Part shown: in pieces, positions 1 to 46,351 of the stretch
Layout of the letters: every line of letters begins with the position of its first letter
How positions within the stretch are numbered: the stretch's first letter is position 1
Assembly: GCA_021824625.1 (NCBI GenBank)
Contig: JAKAKE010000124.1
Location: 1 to 46,351, forward strand
Reading direction: 5' to 3'
DNA length: 46,351 bases
Source: Bacteroidota bacterium
GTDB taxonomy: Bacteria; Bacteroidota; Ignavibacteria; Kapaibacteriales; UBA2268
Position numbers and translations under genes: made by a program
The notes under the pieces: generated by a model
Database searches by the model: none
Told to the model about the DNA's origin: nothing
What the model saw: only the letters and a program-made list of their open reading frames with translations

Positions 1-738
1 ACTTTTGATGTAAGATTATCAAGCATAAACGGAGGTAATAAGCATAATGCAATTCCACGCGAATCTTTCGCTGTTGTACTTGTTTCCAGAGCAAAAGAAA
101 AAGCTTTTTTGAAGGAAATCAAAAAATTTGATAAAATTATCAAAGAAGAATATCTAACAAAGGAACCCGGAATAAATCTATCTGCAAAGAAAACACAGAA
201 ACCTGTGAAAGTTATGACAAAAGGCTTCCAGTCTGCATTGCTGAAATCATTCTATGCAATGCCTCATGGAGTAATCAGGATGAGTCCGGATATGAAAGAC
301 CTTGTGCAGACATCAACCAACTTTGCAGTTGTCGAGACAAGAGATAAAAATGTGTATGTTTTAACAAGCCAGAGAAGCTCAGTAGCGAGTGAAAGTGTTG
401 ATATAGCCGCAATGGTGAGACACGTGCTTGAACTTGGAGGTGCGAAAGTAACTCACGGAGACGGTTATCCTGCATGGCAGCCGAATATAAATTCTCCAAT
501 CCTCAAAGAAGCTACTGCCATTTATAAGAGAATGTACGGAAAAGATGCAATAGTACAGGCAATTCATGCAGGACTCGAAACAGGGTTGATTGCTGAAAAG
601 TATCTCGGAATGGATATGCTGTCATTCGGACCGAATCTTAAGGAAGTGCATTCACCAGCTGAGATGGTTCAGATTTCGACGACAAAGAAATGCTGGGAAC
701 TGCTGGTTGAGATAGTGAAGAATATACCACAAAAGTAG
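1..738 (+). CDS. pepD: Xaa-His dipeptidase (aminoacyl-histidine dipeptidase, M20C), 3' part
   Basis: The frame is open from base 1 to the stop at 736-738, so the 5' end lies outside the window; about 245 C-terminal residues are visible. They match the PepD/M20C family: the segment INGGNKHNAIPRE near the left edge is the conserved stretch of the lid/dimerisation domain, and the C-terminal half has the TRDKNVYVLTSQRSS, GDGYPAWQPN and IHAGLETG segments typical of cytosolic beta-alanyl- and Xaa-His dipeptidases. The family hydrolyses dipeptides with two metal ions; the late GLE and the final His-containing region belong to the metal-site domain. It is followed by a minisatellite and, 590 bases downstream, by an MFSD1-like transporter, which suggests dipeptide use. 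Family confidence is high; exact substrate is not known. Confidence 0.9.
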   Translation, partial: TFDVRLSSINGGNKHNAIPRESFAVVLVSRAKEKAFLKEIKKFDKIIKEEYLTKEPGINLSAKKTQKPVKVMTKGFQSALLKSFYAMPHGVIRMSPDMKDLVQTSTNFAVVETRDKNVYVLTSQRSSVASESVDIAAMVRHVLELGGAKVTHGDGYPAWQPNINSPILKEATAIYKRMYGKDAIVQAIHAGLETGLIAEKYLGMDMLSFGPNLKEVHSPAEMVQISTTKKCWELLVEIVKNIPQK

Positions 739-877
739 GAAGACCGAAGCCGGAAGCTGGAAGCAGGAAGTCGGAAGCCGGAAGCTGGAAGCACGAAGAT
801 GGATGCTGGAAGCCGGAAGCACTAAGATGGAAGCCGGAAGCACGAAGATGGATGCTGGATGACGGAAGAGGGGATGG
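739..877. repeat. GGAAGC-type degenerate minisatellite
   Basis: The stretch right after the pepD stop is built of imperfect 6-14 base units such as GGAAGCCGGAAGC, TGGAAGCACGAAG and ATGGATGCTGGAAG, nearly all purine on one strand with C or T at regular places. It is far more GC- and purine-rich than its surroundings and ends about 30 bases before the four-helix-bundle ORF. A related pyrimidine-rich motif (CTTCGGGCATCGGGCTTCG) lies just after that ORF at 1290-1309. Whether the array is transcribed or is a slippage product cannot be told here. Confidence 0.85.
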
Positions 878-909
878 AAAGATATTGGGGAGTATTTCTA
901 AGATAATGA

Positions 910-1278
910 ATGAAATTTAAATTTGAAAAATTAATTATCTGGCAAAAAGCAATGGAATATGGAGAAAACATTTATAAGTTATCTCTCAAATTCCCCAAAG
1001 ATGAAATGTACAATCTTTCTTCCCAGATACGCAGAGCAGTAGATTCCATAGCTCTTAATATTTCGGAAGGTTCCATCGGGCAATCAGAATTGGAATATAA
1101 AAAATTCATTAGTTACGCAATTCGTTCTCTGGCAGAAGTAATAACTTGCTTGTACAAAGCATCAAATAGAAAATATATTTCTAAAGATGAATTTGATGAG
1201 CATTACGAATTTGCATATAGTCTAATGAATATGATGGTTGCTTTTAGAGATAAAATAAAGCTCACAACGAAGAACTGA
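910..1278 (+). CDS. Four helix bundle protein (S23 / 23S rRNA intervening-sequence type)
   Basis: 122 residues, the usual size of the TIGR02436-type four-helix-bundle family. Visible hallmarks are the N-terminal FEKLIIWQKAMEYGENIYKL helix, the SSQIRRAVDSIALNISEGS turn with its conserved Arg-Arg and NI(A/S)EG, and a third helix around SYAIRSLAEVITCLYKA. Members occur inside 23S rRNA intervening sequences, as free-standing genes in Bacteroidota, and as the accessory Avd protein of diversity-generating retroelements. No rRNA, reverse transcriptase or variable repeat is near it here, so it is a stand-alone copy of unknown function. It sits between a GGAAGC minisatellite and a related downstream motif. 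An ATG at 905 runs into a stop at once, so 910 is the start; no clear Shine-Dalgarno is present. Confidence 0.85.
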   Translation: MKFKFEKLIIWQKAMEYGENIYKLSLKFPKDEMYNLSSQIRRAVDSIALNISEGSIGQSELEYKKFISYAIRSLAEVITCLYKASNRKYISKDEFDEHYEFAYSLMNMMVAFRDKIKLTTKN

Positions 1279-1328
1279 AATACTTCATTCTTCGGGCATC
1301 GGGCTTCGAGCAATTAAAGGATAAAAAT

Positions 1329-2669
1329 ATGACACAAGCTATAGATTTAAAAAGAGAAGTACCTGCTCTGTTAAGATGGTCGGTGCTTGTAATCATTTCC
1401 TTTGCCATGTTCGGCAATTATTATATTTATGACAGTATAAGTCCATTAGCCGACCTGTTGGCAAAGGACCTGCATTTTACGGATTCGGACATTGGACTGC
1501 TACAAGGTATTTACAGTTTTCCCAATATCATAATGGTACTTATTGGCGGATTGATAATTGACCGTATAGGTACAAAAAAAGCAGCACTTATTTTTACAGT
1601 TTTAGTTATGATTGGTGCTTTTGTAACAGCACTAAAAGGCAATCTATATACCATGGCGGCAGGTCGTTTAATATTCGGTTTAGGTGCTGAATCTATGATA
1701 GTAGCTATAACGACTGTAATAGCCAGATGGTTCAAAGGCAAGGAACTTTCTTTTGCATTCGGATTGAATTTGACTGTTGCACGGCTTGGTTCTTTTCTTG
1801 CACTTAATTCACCAACCTGGGGAAAATCGTTTTACAGCAGTTGGGATGGACCTCTTTGGATTACTGTCGGAGCCGGTGTCTTTTCTGTTCTTTGTCTGGT
1901 AATATTTTATTTCATTGACCAATACTGTGATAAGAAATACTACCTTGAAAAAGAAGGTGGGCAGGATAAGGTAGTAATTAAAGAACTTTTTTCATTCGGC
2001 AAATCCTTCTGGTTTATCACACTACTTTGTGTTACATTCTATTCTGCAATGTTTCCGTTTCAAACATTTGCAATTAAATTTTTCCAGGAAGTACATGGAA
2101 CATCGAGGGAAGTTGGAGGTAACCTATCCTCAATCCTAACTTTGGCGGCAATGTTCTGTACCCCATTATTCGGTTTATTAGCGGATAAAATCGGCAAGCG
2201 TTCACTGCTGATGATGTTTGGCTCATTGCTAATTATTCCTGTCTATCTTATTATGGCATATAAAGTGGATATAGCAACTCCACTTGGTCTGACGGGCTTT
2301 ATAAATTTGAATATAGGTTTCATGGACATACATTCAAGTATTCCTGTTTACCTTATTATTCCGATGTCAATGATGGGTATTGCTTTTTCGCTCATCCCGG
2401 CTGTTATGTGGCCCTCTGTTGCATTGATAGTAAAACATTCAAAGTTAGGCACAGCGTATGGTCTGATGACTATGATACAAAACATCGGATTATGGGGTAT
2501 GAATGTATTAATCGGAGGAGTAAATGATTGGACTCATGGATATACGACTGGAATGTGGCTGTTTTCATCGCTTGGTTTTTTCGGTTTGCTGTTTTCATTC
2601 CTACTTTGGAGAAATGAAATGGGTACTAACAGTCATGGACTTGAATTTCCGAAATTAAAAAAAGAATAA
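1329..2669 (+). CDS. MFS transporter, MFSD1-like (possible dipeptide carrier)
   Basis: 446 residues with about twelve hydrophobic segments. MFS motif A is seen as GGLIIDRIGTKK after TM2 (about residues 73-85), and its pseudo-repeat as GLLADKIGKR in the second half (about 282-292). The stretch from YSFPN through GRLIFGLGAESM, ARWFKGKELSFAFGLNL and ARLGS resembles the animal MFSD1 signature (YSWPN, GRFVFGIGGESL, WFKGKELNLVFGLQLS, ARIGS) from my memory of that family. MFSD1 is described as a lysosomal dipeptide uniporter, so a dipeptide substrate is a reasonable inference, supported by the upstream dipeptidase pepD. AAAGG at 1316-1320 lies eight bases before the ATG. It would sit in the inner membrane. 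MFS membership is certain, the subfamily likely, the substrate unproven. Confidence 0.85.
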   Translation: MTQAIDLKREVPALLRWSVLVIISFAMFGNYYIYDSISPLADLLAKDLHFTDSDIGLLQGIYSFPNIIMVLIGGLIIDRIGTKKAALIFTVLVMIGAFVTALKGNLYTMAAGRLIFGLGAESMIVAITTVIARWFKGKELSFAFGLNLTVARLGSFLALNSPTWGKSFYSSWDGPLWITVGAGVFSVLCLVIFYFIDQYCDKKYYLEKEGGQDKVVIKELFSFGKSFWFITLLCVTFYSAMFPFQTFAIKFFQEVHGTSREVGGNLSSILTLAAMFCTPLFGLLADKIGKRSLLMMFGSLLIIPVYLIMAYKVDIATPLGLTGFINLNIGFMDIHSSIPVYLIIPMSMMGIAFSLIPAVMWPSVALIVKHSKLGTAYGLMTMIQNIGLWGMNVLIGGVNDWTHGYTTGMWLFSSLGFFGLLFSFLLWRNEMGTNSHGLEFPKLKKE

Positions 2670-2887
2670 ATAAATAATTTATTAAAAAATAATTTTTTCT
2701 GATTTGGTTAAGATTTTATAATTTTAGGTTGATTAAAATTTCAAATTTCATAATTATGTAACATTGCACACAATCAGTGCATCTTCTTAATAAAAACCTT
2801 GATTTTAACTTTTCGATTATTTTATTGATACTGAGGTATAAGAAGGCATTTAATTAAAATCTATTATTTAACAACAAGAGATATATT

Positions 2888-3853
2888 ATGGCAGGGAGTG
2901 TTAGACTTAGGAATGCAGCTACAATTGCATTGAAAGATTATCTCGGATTAGCCGAAGAAGAATCATTAATGGTTGTTTGCGACGAAGAATTAAGAGAAAT
3001 CGGTATAATACTATATGAATGTGGCAAAAAACTTTGTTCTGAGGCAATTTATGTTGAGATGAAGCAACGTGAATTTAACGGACAGGAACCACCTGAGCCC
3101 ATAGCTCACATGATGCAGCAGGTTGATGCTGTGATTTGTCCCACTTCAAAATCCATTACACATACAAAAGCCAGGAGAGATGCTTCAAAGCTTGGTGTCA
3201 GGGTTGCAACTATGCCGGGTATTACCGTCAGCACAATGGTGAGGTGTATGAATGCCGACCACGAACAAATCGTTGAACTCACCGATAAAGTTGCCGAACG
3301 GTTGAAGAAAGTAAAACATATTCGCGTTGAATCTGCATTAGGTACAAACGTAACTATGCCGATTTCTAAAAGAAAGATTTTATCATCTACCGGAGTATTG
3401 AGAAATATCGGTGAAAGCGGGAATCTTCCTTCGGGAGAAGTTTACCTTGCACCATGGGAAGAACAAACCAATGGTATTGTTGTGTTCGATGGTTCAATCG
3501 CAGGAATTGGTTTATTGAGAAACCCTATAAAGGTACATATTAAAAACGGCTACTTAGATAAAATCGAAGGAAAATCTGAAGCAAAGGATTTTGAAGAACT
3601 TCTCGGGAGGGTAGGTTCCAAAGATGCAAAAGCAGTAGCCGAATTCGGCATTGGTACGAATTATAAAGCAAAATTAACCGGCGATATACTTGAAGATGAA
3701 AAAGTATTAGGAACAGTACATTTGGCTTTTGGTAATAATATCTCAATGGGAGGAACTATTTCCGTACAAAGCCATATTGATGGTTTAATCAAAGACCCGA
3801 CAGTATATTTTGATGATGAAATGGTGATGAAAGCCGGGAAACTTTTGTTTTAA
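2888..3853 (+). CDS. M29-like leucyl aminopeptidase (AmpS/aminopeptidase T-like)
   Basis: 321 residues of the short COG2309 branch related to M29 aminopeptidases and to NicX-type metal-dependent enzymes. Candidate metal ligands sit in recognisable blocks: Glu184 in LPSGEVYLAP, Glu252 in AEFGIGTN, His278 in GTVHLAFGNN, and His296 and Asp298 in QSHIDGL. The N-terminal half (residues 1-170) carries the Rossmann-like domain with the PTSKSITHTKARRDA segment. No signal peptide is visible, so it acts in the cytoplasm, probably trimming N-terminal residues from peptides; a non-peptidase reaction is possible because the branch is diverse. It is preceded by 218 bases of AT-rich DNA with no clear SD (only AAGAG) before the ATG. 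Confidence 0.8.
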   Translation: MAGSVRLRNAATIALKDYLGLAEEESLMVVCDEELREIGIILYECGKKLCSEAIYVEMKQREFNGQEPPEPIAHMMQQVDAVICPTSKSITHTKARRDASKLGVRVATMPGITVSTMVRCMNADHEQIVELTDKVAERLKKVKHIRVESALGTNVTMPISKRKILSSTGVLRNIGESGNLPSGEVYLAPWEEQTNGIVVFDGSIAGIGLLRNPIKVHIKNGYLDKIEGKSEAKDFEELLGRVGSKDAKAVAEFGIGTNYKAKLTGDILEDEKVLGTVHLAFGNNISMGGTISVQSHIDGLIKDPTVYFDDEMVMKAGKLLF

Positions 3854-3894
3854 AGTGTTATTATTTATTGAAGATTTATTTAGTCAATTTTTAA

Positions 3895-5025
3895 ATGAAA
3901 ATAATTTCAAGGATAAAGGTAGTAATATTACCGTCTCTTTTCGCATTTATACTATTCCTAAGCTGTGAAAAAAAAGATGAGACTATTGAAATACCATTAA
4001 CAAAAGAACAGATTGATTCAATCAGGAAAGCTGATGATGAAAAAGAGATAGCCAAACATGACACTTTTCCCAAAATAAATTATACTCAGGTTGTAATAAG
4101 GGATAAAACACATCTTCAGGAAATATTTAATAAAATAAAAAATCCGAATTCTGAATTTCCAAATCTTAAAGTATTGGCGACTTTAAATCGTAAGGAGCTT
4201 AGATTTTTTGCTATTGGGCAAACCATCGTTGTTCCTGATACAATTATTGAAAACATGTTAGCATATTCATGCTTCCCTCAATATTATCCCGGTGCAAAGG
4301 AAATTAAGAAAATAATAATGGTTTCAAATAAGTTCCAGTCTTATGCCTGTTATGAATATGGACATCTTGTGAGATTTGCAGCATCAAATACAGGGAAAGA
4401 AAGAACCCAGACATACCCTGGGAGGTATGCCCTCGAATGGAAGGAAGCTGTTCACCGTTCATCTCTCGACAGTGAGTGGGTAATGCCCTACAATTTTAAT
4501 TTTCATTCAGAAGCAGGAAACGCTTTCCATCAGTTCATGATGCCCGGCAGGCCTGTATCACATTCTTGCTGCCGTCAGTTTATGGATGATGCAAAGTGGC
4601 TATTTTATTGGGGGGAAGGATTTAAAAAGGATGAAAAAGGGAAGAAAATTCCAATCTCCGGAACTCCTGTTGTTCTGATTGACCATTTTGACTTTGCAAG
4701 AACCAGGGGTGGCCCCTGGCTGGATTTCAAATCGAATAAGGATAGTGTGATATCTCTTCCCGATGACCCTATGGCTGTTGAAGAAGCCCTTATACCAATG
4801 TGCCAGATACCGGAAGGCAGCCGTGGCAGCCTAAGAAATAGACAAAGGTTTGTTCATGCCGAAGACACATTACGTGCAAGAGGTGTTATAAGACCCGGTG
4901 TCAAACTTATAGTTACTGTTGACTATAACAAACTTCGCCGCCAGAAGGAATTAAAGGAAATCAGAGCAAGGGAAGCTAAATTTAAAGAAGCACAAAAGAA
5001 AAAAGAAGCTAAATTGTTGAATTAA
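3895..5025 (+). CDS. L,D-transpeptidase (YkuD) lipoprotein
   Basis: 376 residues. A hydrophobic stretch (residues 8-23) ends in FLSC, a lipobox with Cys24 as the lipid site, so the protein should be a periplasmic or outer-membrane lipoprotein. Residues about 60-130 form a LysM-like/N-terminal region ending in GQTIVVPD and the LAYSCFPQYYPG segment. The YkuD core follows (about 145-240): YEYGHLVRFAASNTG, TYPGRYALEWK, then NAFHQFMMPGRPVSHSCCRQF with the catalytic Cys225 (SHSCCR, residues 222-227). These enzymes make 3-3 cross-links in peptidoglycan or attach proteins to it. The usual SHGC is SHSC here, as in other Bacteroidota homologues I recall. The C-terminal about 30 residues are Lys/Glu/Arg-rich and probably helical. 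It follows the aminopeptidase by 41 bases on the same strand. Confidence 0.82.
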   Translation: MKIISRIKVVILPSLFAFILFLSCEKKDETIEIPLTKEQIDSIRKADDEKEIAKHDTFPKINYTQVVIRDKTHLQEIFNKIKNPNSEFPNLKVLATLNRKELRFFAIGQTIVVPDTIIENMLAYSCFPQYYPGAKEIKKIIMVSNKFQSYACYEYGHLVRFAASNTGKERTQTYPGRYALEWKEAVHRSSLDSEWVMPYNFNFHSEAGNAFHQFMMPGRPVSHSCCRQFMDDAKWLFYWGEGFKKDEKGKKIPISGTPVVLIDHFDFARTRGGPWLDFKSNKDSVISLPDDPMAVEEALIPMCQIPEGSRGSLRNRQRFVHAEDTLRARGVIRPGVKLIVTVDYNKLRRQKELKEIRAREAKFKEAQKKKEAKLLN

Positions 5026-5141
5026 TAATATTTTGAATGAAAAACCAAAAATTAATTCTCAAATTCATTTCTTAATTTTGACAATTAAATTTATCCGTTA
5101 TCAATTTTAAATTATTAATTTTTCTATGTCATGAGGTTTAC

Positions 5142-6038
5142 TTGAAAGCCTGGAAAGCTGAATTATTCTTATTGATGATGACATTCATCTGGGGAGGGAC
5201 ATTCCTTTTTACTAAAGTTGGAATGAACTTCACTTCACCGGCTTTATATGTTATAATCAGGTATTCAATTGCCCTCACTATTTGCCTGATTATTTTCGGA
5301 AAAAATTTAAAGGCATTAAACCGGCAAACTTTAATTAGTGGAATTGTATTAGGTTTATTTCTCGGGGGGGGATTTTTATTACAAACTTTAGGTTTGAAAT
5401 ATACAACAGTTTCCAAATCTGCATTCATTACAGGTGTTTCTGTTGTTTTAACCCCGATTGTATATTGGTTTGTTGAAAAAAGAAAAATCAGTTACTGGCA
5501 AATTAGCGGAGTAATTATTGTTACTGCCGGATTATGGATATTTACAAATCCAAAGTTTGATAATATTAATATTGGTGATGTGCTCACTCTGGCTTCAACT
5601 TTTTTCTGGGCATTTTATATTACCTATATGGATGTCTTCACGAAAGGGAAAAGCGATTTTAAGGAAACAAGCCTTATTGTGATTTTTCAATTTGTAGCTG
5701 CATTGCCCTTGTCATTAATTTATTTTCTTGCATTTGAATCTTCAAACATATTTTTAGTCTTTAGTAAAGAACTATTATATTCTTTGATATATAATGCAAT
5801 TTTAGCTTCCTTTTTTCTTACAATTATTCACACAAGTGTCCAGAGATACACTACTCCTGTAAAAGCTGCACTGATATTTTCCCTTGAGCCTGTGATAGCA
5901 TCATACCTTGCATTTTTATTTTTAAATGAGTTCATGAATACAATCGAATTCATTGGTGCAGCCATACTTTTGTTTGGTATTCTTATATCAGAAACCGGGG
6001 AGTATTTCATCAGCAAAATCTTTCCAAAACACTCTTAA
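5142..6038 (+). CDS. EamA/DMT-family transporter
   Basis: 298 residues with ten hydrophobic segments in two EamA repeats (about 1-135 and 145-290). The first repeat opens with LMMTFIWGGTFLFTKVG and has SKSAFITGVSVVLTPIVYW, the second has ASTFFWAFYITYMDVFTKG and AALIFSLEPVIASYLAFLFLNE, all typical of drug/metabolite transporters. It is an inner-membrane permease; exported amino acids or metabolites are usual for the family, but the substrate cannot be read from sequence. The start is a TTG at 5142; GAGGT at 5133-5137 gives it a ribosome site, and no in-frame ATG exists before residue 13. A TAATTTTG box at 5073-5080 could be its -7 promoter element. Confidence 0.88.
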   Translation: MKAWKAELFLLMMTFIWGGTFLFTKVGMNFTSPALYVIIRYSIALTICLIIFGKNLKALNRQTLISGIVLGLFLGGGFLLQTLGLKYTTVSKSAFITGVSVVLTPIVYWFVEKRKISYWQISGVIIVTAGLWIFTNPKFDNINIGDVLTLASTFFWAFYITYMDVFTKGKSDFKETSLIVIFQFVAALPLSLIYFLAFESSNIFLVFSKELLYSLIYNAILASFFLTIIHTSVQRYTTPVKAALIFSLEPVIASYLAFLFLNEFMNTIEFIGAAILLFGILISETGEYFISKIFPKHS

Positions 6039-6377
6039 GTCAATTAGGTATTAATTTAAAATTTTCAAATTTTATTTTTCAATAAATTTTTTAATATTAA
6101 ATTTCAAAATATAAAAACATCTATTAGTTTGAATATTTTAAAATTTTCATTGAAAATTCATTTTAAATCTCAAATTTCAAATTGTAAATTATAACTTCCT
6201 GCATATAACCAATTCTTTCATTAGAAAAATTATTTTCATACTGATTGTAACTTTTTTCCTGTTCAATGTGTTTTTATATTTAGAATGTATTTGGCGCCTA
6301 CTCTACATTCAATAAATAAACAGGCTGTATTGCACAGTCTTATTATAAATTATTGATTGTTTGGAAGGAGTATGCAA
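6039..6377. other. AT-rich intergenic region before the VWA gene
   Basis: About 340 bases without a gene. The first 150 are almost pure A/T, with repeated ATTTTCAAAT and TTTCAAAAT words on both strands that can fold back weakly. The last part carries the ribosome site GGAAGGAG (6363-6370) of the VWA gene. No terminator with a T-run or tRNA was found. Confidence 0.6.
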
Positions 6378-8255
6378 ATGAAAAAGATTCTATTGGCGAT
6401 TCTCGCAGTAGCACTCATAACATTACTTATCAGTGCAGCACAATTCGGCATCATAAAAGGTGTCATTCTGGATGAAAAAGGAAAACCCGTCATTGGTGCA
6501 ACCGTTAGAGTTGTTGGTACACCAAGAGGTACTTATGTTAAAAATAAAGACGGAAGTTTTACAATTGTAAATGTCCCGATTGGTAATTACAAACTTGTGG
6601 TAAATGCCGTCGGATATGCAAAATATGAAATGAACATTTCTGTGGCTGAAGGAAAAACTGAAGAGGTTAAGATTGTGATGGTAGCTTCATCAATTCAAAA
6701 GGATGAAATTGAAATACGTTCTTCAAAAGTGATGATACATAATACATGTATTGGCTCAAAAAGTAGTCAGGGTTATGGAGGTGTTAGTGGGTATGCACCA
6801 GCAACCTACCAACAGGGATATTTCAACACCGAAGCTTATGATAGAATTTATGATAATGAATTTAAAGAAACTATATCTGAACCACTTTCAACTTTTTCGA
6901 TTGACGTTGATAAAGCGTCATATAGTAATGTTAGAAGATTTATTAATAGCGGAAGCCTGCCTCCTGAAGATGCAGTCAGAACTGAAGAGCTTGTCAATTA
7001 TTTTTCTTATGATTATCCCCAACCAACAGGTGATGTACCTTTCGCAATTCATACTGAAATGGCAGAATGCCCGTGGAATAAATCAAATAAGTTAATTCAT
7101 ATTGGCTTGCAGGGGAAAAAAGTTCCACTCGAAAACATACCACCCGGAAATCTTGTTTTTCTTATTGATGTTTCAGGCTCTATGCAGGATTATAACAAAC
7201 TTCCTTTAGTGAAATCTGCTTTAAGACTTTTGATTGAACAATTAAGACCACAGGATAAAGTGGCGATAGTCGTATATGCCGGTGCTGCCGGACTGGTTCT
7301 CAATTCAACACCGGGAAGCAAGAAAAATGAGATTATCGAAGCAATTGAAAAACTTGAAGCGGGAGGAAGTACAGCCGGTGCTGAAGGCATTAAGTTAGCT
7401 TATGAAGTTGCAAAAAAGAATCTGATTAAGAGTGGAAATAACAGAGTTATACTTGCAACTGACGGTGATTTTAATGTGGGTGTATCGAGCGACGGAGAAC
7501 TTACAAGGATGATTGAAGATAGAAGAGATGACGGAATATATCTAACAGTTCTCGGTTTCGGAATGGGTAACTACAAAGATTCCAAGATGGAAAAACTTGC
7601 TGATAAAGGAAATGGTAATTATGCTTATATTGATAATATACTCGAAGCAAAAAAAGTATTTGTCAATGAGCTTGGCGGAACACTCTTTACTATTGCAAAG
7701 GATGTGAAAATTCAGATTGAGTTTAATCCTGCTCTCGTTAAGGAATATCGTCTAATAGGTTATGAAAACCGATTGCTGAATAAAGAAGATTTCAATGATG
7801 ATAAAAAGGATGCCGGTGAGCTTGGTTCAGGCCATACTGTAACCGCATTGTATGAAATTGTTTCTGTTAATGGTGATAAAGGTAACAGTTCAAATAAAGT
7901 TGACCCTTTGAAATATCAATCTTCAAATGTTAATAATAATTCATATAATACAGATGAAATTGCAACTGTGAAATTCAGGTATAAAGAGCCTGACGGCACT
8001 CAAAGCAAGTTAATTGTTAATACATTGAAAAATGCAGATAATAAATTGAGTCAATCATCCGAAAATTTCAGGTTTTCCTCTGCTGTTGTCGAATATTCAA
8101 TGTTATTGAGAAAATCCAAATTTGTTGGTACATCAACTTATGATGAAGTAATCAAACTTGCAACAGGAGCAAGGGGGCAGGACAGGGAAGGCTACCGTGC
8201 TGAATTTATCAGGTTGGTAGAGGCGACAAAGGTGTTATCTGTGGCGAGTAAATAA
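6378..8255 (+). CDS. Secreted von Willebrand factor A protein (YfbK-like) with CarboxypepD_reg-like domain
   Basis: 625 residues from the ATG at 6378, which lies seven bases after GGAAGGAG; the upstream in-frame TTG and ATG at 6357 and 6372 are too close to this site. Residues 1-22 form a signal peptide. A carboxypeptidase-regulatory-like beta domain follows (about 23-100, with GVILDEKGKPVIGATV). After a linker comes the YfbK N-terminal VWF_A block (about 155-245: PLSTFSIDVDKASYSN, RTEELVNYFSYDYP), then the VWA domain with the MIDAS motif DVSGS (Asp264, Ser266, Ser268) and LATDGDFNVG. The C-terminal third is the DUF3520-type region. Such proteins are exported and probably bind proteins via a metal ion; the precise partner is unknown. 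Gene stands alone. Confidence 0.87.
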   Translation: MKKILLAILAVALITLLISAAQFGIIKGVILDEKGKPVIGATVRVVGTPRGTYVKNKDGSFTIVNVPIGNYKLVVNAVGYAKYEMNISVAEGKTEEVKIVMVASSIQKDEIEIRSSKVMIHNTCIGSKSSQGYGGVSGYAPATYQQGYFNTEAYDRIYDNEFKETISEPLSTFSIDVDKASYSNVRRFINSGSLPPEDAVRTEELVNYFSYDYPQPTGDVPFAIHTEMAECPWNKSNKLIHIGLQGKKVPLENIPPGNLVFLIDVSGSMQDYNKLPLVKSALRLLIEQLRPQDKVAIVVYAGAAGLVLNSTPGSKKNEIIEAIEKLEAGGSTAGAEGIKLAYEVAKKNLIKSGNNRVILATDGDFNVGVSSDGELTRMIEDRRDDGIYLTVLGFGMGNYKDSKMEKLADKGNGNYAYIDNILEAKKVFVNELGGTLFTIAKDVKIQIEFNPALVKEYRLIGYENRLLNKEDFNDDKKDAGELGSGHTVTALYEIVSVNGDKGNSSNKVDPLKYQSSNVNNNSYNTDEIATVKFRYKEPDGTQSKLIVNTLKNADNKLSQSSENFRFSSAVVEYSMLLRKSKFVGTSTYDEVIKLATGARGQDREGYRAEFIRLVEATKVLSVASK

Positions 8256-8261
8256 AATAGT

Positions 8262-8324
8262 TTTGAGTGTTGAGTGTTAAGTTTTGAGTGTCGGATGGAG
8301 GGGCAGAAAATTTTCTGCTCCTAC
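8262..8324. repeat. GAGTGTT short repeats followed by a 24-base palindrome
   Basis: Just after the VWA stop there are three to four copies of TTGAGTGT/TTTTGAGTG (8262-8291). They are followed at 8299-8322 by a palindrome with no loop, whose arm is AGGGGCAGAAAA and whose only imperfect pair is one G-T. No T-run follows, so it is not a standard terminator; it looks like an interspersed palindromic repeat. Confidence 0.7.
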
Positions 8325-8422
8325 ATATTCTAATTACAAGAACATCATTTTCAGTTCTACATATAATATTATATATACACAAAAATTTCCATCCCTCATA
8401 TTTTTTAAACCTGCATAATACC

Positions 8423-8431
8423 TATTTTTGT
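8423..8431 (+). promoter_or_regulatory. Possible Bacteroidota-type -7 box before lpdA
   Basis: TATTTTTGT fits the TAnnTTTGY consensus of the Bacteroidota housekeeping sigma factor. It lies 94 bases before the lpdA ATG. No convincing TTG -33 element is seen at the expected distance, so the call is tentative. Confidence 0.35.
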
Positions 8432-8524
8432 AAGCTAATCGTCAATAAATAATTAAGAAATGTATATTTTAATTAAAGTTTAAAATCAAGGGAAAGAATT
8501 TTATTAAAAGAAAGGAAAAAAAGA

Positions 8525-9928
8525 ATGAATACATATAACTGCGATTTGGTTGTTATCGGGTCAGGGCCCGGGGGATATGTAGCAGCTATAAGGGCATCCC
8601 AGCTTGGATTGAATACTATTTGTGTGGAGAGAGACAATTTGGGTGGAGTATGCCTGAATTGGGGATGTATCCCTACAAAAGCATTGCTGAAGAGTGCAGA
8701 ATACAGGAATTTTATTAATAAATCAGCAGATTTTGGCTTTGAAATAAAAGATTTTTCTGTTGATTTCACTAAAGTAATTCGCAGAAGCCGCGATGTTGCA
8801 AATAAAATGTCAAATGGTGTTGGGTTCTTATTTAAAAAATATAAGGTTCAGCAGGTCAAAGGTAATGGATTTATTAAATCAAAAGGAATAGTTGAAGTTA
8901 AGGATAATGACGGAAAAGTTACTGACATTATTAATTGTAAGAACATACTGATTGCAACAGGTGCGAGACCCAGAATGGTAAAAGGAATTGATGTTGATTA
9001 TAAAAAAATTATTACAAGCACCGAAGCAATGATTCCAAAAGAAATTCCAGCGTCAATTATTATTATGGGTGCCGGTGCAATAGGTGTTGAATTTGCTTAT
9101 TTCTATAATGCATTCGGTACAAAAGTAACTATTGTCGAGATGTTGGATAGAATTTTACCAATAGAAGATGTTGATGTATCGAATGAATTAGCACGAAATT
9201 TCAGAAAATCCAAGATTGAATTACTGACCGGCACAAAGGTTCTCTCTGCTAAAGCTAAGAGTGATGGGGTAGAAGTAAAAATTCAAAAAAAGGACGGAAA
9301 GGAAGAAGTCCTGACTGCCGACATTGCATTGAATGCAATCGGTATTCAGGCAAATATCGAGAATTTATGGAATGACAGTCTTGGAATAAATCTTGAAAAA
9401 GGGTTTATTAAAGTTGATAAATTTATGAAGACAAACGTTGATGGAATTTATGCTATCGGTGATGTTGCAGGCCCGCCCTGGCTTGCTCATAAAGCATCGG
9501 CAGAAGGTTTGGCTGCTGTCGAATATATAGCCGGACATTCTTCGGAAGTTATTGATTACAATAACATCCCGGGTTGTACATACTGCCAGCCCCAGGTAGC
9601 CAGCATAGGATTGACTGAAGCAAAAGCTAAGGAAGCAGGATACGAAGTTAAAATCGGAAAATTTCCATTCACTGCTAATGGCAAGGCGAATGGTATCGGA
9701 GAAGCTGTAGGATTTATAAAACTTGTTCTTGATGCTAAATATGGAGAGATTCTGGGTGCGCACATGATTGGACCGGATGTTACAGAAATGATAGGTGAAA
9801 TCGGTATAGCCAAGACATTAGAAGCTACGGGGAAGTCAATTTTCAAGACGATACATGCACATCCCACACTGAGTGAAGCTATAATGGAAGCCGCAGCTCA
9901 GGCTTACGGAGAAACGGTGAACATTTAA
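8525..9928 (+). CDS. lpdA: Dihydrolipoyl dehydrogenase (E3)
   Basis: 467 residues, normal length. The FAD-binding motif GSGPGGYVAAIRASQLG is at residues 12-28. The redox-active disulfide is Cys43 and Cys48 in GGVCLNWGCIPTK. A second Rossmann motif for NAD(H), GAGAIGVEFAYFYNAFG, lies near residue 180, ATGARPR near 143, and YAIGDVAG near 310. The C-terminal dimer domain ends with the catalytic HAHPTLSE motif. It reoxidises dihydrolipoyl groups of 2-oxoacid dehydrogenase complexes or the glycine cleavage system in the cytoplasm. No E1/E2 genes are in the window, but the lipoate-attachment gene lipB follows by 65 bases. AAAGGA before the ATG is a good ribosome site. Confidence 0.97.
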   Translation: MNTYNCDLVVIGSGPGGYVAAIRASQLGLNTICVERDNLGGVCLNWGCIPTKALLKSAEYRNFINKSADFGFEIKDFSVDFTKVIRRSRDVANKMSNGVGFLFKKYKVQQVKGNGFIKSKGIVEVKDNDGKVTDIINCKNILIATGARPRMVKGIDVDYKKIITSTEAMIPKEIPASIIIMGAGAIGVEFAYFYNAFGTKVTIVEMLDRILPIEDVDVSNELARNFRKSKIELLTGTKVLSAKAKSDGVEVKIQKKDGKEEVLTADIALNAIGIQANIENLWNDSLGINLEKGFIKVDKFMKTNVDGIYAIGDVAGPPWLAHKASAEGLAAVEYIAGHSSEVIDYNNIPGCTYCQPQVASIGLTEAKAKEAGYEVKIGKFPFTANGKANGIGEAVGFIKLVLDAKYGEILGAHMIGPDVTEMIGEIGIAKTLEATGKSIFKTIHAHPTLSEAIMEAAAQAYGETVNI

Positions 9929-9990
9929 TTACGAATTACGAATGAAGGATATATTTTTAATTATTCACTATTCATTATTCACTATTCACT
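9929..9990. repeat. ATTACGA and ATTCACT periodic repeats between lpdA and lipB
   Basis: The 65-base gap is nearly all short periodic units: two copies of AATTACGA (9928-9943), then four to five copies of ATTCACT/ATTCATT (9962-9990). The same two unit types recur at 10839-10868, 24400-24431 and 25139-25171, so this is a dispersed family and not a single slippage event. Confidence 0.75.
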
Positions 9991-9993
9991 AAA

Positions 9994-10620
9994 ATGATTG
10001 TTGTTGAAGATTGGGGATTAATTGAATACAAGGAGGCATGGGATAAACAAAAGGTGTTTGCTGATGAGGTTTTGCACAGAACAAGAAAAAGTACACTTGT
10101 GCTTTGTGAGCATCCTTCAGTAATCACAATTGGCAAATCCGGAACTGAAGGTAATATAATCCCAAAACCTGAATTTTTAAAGCATAAAGGTATTGATGTC
10201 TTCAATATTGACAGGGGAGGAGACGTTACACTACATAATCCCGGCCAACTTATCGGATATCCTATATTCAATCTGGCTGATTTCAAACAGGATTTACACT
10301 GGTTTCTGCGTGAAATTGAACAATGTATAATTGAATTATTAGAATCATATAAAATATCAGCAAGCCGGGTAGAAGGTTTAACAGGTGTTTGGATTGATGG
10401 ACAAAAAAAGATTTGTGCAATAGGATTGCACTGCTCACGCTGGATAACCTCGCATGGCTTTGCACTTAATATACATAACAATCTCAATGAATTTAATTAT
10501 ATAGTTCCCTGCGGCATTAAAGATAAAGATGTAACGTCAATTGAAAAAGAACTTGGCATAAGAATTGAGATTTCCGATATTAAGCCGAAATGTGCAGAAA
10601 TGTTTGAAAAGCATTTTTAA
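9994..10620 (+). CDS. lipB: Octanoyl-[acyl carrier protein]-protein N-octanoyltransferase
   Basis: 208 residues, normal LipB size. Conserved blocks are RGGDVTLHNPGQLIGYPI (residues 74-91), the lysine-containing KKICAIGLHCSRWITSHGFA (about 138-157, catalytic Lys139) and VPCGIKDKDVTS with the catalytic Cys173. The enzyme moves octanoyl from ACP to the lysine of lipoyl domains, the first step of de novo lipoylation; lipA is not in the window. It sits directly after lpdA, another lipoate-related gene. No Shine-Dalgarno is visible because the upstream gap is occupied by ATTCACT repeats; the ATG at 9994 gives the family N-terminus. In typical LipB the motif reads THHGPGQ; here it is TLHNPGQ. Confidence 0.95.
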   Translation: MIVVEDWGLIEYKEAWDKQKVFADEVLHRTRKSTLVLCEHPSVITIGKSGTEGNIIPKPEFLKHKGIDVFNIDRGGDVTLHNPGQLIGYPIFNLADFKQDLHWFLREIEQCIIELLESYKISASRVEGLTGVWIDGQKKICAIGLHCSRWITSHGFALNIHNNLNEFNYIVPCGIKDKDVTSIEKELGIRIEISDIKPKCAEMFEKHF

Positions 10621-10630
10621 CAGAAAAAAC

Positions 10631-10662
10631 TTGTTTTTTTTTGTAAAAGGTAGTAAATTTGC
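10631..10662 (+). promoter_or_regulatory. Bacteroidota-type promoter of tRNA-Gly
   Basis: TTG at 10631-10633 and TAAATTTGC at 10654-10662 match the -33 and -7 consensus (TTG, TAnnTTTGY) with a 20-base spacer. The predicted start is about a dozen bases before the tRNA at 10681. This is the clearest promoter of this type in the window. Confidence 0.5.
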
Positions 10663-10680
10663 TAACGTTCTTTAAAATAA

Positions 10681-10754
<74 letters not shown>

Positions 10755-10796
10755 GATCCCCCGATTTATCGGAGGGTCACTTCCTCTTTATGCTGC

Positions 10797-10839
10797 ATGC
10801 CTTGCCGTCAAGTCCCCCCGATGGCGAGGCATTTTTTTT
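10797..10839 (+). terminator. Rho-independent terminator after tRNA-Gly
   Basis: A 13-base-pair stem ATGCCTTGCCGTC / GATGGCGAGGCAT (two wobble pairs), with loop AAGTCCCCCC, is followed by eight T. It ends the short tRNA transcript. A second imperfect hairpin (GATCCCCCGAT...ATCGGAGGGTC) lies between the tRNA and this stem. Confidence 0.85.
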
Positions 10840-11095
10840 AATTACGATTTGCGAATTACGAATTGAATTTAGAAGATGGAGTATTATAATAAAATAAACT
10901 TTTATAAAACACGTTAACACAACAGAATATGTATTTTGCAATTGATAAATTTTTTATTAAATTGAAATTGTTAACTTTTTCATCATAAAATATTTTCTGT
11001 TATTTATCGAAGAATTGCTACTGTTGTAAAGTGGATTGGTTTTTATTGAACTGTCAATTTAATGCATAGAAATTGTGTGTTTAAAGAGGTAATGT

Positions 11096-14000
11096 ATGCA
11101 ATTCCTGATAAATAATAAGTTAACATATATTGCTATTATTGTATTAATAGCCCTAAACTTGCACTTATCGTACAGTCTTGCAAATAGTAATAATACTTCA
11201 GATAAATCCGGGTGGAAAATTATTAAATCTACACCGGATGAACTTATTTTATCATTCACACCCAATTTACTTGGATTTGATACTATATTCACCATTGATG
11301 GGAAGCAAACATTACTTCCTGTTATCGAGGGAGCTTTTTCAAATCAAACTCAACCCGGAATTCAATCGGAATTAATTTCTAAACAAAATATTTCAATACC
11401 CGGGCCGGATTCCTATCAGATTGTAGATATAAAAGTTGGTGGATTGAGAAAATTTAATGGTATAATTTCACCTGTGCCTGACCGTACATCAAAAAAAGAT
11501 GCACAGGAATATTTTATCAATCAATTATTTTACAAAGCTTATAAACCCAATTGGGTTGGTATTAAATACGAAGGAATTGCAAGGGACAGGCATATAGCGG
11601 GCTTGAGTGCAACTGCAGCCAAGTACAATCCTGAAGAGAATGTAATTGAAATTCCGGAGAAAATTACAATAAGAATAAAATTTAATGCACATCAATCAGG
11701 ACTAAAAATTGGAAATAATAATGATCCGATGTCAGCGATTTCTTCAATCAATTATTATTCTGGAAATTATTGGACGATAAAACCTGAGATTCTTGGCTTA
11801 GCTCAGAATGACAAACAATATTTCTATGATAATAAAAAGGACAATGGAAATAAAATTCAGGCTGAAGGTAAATGGGTGAAAATCACAATAGAGAATGAAG
11901 GTATATTCAAAATTGACCCGGGTATGCTTTCTCAACTGGGTGTCAGCATACCAAAAGAAGAAATTTCAACGATTAAAATATATGGTAATGGCGGTGAAGA
12001 GCTTAGTGAGAGAGTTTCAGACGCCCAAAAAAATAAAATGAACGGGCAAGAGATAATTGTTGATACAAATGGAGACGGAACTCTTGCTCAAATTCTGTTT
12101 TATGGAAGTCCCGCATCAGGTTTTAAATTTGATTCCCTTTCCTCGAAATTCAGCCATTATATCAATCATTACAGCAAAAACAATTATTATTTAATGACAT
12201 GGGGCGGGGATTCCGGGAAACGTGCAACAGCAATTACTCCACCAACAGGAGTAGTAAAAAATAAGCCTTTATCATATACTAATCGAATCTTTTTTGAAGA
12301 AGAATTAACCAATGCTTTCAAAGGTGGTTCAGGCAGAACCTGGTTTGGCGGAAGTCTTTTACCAAGAACATTCATAACAAAGCTTAATAACCTCGATAGG
12401 ACAGGCGAGATTAAATACAGAATTTCTGTTGCTCACAGGGCAGATTCACCGGGTTATTTTTCTATTTCAGAAAATACAAAAGAAATTATAAAAGCTAATT
12501 TAATACCTAACTACGGGAAATATGTAGATGCTACCCGTACAATTCAGGAAACTGCCATACCCGCATCTGATATTGCAACCGGTGATTTAAGTACCCTGAA
12601 ATTCTCTTATGTGAATCCTAATGGCGGAAGCAATTCAACGGGCTTTTTCGATTTCTACGAAATAAGTTACCCGAGATATTTTGTACCAATAAATGATGAA
12701 ATCAGTTTCTTCTCTGAGCCCGTTTTATCAGGATTAACAGAATTTTCAATTAATGGGTATTCGGGTTCAAACATTTTAGGATTTGATATCTCTGATTTGA
12801 AATCACCGAAACAATTAACAAATGTTTCCTCAACGGGAGGTATGTTTATATTCAGTGTAAACCTTGATTCAAACAAGCCTCACCGATATTATATTTCATC
12901 GGCAATCAAAACCCCTAAATTAGAATTAACAGAATCAAGTAATCTCAGGCAAAATTCCGAATCAGCAAATGTCATTCTTATATGTCATCCGAGCCTGTAT
13001 AATTCAGCTATGAAGTATAAAGCATACAGGGAATCGCATGATACATTGAAAGTATTTGTGGCAAGAACCGATTATATATTTAACGAATTTGGCAGTGGTG
13101 TCCCTGACCCGACTGCTTTACGCGACTTTATTGCTTATGCCTTTACAAATTGGACAATAAAACCTTCTTATGTGATTTTGTGGGGTGATGGCCATTACGA
13201 TTATAAGAACATAACTTCAAATAAAACAAATTACATCCCGCCTTATGAAAGCGAAGATAATACTGATTCTTTTGATGCAGTGAGTTCATATACTTCGGAT
13301 GATTATTTTGCAAGGGTGTTCGGGGACGATAGACTGGTTGACCTCGGAATTGGGAGAATAACAATAGACTCCGATGAACAGGGTGAATTGATTGTTAAAA
13401 AAATTGAAAATTATGAAACAGGTTCATCCAAGGATACATGGAGAACATGGGTTACTCTTATGGCTGATGATAGTAAAAGTGACGGATGGGATGGTGATAT
13501 ACACTCAAACCAGTCTGAAACTTTATCAGAATCATATATTCCCGAAGAAATGAGGCAAAAGAAAATATATCTGTCTGAATACCCGCCCGAAAACATTTCC
13601 GGCGGCACGAGGAAGCCAAAAGTTATGCAGGATATGATTTCCTGGATTAATACTAACGGAACATTAATGCTTAACTGGATTGGCCATGGTAATCCGAGGG
13701 TATGGTCACACGAAGAAGTATTTGAAAGAAGTCAAACAATACCCCAGTTGACAAATTTTGATAAACAATTCTTCTTAGTGGCTGCAACATGCGATTTTGG
13801 GCGTTTTGATATGCCGGACATTTATAGCGGAGCAGAAGAACTTGTTGATAGTAAAATCGGAGGTGCTATTGGGGTTCTTGCTTCTACAAGGGCTGTAACA
13901 TCGGGTGCTAATGCTTCATTTACTTATTTATTTTATCAAAAACAATTTACCAGAAATCCGGTTACAAATCGCTATAATAGATTGGGTGATGTGATGTTTG

Positions 14001-15160
14001 CCCTGAAGCAGGAAAAGAATTCCGACAATGATGAAAAATATCTTCTGATTGGCGACCCGACAATTAAATTGTTAATACCCGATTATACAGTTAGTATTGA
14101 TTCTATTAATGGTGTAGGAGTTAAAAACAATGACACTCTTATACAGGTTAAAGCACTTTCGAGCGTTCATTTGTCCTGTTCAATTTTGAATCTCGATAAT
14201 CAAACAATAGCAACTGATTATAACGGAATTGCAACCATAAGCATTTTGGATGCTGATGTTTTTATAAAGGCTCTCGATATTGACGGAACAATTGCAGACA
14301 TAAAAAAAGAGGGTGGCGCTCTTAACGTCAACTCTGCCATTATTCAAAACGGAAAGTTTGAAGCAAATTGCATCATCCCTAAGGATATCAGCTTTTCTTA
14401 TCAAAAAGGAAGAATATTTGTTTATGCAAATTCTGATAAAGGACTTTATGCTAAAGGTATATCGAGGTCATTTATAATAGGAGGTGTTGATTCTACCCAG
14501 ACAAACGACGGTGTTGGCCCTCAGATAGCTTTATATCTCGATTCCCGTACCTTTATACCGGGTGATATCGTTCAGAAAGTTCCTCTGCTTATTGTTGATT
14601 TATTCGATAACAGCGGCATCAATACAACCGGTTTGGGTATTGGCCATAGAATTGAAGCATGGATTGACGATAACCCCAATGCTATTGATTTAACTGATAA
14701 ATTTGTTACTTTTCCCGGAGACTTTAGAAAGGGTTCTGCCGAAGAATTTTTATTCAATCTAAGATCCGGTGAACATACTGTTAAAGTCAGGGCTTGGGAT
14801 GTCTTCAACAATTACAGCGTTGCCCAGACTAATTTCAGGATTATGCCTGAAGATAGTTTAATCATTTTATCAAATATTTTAAACTTCCCGAATCCGGCGG
14901 ATATTAATACTATATTCAGTTTTAATCATAACATTACTCCTCCATTTTTTGCAGAAATCAAATTATATAATGTTATTGGTAAAGAAATTGCTGTTATTTC
15001 GGAGGATGTGAATACGGCTCATACTGCCGAACTAAACTGGGATTGCAGGGATAATTCAGGTGGGGGACTGCCTGTTGGTATTTATTTTTATAGAATTTAT
15101 GTTGAGACCAAAAAGGGTTACACAGGACAGGCAACAGGTAAACTGACAGTTTCTCATTAA
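11096..15160 (+). CDS. porU: T9SS signal peptidase/sortase PorU (C25 family)
   Basis: 1354 residues with a signal peptide (about 1-28). The N-terminal half is beta-rich. A gingipain-like C25 peptidase domain runs from about 630 to 1000; its catalytic His864 is in NWIGHGNPRVWSHE and Cys899 in LVAATCDFGRFD. The last about 95 residues (NFPNPADINTIFSF... NSGGGLPVGIYFYRIY) form a FlgD-like/T9SS C-terminal domain. In Porphyromonas PorU, itself a CTD protein, cleaves the sorting signal of T9SS cargo and joins it to A-LPS at the outer surface. porV follows by 95 bases, which strongly supports the assignment over a plain secreted C25 protease. No clear SD; AGAGG at 11085-11089 is close to the ATG. Confidence 0.9.
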   Translation: MQFLINNKLTYIAIIVLIALNLHLSYSLANSNNTSDKSGWKIIKSTPDELILSFTPNLLGFDTIFTIDGKQTLLPVIEGAFSNQTQPGIQSELISKQNISIPGPDSYQIVDIKVGGLRKFNGIISPVPDRTSKKDAQEYFINQLFYKAYKPNWVGIKYEGIARDRHIAGLSATAAKYNPEENVIEIPEKITIRIKFNAHQSGLKIGNNNDPMSAISSINYYSGNYWTIKPEILGLAQNDKQYFYDNKKDNGNKIQAEGKWVKITIENEGIFKIDPGMLSQLGVSIPKEEISTIKIYGNGGEELSERVSDAQKNKMNGQEIIVDTNGDGTLAQILFYGSPASGFKFDSLSSKFSHYINHYSKNNYYLMTWGGDSGKRATAITPPTGVVKNKPLSYTNRIFFEEELTNAFKGGSGRTWFGGSLLPRTFITKLNNLDRTGEIKYRISVAHRADSPGYFSISENTKEIIKANLIPNYGKYVDATRTIQETAIPASDIATGDLSTLKFSYVNPNGGSNSTGFFDFYEISYPRYFVPINDEISFFSEPVLSGLTEFSINGYSGSNILGFDISDLKSPKQLTNVSSTGGMFIFSVNLDSNKPHRYYISSAIKTPKLELTESSNLRQNSESANVILICHPSLYNSAMKYKAYRESHDTLKVFVARTDYIFNEFGSGVPDPTALRDFIAYAFTNWTIKPSYVILWGDGHYDYKNITSNKTNYIPPYESEDNTDSFDAVSSYTSDDYFARVFGDDRLVDLGIGRITIDSDEQGELIVKKIENYETGSSKDTWRTWVTLMADDSKSDGWDGDIHSNQSETLSESYIPEEMRQKKIYLSEYPPENISGGTRKPKVMQDMISWINTNGTLMLNWIGHGNPRVWSHEEVFERSQTIPQLTNFDKQFFLVAATCDFGRFDMPDIYSGAEELVDSKIGGAIGVLASTRAVTSGANASFTYLFYQKQFTRNPVTNRYNRLGDVMFALKQEKNSDNDEKYLLIGDPTIKLLIPDYTVSIDSINGVGVKNNDTLIQVKALSSVHLSCSILNLDNQTIATDYNGIATISILDADVFIKALDIDGTIADIKKEGGALNVNSAIIQNGKFEANCIIPKDISFSYQKGRIFVYANSDKGLYAKGISRSFIIGGVDSTQTNDGVGPQIALYLDSRTFIPGDIVQKVPLLIVDLFDNSGINTTGLGIGHRIEAWIDDNPNAIDLTDKFVTFPGDFRKGSAEEFLFNLRSGEHTVKVRAWDVFNNYSVAQTNFRIMPEDSLIILSNILNFPNPADINTIFSFNHNITPPFFAEIKLYNVIGKEIAVISEDVNTAHTAELNWDCRDNSGGGLPVGIYFYRIYVETKKGYTGQATGKLTVSH

Positions 15161-15255
15161 ATTGTTAATAAATTAATTATATATTTAACACGTTATTCAA
15201 ATTATAAAAATTAAGAAAGAAAAAAAGAAATTTATAAATCGGAGGATGATTCAAA

Positions 15256-16407
15256 ATGATTAATCAAAGAAAATTCAAAATGCTATGGCTCGTTTTAATT
15301 CTGTCGGGCTTTTCAACTGCCAACCTATTTGCTCAGGCTGGAGGAGCCGCAGTACCATTCCTGTTAATATCGCCGGATGCGAGGGGCAGCGGCATGGGAG
15401 AAGTAGGCACTGCCATAGCAGACGATATTAATGCCGTATTTTGGAATCCTGCCGGCCTAGGTTTCCACGGCTACATCGAAGATGAATATAAAACCGAAAG
15501 TGACAGAACTCCATACAGGCAGGTATCACTTACTTTTTCAAAATGGCTGCCTCAGTTCAATGCCGACCTGTTTTACAGCTATCTTACTTTAGGCCAGTAT
15601 TTTGAAGATTTGGATGGAACTGTTGCTTTTAATTTTACTTTTATGAATCTTGGTGAATTTACGAGAACTCATGAATCAGGTGTTGTTCTCGGTAAATTCA
15701 TATCAAATGAGTTTGCCATGGGATTGTCTTATGGCACTATTATAGCAACCGATTTATCACTCGGTTTCCAGATTAGGTATATCCAGTCAAACCTTGCTCC
15801 GGCATCTCCCGGACAGCAGGGTGCCGGTACAGGTAACAGTGTTGGTTTTGACCTTGGGTTCTTGTGGAAGCCACAGAACCTCAATATTTTCGGATGGGAT
15901 GCTCAGGATTTATTATCCCTTGGATTTAATCTGCAAAATGTCGGACCCAAGGTAACATATCGAAACGAATCTGACCCACTGCCAACTTCATTAAGGATGG
16001 GTGCCGCATTCAATCTTGTTAAAGATGAGTTCAATGACTTAAAAGTATCATTTGATATTTCAAAATTATTAGTCAGAAGGCAAGTTAATTTTATTATTGA
16101 TAGCACAGGTGATACAACCGGCTATGTGTCAAGCTCCGACCCGGTACCAACATCATTAATAACAGGGTGGAAGAATCCCGGTGTCGAGTTTTCGGTAGGT
16201 ACCGAATATTGGTATGAAGGACTTGTTGCTCTCAGGGCCGGTTACTTTTATGAACCTACCAGGCTGGGCGGCAGAAAATTCTGGAACTTCGGTGCCGGTG
16301 TCAGATACGACATATTCAGACTCGATTTCAGCTTTATAAACACAATCGAAGAGAATCATCCTCTCGCTAATACTATGAGATTTTCTTTGATGATTGATTG
16401 GGATTAG
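15256..16407 (+). CDS. porV: T9SS outer-membrane protein PorV (LptO)
   Basis: 383 residues: a signal peptide (about 1-27, ending FAQ) and then AGGAAVPFLLISPDARGSGMGEVGTA with DDINAVFWNPAGLGF, the N-terminal signature of the PorV/PorQ family of FadL-like 14-strand barrels. The C-terminus ends in aromatic-rich strands (FSLMIDWD). PorV shuttles folded cargo from the translocon to the PorU attachment complex, and its place directly after porU on the same strand fits that role. GGAGG at 15241-15245 is ten bases before the ATG. PorQ is the alternative within the family, but adjacency to porU favours PorV. A clear terminator at 16440-16467 ends the porU-porV transcript. Confidence 0.9.
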   Translation: MINQRKFKMLWLVLILSGFSTANLFAQAGGAAVPFLLISPDARGSGMGEVGTAIADDINAVFWNPAGLGFHGYIEDEYKTESDRTPYRQVSLTFSKWLPQFNADLFYSYLTLGQYFEDLDGTVAFNFTFMNLGEFTRTHESGVVLGKFISNEFAMGLSYGTIIATDLSLGFQIRYIQSNLAPASPGQQGAGTGNSVGFDLGFLWKPQNLNIFGWDAQDLLSLGFNLQNVGPKVTYRNESDPLPTSLRMGAAFNLVKDEFNDLKVSFDISKLLVRRQVNFIIDSTGDTTGYVSSSDPVPTSLITGWKNPGVEFSVGTEYWYEGLVALRAGYFYEPTRLGGRKFWNFGAGVRYDIFRLDFSFINTIEENHPLANTMRFSLMIDWD

Positions 16408-16439
16408 AATTTTATAGTTAATTTTTAAGAAAATAATTT

Positions 16440-16467
16440 AAGGGGAATTTAATTCCCCTTTTTTTTA
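16440..16467 (+). terminator. Rho-independent terminator after porV
   Basis: AAGGGGAATT / AATTCCCCTT forms a perfect stem with a one-base loop, followed by a run of eight T. It lies 33 bases after the porV stop. Confidence 0.88.
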
Positions 16468-16969
16468 TGCATGACATGAACAATTTCTAAATGTGTCATC
16501 AACAGCAATTTGACAAGTTCGGGACAAGCTCTGTCAGAGCATTTTCTTAAATCAGCATCAATTTTAAAATTGTCATCCTAAGATTGTCAAAAGATGAAAG
16601 TTAAATAATCATAAATCAAAAAATAAAAATTTCCTTAGTCTTTGAGAATTTATTTAAATACTTATTTCTTTTCAGTCTGAACATAGTCAAAGACTGGGCT
16701 GCACAATGTTTTTTTTGAATTCGAATAGATTCAATGGCACATCAATTCCGTATATTTTTTTCCCAGTAATTTTTGTCAGGCAAACACTTACAAAAAAATC
16801 AGGATTTGACTGATACCCTGTAATTCTTTTCATCTTTACCTTTGCATAAGAAAAATTATATAAATAACATGGACTTTAAATGAAATGAGAATAGAAGTGA
16901 ATGAAATATTTGACACAACAGTTATAAACCTTTTTGTAAATATATTTTTTAATAATTGACGGAGGTTTT
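16468..16969. other. Gene-poor region between porV and the lipoprotein
   Basis: About 500 bases. It holds fragments that look like decayed interspersed repeats (for example GTCATCCTAAG at 16573 and TCAGTCTGAAC at 16673, compare the element at 37551-37684), one possible small minus-strand frame (16687-16833, listed separately), and the GGAGG ribosome site of the next gene at 16961-16965. No tRNA or transposase fragment was recognised. Confidence 0.5.
16687..16833 (-). CDS. Possible small or residual ORF (48 aa)
   Basis: An ATG at 16833 opens a 48-residue frame (beginning MKRITGYQSNPDFFVSV, later KITGKKIYGIDVPLNLFEF) that ends in TGA at 16687. The composition is protein-like, with mixed hydrophobic and charged residues, unlike the AT-driven frames around it, and the frame stays open for several codons upstream of the ATG. 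No domain is recognised, no ribosome site is convincing, and it may be the tail of a decayed gene. Confidence 0.2.
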   Translation of the reverse strand: MKRITGYQSNPDFFVSVCLTKITGKKIYGIDVPLNLFEFKKNIVQPSL

Positions 16970-17530
16970 ATGTTATCAAATAAATTTTCAAGTTTAATAT
17001 TGCTTTGGTTTGCATTGACAATATTCGGATGCAGCGAAAATTCTACGAGTGTTAATGACAATCAAAAACAAATTCCGACAACGATTGAAAGCCCTTGTGG
17101 TGAACGTTATTTCGATTTATATATTGATAGGATAACATTAGCCGGATTTGTAAGAGTGGCTAATGACCTGGATAATATTTATATTACCTATACTTTAGAC
17201 GGTAATTATTTGGCTGAACCGGGTAAAATGTACGTTTGGTTAGGCAAAACTGCTCCTACGAAAAGAGGAAATCCGAAGCTATATCCTTTCCGTTCAGCTA
17301 ACAGCGATTACGTAAGCACTTATTCCTTTACGCTGCCTCTGTCTGATATACAACAGTACATTAACAGTGGAACATTCTATTTTATGACTTTTATTTCTGT
17401 TGTTACACCCGACGGAGGCGGTTATAGCTCTCCCAGTGATGGCTTTAGTGTGGATATAGTAAAAATAAAATCAAAAGGTGCCTGGTATGGATTTAATAAT
17501 TACACATTACAGGATTGCGGTGCACAATAG
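16970..17530 (+). CDS. Hypothetical lipoprotein
   Basis: 186 residues. The N-terminus (MLSNKFSSLILLWFALTIFGC) is a lipoprotein signal with Cys21 as the lipid site; a Ser/Thr/Asn/Gln-rich linker follows. The rest (about 45-186) is beta-rich with many aromatic residues, segments such as ITYTLDGNYLAEPGKMYVWLG and FYFMTFISVVTPDGGGYSS, and two cysteines (Cys42 in SPCGE and the one near the C-terminus in LQDCG) that could pair. I recognise no family. It would be attached to the periplasmic or outer face of a membrane. GGAGG at 16961-16965 supports the start. It is isolated by long gene-poor DNA on both sides. Confidence 0.75.
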   Translation: MLSNKFSSLILLWFALTIFGCSENSTSVNDNQKQIPTTIESPCGERYFDLYIDRITLAGFVRVANDLDNIYITYTLDGNYLAEPGKMYVWLGKTAPTKRGNPKLYPFRSANSDYVSTYSFTLPLSDIQQYINSGTFYFMTFISVVTPDGGGYSSPSDGFSVDIVKIKSKGAWYGFNNYTLQDCGAQ

Positions 17531-17930
17531 ATATGGATATGATGGAGAGAAAATTTATTATAATGTCATTTGATAAAAAGTTGAAGTACTGCGAATACTT
17601 CATTTATGGCTGGGACAGGAGTTTTTTATTTAACAATTTTGCCAACTGTAATAATGGAAAACACTGTTCCACCCGATTTTTACGTTCTTTATAAGATAGA
17701 TTGAAATTTAAACCTAAACCCTTCGTTTTCATGGCTCTATCGGAGGGTCAAATCCCCCCCCACTCTGCAAAGAGGGGGGGAAGTGGGAAGAAAAATAAAT
17801 TATGAAAATTAAATTTTGAATTGTTGTTTGAAAGTTATGTCGGGAGTGAAAAAAGGGTAGAGTTTTTCTCATTATTGCAAAAAAAGTGTTCCCTTTTAAA
17901 ACCGAAAGTAAATCTCGAAAAAATAATTAT

Positions 17931-17963
17931 TGTGGATTCATTGGATGATACTGCGAATCCACA
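17931..17963. repeat. Perfect 9-bp hairpin
   Basis: TGTGGATTC (17931-17939) pairs exactly with GAATCCACA (17955-17963) around a 15-base loop. There is no T-run. It may be an operator, part of a small RNA, or a repeat relic. Confidence 0.5.
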
Positions 17964-18052
17964 GACTGTCAATTCGTGCCTGACACGTAATCAATGACGG
18001 TCACTATGAGCACTTCGGCAATCTTAGGACAGGCCCGTCGATTTGTCAAAAT

Positions 18053-18092
18053 CCCCCACCCCTATTCATTAGGGATGGGGGGTATTTTTTTT
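18053..18092 (+). terminator. Terminator-like hairpin with T-run
   Basis: CCCCCACCCCTA pairs with TAGGGATGGGGG with one mismatch around a short loop (TTCAT region) and is followed, after GTA, by eight T. It is 520 bases after the nearest plus-strand gene, so it would end either a long 3' extension or an unannotated transcript. Confidence 0.6.
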
Positions 18093-18207
18093 CTACTATC
18101 TAAATATTGGTTCGAAAAAAAAATTTAAAACAAACACCTTGAATCCAATCTTTAAATAATTAACTCATGCTACGCAAAAGTTATTATTTCTCTTTGAAAT
18201 AATTTTC

Positions 18208-18380
18208 AATTTTCAATTTTGTAATTTTCAATCAATTTTGCAATATTTAAAGTTAAAAAAGAAATGGGCTTTTCAATTTTTTTGCTTATTAATAAATTGA
18301 AATCATTAATTATTTTATAAATTAAATATTTTGAAAATTTGTTCATTACAAATTCAATGAAAATTACAAAATTGAAAATT
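18208..18380. repeat. 23-base inverted repeat, AT-rich, about 127-base spacer
   Basis: The 23 bases at 18208-18230 (built of AATTTTC and ATTTTG words) are matched exactly in reverse complement at 18358-18380. Low complexity makes chance matches easier, but a perfect 23-base match is longer than the local composition would usually give. No coding frame lies between the arms. Confidence 0.55.
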
Positions 18381-18477
18381 CTATTATGCTGTGTAACATG
18401 AGTAATTAATAATCATATCGTAGAGCATTTCAGGAACTCATAGAAACATGCATTATGATAATAATATTTGCAATTTT

Positions 18478-18517
18478 TTAAAAAAAAAGGCAGCATGGAT
18501 TTCTCCAAACCGCCTTT
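18478..18517 (-). terminator. Terminator of the Ig-repeat cargo gene
   Basis: On the minus strand AAAGGCGG pairs with CTGCCTTT (one G-T pair) and is followed by a run of nine T. It starts 19 bases after the stop of the gene ending at 18536. Confidence 0.7.
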
Positions 18518-18535
18518 CTCCCGGAACGAAATATT

Positions 18536-21346
18536 TTATCTTATAATATTCAACCTCATTGTTCTCATTATACCCTTTGCGTTAAGAACACAAATATATG
18601 TGCCGGTCCCGCAGATTTTACCGCTGTTGTCAGTGCCGTCCCATCTGATTGAATTTGTGCCGTTTGAAGCACTTGTTCCGTTAAATAAAATTACAGGATT
18701 GCCGAGCAGGTCATAAATTGCTACATGGTATAAGCTTTGAGATTCTGTTTCAAAAGTTATATACACTTCATTTGCCGATGGATTAGGATAACCCAACAAT
18801 TTCCACGTTAATAATTCAGAATCCTCGATACCTGAAACCACTGCTATTCCATTCAGCATTACCGGAATGCTGTCAGACATATTTCTGATATAGATATTCA
18901 TTTGGGCAGTTGCCAATCCAGCCGATACAGGATTAAATGAAACATTTATATCTTGCGAGCCGCCTGATTCAATTGTAAAGGGCGCAGCCGGGGATTCAAC
19001 ATTGAAGAATGAAGCACCGGTTCCGGTAATATCCATCTGCAATATTTCAATATCCACATTGCCCGTATTTTTCAAAGCGAATGTACTTTGAATCGGATTA
19101 TTTGTGTTTGTTGTATCGAAATTCACAATAGGTTTTGAAACAGTTGCTATGACCACGCCGCCAAATCCTGATAATATGACCGAAGTATCCCTATTGGAAT
19201 TACTTGTAAAATTCAATAATGCTGTTTTATTTCCTCCTGAAGCAGGGCTGAACCTGAGTGAAACACTCTTGGTTTCATTGGGCTGTAATGAGAATGGTGA
19301 AAAAGCACCTATTATTGAAAACTCGGCACTGTTATTACCTGAAATATTCATTCCTGTAACATCAAGCTTAGCCGTACCGGTGTTCTTTATCAGGGTTGCA
19401 AGTGTTGTGTCTCCGGAATTGCCGACAATGACTGAATCAAAGTTTATAATATAAGTACTGACTGTGATATGTGGGCCTTCTCCGAGAGGCACAACAGTTA
19501 ACTTGACTGAGACACTTGTGTCTTTCCCGCAATCGTTTGCAACGATACAATCATAATTACCGGAATCAGCCAGCTGAACATTAGTCAGAGAAAGAGTTGA
19601 TGCAGTTTTTCCGGCAAGATTATTATTATTCTTTCTCCACTGATATCCGGTGGCACTGTTAGCTGTTATCGAGAATGAAGCGTTCCCTCCTGCATCTACC
19701 TCCCGAGCCTCTGGTTGGTTCAGAATAAATGGTGCCTCGTTAACAGTGAGCAAAGCCTTGCGACTGCTTGTTGGAGGTGTACAGCTATTGCTGATTACGA
19801 CATAATAATTACCGGCATCATTTAAACTAACGGATGCTATACTATATGCCGGTGAATTTGAGTTTGGAATTTCAATGTCATTCTTGAACCACTTATATGT
19901 ATTGTTTAATCCTGATGCCTGAACATTAAACGAAGCAGGTTTTCTTACACATACCTGGATAGAATCAGGTTCGGCTGTAATAACCGGTGCAGTGTTAATA
20001 GTTAATACTGCCGGTTGGCTTGTCTTTGCAGGTGTGCATTTACCGGAGACTTCGACTGTATATTGTCCGTAATCTGTTGTCTGGACATTGTTAATTGAAT
20101 ATGTCGCAGCCGTAGCTCCGCCAATATTAGTGCCATTTTTCTTCCATTGATATGTAATATTTGTTCCAACTGCAGCAACTGTAAAACTTACGTTCCCGCC
20201 TTTGCAAACATTCTGTGATTGGGGCTGAGAAGTGATTGAAGGAGTAATATCAACCGTCAATGTTGCAGGATTACTTGTTGCAGGGCTACCACATGCACTG
20301 CTGACAACACAATCATAAACGCCTGCGTCGCTCGCTTTGACCGATGCAATGGAATAGGTGCTGGCAGTTGCTCCACTGATATTTGAGCCGCCTTTTCTCC
20401 ATTGATAAGTTAAACCGCCACCTGTCGCTGTTACAGAAAAAGAAACGGGTCTTTCTGTGCAGGTTGTTTGAGATTGAGGTTGTGCGGTTATGGATAATCC
20501 TGATGCAATTGTGAAATTTGCATTAGATTCATCTTTTCTGTTTGTGTTTGATTCATCAGTAACTTTGATTTTATATTGGTTACCGGCAATTTGTCCTGAA
20601 GGAATATCCCATAACCAGCTTCCTGTAGCGGCAGAAATACCTGAAGTAAGAAGTGAATATGAACTTCCTCCATTGCTTGAAATTTCAATTTTAACAGTAG
20701 TTATTCCTAACGAAGTCCATGTGATGTTATGAGCCGTGCCAGCACACCATGATTCGCCGCCGTTTGGAGAAGAAACTGTTATCCCAGCTACTGTTACCTG
20801 TTGTAATGTCATCCAATTCCATATATCACCGGAGTCGTTTGAATAATTATTATTAACTGCATTACCGATTGCTCTCAAATAATAAATTCCGGGTGTTGGA
20901 GGTGTAGTCCATGTAAAATTGACTGTTACTTGTCCTCCTGATAACATCAAGGCATCAGTATGTGTAAGTTCACCGCCTATATTTTGCAAACCTGTACCTG
21001 GAGTTAATGAACCTGCATTTGTTTCACCTGTTTGTGATGTTTTAACAGCGATATTAACTCCGCATGCAGGTTGGCTTGCATTGGCTACAATAACAGAAAA
21101 GGAATTAGTGGAATTTGGGTCGAACACATAGCTTCCGCTTCCACTGGAATTCGTAACTGTTACAGATGAATTTGCACCTGAACTATGACAGGAACATCCA
21201 CCCGAAGTAGTTGACGTTTTTCCTGTCATGCCGGCTCTATGTGCATATAAACCGATGCTAAACCATACAGCTAAAACTGACAGGATGATAAGATATTTGG
21301 TTTTCCAAAATCGTTTTTTTTGTTTTTCATTTGTATAAACATTCAT
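18536..21346 (-). CDS. Secreted multi-Ig protein with T9SS C-terminal sorting domain
   Basis: 936 residues. An N-terminal hydrophobic segment (about 17-36) serves as signal. A choice-of-anchor V/Reeler-like domain follows (about 37-190) with GGCSCHSS (Cys51, Cys53, His54). Next is a PNGGE-type beta domain (about 192-285, SPNGGESWCAGTAHNITWTS), then four I-set-like Ig domains (about 286-620) with repeated QWRKGG/QWKKNG and DAGVYDC/DSGNYDC motifs, then two HYDIN/choice-of-anchor D-like domains (about 620-840), then a linker and a T9SS type A sorting domain (about 850-936: LLGYPNPSANEVYITFE, DNSGKICGTGTYIC). It should be exported by T9SS and surface-bound, probably as an adhesin or matrix protein. 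GGGGAG lies before the ATG. porU-porV is only 2 kb away from its stop. Confidence 0.88.
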   Translation of the reverse strand: MNVYTNEKQKKRFWKTKYLIILSVLAVWFSIGLYAHRAGMTGKTSTTSGGCSCHSSGANSSVTVTNSSGSGSYVFDPNSTNSFSVIVANASQPACGVNIAVKTSQTGETNAGSLTPGTGLQNIGGELTHTDALMLSGGQVTVNFTWTTPPTPGIYYLRAIGNAVNNNYSNDSGDIWNWMTLQQVTVAGITVSSPNGGESWCAGTAHNITWTSLGITTVKIEISSNGGSSYSLLTSGISAATGSWLWDIPSGQIAGNQYKIKVTDESNTNRKDESNANFTIASGLSITAQPQSQTTCTERPVSFSVTATGGGLTYQWRKGGSNISGATASTYSIASVKASDAGVYDCVVSSACGSPATSNPATLTVDITPSITSQPQSQNVCKGGNVSFTVAAVGTNITYQWKKNGTNIGGATAATYSINNVQTTDYGQYTVEVSGKCTPAKTSQPAVLTINTAPVITAEPDSIQVCVRKPASFNVQASGLNNTYKWFKNDIEIPNSNSPAYSIASVSLNDAGNYYVVISNSCTPPTSSRKALLTVNEAPFILNQPEAREVDAGGNASFSITANSATGYQWRKNNNNLAGKTASTLSLTNVQLADSGNYDCIVANDCGKDTSVSVKLTVVPLGEGPHITVSTYIINFDSVIVGNSGDTTLATLIKNTGTAKLDVTGMNISGNNSAEFSIIGAFSPFSLQPNETKSVSLRFSPASGGNKTALLNFTSNSNRDTSVILSGFGGVVIATVSKPIVNFDTTNTNNPIQSTFALKNTGNVDIEILQMDITGTGASFFNVESPAAPFTIESGGSQDINVSFNPVSAGLATAQMNIYIRNMSDSIPVMLNGIAVVSGIEDSELLTWKLLGYPNPSANEVYITFETESQSLYHVAIYDLLGNPVILFNGTSASNGTNSIRWDGTDNSGKICGTGTYICVLNAKGIMRTMRLNIIR

Positions 21347-21565
21347 AACACTCCCCTTGAATAATTTATAAAAAGTTAATTATAACTAAATTTATATTTA
21401 GTTAATCCTATTTTTAATTATATCAGACTATTAGTATTAATTTTTATTTTTAATACTTAAAAATATTTTTTTAGATTTTAATAAAATAATTTGTTGGACA
21501 TAGGTTGCATCACTATGCATGTAATACTCTGTTTCAGTTGAATATGAATTAATGAAATTAATGAT
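21347..21565. other. Promoter region of the Ig-repeat gene
   Basis: 219 AT-rich bases between two minus-strand genes. A hairpin AACTAAAT-TTAT-ATTTAGTT lies about 40 bases upstream of the cargo gene start (near 21384-21403) and could be an operator. No strong -7 box was found. Confidence 0.4.
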
Positions 21566-22645
21566 TTATTGGGTGCTGATGAAAACAGAATGAATATCAT
21601 CACCACTCATATCTGAGGATATGAGTTTTAAATTTGTCGCATAAGCAAGCCGGTTGATGTTGAATTTTTCAAATGAGTGAATACCATCTCCGATTATTTT
21701 TGGTGCTGTGAAAATATGAAGTTCATCAATTAAATTTGAGCGTGCAAATGATGAAAATATGTCTGCTCCTCCTTCGACCAGAACCGAGCCGATACGATAG
21801 TCGGAATAAAGTGATTTAAGAATTTCTTTCAGATTCATCCTAGAATCTTCATCTTCTTCGACTGCTAATATGTTGATGCCCGCGGCTCTTAAATTTTCTG
21901 CTTTTTTGGAATGTCTGTAATTCTCATGGCAAACTATTATGACTTTAAACTTTTCATTGTCACTGAATACTTTATTGGATTGAGGCAAAGAAAGTTCAGA
22001 ATCAAGAATGACTCTATATGGGTTTCTTCCGGTGACATCACGGACAGTCAATGTCGGATTATCAATCTCGGCAGTTCTTCTTCCAATAATTACAGCATCG
22101 ACAAAAGCTCTTAAATGATGAGTACGCTTACGGCTCTCTTCGCCGGAAATCCATCGTGATTCACCTTTTGAAGTTGCAATACAACCATCAATTGATTGAG
22201 CCGCTTTCAGAATGACATAAGGAAATTCTGTTGTAATGTGCTTTATGAAAAACCGGTTCAACCAACGGCATTCATTTTCCAAAACGCCTGAAATAACTTC
22301 AATTCCTGCATTAATCAGTATATCAATACCTTTACCGATTATAAGCGGATTAGGGTCTTTTATACCGATAATTGCCTTTGAAAACTTTTTTTCAATTATT
22401 GCAGTAGTGCATGGTGGAGTTTTACCATGATGGGAGCATGGCTCAAGGTTAATGACCAGGGTACTGCCGGTAAGGTCAATTCCAATGGCATTGTCAATTG
22501 CATCTATTTCAGCATGTTTACCGCCAAATTTATGGTGCCATCCTTCTGCTACAACTTCATCGTTTTTAATTATAACAGCACCAACCAAAGGATTAGGAGA
22601 GACATGTCCTACCCCCTTAAGAGCTAACGTGACAGCTCTTTTCAT
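21566..22645 (-). CDS. ribD: Bifunctional diaminohydroxyphosphoribosylaminopyrimidine deaminase / uracil reductase
   Basis: 359 residues, full two-domain RibD. The deaminase domain (about 1-145) has SPNPLVGAVI, the zinc site HAEIDAI (His44, Glu46) and LEPCSHHGKTPPC (Cys70, Cys79). The reductase domain (about 146-359) has KAAQSIDGCIA, SRWISGEESRKRTHHLRA, DAVIIGRRTAEIDNPTLTVR and VLVEGGADIFSSF. It makes the second and third steps of riboflavin synthesis from GTP in the cytoplasm. Other rib genes are absent. The conserved family N-terminus usually starts a few residues earlier, but no ATG/GTG/TTG is available upstream in frame; the start is 20 bases after the preceding lipoprotein stop, suggesting coupled translation. 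Confidence 0.95.
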   Translation of the reverse strand: MKRAVTLALKGVGHVSPNPLVGAVIIKNDEVVAEGWHHKFGGKHAEIDAIDNAIGIDLTGSTLVINLEPCSHHGKTPPCTTAIIEKKFSKAIIGIKDPNPLIIGKGIDILINAGIEVISGVLENECRWLNRFFIKHITTEFPYVILKAAQSIDGCIATSKGESRWISGEESRKRTHHLRAFVDAVIIGRRTAEIDNPTLTVRDVTGRNPYRVILDSELSLPQSNKVFSDNEKFKVIIVCHENYRHSKKAENLRAAGINILAVEEDEDSRMNLKEILKSLYSDYRIGSVLVEGGADIFSSFARSNLIDELHIFTAPKIIGDGIHSFEKFNINRLAYATNLKLISSDMSGDDIHSVFISTQ

Positions 22646-22665
22646 GGCTTGTTCGTTTGAAGTTG

Positions 22666-23490
22666 TTATTGATTCCAGTTTAACCTCATTGATGTTGTAT
22701 AAGGCATTGGTTTTGCAGGTATAGTCATTTTCAAAGTATATTCTCCGGCAATTAGTGGAATTTGATTTGATGTTTTACCATTCCATTCAATTGTATATTT
22801 ATGAGTTTCTCCTTTTGATACGGGTAGTACAGGATTGACAACCTGGAGAAAATTTTGTCCATAACCTGAACTCCAAACAATATGCCCTTTTTGATTTAGA
22901 ATATCTACCCTGAATATTTCGGATGTCGGTATATATTCATTTTCTACCGTTTTAATCCGTTTGGCAATTACCCCAAAAACGGCTGATGTATAAGTTTGAT
23001 TTTCAATAAAAGGTTCTAATGTTATAGCAGGCATATTTTCTTCGGCTTCTGTGTATATATCCTTATACGTTTTTGTAAAATCATAAAATTTATTATTGGC
23101 GAAAATTTTATACCTGAACTTCATATCTTCTAAATTAAATTTTAACGGTAGCATCCAACTTACAGAACCTGACACTGTTAAAGAAGTTTGTTTTTCCTTT
23201 TCTGTTGTACCCTTAATGTCTAATTGGCTGAATTCAAAGGTATGGAACACAGTATCCTCCGGAGTCAGTATTTCAAGTTTGACGGAAGTTATGGAATTGA
23301 TGAAATCAAATTTATCCTGACTTTCTTGTTGCACTGCTTTAAGACTGAAATTAAATACAGCATTCCCGGAATTAACGATTAAATTAACATCCGGTGAATA
23401 GGGTGGTGGATTCTTATCAATAATTTTCGTAGTACTGCACCCATAAATCATAAGTGCAGACATTATCAAAGTAGAAATCAATTTAGGCAT
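22666..23490 (-). CDS. Lipoprotein with C-terminal BsuPI-like domain
   Basis: 274 residues. MPKLISTLIMSALMIYGC is a lipoprotein signal with Cys18. The N-terminal half (about 30-160) is beta-rich and unrecognised. The C-terminal about 90 residues resemble the BsuPI (intracellular proteinase inhibitor) fold: VDILNQKGHIVWSSGYGQNF, then VSKGETHKYTIEWNGK and AGEYTLKMTI, which is the usual W-S-x-G ... F-x-Q and G-E-x-x-Y-x-x-x-W-x-G pattern. In Bacteroidota such domains occur in envelope proteins; a protease inhibitor role is not shown. ribD starts 20 bases after its stop, so the two share a transcript although no metabolic link is apparent. No SD is visible. It diverges from the YjbH-like gene across 76 bases. 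Confidence 0.7.
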   Translation of the reverse strand: MPKLISTLIMSALMIYGCSTTKIIDKNPPPYSPDVNLIVNSGNAVFNFSLKAVQQESQDKFDFINSITSVKLEILTPEDTVFHTFEFSQLDIKGTTEKEKQTSLTVSGSVSWMLPLKFNLEDMKFRYKIFANNKFYDFTKTYKDIYTEAEENMPAITLEPFIENQTYTSAVFGVIAKRIKTVENEYIPTSEIFRVDILNQKGHIVWSSGYGQNFLQVVNPVLPVSKGETHKYTIEWNGKTSNQIPLIAGEYTLKMTIPAKPMPYTTSMRLNWNQ

Positions 23491-23566
23491 AATATTTGTT
23501 TAAATTATTTAATAAATTCAACATAATTATCTTGTATAACGATTATTCGGAGATTTAATTTATCAA

Positions 23567-24364
23567 ATGTTTGAAATAGAAAATATAATCAAGAATATTT
23601 ACAAAATTACCAGTTTGATTCTTTTAATTTTATTTTTTTCATCTGAAGCTGTATCTCAGGGTTCGTCGGGTGATAAAGCTAAGTACGAGTCAGGATATAT
23701 AGTGAATATGCCTACTGCCGGGTTAATACCAAAAAGTTCCTTATCGGTCTATTCAAATATTTTCGAAAATTCGGGCATGTTTGTTGAAATAAATGCTTCG
23801 CCATTTACTAATTTTATGTTGGGACTGAGCTATGGCGGCACACATATTTTGGGGAATCGGGAAATAACATGGCAAAACCTTCCCGGTATAATTCTAAAGA
23901 TAAGAATTTTTGATGAGTCACTAAGTTTCCCCGCAATTCTAATTGGATTTAATTCTCAGGGGAGGGGCCCTTATGTGTCTAATTTAAAAAGATTTCAAAA
24001 TTTATCTGCCGGATTTTTTCTGTCAGCAAGTAAGTGTTATTCGTGGAAACTTGGCAGTATTGCTTTTCATGGAGGTATTAATTACTCCATTGAACCATCT
24101 CCATCCGAAAGAATAGCAAATTATTATGCCGGTTTAGAACAATCCATAGGAAACAGAGGCTCAGTTAATTTAGAATATAATGCCACTCTCGATGAAAAGC
24201 CAGGATTAATTTTGGATAAAAGGGGATTATTGAATTTATCATTACGATATGCTTTTATTCAAAACTTGACAATTGATTTCCAATTTATTGATTTATTTAA
24301 ACATTCAGTAGGCGGCAATGGTTCAATAAGAAGATTAGGAATTGAATATATTGATGAATTCTAA
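23567..24364 (+). CDS. YjbH-like outer-membrane beta-barrel protein
   Basis: 265 residues. A signal peptide spans about residues 12-31 (ending VSQ). The body begins with YIVNMPTAGLIPKSSLSVYS and has FNSQGRGPYVSN and LDEKPGLILDKRGLLNLSLRYAF; the pattern (MPTAG near the N-terminus, alternating amphipathic strands, repeated G-x-S/x-Y) matches short YjbH-domain proteins, the barrel partner in exopolysaccharide export in proteobacteria. It would sit in the outer membrane. It diverges from the BsuPI-like lipoprotein gene and converges on the polyphosphate-polymerase cassette. No ribosome site is evident (GGAG at 23549-23552 is 14 bases before the ATG). Family assignment is by pattern only. Confidence 0.65.
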   Translation: MFEIENIIKNIYKITSLILLILFFSSEAVSQGSSGDKAKYESGYIVNMPTAGLIPKSSLSVYSNIFENSGMFVEINASPFTNFMLGLSYGGTHILGNREITWQNLPGIILKIRIFDESLSFPAILIGFNSQGRGPYVSNLKRFQNLSAGFFLSASKCYSWKLGSIAFHGGINYSIEPSPSERIANYYAGLEQSIGNRGSVNLEYNATLDEKPGLILDKRGLLNLSLRYAFIQNLTIDFQFIDLFKHSVGGNGSIRRLGIEYIDEF

Positions 24365-24399
24365 ATTGTTAGAACATTGCCAGGAGTTATTTCCAATTT

Positions 24400-24433
24400 T
24401 ATTATTCACTTTTCACTTTTCATTGTTCACTAA
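24400..24433. repeat. TTCACT periodic repeat
   Basis: Four copies of TTCACT/TTCATT-type units (ATTATTCACTTTTCACTTTT, then CATTGTTCACT) fill the gap between two convergent genes. They match the units in the lpdA-lipB gap. Confidence 0.7.
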
Positions 24434-24434
24434 T

Positions 24435-25142
24435 TTAGAACCAGCTGTCAATATTATAAAAGAGTCCTATAATATTTGACCTTTTCGGTTTTTTCATATT
24501 AATTTCTTCTTCACGCATGTAGTATAGCTGAATCTCATTATCTTTATTTATTTTAAAATTGCATCCGAGATAAAATCTGTAATTGTCAAACCTGTCACCT
24601 CTTTTATAATTAATTATATAAAACAATTCATAAGCGATGAATGGCTTGAGCCATTTAGCGGCTTCATATTCTACTGTAATTTTATTTCTAATGTGTTCTT
24701 CTGTAATTATCGAATGTGTCTTATTATCTTCTTTAAACTTTTTCTTATACGTTAATTTATATTTTAATTCGACAGGTTCAATATCATAATTAAAATATCC
24801 GCTTAAATATAGAGCATGATTAGGTAATTCGGGCCTGACATACAGTCTGTACGTTGTCGAAACTTTAAAATACTTACTAAATTTATATTTCAGGCTTATG
24901 TCGGTAATTGCTGATTTTAACTGGCTTATTTCATTATTAAACCTGAATTGTTCACCAGGTTCAATACTGAAATTATCAATTATAGGAAAGTCAATACTGA
25001 AACCCGTCCAAAGTTCAGTATCAGTGTTCTGAGCTTTAATTATCAAGATGCTAAAAATAAATGTGACTGATGATAGAAAAGTCCTATATGTAATTCTATG
25101 TCTTATAAGTTTTAAACAACGAATTATCATATTCAACTTCAT
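24435..25142 (-). CDS. DUF2490 family protein, predicted outer-membrane barrel
   Basis: About 235 residues from the ATG at 25142; an ATG at 25160 would be in frame but its codons are made of the dispersed ATTACGA/ATTCAT repeat, and an ATG at 25130 is a further option. A signal peptide ends near IIKAQ. The mature part starts TELWTGFSIDFPI and goes on with amphipathic strands (YKFSKYFKVSTTYRLYVRPE, YEAAKWLKPFIAYELFYI), ending in NIIGLFYNIDSWF with a C-terminal Phe as in many barrels; this is the DUF2490 pattern. It lies 28 bases downstream of the DUF4956 gene on the same strand, third in a cassette with the VTC polyphosphate polymerase. Function unknown; a pore for the product is one guess. Confidence 0.72.
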   Translation of the reverse strand: MKLNMIIRCLKLIRHRITYRTFLSSVTFIFSILIIKAQNTDTELWTGFSIDFPIIDNFSIEPGEQFRFNNEISQLKSAITDISLKYKFSKYFKVSTTYRLYVRPELPNHALYLSGYFNYDIEPVELKYKLTYKKKFKEDNKTHSIITEEHIRNKITVEYEAAKWLKPFIAYELFYIINYKRGDRFDNYRFYLGCNFKINKDNEIQLYYMREEEINMKKPKRSNIIGLFYNIDSWF

Positions 25143-25171
25143 TCGTAAATCATAATTCATAATTCGTAATT
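25139..25171. repeat. ATTCAT/ATTCGTAA periodic repeat
   Basis: The join between the DUF4956 and DUF2490 genes is made of TTCGTAAATCATAATTCATA followed by ATTCGTAATTA. In reverse complement this is the AATTACGAATTATGA pattern seen at 9928 and 10839. It touches the start codons of the downstream gene. Confidence 0.65.
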
Positions 25172-25808
25172 ATCTACTAAGGTCCTGGTCATCCGTATGG
25201 AATTTATCATAATAATATACCCGAATCCTTGCCACATCTCTCAGAAAATCAATTCTGATAATGTCGAACCTGTGAATATTAAGCCCTGTTCTATCCTTGA
25301 GGTCTTGAATTAACAAACTATGATTTGCAGGTTTTATCAAATCTATTTTTTCATAAATAACTTCTTTTTGACTTTCATTCTTTACAAAGAATTTCTCAAG
25401 AAAATATATTCCAACAATAATTATCAGATTTGTTATACCCATGAAGAGATAGGTGTTCTGATTGCTCAGAAGTGAGTTAATAAGTGCAACGGCAATAGAA
25501 ATGAAAACATAAGTCATTTCCTTGATAGGTACCGTAATTGTTCTATATCTGAGTATGGAAAAAATAGCAAAAATACCAAATGCAAAACCTATGCTTAACT
25601 GAGTGCTTTGCAGTAAGAAACAAACAAGAAAAACAAGAATGTTAAGTACAAAGAAAGTGAAAAGGTATTCTCTTTTACGTCTGAAATGAAAATAAATTAG
25701 TTTTGTTATAACGAAAATGGAAATAATATTTATGACAAATCTTAAAGCGAAATGCAAGTAAAAATCACCGTTTAAAATATGAAAGCTAAAGAAATTTGAA
25801 GTATCCAT
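25170..25808 (-). CDS. DUF4956 membrane protein
   Basis: 212 residues from the ATG at 25808; the frame stays open up to 25901 but that start would overlap the preceding gene by 116 bases, against 23 with the one chosen. Four to five membrane segments lie in residues about 15-160 (FALRFVINIISIFVITKLIYF, YLFTFFVLNILVFLVCFLL, LSIGFAFGIFAIFSILRYRT, TYVFISIAVALINSLL, NLIIIVGIYFLEKFF), followed by a cytoplasmic C-terminal domain with a predicted ferredoxin-like beta-alpha-beta (LLIQDLKDRTGLNIHRFDIIRIDFL, ARIRVYYY). The RYRTITVPIKEM loop is the DUF4956 hallmark. These proteins often sit beside VTC-domain polyphosphate polymerases, as here. It may anchor or regulate the polymerase, or move its product. 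Confidence 0.8.
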   Translation of the reverse strand: MDTSNFFSFHILNGDFYLHFALRFVINIISIFVITKLIYFHFRRKREYLFTFFVLNILVFLVCFLLQSTQLSIGFAFGIFAIFSILRYRTITVPIKEMTYVFISIAVALINSLLSNQNTYLFMGITNLIIIVGIYFLEKFFVKNESQKEVIYEKIDLIKPANHSLLIQDLKDRTGLNIHRFDIIRIDFLRDVARIRVYYYDKFHTDDQDLSR

Positions 25809-26580
25809 CCTGATTGTCGCATTGCTTGTTAATAAATAGTAATCTTGGTTTAAATCTATTATATTTAATATCGGGATAAGCCATAATACTACCTGTTGCA
25901 TATTTGCTTATCCTAATCTTTCTTATTCTGAATTTATTCATAAGTTTAATGTATTCGGAATTGGGATTAAATCTTTCCTGTTTGATTTCAGCTATTACAA
26001 GTCCGGGCAGGTATGACCATCCATTAACCATACCTTTAAATGAAAGGTCTTTGTCAAAAGTTACTTTTTCATTGTGCTTTTTATGGACCAGCGTAATCCT
26101 GGAATAATTAACCCAAAGTTTTGGTGATAGATTTTCGAGCTTAGGTTCAACCTCCTCATAAATCAATTCATTTGCATCTTTAGTGAGGTAGTTTTCAATT
26201 TTCTCTGCCTGAATCCTGTTTTTTATTGTTATTTGTTTGTTTGTTTTTTTCTTTATTTCAAAAAAAATAGTGTTGTTGTCTATATATTTTCTATACCTGA
26301 TTTTATATCTGTTTAGTTTGCCGTTATGGTGCTGAAAGTACATGAATAAATCAGGAGTGTCATAATAAAGGTTTTCATAAAGGAATTCCTTTTTATTCTC
26401 AATTTCCAAAATTTTATAATTACTTTTTAATTCTTCAAGGACTGATGAAAGTTCACTATGCCTGAAAGCATATTTGGTATCCTGACGGTTATTAAGGTTC
26501 AGGGTATTTACATATTCGAGAGTAGCAGTATCAAACTGCTTTAAAGTATTATCATCTCTTTGCTCAACGGAATTATACAT
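25786..26580 (-). CDS. VTC-domain polyphosphate polymerase
   Basis: 264 residues forming one VTC tunnel domain. Basic and acidic residues of the tunnel are visible in order: RQDTKYAF (Arg32, Lys36), YYDTPDLFMY (about 72-81), NRYKIRYRKY with Arg91/Lys93/Arg95/Arg97, FFEIKKKTNK (Glu108, Lys110), TIKNR, the KKHNEKVTFDKDLSF strand and IAEIKQERF. Such domains polymerise the gamma-phosphate of ATP into polyphosphate, as in yeast Vtc4. No membrane segment is present, so it is cytoplasmic but probably held by the DUF4956 partner that follows with a 23-base overlap. The gene is first in the cassette and diverges from aspC over 532 bases. Polyphosphate synthesis is inferred from family, not shown. Confidence 0.85.
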   Translation of the reverse strand: MYNSVEQRDDNTLKQFDTATLEYVNTLNLNNRQDTKYAFRHSELSSVLEELKSNYKILEIENKKEFLYENLYYDTPDLFMYFQHHNGKLNRYKIRYRKYIDNNTIFFEIKKKTNKQITIKNRIQAEKIENYLTKDANELIYEEVEPKLENLSPKLWVNYSRITLVHKKHNEKVTFDKDLSFKGMVNGWSYLPGLVIAEIKQERFNPNSEYIKLMNKFRIRKIRISKYATGSIMAYPDIKYNRFKPRLLFINKQCDNQDGYFKFL

Positions 26581-27112
26581 TTAATATCAGTATTATATAA
26601 CAAAATGGTACTGATTACCCTATTCCGCCTCCTTTTTATTGGTTAAACAATTATACAAAAATTGTATATTTTTTAATTTTGTCATTCATCTTACTATAAT
26701 GACACATAAAACGGAATTTGGTCTCAAAAAAAATTAAATTATTTTAAAAAACTTTTAAAATAAATTAGAAAATAAATAAATTATTTAACGAAAACTTTAA
26801 CTTATTAATTCAAATCAAACGACTTATTGAACCACAAATTTAACTATAAATACCATAATTGAAAAGTATTATTTTATTGAATTTTTCAATTATCCATATT
26901 AAGATTAACTTAATATGCCATTGTTAAAAGATATATTCAATTATTTCATTTTATATAAATATTGTTTTATACAAAATAATTTTTTGTTTCTGATTATTTT
27001 CAGCAATTTTGAAGTTTATTTTAAAGTACTTATGATAAATATTCACTTTAATATTATTTAAGAAATTTGATTAAAATAGGTATATCAAAATACAGGAGTA
27101 GAATTCAGTTAT
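26581..27112. other. Divergent promoter region between the polyphosphate cassette and aspC
   Basis: 532 very AT-rich bases. The one clear structure is the perfect palindromic hairpin at 26895-26917 (listed separately). No TAnnTTTG box in good context, RNA gene or coding frame was found. Confidence 0.5.
26895..26917. promoter_or_regulatory. Perfect palindrome, possible operator
   Basis: CATATTAAG and CTTAATATG flank a five-base centre ATTAA. There is no T-run, and the site lies in the middle of a divergent intergenic region, about 195 bases before aspC and 315 before the VTC gene, which fits a dimeric regulator site better than a terminator. Confidence 0.35.
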
Positions 27113-28330
27113 ATGAGCATTAGTTTAATTGGTAAGTCAATCAGTGCATCTGCCACCCTGAAGCTGAATGAAATTGCAGCTATTCTAAGGGATAAAGGTG
27201 AGCCTGTGATTCATCTTGGCGGGGGAGAGCCGAAGAGCAAAGCTCCTTTGGATGCTCTCGTTGCTGCAGCAGGTATCATAAATTCGGGAGAAGTCAGATA
27301 TACTCCTGCAGATGGTATCCCTGCTCTGAAGCAGGCAATAATACGTTATACAGAAGATTTTTACAACAGGAAAGTTGCACCTGAAAATGTTATTGCATCG
27401 AGTGGTGCAAAACAAGCAATCATGGTTGCACTTCAGGCAATTCTCAATCCGCAGGAAGAAGTGATTTTTCCTTCACCATATTGGGTGAGTTATCCTGAAA
27501 TGGCTAAGATGATTGGAGCAGTTCCTGTTCCCTGTCTCCCTGAGGATGGTTCGTTTTATCCACGGATGCAGGATATCGAGAGGCTTGTTACTTCTTATAC
27601 AAAATGTATTATAATCAATAGTCCTAACAATCCGACAGGAGCTATGTATTCAGAGAAATTCATTGCTGAGATTGTCGGGTACTGCGAGAAAAAGGGAATA
27701 TACCTTATTATGGATGATATATATCACAGATTAATTTTCGATGGTAGAAAGCCGATTAATTGCTACAATTATGCAAAGGATTTGACAGAAAATTCAAAGC
27801 TGATTGTCATTAATGGTGTGTCAAAGCAATATGCTATGACAGGTTTCAGAATCGGTTGGGCTGTTGCAAATAAAAAGCTCATTGAAGTTATGACAAATAT
27901 ACAGTCACATCAAACTTCAGGTCCTTCGGTTGTTATGCAGAAAGCTGCTGTCGGAGCTTTGAACGGTGTTCAGTCATCTGTCGAAAGCTTAAGACTGACA
28001 CTTGAAAATAACAGGAATGTCATGATGGAACGCTTGAATGCTTTTGATGGTGTCAAAGCATATAAACCGGACGGTACATTCTATTGCTTTGCAGATTTCA
28101 GTTATTATAACAAGGATTCAATCAAGCTTGCCCAATTTCTCGTTGACAAAGTTCGGGTTGTTACAGTACCGGGTGTTGAGTTTGGGCTCGAGGGGTATTT
28201 AAGATTGTCAACATGTGGTTCCATCAAGGACATCACTGAAGGTATCGAAAGAATCAAGTGGGCACTTGACCCCAATTCTCCGAATGAACTGTATATTGGG
28301 CTTAGAAAATTAGTGAGGGATTGGTTATGA
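27113..28330 (+). CDS. PLP-dependent aminotransferase, aspartate aminotransferase type
   Basis: 405 residues of fold-type I, class I aminotransferases. Visible: RYTPADGIPALKQAI (about 62-76), SSGAKQAIMVALQAI (phosphate-binding turn), INSPNNPTGAMYS with the Asn that contacts PLP, MDDIYHRLIF with the Asp/Tyr pair, and INGVSKQYAMTGFRIGWAVA in which Lys238 binds PLP. The C-terminal GVEFGLEGYLRLSTCGS holds the carboxylate-binding Arg. It likely interconverts aspartate and oxaloacetate. Its stop overlaps the pckA start (ATGA), so aspartate-derived oxaloacetate could feed directly into the next enzyme. The substrate could instead be another amino acid, as the AspC Ib branch is broad. Confidence 0.88.
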   Translation: MSISLIGKSISASATLKLNEIAAILRDKGEPVIHLGGGEPKSKAPLDALVAAAGIINSGEVRYTPADGIPALKQAIIRYTEDFYNRKVAPENVIASSGAKQAIMVALQAILNPQEEVIFPSPYWVSYPEMAKMIGAVPVPCLPEDGSFYPRMQDIERLVTSYTKCIIINSPNNPTGAMYSEKFIAEIVGYCEKKGIYLIMDDIYHRLIFDGRKPINCYNYAKDLTENSKLIVINGVSKQYAMTGFRIGWAVANKKLIEVMTNIQSHQTSGPSVVMQKAAVGALNGVQSSVESLRLTLENNRNVMMERLNAFDGVKAYKPDGTFYCFADFSYYNKDSIKLAQFLVDKVRVVTVPGVEFGLEGYLRLSTCGSIKDITEGIERIKWALDPNSPNELYIGLRKLVRDWL

Positions 28331-29976
28331 CAAAATATCTTGAGTTTGATACTCCTGCAATTAAACACGCAGGTGAATATGCAAGTGATTATAAATTGAA
28401 GAACCACGGACTTCAGTACCTTGACCATGTGTTTTGGAATCTTCCGACATCTGCACTTTATGAAGAGGCTGTCTTCAGAGGTGAAGGGCACATGGTTTAT
28501 GGAGGGCCTTTTATTGTTAACACAGGAAAATGGACTGCCCGTGCGGCAAATGATAAATTCATCGTTAAAGAGCAGACAACGGAAAATAATATCTGGTGGG
28601 GTGTTTATAATCGTCCTTATGACCCTCAAAAATTTGGAAATCTGTTAACCAGGTTACAGGCTTTCCTTCAGGGCGAAGAATTATTTGTTCAGGATTGTTA
28701 TGTCGGGGCTGACCCTAATTATCAAATGCCAATACGAATTATCACTGATACAGCATGGCAAAGCCTATTTGCCAGAAACATGTTTATCAAGATTCGTAAC
28801 CGCGATGAACTTAAAAGGCACGTACCTGAATTTACCGTAATAGCATCTCCATCTTTTAAGTGTGATCCTTCTATTGACGGCACTCGGTCTGAAACTGCAA
28901 TGATTATTAATTTTTCACAGCGTCTCGCTATTGTAGCCGGAACGAGCTATGGAGGTGAAATCAAAAAGACAGTTTTTACCATAATGAATTATCTCAAGCC
29001 GTTGGAAAATGTAATGGCAATGCACTGTTCAGCTAATGTTGGTGATAAGGGTGATGTTGCTTTGTTTTTCGGATTAAGCGGAACGGGAAAGACAACTCTT
29101 TCTGCGGACCCGAAACGTAAATTAATAGGTGATGATGAACATGGCTGGAGTGATGAAGGAGTCTTCAATTTTGAAGGTGGATGTTATGCAAAAGTGATTC
29201 GACTTTCAGCAGAAGCAGAACCGGAAATATATAATTGCACAAGGAAATTTGGTACAATCCTTGAAAATGTTATTTGGGACCCTGCTTCCCGCAGGATAGA
29301 CCTTGATGATGAATCGCGTACAGAGAATACCAGGGCTTCTTATCCTCTTGAGTTTATACCTAATGCCATGCCTGATAAAATGACCCGAACTCATCCTAAG
29401 AATGTCATTTTTCTTACTTGTGATGCAACCGGTGTTTTGCCTCCTATAGCCAGGCTGAATATGGACCAGTCTATGTATCATTTTATAAGCGGTTATACTT
29501 CAAAGATTGCAGGGACTGAAATCGGATTGGGAATCGAGCCTGAAATAGCGTTTAGTGCCTGCTTCGGAGCTCCTTTCATGGTTCACCATCCTTTCTATTA
29601 TGCAAATTTGCTCAAGCAGAAAATGGAAAAACATGGTGCTAATTGCTGGCTTGTCAACACCGGTTGGGTTGGTGGTAAATTCGGAGTCGGAAAACGAATC
29701 AGCATACGACATACAAGAAATATGTTAAATGCAGCACTCGACGGATTGCTTGATGATGTTAAGTATCGTAAAGATAAATTATTCAATTTTGAAGTTCCGT
29801 TTACCTGTCCGGGTGTTCCTGATGATGTTCTCGAGCCATCGAATGCATGGGGCAACAAAGATGAATACTGGATGAAATATGATGCCCTGGCAGCACGTTA
29901 TATAGAGAACTTTAAATTGTTTGCAAAAGGAATTCCTGATGAAGTTATAAACGCAGGGCCAAAACGTGTCAAATAA
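28327..29976 (+). CDS. pckA: Phosphoenolpyruvate carboxykinase (ATP)
   Basis: 549 residues, slightly longer than the usual 530-540. The start is the ATG at 28327 that overlaps the aminotransferase stop as ATGA, with GAGGGA six bases upstream; a TTG two codons earlier is less likely. Motifs are those of ATP-PEPCK: RNMFIKI and MHCSANVGDKGDVALFFG, the P-loop GLSGTGKTT (Lys255), the metal-binding IGDDEHGWSDEGVFNFEGGCYAK, then ENTRASYPLEFIPN and FLTCDATGVLPPIARL. It converts oxaloacetate and ATP to phosphoenolpyruvate and CO2 in the cytoplasm, the entry step of gluconeogenesis (reversible in some fermenters). Translational coupling to an aspartate aminotransferase points to amino-acid carbon. A terminator follows at 29990. 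Confidence 0.97.
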   Translation: MTKYLEFDTPAIKHAGEYASDYKLKNHGLQYLDHVFWNLPTSALYEEAVFRGEGHMVYGGPFIVNTGKWTARAANDKFIVKEQTTENNIWWGVYNRPYDPQKFGNLLTRLQAFLQGEELFVQDCYVGADPNYQMPIRIITDTAWQSLFARNMFIKIRNRDELKRHVPEFTVIASPSFKCDPSIDGTRSETAMIINFSQRLAIVAGTSYGGEIKKTVFTIMNYLKPLENVMAMHCSANVGDKGDVALFFGLSGTGKTTLSADPKRKLIGDDEHGWSDEGVFNFEGGCYAKVIRLSAEAEPEIYNCTRKFGTILENVIWDPASRRIDLDDESRTENTRASYPLEFIPNAMPDKMTRTHPKNVIFLTCDATGVLPPIARLNMDQSMYHFISGYTSKIAGTEIGLGIEPEIAFSACFGAPFMVHHPFYYANLLKQKMEKHGANCWLVNTGWVGGKFGVGKRISIRHTRNMLNAALDGLLDDVKYRKDKLFNFEVPFTCPGVPDDVLEPSNAWGNKDEYWMKYDALAARYIENFKLFAKGIPDEVINAGPKRVK

Positions 29977-29989
29977 AATATGAAAATCG

Positions 29990-30025
29990 AAAGCCTGTTA
30001 ATTTCTTAATTATCAGGCTTTTTTT
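29990..30025 (+). terminator. Rho-independent terminator after pckA
   Basis: AAAGCCTG pairs with CAGGCTTT, with a second inner AT stem (TTAATT/AATTA), followed by seven T. It separates the aminotransferase-pckA pair from gpmA. Confidence 0.85.
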
Positions 30026-30076
30026 GGAATGTAATTTGATTACATTTACCAATAATCAATAGTTGGAGGTTTGTAA

Positions 30077-30841
30077 ATGAAGAAATTAGTATTGATCAGA
30101 CACGGTGAAAGTGTATGGAATAAAGAAAACCGTTTCACAGGCTGGATTGATGTTGACCTATCTGAAAAGGGAAAGGAAGAAGCTTGGGAAGCGGCACGGT
30201 TACTCAAGGAAGAAGGTTATACTTTCGACATTGTTTTCACGTCCGTTTTAAGGAGGGCAATCCGTACAATGTGGATTATACTCGATGGATTGGACTTGAT
30301 GTGGTTGCCTTTTGTTAAATCATGGAGACTTAACGAAAGGCACTATGGTGCATTGCAGGGATTGAATAAAGCTGAAACGGCAAAGAAGTATGGTGAAGAA
30401 CAGGTTCTTATTTGGCGAAGAAGTTATGATACACCACCTCCGTTATTGAATAATGAAGATGAGATGTACCCCGGCAGAGACCCTCGATATCAGGAATTAA
30501 GCGATGATGTCCTGCCGCTTGGTGAGTGCCTGAAGGATACATATTACAGGTTTATACCATTCTGGCATGATGCTATAGCTCCTGCTGTCAAGTCCGGGAA
30601 AAAAGTATTGGTTGTTGCTCATGGAAATAGTTTGAGAGCATTAGTTAAATATCTTGATAATATGACTGAAGATGAGATAATAAAATATAACATACCCACA
30701 GGTATTCCACTTGTCTATGAGCTTGATGATGATTTGAGGCCTTTAAATAAATACTATCTCGGTGATTTCGAGGAAATTCAGAAATCAATAGAAGCTGTGG
30801 CATCACAAGGGAAAGAAATAAGAGTATTGAATGGGGATTGA
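30077..30841 (+). CDS. gpmA: 2,3-bisphosphoglycerate-dependent phosphoglycerate mutase
   Basis: 254 residues. [18 protein letters not shown] begins at residue 6 with the phospho-accepting His9; [25 protein letters not shown] and [10 protein letters not shown] follow, and the second catalytic His182 is in [13 protein letters not shown]. This is the cofactor-dependent dPGM family, which interconverts 3- and 2-phosphoglycerate in the cytoplasm. GGAGG at 30065-30069 is seven bases before the ATG. It stands after the pckA terminator, so it is a separate transcript, but together they form part of the gluconeogenic line from oxaloacetate to 3-phosphoglycerate, the serine precursor. Confidence 0.97.
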
Positions 30842-30871
30842 AAATAATTATAATAACAAAAAATAAAATTA

Positions 30872-31324
30872 ATGAAAAAATATAGAGTTTATGCTGATAC
30901 ATCTGTGTTTGGAGGTTGTTTTGATGACGAATTCTCAAATGAGAGTTTAAAATTCTTTTCTCTTGTAAGAGAAGGAATTTTTAGTTTAATAATATCTCCA
31001 GTATTATATGCTGAATTATTGAAAGCACCTATTGAAGTTCAAAATCTTTTTAAAACAATACCTACTGATTTAATTGAGGAAATTGAATTTTCAGATGAGA
31101 TTATAACATTAAGGGATGAATACCTTAAATCAGGAATTTTAACAATGAAATCAAAATCTGATGCAGAACATATAGCATCAGCAACAATCGCCAATGCTGA
31201 TTTTGTTGTGAGTTGGAATTTCAAGCATATTGTTCATTTTGATAAAATAAATGGTTATCAAGCCGTCAATATATTAAATGGGTATAAACCTATTAATATT
31301 TATGCTCCTTTTCAGGTGATTTAA
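30872..31324 (+). CDS. PIN-domain ribonuclease toxin (VapC-like)
   Basis: 150 residues forming one PIN domain. The acidic residues are in the expected places: Asp9 in YADTSVFGG, Glu48 in LYAELLKA, Asp97 in KSKSDAEHIASA and Asp110 in NADFVVSWNFKHI. PIN toxins of this type cut tRNA or other RNA with metal ions. It follows gpmA by 30 bases and ends directly at the ATG of a 58-residue partner (TAA then ATG, no gap), so toxin precedes antitoxin. No SD is visible before the ATG. Target RNA is unknown. Confidence 0.85.
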   Translation: MKKYRVYADTSVFGGCFDDEFSNESLKFFSLVREGIFSLIISPVLYAELLKAPIEVQNLFKTIPTDLIEEIEFSDEIITLRDEYLKSGILTMKSKSDAEHIASATIANADFVVSWNFKHIVHFDKINGYQAVNILNGYKPINIYAPFQVI

Positions 31325-31501
31325 ATGAAGAAGAAAAAAATATTTGATTGTGTCCAGATGAAATGGGATATTCAAAAGTCTATTGATAAAGAATATTCAG
31401 ATGTTTCCGATGCACAAAAATATAAAATAATATATGAGCAATTAAGAATACATCCTATTTTTTCAAAGTACTTAAAAAAATCTAAAATTGCTCGTTCATA
31501 A
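31325..31501 (+). CDS. Small partner of the PIN toxin (probable antitoxin)
   Basis: 58 residues, ATG immediately after the toxin stop. It begins MKKKKIFDCVQMKWDIQKSI and continues with a charged helical stretch (DKEYSDVSDAQKYKIIYEQL) and a basic C-terminus ending KIARS. I recall small proteins with a FDCV/A-x-MK-x-x-I-Q motif next to PIN toxins in Bacteroidota and cyanobacteria, which would fit an antitoxin that wraps the toxin, but I cannot confirm this by search. No DNA-binding domain is evident in so short a chain, except perhaps the basic ends. Its last six bases overlap the 3' end of the opposing mce gene. Confidence 0.65.
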   Translation: MKKKKIFDCVQMKWDIQKSIDKEYSDVSDAQKYKIIYEQLRIHPIFSKYLKKSKIARS

Positions 31502-31912
31502 TTTATAATCATACTTTTTCTGACACAACTCAATCAATACACCAAAAGTAGATTTTGGATGGAGAAATGCAATTTGCATATCGTGGGCTCCATCAGTTGC
31601 CGATTTATTGATTAATTGAATACCTTTTCCTGAAAGCCGCTCCAGTTCTTCGCTTACATCATCAGTTTCAAATGCTATATGATGGATGCCTTCACCTCTT
31701 TTTTCAATAAATTTTGAAATTGGTGATGTTTCTTCAGTAGCTGCTGTCAGCTCAATTAATAAATCGCCTACTTTAAATGATGCAATTTCTACTTTCTGAG
31801 ATTCAACAGTTTCACGGTGAATTTCATTAAAAGAAAAAATCTTCCTGAATGTTTCAATACTTGCATCCAGGTTTTTAACTGCGATTCCGATATGGTTTAT
31901 TGATTTTAGCAT
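31496..31912 (-). CDS. mce: Methylmalonyl-CoA epimerase
   Basis: 138 residues, two VOC-fold repeats. The metal-binding His7 in INHIGIAVKNLD starts repeat one; GEGIHHIAFETDDV supplies the second His and starts repeat two; AFLHPKSTFGVLIELCQ holds the last Glu ligand. It interconverts (2R)- and (2S)-methylmalonyl-CoA between the mutase and the carboxylase, for propionate formation or breakdown. No mutase gene is in the window. It is last in the run panD, GlmU-N-like, nucleotidyltransferase, mce, and starts three bases after the nucleotidyltransferase stop. Its 3' end collides with the PIN antitoxin frame. Confidence 0.92.
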   Translation of the reverse strand: MLKSINHIGIAVKNLDASIETFRKIFSFNEIHRETVESQKVEIASFKVGDLLIELTAATEETSPISKFIEKRGEGIHHIAFETDDVSEELERLSGKGIQLINKSATDGAHDMQIAFLHPKSTFGVLIELCQKKYDYKL

Positions 31913-31915
31913 TAT

Positions 31916-32254
31916 TTATGGTATAGCAATTTCAATACCTTCTGTTCTTGCAATTTCAAGTAATGGGGTAGCATCATCTTCAAGAAATCTTTTTTCTCCG
32001 ACAGCAATCGGTTCAATTTTATAATCTGATACCTTTGTTAACTGCCAGATTTTTCCAGCATATTTATTACTTCCATTATCAAAAAGTGGTGATATTAGTA
32101 ATAAATCAATATCACTATTCTCATTTTGTTCTGAACGGGCATAACTGCCATAGAGAATTGCTTTAGTAATTTTTATACCATTTTTATTTAATTCAAGTAA
32201 ATATTTCTTTACTTTGTTCAATATCTCTGGCTTTATATTATTGATTTTATTCAT
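31916..32254 (-). CDS. MNT-type nucleotidyltransferase-domain protein
   Basis: 112 residues of the minimal pol-beta nucleotidyltransferase fold. The signature GSYARSEQNENSDIDLLL has Gly36-Ser37 and the catalytic Asp48 and Asp50; a third acid could be Glu77 region in YKIEPIAV. In MNT-HEPN systems such a protein AMPylates and silences a HEPN toxin, but no HEPN gene is adjacent here; the neighbours are a GlmU-N-like gene (overlap of eight bases) and mce (three-base gap). It may therefore be an orphan with another target, or its partner may be elsewhere. Expression is tied to the metabolic operon by the overlaps. Confidence 0.8.
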   Translation of the reverse strand: MNKINNIKPEILNKVKKYLLELNKNGIKITKAILYGSYARSEQNENSDIDLLLISPLFDNGSNKYAGKIWQLTKVSDYKIEPIAVGEKRFLEDDATPLLEIARTEGIEIAIP

Positions 32255-33020
32255 TTCTTTTTCTAAAATAATAAAATTCCTCGACTTTTTTCAAATCTTC
32301 AGGAGAGTTTATACCTTGGAGTTCATCAAACTCTGCTCCTGCAAAAGCATAAACTCTTGCATTTTTTCTTTTCAAGATTTCGATAATGTCAGTAAGATAA
32401 TATTCGCCTTGTGAGTTTTGGTTTGATACAGCATTAAGCGATTCAAATAGTAAATTAGACTTTAGCAAAAAAATTCCACTATTGATTTCATTAACTTTTC
32501 TTTCTTCATCTGAAGCATCCTTTTCTTCCACAATTTTTAAGAAATAACCATTAACATCTCTTATTATTCTGCCATATCCGTAAGGATTAGGAGCAATTGT
32601 TGACAAAACCGATACATCCGATTTATTTTTTTTATGATTCTCAATAAAATTTATAAGTGTTCCCGAACTCAGCAATGGCACATCACCGGCAAGAATAAGA
32701 ACATCACCTCCAAAGTTCACTAATTCAGGTTTTGCCTGGTTAACAGCATGACCTGTTCCTAACTGTTCTCTTTGTTCGACAAAAGTGATATTATCAAAAC
32801 CTATGGAAGTTACATATTCAATCACACTTTCCTTTTGATGGCCGACAACAAGAATAATTTTTTCAGGAGATAATTTTTTTGCTTCAATTAGAACATGACT
32901 GATTAATGGTTTATCATCAAGTGTAGCCATTACTTTAGCCATTGAAGGATTATTCATTCTTTTGCCTTTTCCTGCGGCTAAAATTACTATACAAACATTT
33001 AGATTATAGTTGGAAATCAT
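32247..33020 (-). CDS. Sugar nucleotidyltransferase, GlmU N-terminal domain only
   Basis: 257 residues from the ATG at 33020, one base after the panD stop (TGAAATG); a frame extension to 33053 exists but would overlap panD. The nucleotide-binding motif LAAGKGKRM lies near residue 14, with QLGTGHAVNQA, LAGDVPLLS (the metal-binding Asp) and GYGRIIRD and EINSGIFLL downstream, as in UDP-GlcNAc pyrophosphorylase domains. The left-handed beta-helix acetyltransferase domain of full GlmU (about 200 more residues) is missing: the chain ends after SPEDLKKVEEFYYFRKRNE. It thus makes a UDP-sugar by transfer from UTP without the acetyl step; a separate acetyltransferase would be needed. In the run motif the usual PK is AK (MAKVM). 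Confidence 0.82.
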   Translation of the reverse strand: MISNYNLNVCIVILAAGKGKRMNNPSMAKVMATLDDKPLISHVLIEAKKLSPEKIILVVGHQKESVIEYVTSIGFDNITFVEQREQLGTGHAVNQAKPELVNFGGDVLILAGDVPLLSSGTLINFIENHKKNKSDVSVLSTIAPNPYGYGRIIRDVNGYFLKIVEEKDASDEERKVNEINSGIFLLKSNLLFESLNAVSNQNSQGEYYLTDIIEILKRKNARVYAFAGAEFDELQGINSPEDLKKVEEFYYFRKRNE

Positions 33021-33021
33021 T

Positions 33022-33426
33022 TCAATTTGAGATGAATTTCTTTTTTGGTTCAACCGAATGTGATTTTTCTATAATATTATTGTTTTTATCAACAAGAATT
33101 ATAGTAGGCTGATGAGTTTTTATTTCTTCTTCATTCAAATGTGCATAGCTGATTATTATCATTTCATCACCTATTGCACCTTTGCGGGCTGCGGCTCCAT
33201 TAAGACAGAAATCTCTTCCGCCGCGTTTTCCGGGAATAACATAAGTTTCAAATCTTTCACCATTATTTATATTTACTACTGAGACTTGTTCATTCGCTAG
33301 TATATTGGCTTCTTCTAAAATTTCTTCATCAATCGTAAAACTGCCTTCATAATAAAGGTTCGAATCGGTGATTCTCGCCCTGTGTATTTTCGATTTTAAC
33401 ATTATTCTCTGCATTTGCTTATCCAT
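33022..33426 (-). CDS. panD: Aspartate 1-decarboxylase (pyruvoyl enzyme)
   Basis: 134 residues. [21 protein letters not shown] contains the self-cleavage site Gly28-Ser29, where the new N-terminal Ser becomes the pyruvoyl group; [28 protein letters not shown] and the Thr/Tyr around the site fit the family. The product is beta-alanine for pantothenate and CoA. The ATG at 33426 gives four extra residues before the usual MxRxMLKSKIH start (ATG at 33414), so either is possible. No SD is seen. It is first in a minus-strand run that ends with the CoA-dependent enzyme mce. Confidence 0.95.
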
Positions 33427-33581
33427 TATTTAGATAAATAATTTTCATCTACAAATAACAAAATTAAGTGAAAATTATTTTAAATCAATGAAGTAAGCTA
33501 ATAAAACATTTTGAATCGAAAAATAATTAAAATGTGTTAATTTACATATTTATATTTAGTTAGATTAATTTCAACAACAAT

Positions 33582-34181
33582 ATGAGAACAATAATAATTA
33601 TTTTTATTTTCATTAGCACGGCAATTTTTCTTAATTCAGCCGACCATCCTTATGAAATTGCTAAAATCAATATTGACTTGATTGATATTAGTAAAAATCA
33701 TAAAACCAAAACTGTTGAATTTTTGACATCATCAAAAAAGAGTATTGGAAAATTTATTTGTGTTGATTTAAATGAGATTTTATCAGGAAGTATAAAACAT
33801 CTGACTGAACAGGAAAAAATCCGCCTCCTGATTGTTGCAGAATCTTTAAGCGAGGATGCGATTACATCAACCTATTTTGATTATGATGTTAATAACATAA
33901 AAATACCTCCTGTACTGATTCTAAGAAGTGTTCAAGGTTCAGTCGGAGATACAATCAAAGTGTCTGATGTAAAAGGTAAAAAAGGTGTTGTTGATTTATC
34001 AATGGTTGAAAAAGAATTGCAGAAATCAATTATCGAGAGAGTCTTTTTACAAATAAAAAATATTTCTACTGATGAAAAAAATAGAATATTCAAAAGTGGT
34101 TCAATTGTGTTTCCTCAGGACCAGACGAATAAGAGATGGCTTGGAAATGTATCAAATATAAAAATATATATTATAAAATAA
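33582..34181 (+). CDS. Small secreted protein, possibly degenerate molybdopterin-binding (SUOX-like) fold
   Basis: 199 residues. A signal peptide (about 1-20, ending LNSA) is clear, so the product is periplasmic or secreted. The middle has a VDLNEILSG strand-turn, LLIVAESLSEDAITSTYFDYDV, then IPPVLILRSVQ, and near the C-terminus GSIVFPQDQTNKRWLGNVSNIKIY. This last pattern (FPQD..., R-W/Y-x-x-N-V-x-x-I) recalls the oxidoreductase molybdopterin-binding domain of the SUOX family, but the usual catalytic Cys is not placed as expected (only Cys59, in KFICVDL), so cofactor binding is doubtful. It precedes ftcD by 22 bases. Treat the fold call as weak; the secretion call is firmer. Confidence 0.6.
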   Translation: MRTIIIIFIFISTAIFLNSADHPYEIAKINIDLIDISKNHKTKTVEFLTSSKKSIGKFICVDLNEILSGSIKHLTEQEKIRLLIVAESLSEDAITSTYFDYDVNNIKIPPVLILRSVQGSVGDTIKVSDVKGKKGVVDLSMVEKELQKSIIERVFLQIKNISTDEKNRIFKSGSIVFPQDQTNKRWLGNVSNIKIYIIK

Positions 34182-34203
34182 CAGAAAGTAAGAACAAAGA
34201 ATT

Positions 34204-35829
34204 ATGAGAAAATTAGTAGAATGTGTACCGAATTTTTCCGAAGGAAGAAATCCTGAAATCATCGAAGCAATTGCCGATTCAATCAGGAAAACTCCCGGAT
34301 GTACTTTGCTCGACGTTGACCCTGGCAAATCAACTAACCGTACAGTATATACTTTTGTTGGTTCTCCTGAATCTGTTGTCGAAGGTGCGTTGAACTCTGC
34401 AAAAGTTGCACGAAAGCTTATAGATATGCGGAACCATCATGGGGAACATCCCCGCATGGGTGCGATGGATGTATGTCCTTTCGTTCCTGTTTCAGGAGTT
34501 ACTATGGAAGATTGTATCGAATGTGCTAAGGAATTTGGAAGAAGAGCGGCAGAGGAAATCGGAATTCCTATTTACCTCTATGAATATGCACAGGAAAAAG
34601 AATATCGGAAAAAGCTGCCGCAAATCAGAGAAGGCGAATACGAAGCAATATCAAGTAGAATTAAACAATCGGATTGGAAACCTGATTTTGGTCCTGCTGA
34701 GTTTGTTCCTGAATGGGGAGCAACTGTAACCGGTGCGAGATTTTTCCTGATTGCTTATAATATAAATATTCTCGGTACTAACAATCAAGCTCACAGGATT
34801 GCTCTAAATGTTCGTGAAGCCGGCAGGGGAGAGGATGAACCCGGTTTAATGAAAGAAATAAAGGCTATCGGCTGGTTCGTGGAAGAGTACAATATGGCAC
34901 AAGTTTCGATTAATATGACAAACTATCTTGTATCTCCTCCTCATGAAGTGTTTGAACAGGTATTGAAGGAAGCTAAAGCTTTGAAGGTTGGAATTGCAGG
35001 TTCTGAATTGGTTGGATTAATACCTCTTGGTGCAATGCTCATGGCAGCCGATTATTACATTAATAAAGAGAATTTATTTATAATTGAAGAAGACCAGAAA
35101 ATCAAGCTTGTTGTGGATAGATTAGGTTTAAACTCGATTTCAAAATTTGAACCTAATAAAAAAATCATAGAATACATTGTTGCCGAAGAAAAGAATGAAC
35201 CTCTTGCAAGTTTAAGTGTCCGCAAGTTTGTCGAAAGTGTAGCGGCAAGGACATCGGCACCCGGTGGCGGCTCTGTGTCTGCACTTCTGGCTTCTCTTGG
35301 TGTTGGCTTAGGAACGATGGTCTCACGATTGACTTATGGTGTACGCAAATTCGATGATGTTGAACCAAAGATGAGAAAGATAATTCCACCTTTATATGAA
35401 ATCACCCAAAAACTTATTCCGATGATTGATGCCGATACAAATGCATTCAATGATTACCTCGAAGGTGTGCGTATGCCAAAAGATACACCCGAGCAACAAG
35501 CTGCACGTAATGCCGCAATGCAGTCAGGTTTGAAAAAAGCAATTGAAGTTCCACTCACTACTATGCGTCTCGGCGACAGTGCATGGGATTCGATGATTGA
35601 GCTTGCCAAGTATGGTAACATTGCATCAAAATCTGATGTCGAAGTCGGCTCAAAAGCATTAGAAACAGGTATATGGGGTGCATATAAAAATGTGATGATT
35701 AATCTCCCGGGAATAGAAGATAAAGAATTTAAAACAAAAACTTTAGAAGAAGCAGAAGCAATTGTCAAGAGAACAAAAGAGAAATGCAATCGAGTGTTGA
35801 GAGTATTGGAGAAGAGAGGGAATAAGTAA
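34204..35829 (+). CDS. ftcD: Bifunctional glutamate formimidoyltransferase / formimidoyltetrahydrofolate cyclodeaminase
   Basis: 541 residues, the fused form. The formimidoyltransferase part (about 1-325) opens with LVECVPNFSEGRNPEII and has NHHGEHPRMGAMDVCPF with the catalytic His82, then NIXGTNNQAHRIALNVREAGRGE-type residues around 195-215. The cyclodeaminase part (about 338-541) has SVAARTSAPGGGSVSALLASLG and IDADTNAFNDYL with the acidic residue used in deamination. Together they move the formimino group of formiminoglutamate (from histidine breakdown) to tetrahydrofolate and release ammonia to give methenyl-THF, linking histidine use to one-carbon supply. No hut genes are adjacent. The ATG follows the preceding gene by 22 bases; AAAGAA is a weak ribosome site. 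Confidence 0.96.
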   Translation: MRKLVECVPNFSEGRNPEIIEAIADSIRKTPGCTLLDVDPGKSTNRTVYTFVGSPESVVEGALNSAKVARKLIDMRNHHGEHPRMGAMDVCPFVPVSGVTMEDCIECAKEFGRRAAEEIGIPIYLYEYAQEKEYRKKLPQIREGEYEAISSRIKQSDWKPDFGPAEFVPEWGATVTGARFFLIAYNINILGTNNQAHRIALNVREAGRGEDEPGLMKEIKAIGWFVEEYNMAQVSINMTNYLVSPPHEVFEQVLKEAKALKVGIAGSELVGLIPLGAMLMAADYYINKENLFIIEEDQKIKLVVDRLGLNSISKFEPNKKIIEYIVAEEKNEPLASLSVRKFVESVAARTSAPGGGSVSALLASLGVGLGTMVSRLTYGVRKFDDVEPKMRKIIPPLYEITQKLIPMIDADTNAFNDYLEGVRMPKDTPEQQAARNAAMQSGLKKAIEVPLTTMRLGDSAWDSMIELAKYGNIASKSDVEVGSKALETGIWGAYKNVMINLPGIEDKEFKTKTLEEAEAIVKRTKEKCNRVLRVLEKRGNK

Positions 35830-35882
35830 AATTATATTTTATTACATACGTTCAAATAAAAGTATTTTTAAGGAGCATAAAT

Positions 35883-36152
35883 ATGACATCAATATTAGTG
35901 AAACCAAGAAATAAACAAGAGCTATTTCTAGTTTATGAACTTTTGAATAAAATGCAGGTTGATTTTGAAAAGATTGAACCTGATGAAGATATGGAAACTG
36001 ATTACGATACTGAAAGAGATGAATGGCTGCGTTTCTCTATGATTAATTTCAGTAAGACTTATGGTGATGATGAACCGGATTATGAAAATGTTGTAATAAA
36101 AGAACCTAATCCCGATTATAATCCTAATTGGTTTGAAAAATTATGTAAATGA
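35883..36152 (+). CDS. Small acidic protein, antitoxin-like
   Basis: 89 residues. It starts MTSILVKPRNKQELFLVYEL followed by LNKMQVDFEKIEPDED, the pattern of small Bacteroidota proteins (strand, then helix LLNKM) often annotated as antitoxin-like. The second half is very acidic and ends in EPNPDYNPNWFEKLCK. No toxin gene lies beside it, so it is an orphan or does something else. AAGGAG at 35868-35873 or nearby gives a good ribosome site before the ATG at 35883. It is followed by a terminator at 36180. Confidence 0.65.
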   Translation: MTSILVKPRNKQELFLVYELLNKMQVDFEKIEPDEDMETDYDTERDEWLRFSMINFSKTYGDDEPDYENVVIKEPNPDYNPNWFEKLCK

Positions 36153-36179
36153 TAATTATCAGATATATAAAAATAAAAA

Positions 36180-36212
36180 AAATCCCCAATTCAGAATGGG
36201 GATTTTTTTTTA
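36180..36212. terminator. Bidirectional terminator
   Basis: AAATCCCC and GGGGATTT form an eight-pair stem around AATTCAGAAT, with nine T on the right and an A-run on the left. It can end the antitoxin-like gene and the opposing DUF1015 gene. Confidence 0.82.
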
Positions 36213-36262
36213 TAATCTGCGAAATCCAATAATCTGTTTAATCTACGGTTCGGACTATTTCT

Positions 36263-37504
36263 TCAATCCAAAAAATGCACGAACAAGCCATCCCTCAGCT
36301 TTGGCTCGAACCATGTTGACTTTGGTGGCATAATTTTGCCTGCGTCTGCAATTTTCATTAATTCGTTAACAGAAGTTGGAAACATTGCAAATGCAAGTTT
36401 CATCTCGCCTGAATTGACGCGTCTTTCCAGCTCTTCGAGTCCTCTTATACCGCCTACAAAATCAATACGTTTGCTTGTACGAGGATCGTCAATACCAAGA
36501 ATCTCATCATTAACGTACTTCTGCAATATAGCAACATCAAGGCTTTCGACAGGGTCAGGATTATTCAATAAATCATCGTTTATATTCAGACGATACCATT
36601 TACTGTCAATGTACATTCCGATTTCTCCTTTTTTAGCAGGTTTGAATCTCGATAGCATTTCAGTTATTGAGAAATGTTTTTTCAGCTTTTCAAAAAATTC
36701 TTCCTTTGTCAATCCGTTCAGGTCTTTGATTACACGGTTATAGTCCATAATGTAAAGATGACTTGCAGGGAATAATACAGCAAGAAAGAAATTATATTCT
36801 TCATCTCCTTTATGATTAGGATTCGCTTTTTGTCTTTCTCTTCCTACTATTCCTGCCGCGGCAGAACGGTGATGACCGTCAGCAACATAAAAATTCGGTA
36901 CATCAGATAGTGTAGTTCCTATTTTTTCAATTGTTGCCATATCACGAATAACCCAGCACTGATGCCGAATTCCGTCTAAAGATACTAAATCAATTTCAGG
37001 TATATCACAAATTATCTGAGAAACAATATTATTTATTTCATCATTATCTCTATATGTTAAAAAGATTGGTCCTGAATGAGAATTAGTAATCCTTACATGG
37101 TTTGACCTGTCTTCTTCTTTATCTTTCCTTGTTTTTTCATGTTTTTTGATTACATCATTCCAATAATCATCAACGGAGGCACATCCCACTAATCCATACT
37201 GAGTCCTGCCAACCATAGTTTGTGCATAAACATAGAAATAAGGTGATTCATCTTCTTTAAGAATTCCATCATTAATTAATTTTAACAAATTTTCTTTTCC
37301 CTTTTCATATACTTTCGGGTCATAGTGATTAATGTTAGGGTCTAAGTCAATCTCTGGTTTTCCAACATGCAGAAATGACAATGGATGTCCTTTTACTTCT
37401 TCTCTTGCTTCATATGAATTCAATACATCATAAGGCTTAGCGGCTACTTCATAAGCGTATTGCGGAAGGGGCCTGTATGCCTTGAACGGTCTAAAAATCG
37501 CCAT
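36263..37504 (-). CDS. DUF1015 family protein
   Basis: 413 residues, full DUF1015. Hallmarks are IFRPFKAYRP with AAKPYDV at the N-terminus, the KKHEKTRKDKEEDR block (about 120-133), the central HQCWVIRD, and VADGHHRSAAAG (residues 207-218). The DGHHR motif resembles the Gly-x-x-Arg active-site turn of the ParB/sulfiredoxin superfamily, some of which (SerK, SbnI) use nucleotide to phosphorylate free serine. serA lies just upstream in the same direction, and serC is 2.4 kb away; I recall DUF1015 beside serA and serC in many Bacteroidota. A role in serine/phosphoserine metabolism is the best inference. No signal peptide; cytoplasmic. Confidence 0.85.
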   Translation of the reverse strand: MAIFRPFKAYRPLPQYAYEVAAKPYDVLNSYEAREEVKGHPLSFLHVGKPEIDLDPNINHYDPKVYEKGKENLLKLINDGILKEDESPYFYVYAQTMVGRTQYGLVGCASVDDYWNDVIKKHEKTRKDKEEDRSNHVRITNSHSGPIFLTYRDNDEINNIVSQIICDIPEIDLVSLDGIRHQCWVIRDMATIEKIGTTLSDVPNFYVADGHHRSAAAGIVGRERQKANPNHKGDEEYNFFLAVLFPASHLYIMDYNRVIKDLNGLTKEEFFEKLKKHFSITEMLSRFKPAKKGEIGMYIDSKWYRLNINDDLLNNPDPVESLDVAILQKYVNDEILGIDDPRTSKRIDFVGGIRGLEELERRVNSGEMKLAFAMFPTSVNELMKIADAGKIMPPKSTWFEPKLRDGLFVHFLD

Positions 37505-37550
37505 ATAATTTCCTGTAATTTTCTACTCAAATTTTATTTATTACTAAAAT

Positions 37551-37684
37551 TGTCATTCTGAACGAAGTGAAGAATCTAAGAACCCCCTTAATCCCACTTT
37601 GATAAAGGGGGCAATCTTTATCAGTATTAATTTGAGATTCTTCTCGCAGTTTATCCCGAATTTGATTCGGGGCTCAGAATGACA
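37551..37684. repeat. Composite palindromic element (nested hairpins)
   Basis: The outer arms TGTCATTCTGA (37551-37561) and TCAGAATGACA (37674-37684) are exact complements; inside them GAAGAATCT (37569-37577) pairs with AGATTCTTC (37635-37643). Two more hairpins are nested: CCCCCTT/AAGGGGG (37583-37611) and CCCGAAT/ATTCGGG (37655-37671). This fills the gap between serA and DUF1015. GTCATTCTGA...GAAGAATCT type elements are known as dispersed repeats in several phyla; a degenerate relative seems present near 16570-16690. Confidence 0.8.
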
Positions 37685-37693
37685 TTTAATTAT

Positions 37694-38599
37694 TTACTTC
37701 AAAGAATCAATAACTTTCTGTGCTATCTCCACTCCCACTCTCAACTGCGCTTCTAATGTTGATGCCCCAATATGCGGGCTAACAGACACTCTCGGATGAT
37801 TAATCAATTCCTTTTGTGCATCAGATGGTGGTTCGGTTTCAAAAACATCAATTCCTGCGGCGGCTACTGTTCCATTGTTCAGAGCATCTAATAAATCTTT
37901 TTCTGAAACAACTCCGCCTCTTGCACAATTTATAACAATAACCCCTTTTTTCATCTTTGCAAATTCTTTTGAAGTCAGAGATGGACCTTCGGCTTTAATG
38001 AAAGGCGTATGCATAGAAATAAAATCCGATTGTGCAATGACTTCATCTTTTGATAAAAGCTTAACATTCATATCAATTGAATTTACAAAAGGGTCGAATG
38101 CAATAACTGTCATACCAAGTCCCAAAGCACGTTTTGCGACCTCTTTACCTATATTACCAATACCCATGATACCAAGTGTTTTGCCTGTCAGTTCTAATCC
38201 TTTTGAGTATTCTTTCTTAGGCCATTTGCCGCTCCGCATTTCAATATTGCTCAGATTCAAAAATCTGCAAACTGCAAACATGTGTGCTATTGCCAGTTCT
38301 GCGACTGAAATCGAAGAAGCACCCGGTGTGTTTAATACCTTAATTCCTTTTTCTTTTGCAAAAGCAACATCAATATTATCGAGTCCTACTCCGCCTCTTG
38401 CAATAACTTTCAAGTTCTTACCTATTTCGATTACTTCCTTAGATACCTTTGTTGCAGAGCGAACCATAATGCAGTCAAAATCAGGTATAACTTGTAAAAG
38501 CTCTTCGGGAGTGAATTTCTGGTTAACAACTTCATGTCCTGCGTCTTTCAGCATATTTTCGCCGGCAGATTCAATACCATCCGAAATTAATATTTTCAT
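37694..38599 (-). CDS. serA: D-3-phosphoglycerate dehydrogenase, short form
   Basis: 301 residues, catalytic core only, without the ACT regulatory domain of long SerA. NAD-binding GIGNIG is at residues 146-151 (LGIMGIGNIGKEVAKRALG), catalytic Arg227 in NCARGGVV, Glu256 in DVFETEPP and His276 in SVSPHIGAST. It oxidises 3-phosphoglycerate to 3-phosphohydroxypyruvate, the first step of serine synthesis. AAGGAG lies eight bases before the ATG. Lack of ACT means no direct serine feedback through that domain. A TAACTTTG box upstream (38648-38655) matches one before serC, so both may be expressed alike. Other 2-hydroxyacid dehydrogenases are possible, but the serC/DUF1015 context supports SerA. Confidence 0.93.
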   Translation of the reverse strand: MKILISDGIESAGENMLKDAGHEVVNQKFTPEELLQVIPDFDCIMVRSATKVSKEVIEIGKNLKVIARGGVGLDNIDVAFAKEKGIKVLNTPGASSISVAELAIAHMFAVCRFLNLSNIEMRSGKWPKKEYSKGLELTGKTLGIMGIGNIGKEVAKRALGLGMTVIAFDPFVNSIDMNVKLLSKDEVIAQSDFISMHTPFIKAEGPSLTSKEFAKMKKGVIVINCARGGVVSEKDLLDALNNGTVAAAGIDVFETEPPSDAQKELINHPRVSVSPHIGASTLEAQLRVGVEIAQKVIDSLK

Positions 38600-38647
38600 T
38601 GATTCTCCTTATATTATCATTTAAAATAAATGAAATTAATTTAGCCT

Positions 38648-38655
38648 CAAAGTTA
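38648..38655 (-). promoter_or_regulatory. Possible -7 box of serA
   Basis: On the minus strand the sequence reads TTAACTTTG, fitting TAnnTTTG, about 50 bases before the serA ATG. The same nine bases occur before serC. No clear TTG element at -33. Confidence 0.35.
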
Positions 38656-38792
38656 AGAAAAAATCTAAAGAAGGTAAAATGATTTACATGCCTTTTCAAT
38701 TGAAATAAGAAAGTTTATATAATTGCTTTTTATCTTAGAAAAGATTAACTTGCCTCTATAAGTTGATAAATTACAAATGGAACATGTATTTT

Positions 38793-39068
38793 ATGAAAAA
38801 AATTAACTTAAAAACCATATTCAAACCTGCCGAAAGAGATTTAGGTCAATTTTATTTAATTTATTTTTATGGTGTATTAATAATAATAATTACCAACACA
38901 ATTGTTGGAGCAGAAGAAAAATTAAAGGAATCTTATATAATTTTTGGCCTTTTATTGCTGCAAATCGGTTATCAAATTGGTAAAAACAGAGAAAGTATAA
39001 AAGACTTTTTTCTAAGATTAAAATTAAAGTTTAGTAAAAAAAGTAATGATTTACCAGAAATTAATTAA
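38793..39068 (+). CDS. Small membrane protein
   Basis: 91 residues from the ATG at 38793 (ATG at 38784 or a TTG at 38763 are in-frame options). A short basic N-terminus (MKKINLKTIFKPAERDLGQ) leads to a hydrophobic segment FYLIYFYGVLIIIITNTIVG, a short loop with EEKLKESY, a second segment IIFGLLLLQIGYQIG, and a basic tail KDFFLRLKLKFSKKS. Two membrane passes with both ends in the cytoplasm are predicted. No family is recognised. It ends inside the 3' end of the opposing TauE gene (eight-base overlap). Confidence 0.55.
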   Translation: MKKINLKTIFKPAERDLGQFYLIYFYGVLIIIITNTIVGAEEKLKESYIIFGLLLLQIGYQIGKNRESIKDFFLRLKLKFSKKSNDLPEIN

Positions 39069-39804
39069 TCATCTTTATCACAGCCTGAATAAGCAATACC
39101 AATCCAATTACAATTAAAAAATAATATATCAGTTTTTCAAATTTTTCAGCAGGTATTTTCTTATTCAATAGATTTCCGATAATTGTTGCAACCATTACTG
39201 TCGGCAAAGCATATAGCATCACTTTCACAACATCACCTGTCCACAAACCCGCAAAGCCATGCCCCATAATAATAAACATATTTGTCGGCAAAAACACACC
39301 CTGCAAAAGCAAACGGAATTCCTCAGGTGTCCACTTCCGCAGAGTACCATACATTATGATGGGTGGACCATTTGTGTTGTACGCCCCTCCCAAAATTCCC
39401 GAAACAATACCAAAAGCAAAAGCAGATTTATTGGTTTTCAAATATAGTTTCGGGTATGTTAGGCTGAATAGGGAATATATAATGAGAATCAATGCCAGTA
39501 CAATTTTTACAACATTTTCATTTATACCTTTCAGGAAAAGTAAACCAATAGGAATACCAATTATTGAAAAAACAACCAACTGCCAGATTTTACTTAAATC
39601 CTGTTTTTGCCTGTTTCCTAAGAGGATAAATACAGAAACAGCAAATCCCATAAAAGCAACAATAGGAGTTGCAATTTTGATGTCAATTAATAATGCCATG
39701 AGAGGCATAGCAATGAGTGCATCCCCAAAACCGGAAGTTGCCCGGTATAGGGATGAAAAGAATATAATGATAATAACAATTATAAATATTATGTCTCCGT
39801 TCAT
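39061..39804 (-). CDS. Sulfite exporter TauE/SafE family permease
   Basis: 247 residues with about seven to eight hydrophobic segments. Two family repeats are visible: ATSGFGDALIAMPLMALLIDIKIATPIVA in the first and FGIVSGILGGAYNTNGPPIIMYGTLRKW in the second, the latter with the typical G-G-x-x-x-x-x-G-P motif. The family exports sulfite, sulfoacetate or related organic anions across the inner membrane; the substrate here is unknown. It lies between serA and serC but on the strand opposite serC, so a link with serine/cysteine metabolism is only suggestive. No SD seen. Confidence 0.87.
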   Translation of the reverse strand: MNGDIIFIIVIIIIFFSSLYRATSGFGDALIAMPLMALLIDIKIATPIVAFMGFAVSVFILLGNRQKQDLSKIWQLVVFSIIGIPIGLLFLKGINENVVKIVLALILIIYSLFSLTYPKLYLKTNKSAFAFGIVSGILGGAYNTNGPPIIMYGTLRKWTPEEFRLLLQGVFLPTNMFIIMGHGFAGLWTGDVVKVMLYALPTVMVATIIGNLLNKKIPAEKFEKLIYYFLIVIGLVLLIQAVIKMIN

Positions 39805-39872
39805 AAAGGTAAAATTAGCTAAAATTTTGAAAAATATTGGCTGTTTCCTGCTGAAATGTTGTTCATAAATGT

Positions 39873-39881
39873 TAACTTTGC
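39873..39881 (+). promoter_or_regulatory. Possible -7 box of serC
   Basis: TAACTTTGC fits TAnnTTTGY exactly and is 61 bases before the serC ATG. The core TTAACTTTG also precedes serA. A -33 TTG at the right distance is not obvious. Confidence 0.4.
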
Positions 39882-39941
39882 TTTCAAAATAAAGTATAAT
39901 AACATATTAAATTAACGAATTTTGACAAGGAGATGATTTTT

Positions 39942-41024
39942 ATGAAAAGAGCTTATAATTTTAGTGCTGGCCCGGCAATTCTGCCAATTTCTGTATTGGA
40001 AGAAACATCAAAAGCTGTTTTGGATTATAATAATACCGGTATGTCAATCATGGAGATGAGCCACCGCTCAAAAGTATATGACGCAGTTTTTGTTGAGACA
40101 CAAAATGACGGACTGAAAATACTCGGGTTATCAGCAGAAGAATATGATGTATTGTTTCTCGGTGGAGGTGCCAGCCTGCAATTTTTGATGGTACCGATGA
40201 ATTTCTTGAATAAAAAAGCAGATTATGTTTCAACGGGAGTGTGGGCAAAAAAAGCAATCAAAGAAGCGAAATGGGTGGGGGAGACTAATATTGTTGCATC
40301 ATCCGAGGACAAGAATTTCAATTATATACCAAAAGATGTGAAATTCAATTCCGATGCCGATTATGCTCACATAACAACAAACAATACAATATATGGCACA
40401 AGATGGTCAAAAATGCCGGATGCAGGCAGTGTCCCATTGGTTTCTGATATGTCGTCAGATTTTATGAGCCGTCCTCTCGATTATTCCAAATTCAGCTTAA
40501 TTTATGCCGGTGCTCAGAAGAATATTGGTCCAGCAGGTGTTACAATGATTGTAATAAAAAAATCGTTGCTTGAAAAACAAAAGGAAAATGTTCCGACAAT
40601 GCTTGCTTATAAAACACACACGGAAGCAAATTCAATGTTCAACACACCGCCTTGCTTACCTGTTTATATTGTTGGAAGAACATTCAAATGGATTATTGGA
40701 CAAGGCGGACTCGAAGCAATTGAACAGAACAATATTAAGAAAGGCACATTGTTATACGATTTTATGGATGCTCATTCTGATTTTTATAAAGGAACTGTAA
40801 CAAATAAAGAAGACCGTTCTTTGATGAATATTACATGGAATTTGAATACGCCTGAACTCGAAGCTAAATTCGTCGAAGAAGCAAAAAAGAGATACAATAT
40901 GACAAATCTTAAAGGTCATCGAAGTGTTGGCGGTGTCAGGGCTTCTGTTTATAATGCTTGTCCTATGGATGCTGTTGAAGCTCTGGTGAAATTCATGGAA
41001 GAATTTATGAAAGAAAATAAATAG
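39942..41024 (+). CDS. serC: Phosphoserine aminotransferase
   Basis: 360 residues from the ATG at 39942, which is nine bases after AAGGAG (39927-39932); the ATG at 39933 touches that site and is unlikely. RAYNFSAGPAILPISVLEE opens the protein; MSHRSKVYDAV, FLGGGASLQFLMVPMNFL and IYAGAQKNIGPAGVTMIVI (PLP-binding Lys193) follow, with TPPCLPVYIVGRTFKWI and GHRSVGGVRASVYNAC near the end. It converts phosphohydroxypyruvate and glutamate to phosphoserine and 2-oxoglutarate, and can also serve pyridoxal phosphate synthesis. serA is 1.3 kb upstream on the other strand; no serB phosphatase is in the window. A terminator follows. Confidence 0.97.
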   Translation: MKRAYNFSAGPAILPISVLEETSKAVLDYNNTGMSIMEMSHRSKVYDAVFVETQNDGLKILGLSAEEYDVLFLGGGASLQFLMVPMNFLNKKADYVSTGVWAKKAIKEAKWVGETNIVASSEDKNFNYIPKDVKFNSDADYAHITTNNTIYGTRWSKMPDAGSVPLVSDMSSDFMSRPLDYSKFSLIYAGAQKNIGPAGVTMIVIKKSLLEKQKENVPTMLAYKTHTEANSMFNTPPCLPVYIVGRTFKWIIGQGGLEAIEQNNIKKGTLLYDFMDAHSDFYKGTVTNKEDRSLMNITWNLNTPELEAKFVEEAKKRYNMTNLKGHRSVGGVRASVYNACPMDAVEALVKFMEEFMKENK

Positions 41025-41058
41025 ATAATGCAAAATGAAGGTATAATATTTTTTATAC

Positions 41059-41097
41059 AAGCCACTTCATATTTAATAATTGAGGTGGCTTTTTTTA
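41059..41097 (+). terminator. Rho-independent terminator after serC
   Basis: AAGCCACTTC pairs with GAGGTGGCTT (one G-T pair) around an AT loop and is followed by seven T. It ends two bases before the stop of the opposing O-antigen ligase-like gene. Confidence 0.82.
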
Positions 41098-41098
41098 A

Positions 41099-42547
41099 TT
41101 ATTTTTTTTCCTGAACTATCATGCTTTTATTAAGTGCCTTTAGGAAAGTTTGCTTCAAGGGTTCTTTCATCAAACTTATAGTAAATACCTTACCGCCTTG
41201 TTTAATTATTGTTGAATTAATTATTGAAAAAATCATACCGAGTGGTACCCACATACTATCTTTTACAAGATTATTACCTGTAATATAATTTATTAAAACC
41301 TGATGCAACATTAAGTAAAATATCAATCCAATAAGACGACGATGTTCCATTGTTAAATCTGAAAAATTTTTTTTATTTGTTATATATTTGCCTGAAATAA
41401 CCATAAGTGCAATAAACATTCCAGTCAACGATATAAAACCAATCAATCCTGTTTCGGCGAGGGCTGTCAGTGATGAAAAATCGCTGAAATATATATCTTC
41501 TTCTTTGTCATAAGCCGTTAAACCGATTCCACATCCGTTTATTGGGTGTTTCTTCCAGATATTAATGCTCCTTTCGGCTGTGTTCATTCTTCCATAAATT
41601 GATTCACCTTCCATTCCCTCACTCTTTACTGAACCATAATGCCATATCCCTTCAATCCTGTTTTGGAATAGCTCTGCAACACTAACATCTGCAAAACTTT
41701 TAACTATGGAGTCGGTTAAAAAAATTATTAAAACAGATGATATTAAAATGATAATTAATGGGACTAACCTCCTGAAGCTTTCAAGCAGAAATATTCCTGT
41801 TATTACCAGGAATACTCCCACGAAAGCAGTCATTGAAAATGTAAGAAATAAACCTGCTAATGTTGTTATAAATAAAATTATATTTAAAATTTTCGATTTA
41901 AAGAATGCTTTTGTTTTTTGAATATAGGGTATTAATAAAAAAGTGAAAATTACAACATTAAATGAAGCCAAAGCAGACGGTTCCGGAAAAATTGACGTAG
42001 CCCTAAAAAAATTCCCCCAATGAAGGCTCAACTGCTTTATTTCTTCTATATTAATAGTACCTCTAACGCCCATGCTGATATTTGTGAAATCGAGCCATGC
42101 AAAAGGTAGATCGAATGCCCGTGCAGGTATTTGATATATCCCAAAGATATTTATAATTATTGACATGATTAACCACATTTTAATAACATTGGTCCATGTC
42201 TCGGTTTTGATAGGATAGGAAACAGCTATAAATACAAAAAACCCTAAGAATATTATGTGTATTGAAGTCTTCAGAAATTGTAATAAATTTGTTGATGAAC
42301 CGCTAAGTAGAGGTGTTATGCCCGATAGCAAAACTGCAATAAATAATCCAATGAAAAAATATACAGCTTTGTGCCAGCCAATAATAAGCTTATCACCATT
42401 CCAGATAATCCTTTTAATAAAATAAAGATAAAATAGTAATGTTACTAAATCCAATGATGTAACCCCATAAGTGCCGGATAATGGAAACACCTGGTAGTTA
42501 TACAAAAAAATTGTAAAAAACATTAATAATAAATAAATCTGAACCAT
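41099..42547 (-). CDS. O-antigen ligase/polymerase-like membrane protein (Wzy_C family)
   Basis: 482 residues with about eleven hydrophobic segments. A long periplasmic loop in the second half (about 280-365) carries RIEGIWHYGSVKSEGM, GRMNTAERSINIWKKHPINGCGIG and the following Tyr/Asp-rich part; R...W...HP(I/L)xGxG is the mark of Wzy/WaaL-type ligases and polymerases. The enzyme would join glycan repeats or transfer them to a lipid acceptor on the periplasmic face. It is the last of three polytopic minus-strand genes (GT-C-like, acyltransferase-like). A T9SS with A-LPS anchor needs such a ligase, so a role in making the LPS that PorU uses is possible, but not shown. Confidence 0.78.
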   Translation of the reverse strand: MVQIYLLLMFFTIFLYNYQVFPLSGTYGVTSLDLVTLLFYLYFIKRIIWNGDKLIIGWHKAVYFFIGLFIAVLLSGITPLLSGSSTNLLQFLKTSIHIIFLGFFVFIAVSYPIKTETWTNVIKMWLIMSIIINIFGIYQIPARAFDLPFAWLDFTNISMGVRGTINIEEIKQLSLHWGNFFRATSIFPEPSALASFNVVIFTFLLIPYIQKTKAFFKSKILNIILFITTLAGLFLTFSMTAFVGVFLVITGIFLLESFRRLVPLIIILISSVLIIFLTDSIVKSFADVSVAELFQNRIEGIWHYGSVKSEGMEGESIYGRMNTAERSINIWKKHPINGCGIGLTAYDKEEDIYFSDFSSLTALAETGLIGFISLTGMFIALMVISGKYITNKKNFSDLTMEHRRLIGLIFYLMLHQVLINYITGNNLVKDSMWVPLGMIFSIINSTIIKQGGKVFTISLMKEPLKQTFLKALNKSMIVQEKK

Positions 42548-42588
42548 TTTATCTTTGACAGTTTACAAATAATGATTTATTTGACGTA

Positions 42589-44109
42589 TTATTCAGTTGA
42601 TTTATGATATAAATAGAAATCATAATACCTGCTAACCAGCTTCCATCCTCTTTTTTCATGCTCCGGCCCTAAAAATTGCTCTGTATAAAATTTCCAATCG
42701 CACAACCAATTAATATTTTTCTTGTCCAAATAATCATAAATCTTTTCTTTATATTTCAAAGCTTCATTGTTTACTTTTCCATCCAGATTAACAACGTGAT
42801 TCCTAAAAAATCCGAGTGTGCCGCTTTGTCCTGCACCTACATATTCGGTTTTTGGAACATATTTATTCACCAATTGTAATTGATATTTAAAGAATTGGCT
42901 TTTATTTAACATTAATTCTGTATGAAATAATATTACAACACCTAATATTAATAAAGCAAATGCTGTCAGAATAAAGTAAAATATTTTTTTAAATTTCCTG
43001 TAAATTATTGTTACAAATATTACAAAAAATATTTGGCCTATTATTGATAATGATATTAAATACCTCAAGTAAAAATGTCCGGCTGATGAAAAAAAGAAAT
43101 ACCAAATTGTTAATATTAGTGAATATACAAAAATTACAGAAATTATTTGATAAGTTCTTTCAGACAATTTATTGGATTTAGAAGTATTTTTTATTATACC
43201 TTTAAAATACTTTTTTAAATAATATGACATAGCCCCAATTATAATTAATCTTATTATAACACTTATCCATCCATGTAAAAACCTATCAAATGTATAAGTG
43301 AATGGAGTTAAGTTTTGAACCCATGCATCAGAAAGATAAAATAACCTTGAAAAAAATATTCCAAATTCAAACTGTGCCTGACCACTTGTTGGCATTAATG
43401 AATTAAAATAATAATAATTATAAAACCACCACGGTGAAGATATTAAAAATGAAACAATACATATTGTTATTACATAAATTAATCTTGTTTTTAAAGTTAT
43501 TTCCTTCCGAAAAAATAAGGAAATTGAAAATACAATTACAAAATAAACAGTATCAATTCTTATTAACACCATTAATCCAAGTATGATGCCAAGAACAGTT
43601 ATATTTTTGAAATTTAATATTTGTGATTTTTGATAAAATCTTATAAATAACAAAAAACTTAAAATAAGTAATCCTGTTTCCAATCCGTTGAGATAATTAA
43701 TTAAAAATAACAATGATGAGATATAAATAGAATATGCTATCCCAAATAATTCATTTTTACCCACTCCAAGAAGTTCACTAAAAGCATCACGAATAATAGA
43801 AGCAAATAAATATGCCGAAGAAATAAATATTAGTAAAAGGAGTATAAATATTATTCTAATTGATAAATAATCATTATTTGTAACTGCAAATGCAGGTATA
43901 ATCAGGAAAGTGTATAATGGTTGAAATCCATTTGTCAGATTTTCTCCGTCAGCAGTTATACCATTATTGTTCGCTATATTCTTTGCAATAGAAAAAGTAT
44001 AATAAGCATCTTCGATAATTGGATGGTCAATGATTAACGAACCGGTTCTGAATGACAATGAAATTATACTAATAAAAATTACAACTGAAAGAATCTTCAG
44101 ATATTTCAT
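42589..44109 (-). CDS. GT-C-type membrane glycosyltransferase-like protein
   Basis: 506 residues. After an N-terminal membrane anchor comes IIEDAYYTFSIAKNIANNNG, where the Glu-Asp pair on the first periplasmic loop fits the catalytic acid motif of GT-C enzymes (ArnT/PMT/GT39-like). About ten further hydrophobic segments follow (for example LLILSFLLFIRFY, LGIILGLMVLIRIDTVYFVIVF), and a C-terminal soluble part of about 90 residues (VGAGQSGTLGFFRNHVVNLDGKVN, ending YYDFYLYHKSTE) resembles the tail of uncharacterised Bacteroidota and delta-proteobacterial relatives. It would use a polyprenyl-phosphate sugar on the periplasmic side. The donor and acceptor are unknown. It is followed 41 bases later by the ligase-like gene. 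Confidence 0.68.
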   Translation of the reverse strand: MKYLKILSVVIFISIISLSFRTGSLIIDHPIIEDAYYTFSIAKNIANNNGITADGENLTNGFQPLYTFLIIPAFAVTNNDYLSIRIIFILLLLIFISSAYLFASIIRDAFSELLGVGKNELFGIAYSIYISSLLFLINYLNGLETGLLILSFLLFIRFYQKSQILNFKNITVLGIILGLMVLIRIDTVYFVIVFSISLFFRKEITLKTRLIYVITICIVSFLISSPWWFYNYYYFNSLMPTSGQAQFEFGIFFSRLFYLSDAWVQNLTPFTYTFDRFLHGWISVIIRLIIIGAMSYYLKKYFKGIIKNTSKSNKLSERTYQIISVIFVYSLILTIWYFFFSSAGHFYLRYLISLSIIGQIFFVIFVTIIYRKFKKIFYFILTAFALLILGVVILFHTELMLNKSQFFKYQLQLVNKYVPKTEYVGAGQSGTLGFFRNHVVNLDGKVNNEALKYKEKIYDYLDKKNINWLCDWKFYTEQFLGPEHEKRGWKLVSRYYDFYLYHKSTE

Positions 44110-44189
44110 TAAATTTTCCTGATTTTATTCAAACAAATTGATATTCAATAAATGTAATAACAAACCAACTATAAAATCTTACATTATTA

Positions 44190-45434
44190 TTAAGCGATTA
44201 ATTCCTGGTAAATTAATTGAGCTAAGGTACCACCTATAAGAAAATAAGCCAGAATAATATAAAATGCATATTTATAATACTTTTTAGCATTTGGAAATTT
44301 ATTCACTGTAAACTCATAAAAATATGCTGTTCCTAAGGTTAAAAGAACAATTATTACAGAGATAATTATTGATGGAATAATTGAAATAGACTTTGGATAC
44401 AACCTGGCAATACTTGGGAACCAACCTGTACCAAATAAAAATATCAGATGGGCAACATAAATGAACAAAGCTTTTTTCCCAAAGAAAGCATAATAGAATG
44501 ATACTTTTTTTGTATAGGTATAAATTACACCGGCAAACGCAAGAACAATAAAGACAACTCCTATTTGATTTAGCACTATTCCAGGATTAACTTTATCCAA
44601 TACCTTGAATGACATTTCATATTTGAAGAAGTCGGTAAGAAAAAAACTTGGAATAAGAAATACTATTCCGATTGGTATTCCAGCCCAAATTAAAAATTTT
44701 GTTCTTTTTTCAGGATCCATTTGCTTTAATAATGTGCCGAATGTAACTCCATATAACATAAATCCAGTATAAGGAAAAACAGGAAATAAGGAACCCTGTT
44801 CAGTGGAGAGGTAAGCTGCAAAAAAATCAGGCAAATAATAAAACCAGTTAATATTATGTATAAAAGGAGATGCTATAGTTATTATAATTGCCAATGAGAA
44901 AGATATAATACCTAACGTTCTGTCTTTTTTTGTTATTAAAAATAAAAATAAAACAAATAATAGAGAAAAACCTATTAACTGTAAAATATTAACTTGAAAA
45001 AATGGTTTCCATAACTTAGCTTCGATAAAAAAAGCATCAAAAAAGGAATAAGCAGGAAACATAAATAAATATCCAATTGCAGAAAGTATTATAGCAATTT
45101 TTACTCTCCTGATAATTGTCTTATTTTGAAGATTTCCTTTTTCATCCCTTTTGTTTGCAAAAACTTGAACTGCACCGGAAACAGTCAGGAATATCGGGGC
45201 AGTAAACCTTCTGATGTAATGCCAGATATTCCATGGGAATTGAGTTATATCAAGTTCAGCCGGGGTTGCAATTGCATCAAGCGAATGTCCCATAATCATC
45301 GTTATCATCGCAAGAAGACGTGCAAGGTCTAATGTGGTGATACGCTGCGAAGACAGCAGTTTTGCCTTGATGTTTTTATTTTTATATTCCATCCCTTGAG
45401 CAGGATTTTGGATAACATTGTTTTTATCAGACAT
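44190..45434 (-). CDS. Heparan-alpha-glucosaminide N-acetyltransferase-like (DUF1624) membrane protein
   Basis: 414 residues from the ATG at 45434 (a TTG one codon before is possible). RITTLDLARLLAMITMIMGHSLDA begins the first membrane helix, and FTAPIFLTVSGAVQVFANKR follows; the L-D-x-x-R ... x-G-H-S and F-L-T-x-S-G pattern is shared by the HGSNAT/DUF1624 and acyltransferase-3 families. About ten hydrophobic segments and a cytoplasmic N-terminal tail of 30 residues are present. Such proteins transfer acetyl from acetyl-CoA to sugars on the far side of the membrane, so it may modify surface glycan made by its neighbours. No SD is visible. Confidence 0.76.
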   Translation of the reverse strand: MSDKNNVIQNPAQGMEYKNKNIKAKLLSSQRITTLDLARLLAMITMIMGHSLDAIATPAELDITQFPWNIWHYIRRFTAPIFLTVSGAVQVFANKRDEKGNLQNKTIIRRVKIAIILSAIGYLFMFPAYSFFDAFFIEAKLWKPFFQVNILQLIGFSLLFVLFLFLITKKDRTLGIISFSLAIIITIASPFIHNINWFYYLPDFFAAYLSTEQGSLFPVFPYTGFMLYGVTFGTLLKQMDPEKRTKFLIWAGIPIGIVFLIPSFFLTDFFKYEMSFKVLDKVNPGIVLNQIGVVFIVLAFAGVIYTYTKKVSFYYAFFGKKALFIYVAHLIFLFGTGWFPSIARLYPKSISIIPSIIISVIIVLLTLGTAYFYEFTVNKFPNAKKYYKYAFYIILAYFLIGGTLAQLIYQELIA

Positions 45435-45456
45435 CAATTATTAAATATATTAAAAC

Positions 45457-45487
45457 TAAAAAAAATGGACAAAACTAAGTTCTGTCC
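45457..45487 (-). terminator. Terminator of the GltD-like gene
   Basis: On the minus strand GGACAGAAC pairs with GTTTTGTCC (one G-T pair), loop TTA, followed by A and eight T. It starts 48 bases after the stop at 45535 and precedes the acyltransferase start. Confidence 0.78.
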
Positions 45488-45534
45488 AAATTAATAAAAA
45501 TTACAAATTATTCAATGTAAATGAACAATTAAAT

Positions 45535-46351
45535 TTACCAGATTTCTTTATTTCTTACATACTCATCAATTGCCTTAGCTGCTTTTCTCCCCGCTCCCAT
45601 TGCGAGTATTACGGTAGCACCACCTGTAACGATATCGCCACCCGCGAAAACACCTTTTTTACTGCTCTTCATTGTGTTATCATCAACTAAAATATTTCCC
45701 CATTTGTTGACATTTAAATCAGGTGTTGTTTTACTAATAATCGGATTTGAGCCATTACCGATTGCTATCACTGCAACCTCTATCGGTATCTCCTCGATTG
45801 CACCTTCAATAGGTACAGGCCTTCTTCTGCCCGATGCATCGGGTTCGCCAAGTTCCATTTTTTGAATAGTAACAGCTCTCAGCCAGCCATCATCAGTACC
45901 ATGAAATTCAAGTGGACCGGTAAGAAGCAAGAATTCAACACCTTCTTCTTTAGCATGTTGTATTTCCTCTATTCTTGCAGGCATTTCAGCTTCTGTTCTG
46001 CGGTATAAAATCATAGCTCTCGATGCTCCCAATCTCAATGAAGTCCTGACTGCATCCATAGCGGTATTGCCGCCACCGAAAACAGCAACCTTTTTACCTT
46101 CGATATTAAACATCGGAGTGTCACTTCTCGGAAAGTCATAAGCCTTCATCAAATTTACTCTTGTTAAATATTCATTTGAGGAATAAACTCCGTTTAATTG
46201 TTCACCCGGTATATTTAAAAAGTAGGGTAGGCCTGCCCCCACCCCAATAAATACAGCATCATACTTCTGGAGAAGTTCATCAATCGTATCACTAAGTCCT
46301 ATAACAGAATTTGTACGGAATTCCACACCCATTTGCTTTAATCCTTCAACT
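45535..46351 (-). CDS. NADPH-dependent glutamate synthase small-subunit-like oxidoreductase, C-terminal part
   Basis: The frame is open to the window edge (codons for VEGLKQ precede the Met at 46332), so the 5' part, with the N-terminal [4Fe-4S] domain and first FAD motif, is outside. About 272 C-terminal residues are visible. VAVFGGGNTAMDAVRTSLRLG (NAD(P)H-binding GxGxxA/G-type motif), ILYRRTEAEMPARIEEIQHA, VAVIAIGNGSNP and VFAGGDIVTGGATVILAMGAGRKAA are classical for GltD, homotetrameric GltA and NfnL/SudA. In this size class of Bacteroidota the usual annotations are NADPH-dependent glutamate synthase or NfnL; the neighbour that would decide (gltB or the NfnS/SudB partner) is not in the window. 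A terminator follows at 45457-45487. Confidence 0.88.
   Translation of the reverse strand, partial: VEGLKQMGVEFRTNSVIGLSDTIDELLQKYDAVFIGVGAGLPYFLNIPGEQLNGVYSSNEYLTRVNLMKAYDFPRSDTPMFNIEGKKVAVFGGGNTAMDAVRTSLRLGASRAMILYRRTEAEMPARIEEIQHAKEEGVEFLLLTGPLEFHGTDDGWLRAVTIQKMELGEPDASGRRRPVPIEGAIEEIPIEVAVIAIGNGSNPIISKTTPDLNVNKWGNILVDDNTMKSSKKGVFAGGDIVTGGATVILAMGAGRKAAKAIDEYVRNKEIW

Follow-up and report, generated by a model that had tools for sequence, protein, structure and literature searches.

Described systems that pair the making of a polymer with its passage through a membrane provide the background for the locus reported here. The alginate system consists of a polymerase, an inner-membrane part and an outer-membrane barrel. 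In yeast, the VTC complex couples the making of polyphosphate to its movement through a channel that has basic residues, as passages of PMC9911596 describe. Among Gram-positive bacteria, Pel operons bring together genes for CotH, a poly-phosphate polymerase and DUF4956 (parts of PMC7112168), and for the gonococcus the relevant parts of PMC10237660 place polyphosphate on the exterior and suggest that other gene products may take part in its translocation across the outer membrane. The window analysed here (the whole stretch of 46,351 nucleotides, from a Bacteroidota draft genome of 3.58 Mb in 231 contigs) contains a three-gene cassette for a VTC-domain enzyme, a DUF4956 membrane protein and a DUF2490-like barrel (Table 1). 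We read it as a candidate unit in which an anionic polymer, most likely polyphosphate, is made and, in a coupled step, exported across the envelope, and put the probability of this reading close to an even chance, though short of one. No paper describing the cassette was found in searches of open-access literature.

Table 1. Features of the cassette and its surroundings, with examples of the lipoprotein gene from related loci.
Feature	Position	Strand	Family match or remark
Convergent gene, secreted barrel-like protein, 265 aa	23567-24364	plus	no Pfam family at E <= 0.1
DUF2490-like outer-membrane beta-barrel	24435-25142 (alternative start 25160)	minus	PF10677, E 6.4e-19
DUF4956 inner-membrane protein	25170-25808 (ORF opens 25901)	minus	PF16316, E 3e-49
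Soluble 264-aa enzyme with VTC domain (triphosphate tunnel), predicted polyphosphate polymerase	25786-26580	minus	PF09359, E 2.5e-26
Intergenic region before VTC, AT-rich; presumed promoter site	26581-27112		without ORF of at least 80 aa
Lipoprotein, example 1	L059:10409-10816		
Lipoprotein, example 2	L061:10414-10824		
Lipoprotein, example 3	L064:7803-8228		

The genes are transcribed in the order VTC, DUF4956, DUF2490, and all three match their Pfam families on the minus strand, which upholds the trio given in the preliminary description. The DUF4956 start was corrected from 25901 to an internal ATG at 25808 because, in an alignment, most relatives begin near it. With this start the overlap with the VTC gene, also proposed at the outset, comes to 23 bases, and such short overlaps are common among relatives. 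The barrel gene offers two ATGs, at 25160 and 25142, leaving gaps to DUF4956 of 9 and 27 bases in place of the 28 first given. The Bacteroidota promoter form, TTTG-n-TANNTTTG, had no match in the intergenic region 26581-27112 and two across the whole window, against 4.2 expected. A cassette-type DUF4956 is present in four of nine sampled genomes of the window's own family and its distribution is therefore patchy. The G+C content at the cassette is 0.293 (24001-26000; of all 2-kb steps of the window, one alone, 42001-44000 with 0.270, lies below it), a low value compatible with such patchy presence. Two records of Candidatus Kapaibacterium stand among the best named DUF4956 relatives (52% and 42% identity; the best 80 of at least 541).

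The arrangement of the trio is not chance. In the class sample, all five other loci from the window's taxonomic order hold the trio in identical gene order and strand. DUF4956 scores split into 22 places at 153-205 bits and a remainder below 75 bits. Among the 22 of the high-scoring group, a same-strand DUF2490-like barrel comes immediately after DUF4956 in 12, stands immediately before VTC in three and is one gene farther upstream in another one. Eighty regions were chosen from the DUF4956 match places, namely all 21 high-scoring ones outside the window and 59 of the lower-scoring, and six loci that kept no DUF4956 ORF after filtering (L082, L110, L115, L182, L185 and L204) were dropped from the counts. 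Addition of 80 named loci to the high-scoring group brought the number of subfamily loci with a DUF4956 ORF to 99; as these 80 are the best of at least 541 confirmed relatives, this sample leans towards the present DUF4956 subfamily. The labels VTC, DUF4956, barrel, lipoprotein and CotH in the locus counts come from purpose-built HMMs, seeded from loci of the DUF4956 match places and iterated except for CotH. Across this set, with its best 80 of at least 541, a same-strand DUF2490-like barrel lies no more than five ORFs away in 64 of 99 loci (51 of 81 once near-duplicates are out), VTC is found near DUF4956 in 89 (76 of 81 without near-duplicates), and 35 have no detected barrel. DUF2490 beside VTC is thus seen elsewhere, and the barrel, at first taken for the unusual part, is instead a common third member of this subfamily.

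Genome content tells a similar story in a phylum sample of 395 genomes, counted without regard to kinship. DUF4956 is encoded in 57 of 57 VTC genomes, VTC never occurring without it. DUF2490 is encoded in 21 of 21 subfamily genomes versus 119 of 374 others, and in VTC genomes outside the subfamily it shows no enrichment (8 of 38); the barrel is therefore tied to the subfamily and not to VTC generally. PPK1 is present in 20 of the 21 subfamily genomes, which makes VTC a second system, hardly needed for cytoplasmic stores.

The VTC protein scores 93.1 bits against PF09359 (gathering cut-off 23), its only other Pfam match at E <= 0.1 being VraX, below the cut-off, and its VTC domain spans residues 30-230 of a 264-residue chain without an SPX domain or fused membrane domain. 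A profile of 20 VTC relatives matches yeast Vtc2 (E 2.4e-5) and Vtc4 (E 3e-4) in the PDB. Twelve residues are invariant in 122 aligned bacterial VTCs; R91, K93, R95, E108, K110, R161, T174, D176 and K226 are kept in 122 of 122, and E198 and K200 in 121. Of these, R91, K93, R95, R161 and K226 stand for the basic tunnel residues, and E198 for the metal-binding Glu, to be looked for in a Vtc4-like polymerase. R95, R97 and E198 are the probable equivalents of Vtc4 R264, R266 and E426, positions that the alignment covers only partly; the solved yeast complex carried Vtc4 R264A/R266A/E426N (parts of PMC9911596). From its sequence, the protein is predicted to be a polyphosphate polymerase. At the three mapped positions of the acidic patch known from TTM phosphatases, R32 and K200 are basic, as for a polymerase without an acidic patch (relevant parts of PMC4641920, on a putative residue mapping), and D34 is acidic where Vtc4 has Thr. 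The last of these leaves some room for the idea that the protein is another triphosphate-tunnel enzyme, a polyphosphatase or a part of exopolysaccharide modification, and that the cassette handles another polyanion. This idea would also suit the Pel operons, with their CotH, polymerase-like and DUF4956 genes (parts of PMC7112168), and the literature matches listed, from a search not directed at assays, in which no assayed bacterial VTC was met. The basic catalytic residues invariant in 122 bacterial VTCs tell against it, as do R32 and K200, and we consider it unlikely.

The DUF4956 protein scores 167.4 bits against PF16316 (cut-off 30.6), and in its AlphaFold2 model (mean pLDDT 86.7) a small beta-alpha-beta-beta domain at the C-terminus accompanies five predicted membrane helices. 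By the positive-inside rule its RRKR loop would put the N-terminus outside and the first loop and C-terminus in the cytoplasm, in which case the conserved RYRT motif would face VTC. Foldseek gave no match to the fold in the PDB at E <= 0.001, and the best VIA-align row, at Z 6.5, says little. Direct membership of this subfamily in MgtC/SapB is unsupported, with an hhalign probability of 0.4% (0.5% for a merged DUF4956 alignment against MgtC). The 17 DUF4956 sequences outside the subfamily match MgtC/SapB at 76% (E 2.2e-5), and the two DUF4956 groups match one another at 94%; by such profile comparison a distant MgtC tie would be visible only via the sequences outside the subfamily.

The barrel scores 68.8 bits against PF10677 (cut-off 29.8). 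At E <= 0.001 all 48 VTC-linked barrels match DUF2490 and one of the 48 matches Pfam KdgM (PF06178), the barrel of the window matching DUF2490 only. Its AlphaFold2 model (mean pLDDT 93.4) has 11 strands by DSSP, an odd number. The best VIA-align rows for the model are VhGalP, NanC and KdgM (Z 16.0-16.5); the predicted model meets KdgM at Z 16.1 over 160-161 residues with an rmsd of 2.5-2.6, and the autotransporter NalP (15.8) and others lie within one Z unit. Foldseek places a yeast TOM chain first (TM-score 0.22, poor) and NanC second (0.48), and the sequence profile has KdgM (E 0.0028) and NanC (E 0.015) on top. We therefore describe the barrel as probably KdgM-like in fold and do not file it as a KdgM member. 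KdgM and NanC, its nearest by profile and among the nearest by model, are uptake porins for acidic oligosaccharides, and this lends something to a reading in which VTC and DUF4956 take polyphosphate no further than the periplasm or inner membrane and the barrel, an uptake porin for short anionic oligomers or phosphate, is merely co-regulated. Such a reading also finds some support in the 25 of 99 subfamily loci (best 80 of at least 541 included) where VTC-DUF4956 has neither detected barrel nor lipoprotein. On the other side, the barrel adjoins in many families, and tree distances, compared without a species-tree control, are correlated between barrel and VTC (r 0.57), barrel and DUF4956 (r 0.48), and VTC and DUF4956 (r 0.50).

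Charge inside the barrel bears on the same question. When, of the two alternating sets of residues in each strand, the one that is more polar by hydropathy is taken as the lumen side, R67, R99, K129, R152, K154 and R189 (numbering of 24438-25142) fall on it; R67, R99, R152 and R189 are 94-100% conserved over the 48 linked barrels, and the conserved arginines thus appear to face the lumen. Arg and Lys reach 0.25 per lumen position versus 0.04 outside, and acids 0.19 versus 0.04, a charge excess that is partly circular because Arg and Lys are polar and polarity defines the side. Forty control DUF2490 barrels not chosen for VTC linkage, hand-picked among high-scoring places and with at least seven from genomes that also hold the cassette, share basic columns 67, 110, 129, 131, 152 and 189 and acidic column 172. 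Most of the arginine track is therefore general to DUF2490, and we rejected it as proof of polyphosphate specificity. Columns basic mainly in the VTC-linked barrels are 99 (98% versus 5% of controls) and 154 (90% versus 15%), and mean net charge is +8.5 in linked barrels versus +4.8 in controls. These two columns again speak against a merely co-regulated uptake porin, a reading that we hold to be unlikely.

Many relatives add a lipoprotein some 135 residues long, which has a lipobox cysteine and carries the pattern GxGGxxxIxGxV. Within the 99 subfamily loci, best 80 of at least 541 included, it lies in the same gene row in 37, most often directly before VTC, with a barrel also present in 33 of the 37; 62 loci have no detected lipoprotein. 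Its matches to Pfam are weak (SdrD_B in 19 of 24 members, best E 1.1e-4; CarboxypepD_reg in 13 of 24, best 4.4e-6), and a search of the window's genome, run without a positive control, gave no match. Some loci carry two such genes or a longer form of 230-280 aa, and the whole is an uncharacterised lipoprotein family tied to VTC-DUF4956.

CotH is encoded in 55 of 57 VTC genomes versus 80 of 338 others in the 395-genome sample (Fisher p 3e-27, kinship ignored), and in the window's own family in four of four VTC genomes versus none of five without VTC. The CotH HMM, with seeds chosen by eye (five of six coincide with Pfam CotH places), has a match within 6.5 kb in 22 of the 99 subfamily loci (best 80 of at least 541 included); in 16 of the 22 the E-value is below 1e-20, seeds of the HMM lie in six, and two matches are on the opposite strand. 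One Deinococcus plasmid also has CotH beside VTC-DUF4956. Together with the Gram-positive Pel clusters (parts of PMC7112168), these counts would suit a unit that serves CotH: VTC and DUF4956 would supply extracytoplasmic CotH with an exported phosphate donor, polyphosphate or another, or CotH would modify the carrier of the polymer. Against this stand 80 genomes with CotH and no VTC, two VTC genomes without CotH, and the window's own genome, whose CotH is on another contig, in two neighbouring ORFs. CotH kinases, moreover, use ATP as donor, and overall we judge service to CotH improbable. A broader proposal, in which a whole-envelope machine of polymerase, inner-membrane channel, lipoprotein and anion-selective barrel exposes surface polyphosphate that secreted CotH uses as donor in place of ATP, scarce outside the cell, is in our estimate very doubtful. 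Concerning the CotH genes themselves, the own-genome contig (L278:4834-9461) has two same-strand CotH-type ORFs behind an ORF that by eye looks lamin-tail-like, possibly a split or tandem gene. On the plasmid of Deinococcus sp. QL22 (L277), the neighbours of VTC-DUF4956 are an acid phosphatase and an operon for a phosphonate/phosphite transporter.

Next to the cassette, the preliminary description had placed a YjbH-like barrel converging on it. The convergent gene is there and its product is barrel-like (Table 1), but the YjbH identity is unsupported for want of any Pfam family; phmmer at E <= 0.01 found no homologue among the ORFs of 160 other regions, and we do not count the gene as a cassette member.

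Outside the subfamily, none of 56 loci with a DUF4956 ORF has a DUF2490-type barrel. The partner met most often there comes from a family of HlyD-like adaptor type with 45 ORFs, of which 27 stand upstream of DUF4956, at a distance of two genes, and 18 come immediately after it; four of eight tested match a HlyD family (two over the cut-off) and four match none. A Porin_O_P barrel comes after DUF4956 in locus L007, as does an annotated porin on a Pseudoalteromonas plasmid. That DUF4956 is found repeatedly beside envelope parts is an argument for a role in transport across the envelope. In L174 and L178, two loci with an Anaerolineae label, VTC and DUF4956 are followed by a CotH-type gene, with no barrel match; Anaerolineae are regarded as having one membrane, and a missing barrel is as expected if these cells lack an outer membrane. 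Two further sets of DUF4956 loci are without VTC. In L073-L076, L078, L081 and L083 a short DUF4956 (185-186 aa) faces a convergent gene of 625-645 aa, which in L081, the one scanned, has a PPDK_N ATP-binding domain, another phosphate-linked DUF4956 pairing. In L090, L091, L112, L113, L117, L119-L122 and L126 a conserved gene row runs YceI, DUF6580, DUF4956, HlyD-like, a gene that looks TolC-type by eye (no Pfam match) and short-chain dehydrogenase, as judged from one scanned member per family. Iron regulation was considered for BT3498 to 99 (DUF4956, DUF2490) and set aside, the change of -7.6 fold with P 0.175 in the relevant part of PMC10434189 being non-significant.

We return to coupled synthesis and export. 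VTC would polymerise phosphate from ATP at the cytoplasmic face, and DUF4956 would anchor it at the inner membrane and pass on the nascent chain, a role taken by the fused helices in yeast VTC. The KdgM/NanC-like DUF2490 barrel would carry the polyanion through the outer membrane to the surface, the small lipoprotein would join the barrel in many relatives, and CotH kinases at the surface may act on the polymer or with it. In this scheme we infer the product, the direction and the contacts between the parts. The set of enzyme, inner-membrane protein and outer-membrane barrel from which the preliminary description started has gained substance from the conserved gene order, the KdgM/NanC-like barrel model and the conserved VTC catalytic residues. 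If the scheme is true, it supplies named candidate genes for the still unexplained export of polyphosphate in Gram-negative cells, and coupled polyphosphate synthesis and translocation would reach from eukaryotic vacuoles to bacterial envelopes, with other membrane parts. The CotH link also suggests, in a testable way, where phosphate outside the cell could come from.

Set beside known systems, the cassette shares with the Gram-positive Pel operon accessory genes the pair of VTC-type and DUF4956 genes and the CotH partner (parts of PMC7112168); those hosts are Gram-positive, however, and the same parts of that paper describe no barrel. With the KdgM, NanC and VhGalP porins it has in common a barrel fold and a basic lumen for polyanions, both predicted for the cassette barrel, whereas the sequence relation is weak (E 0.0028, with one of 48 linked barrels matching Pfam KdgM) and the cassette barrel accompanies a polymerase. 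Alginate export through AlgE offers the same combination of polymerase, inner-membrane part and outer-membrane barrel, but the Foldseek match of the cassette barrel to AlgE is weak (E 3.7e-4, TM-score 0.39) and Pfam shows no glycosyltransferase family in the cassette's three genes. The eukaryotic VTC complex (Vtc1/2/3/4/5) likewise combines a VTC/TTM polymerase domain with a membrane part, and cytosolic synthesis with translocation. In the cassette, by contrast, VTC is without SPX or fused helices and the DUF4956 protein would be the membrane part; an outer-membrane barrel comes in addition, as does a lipoprotein in relatives.
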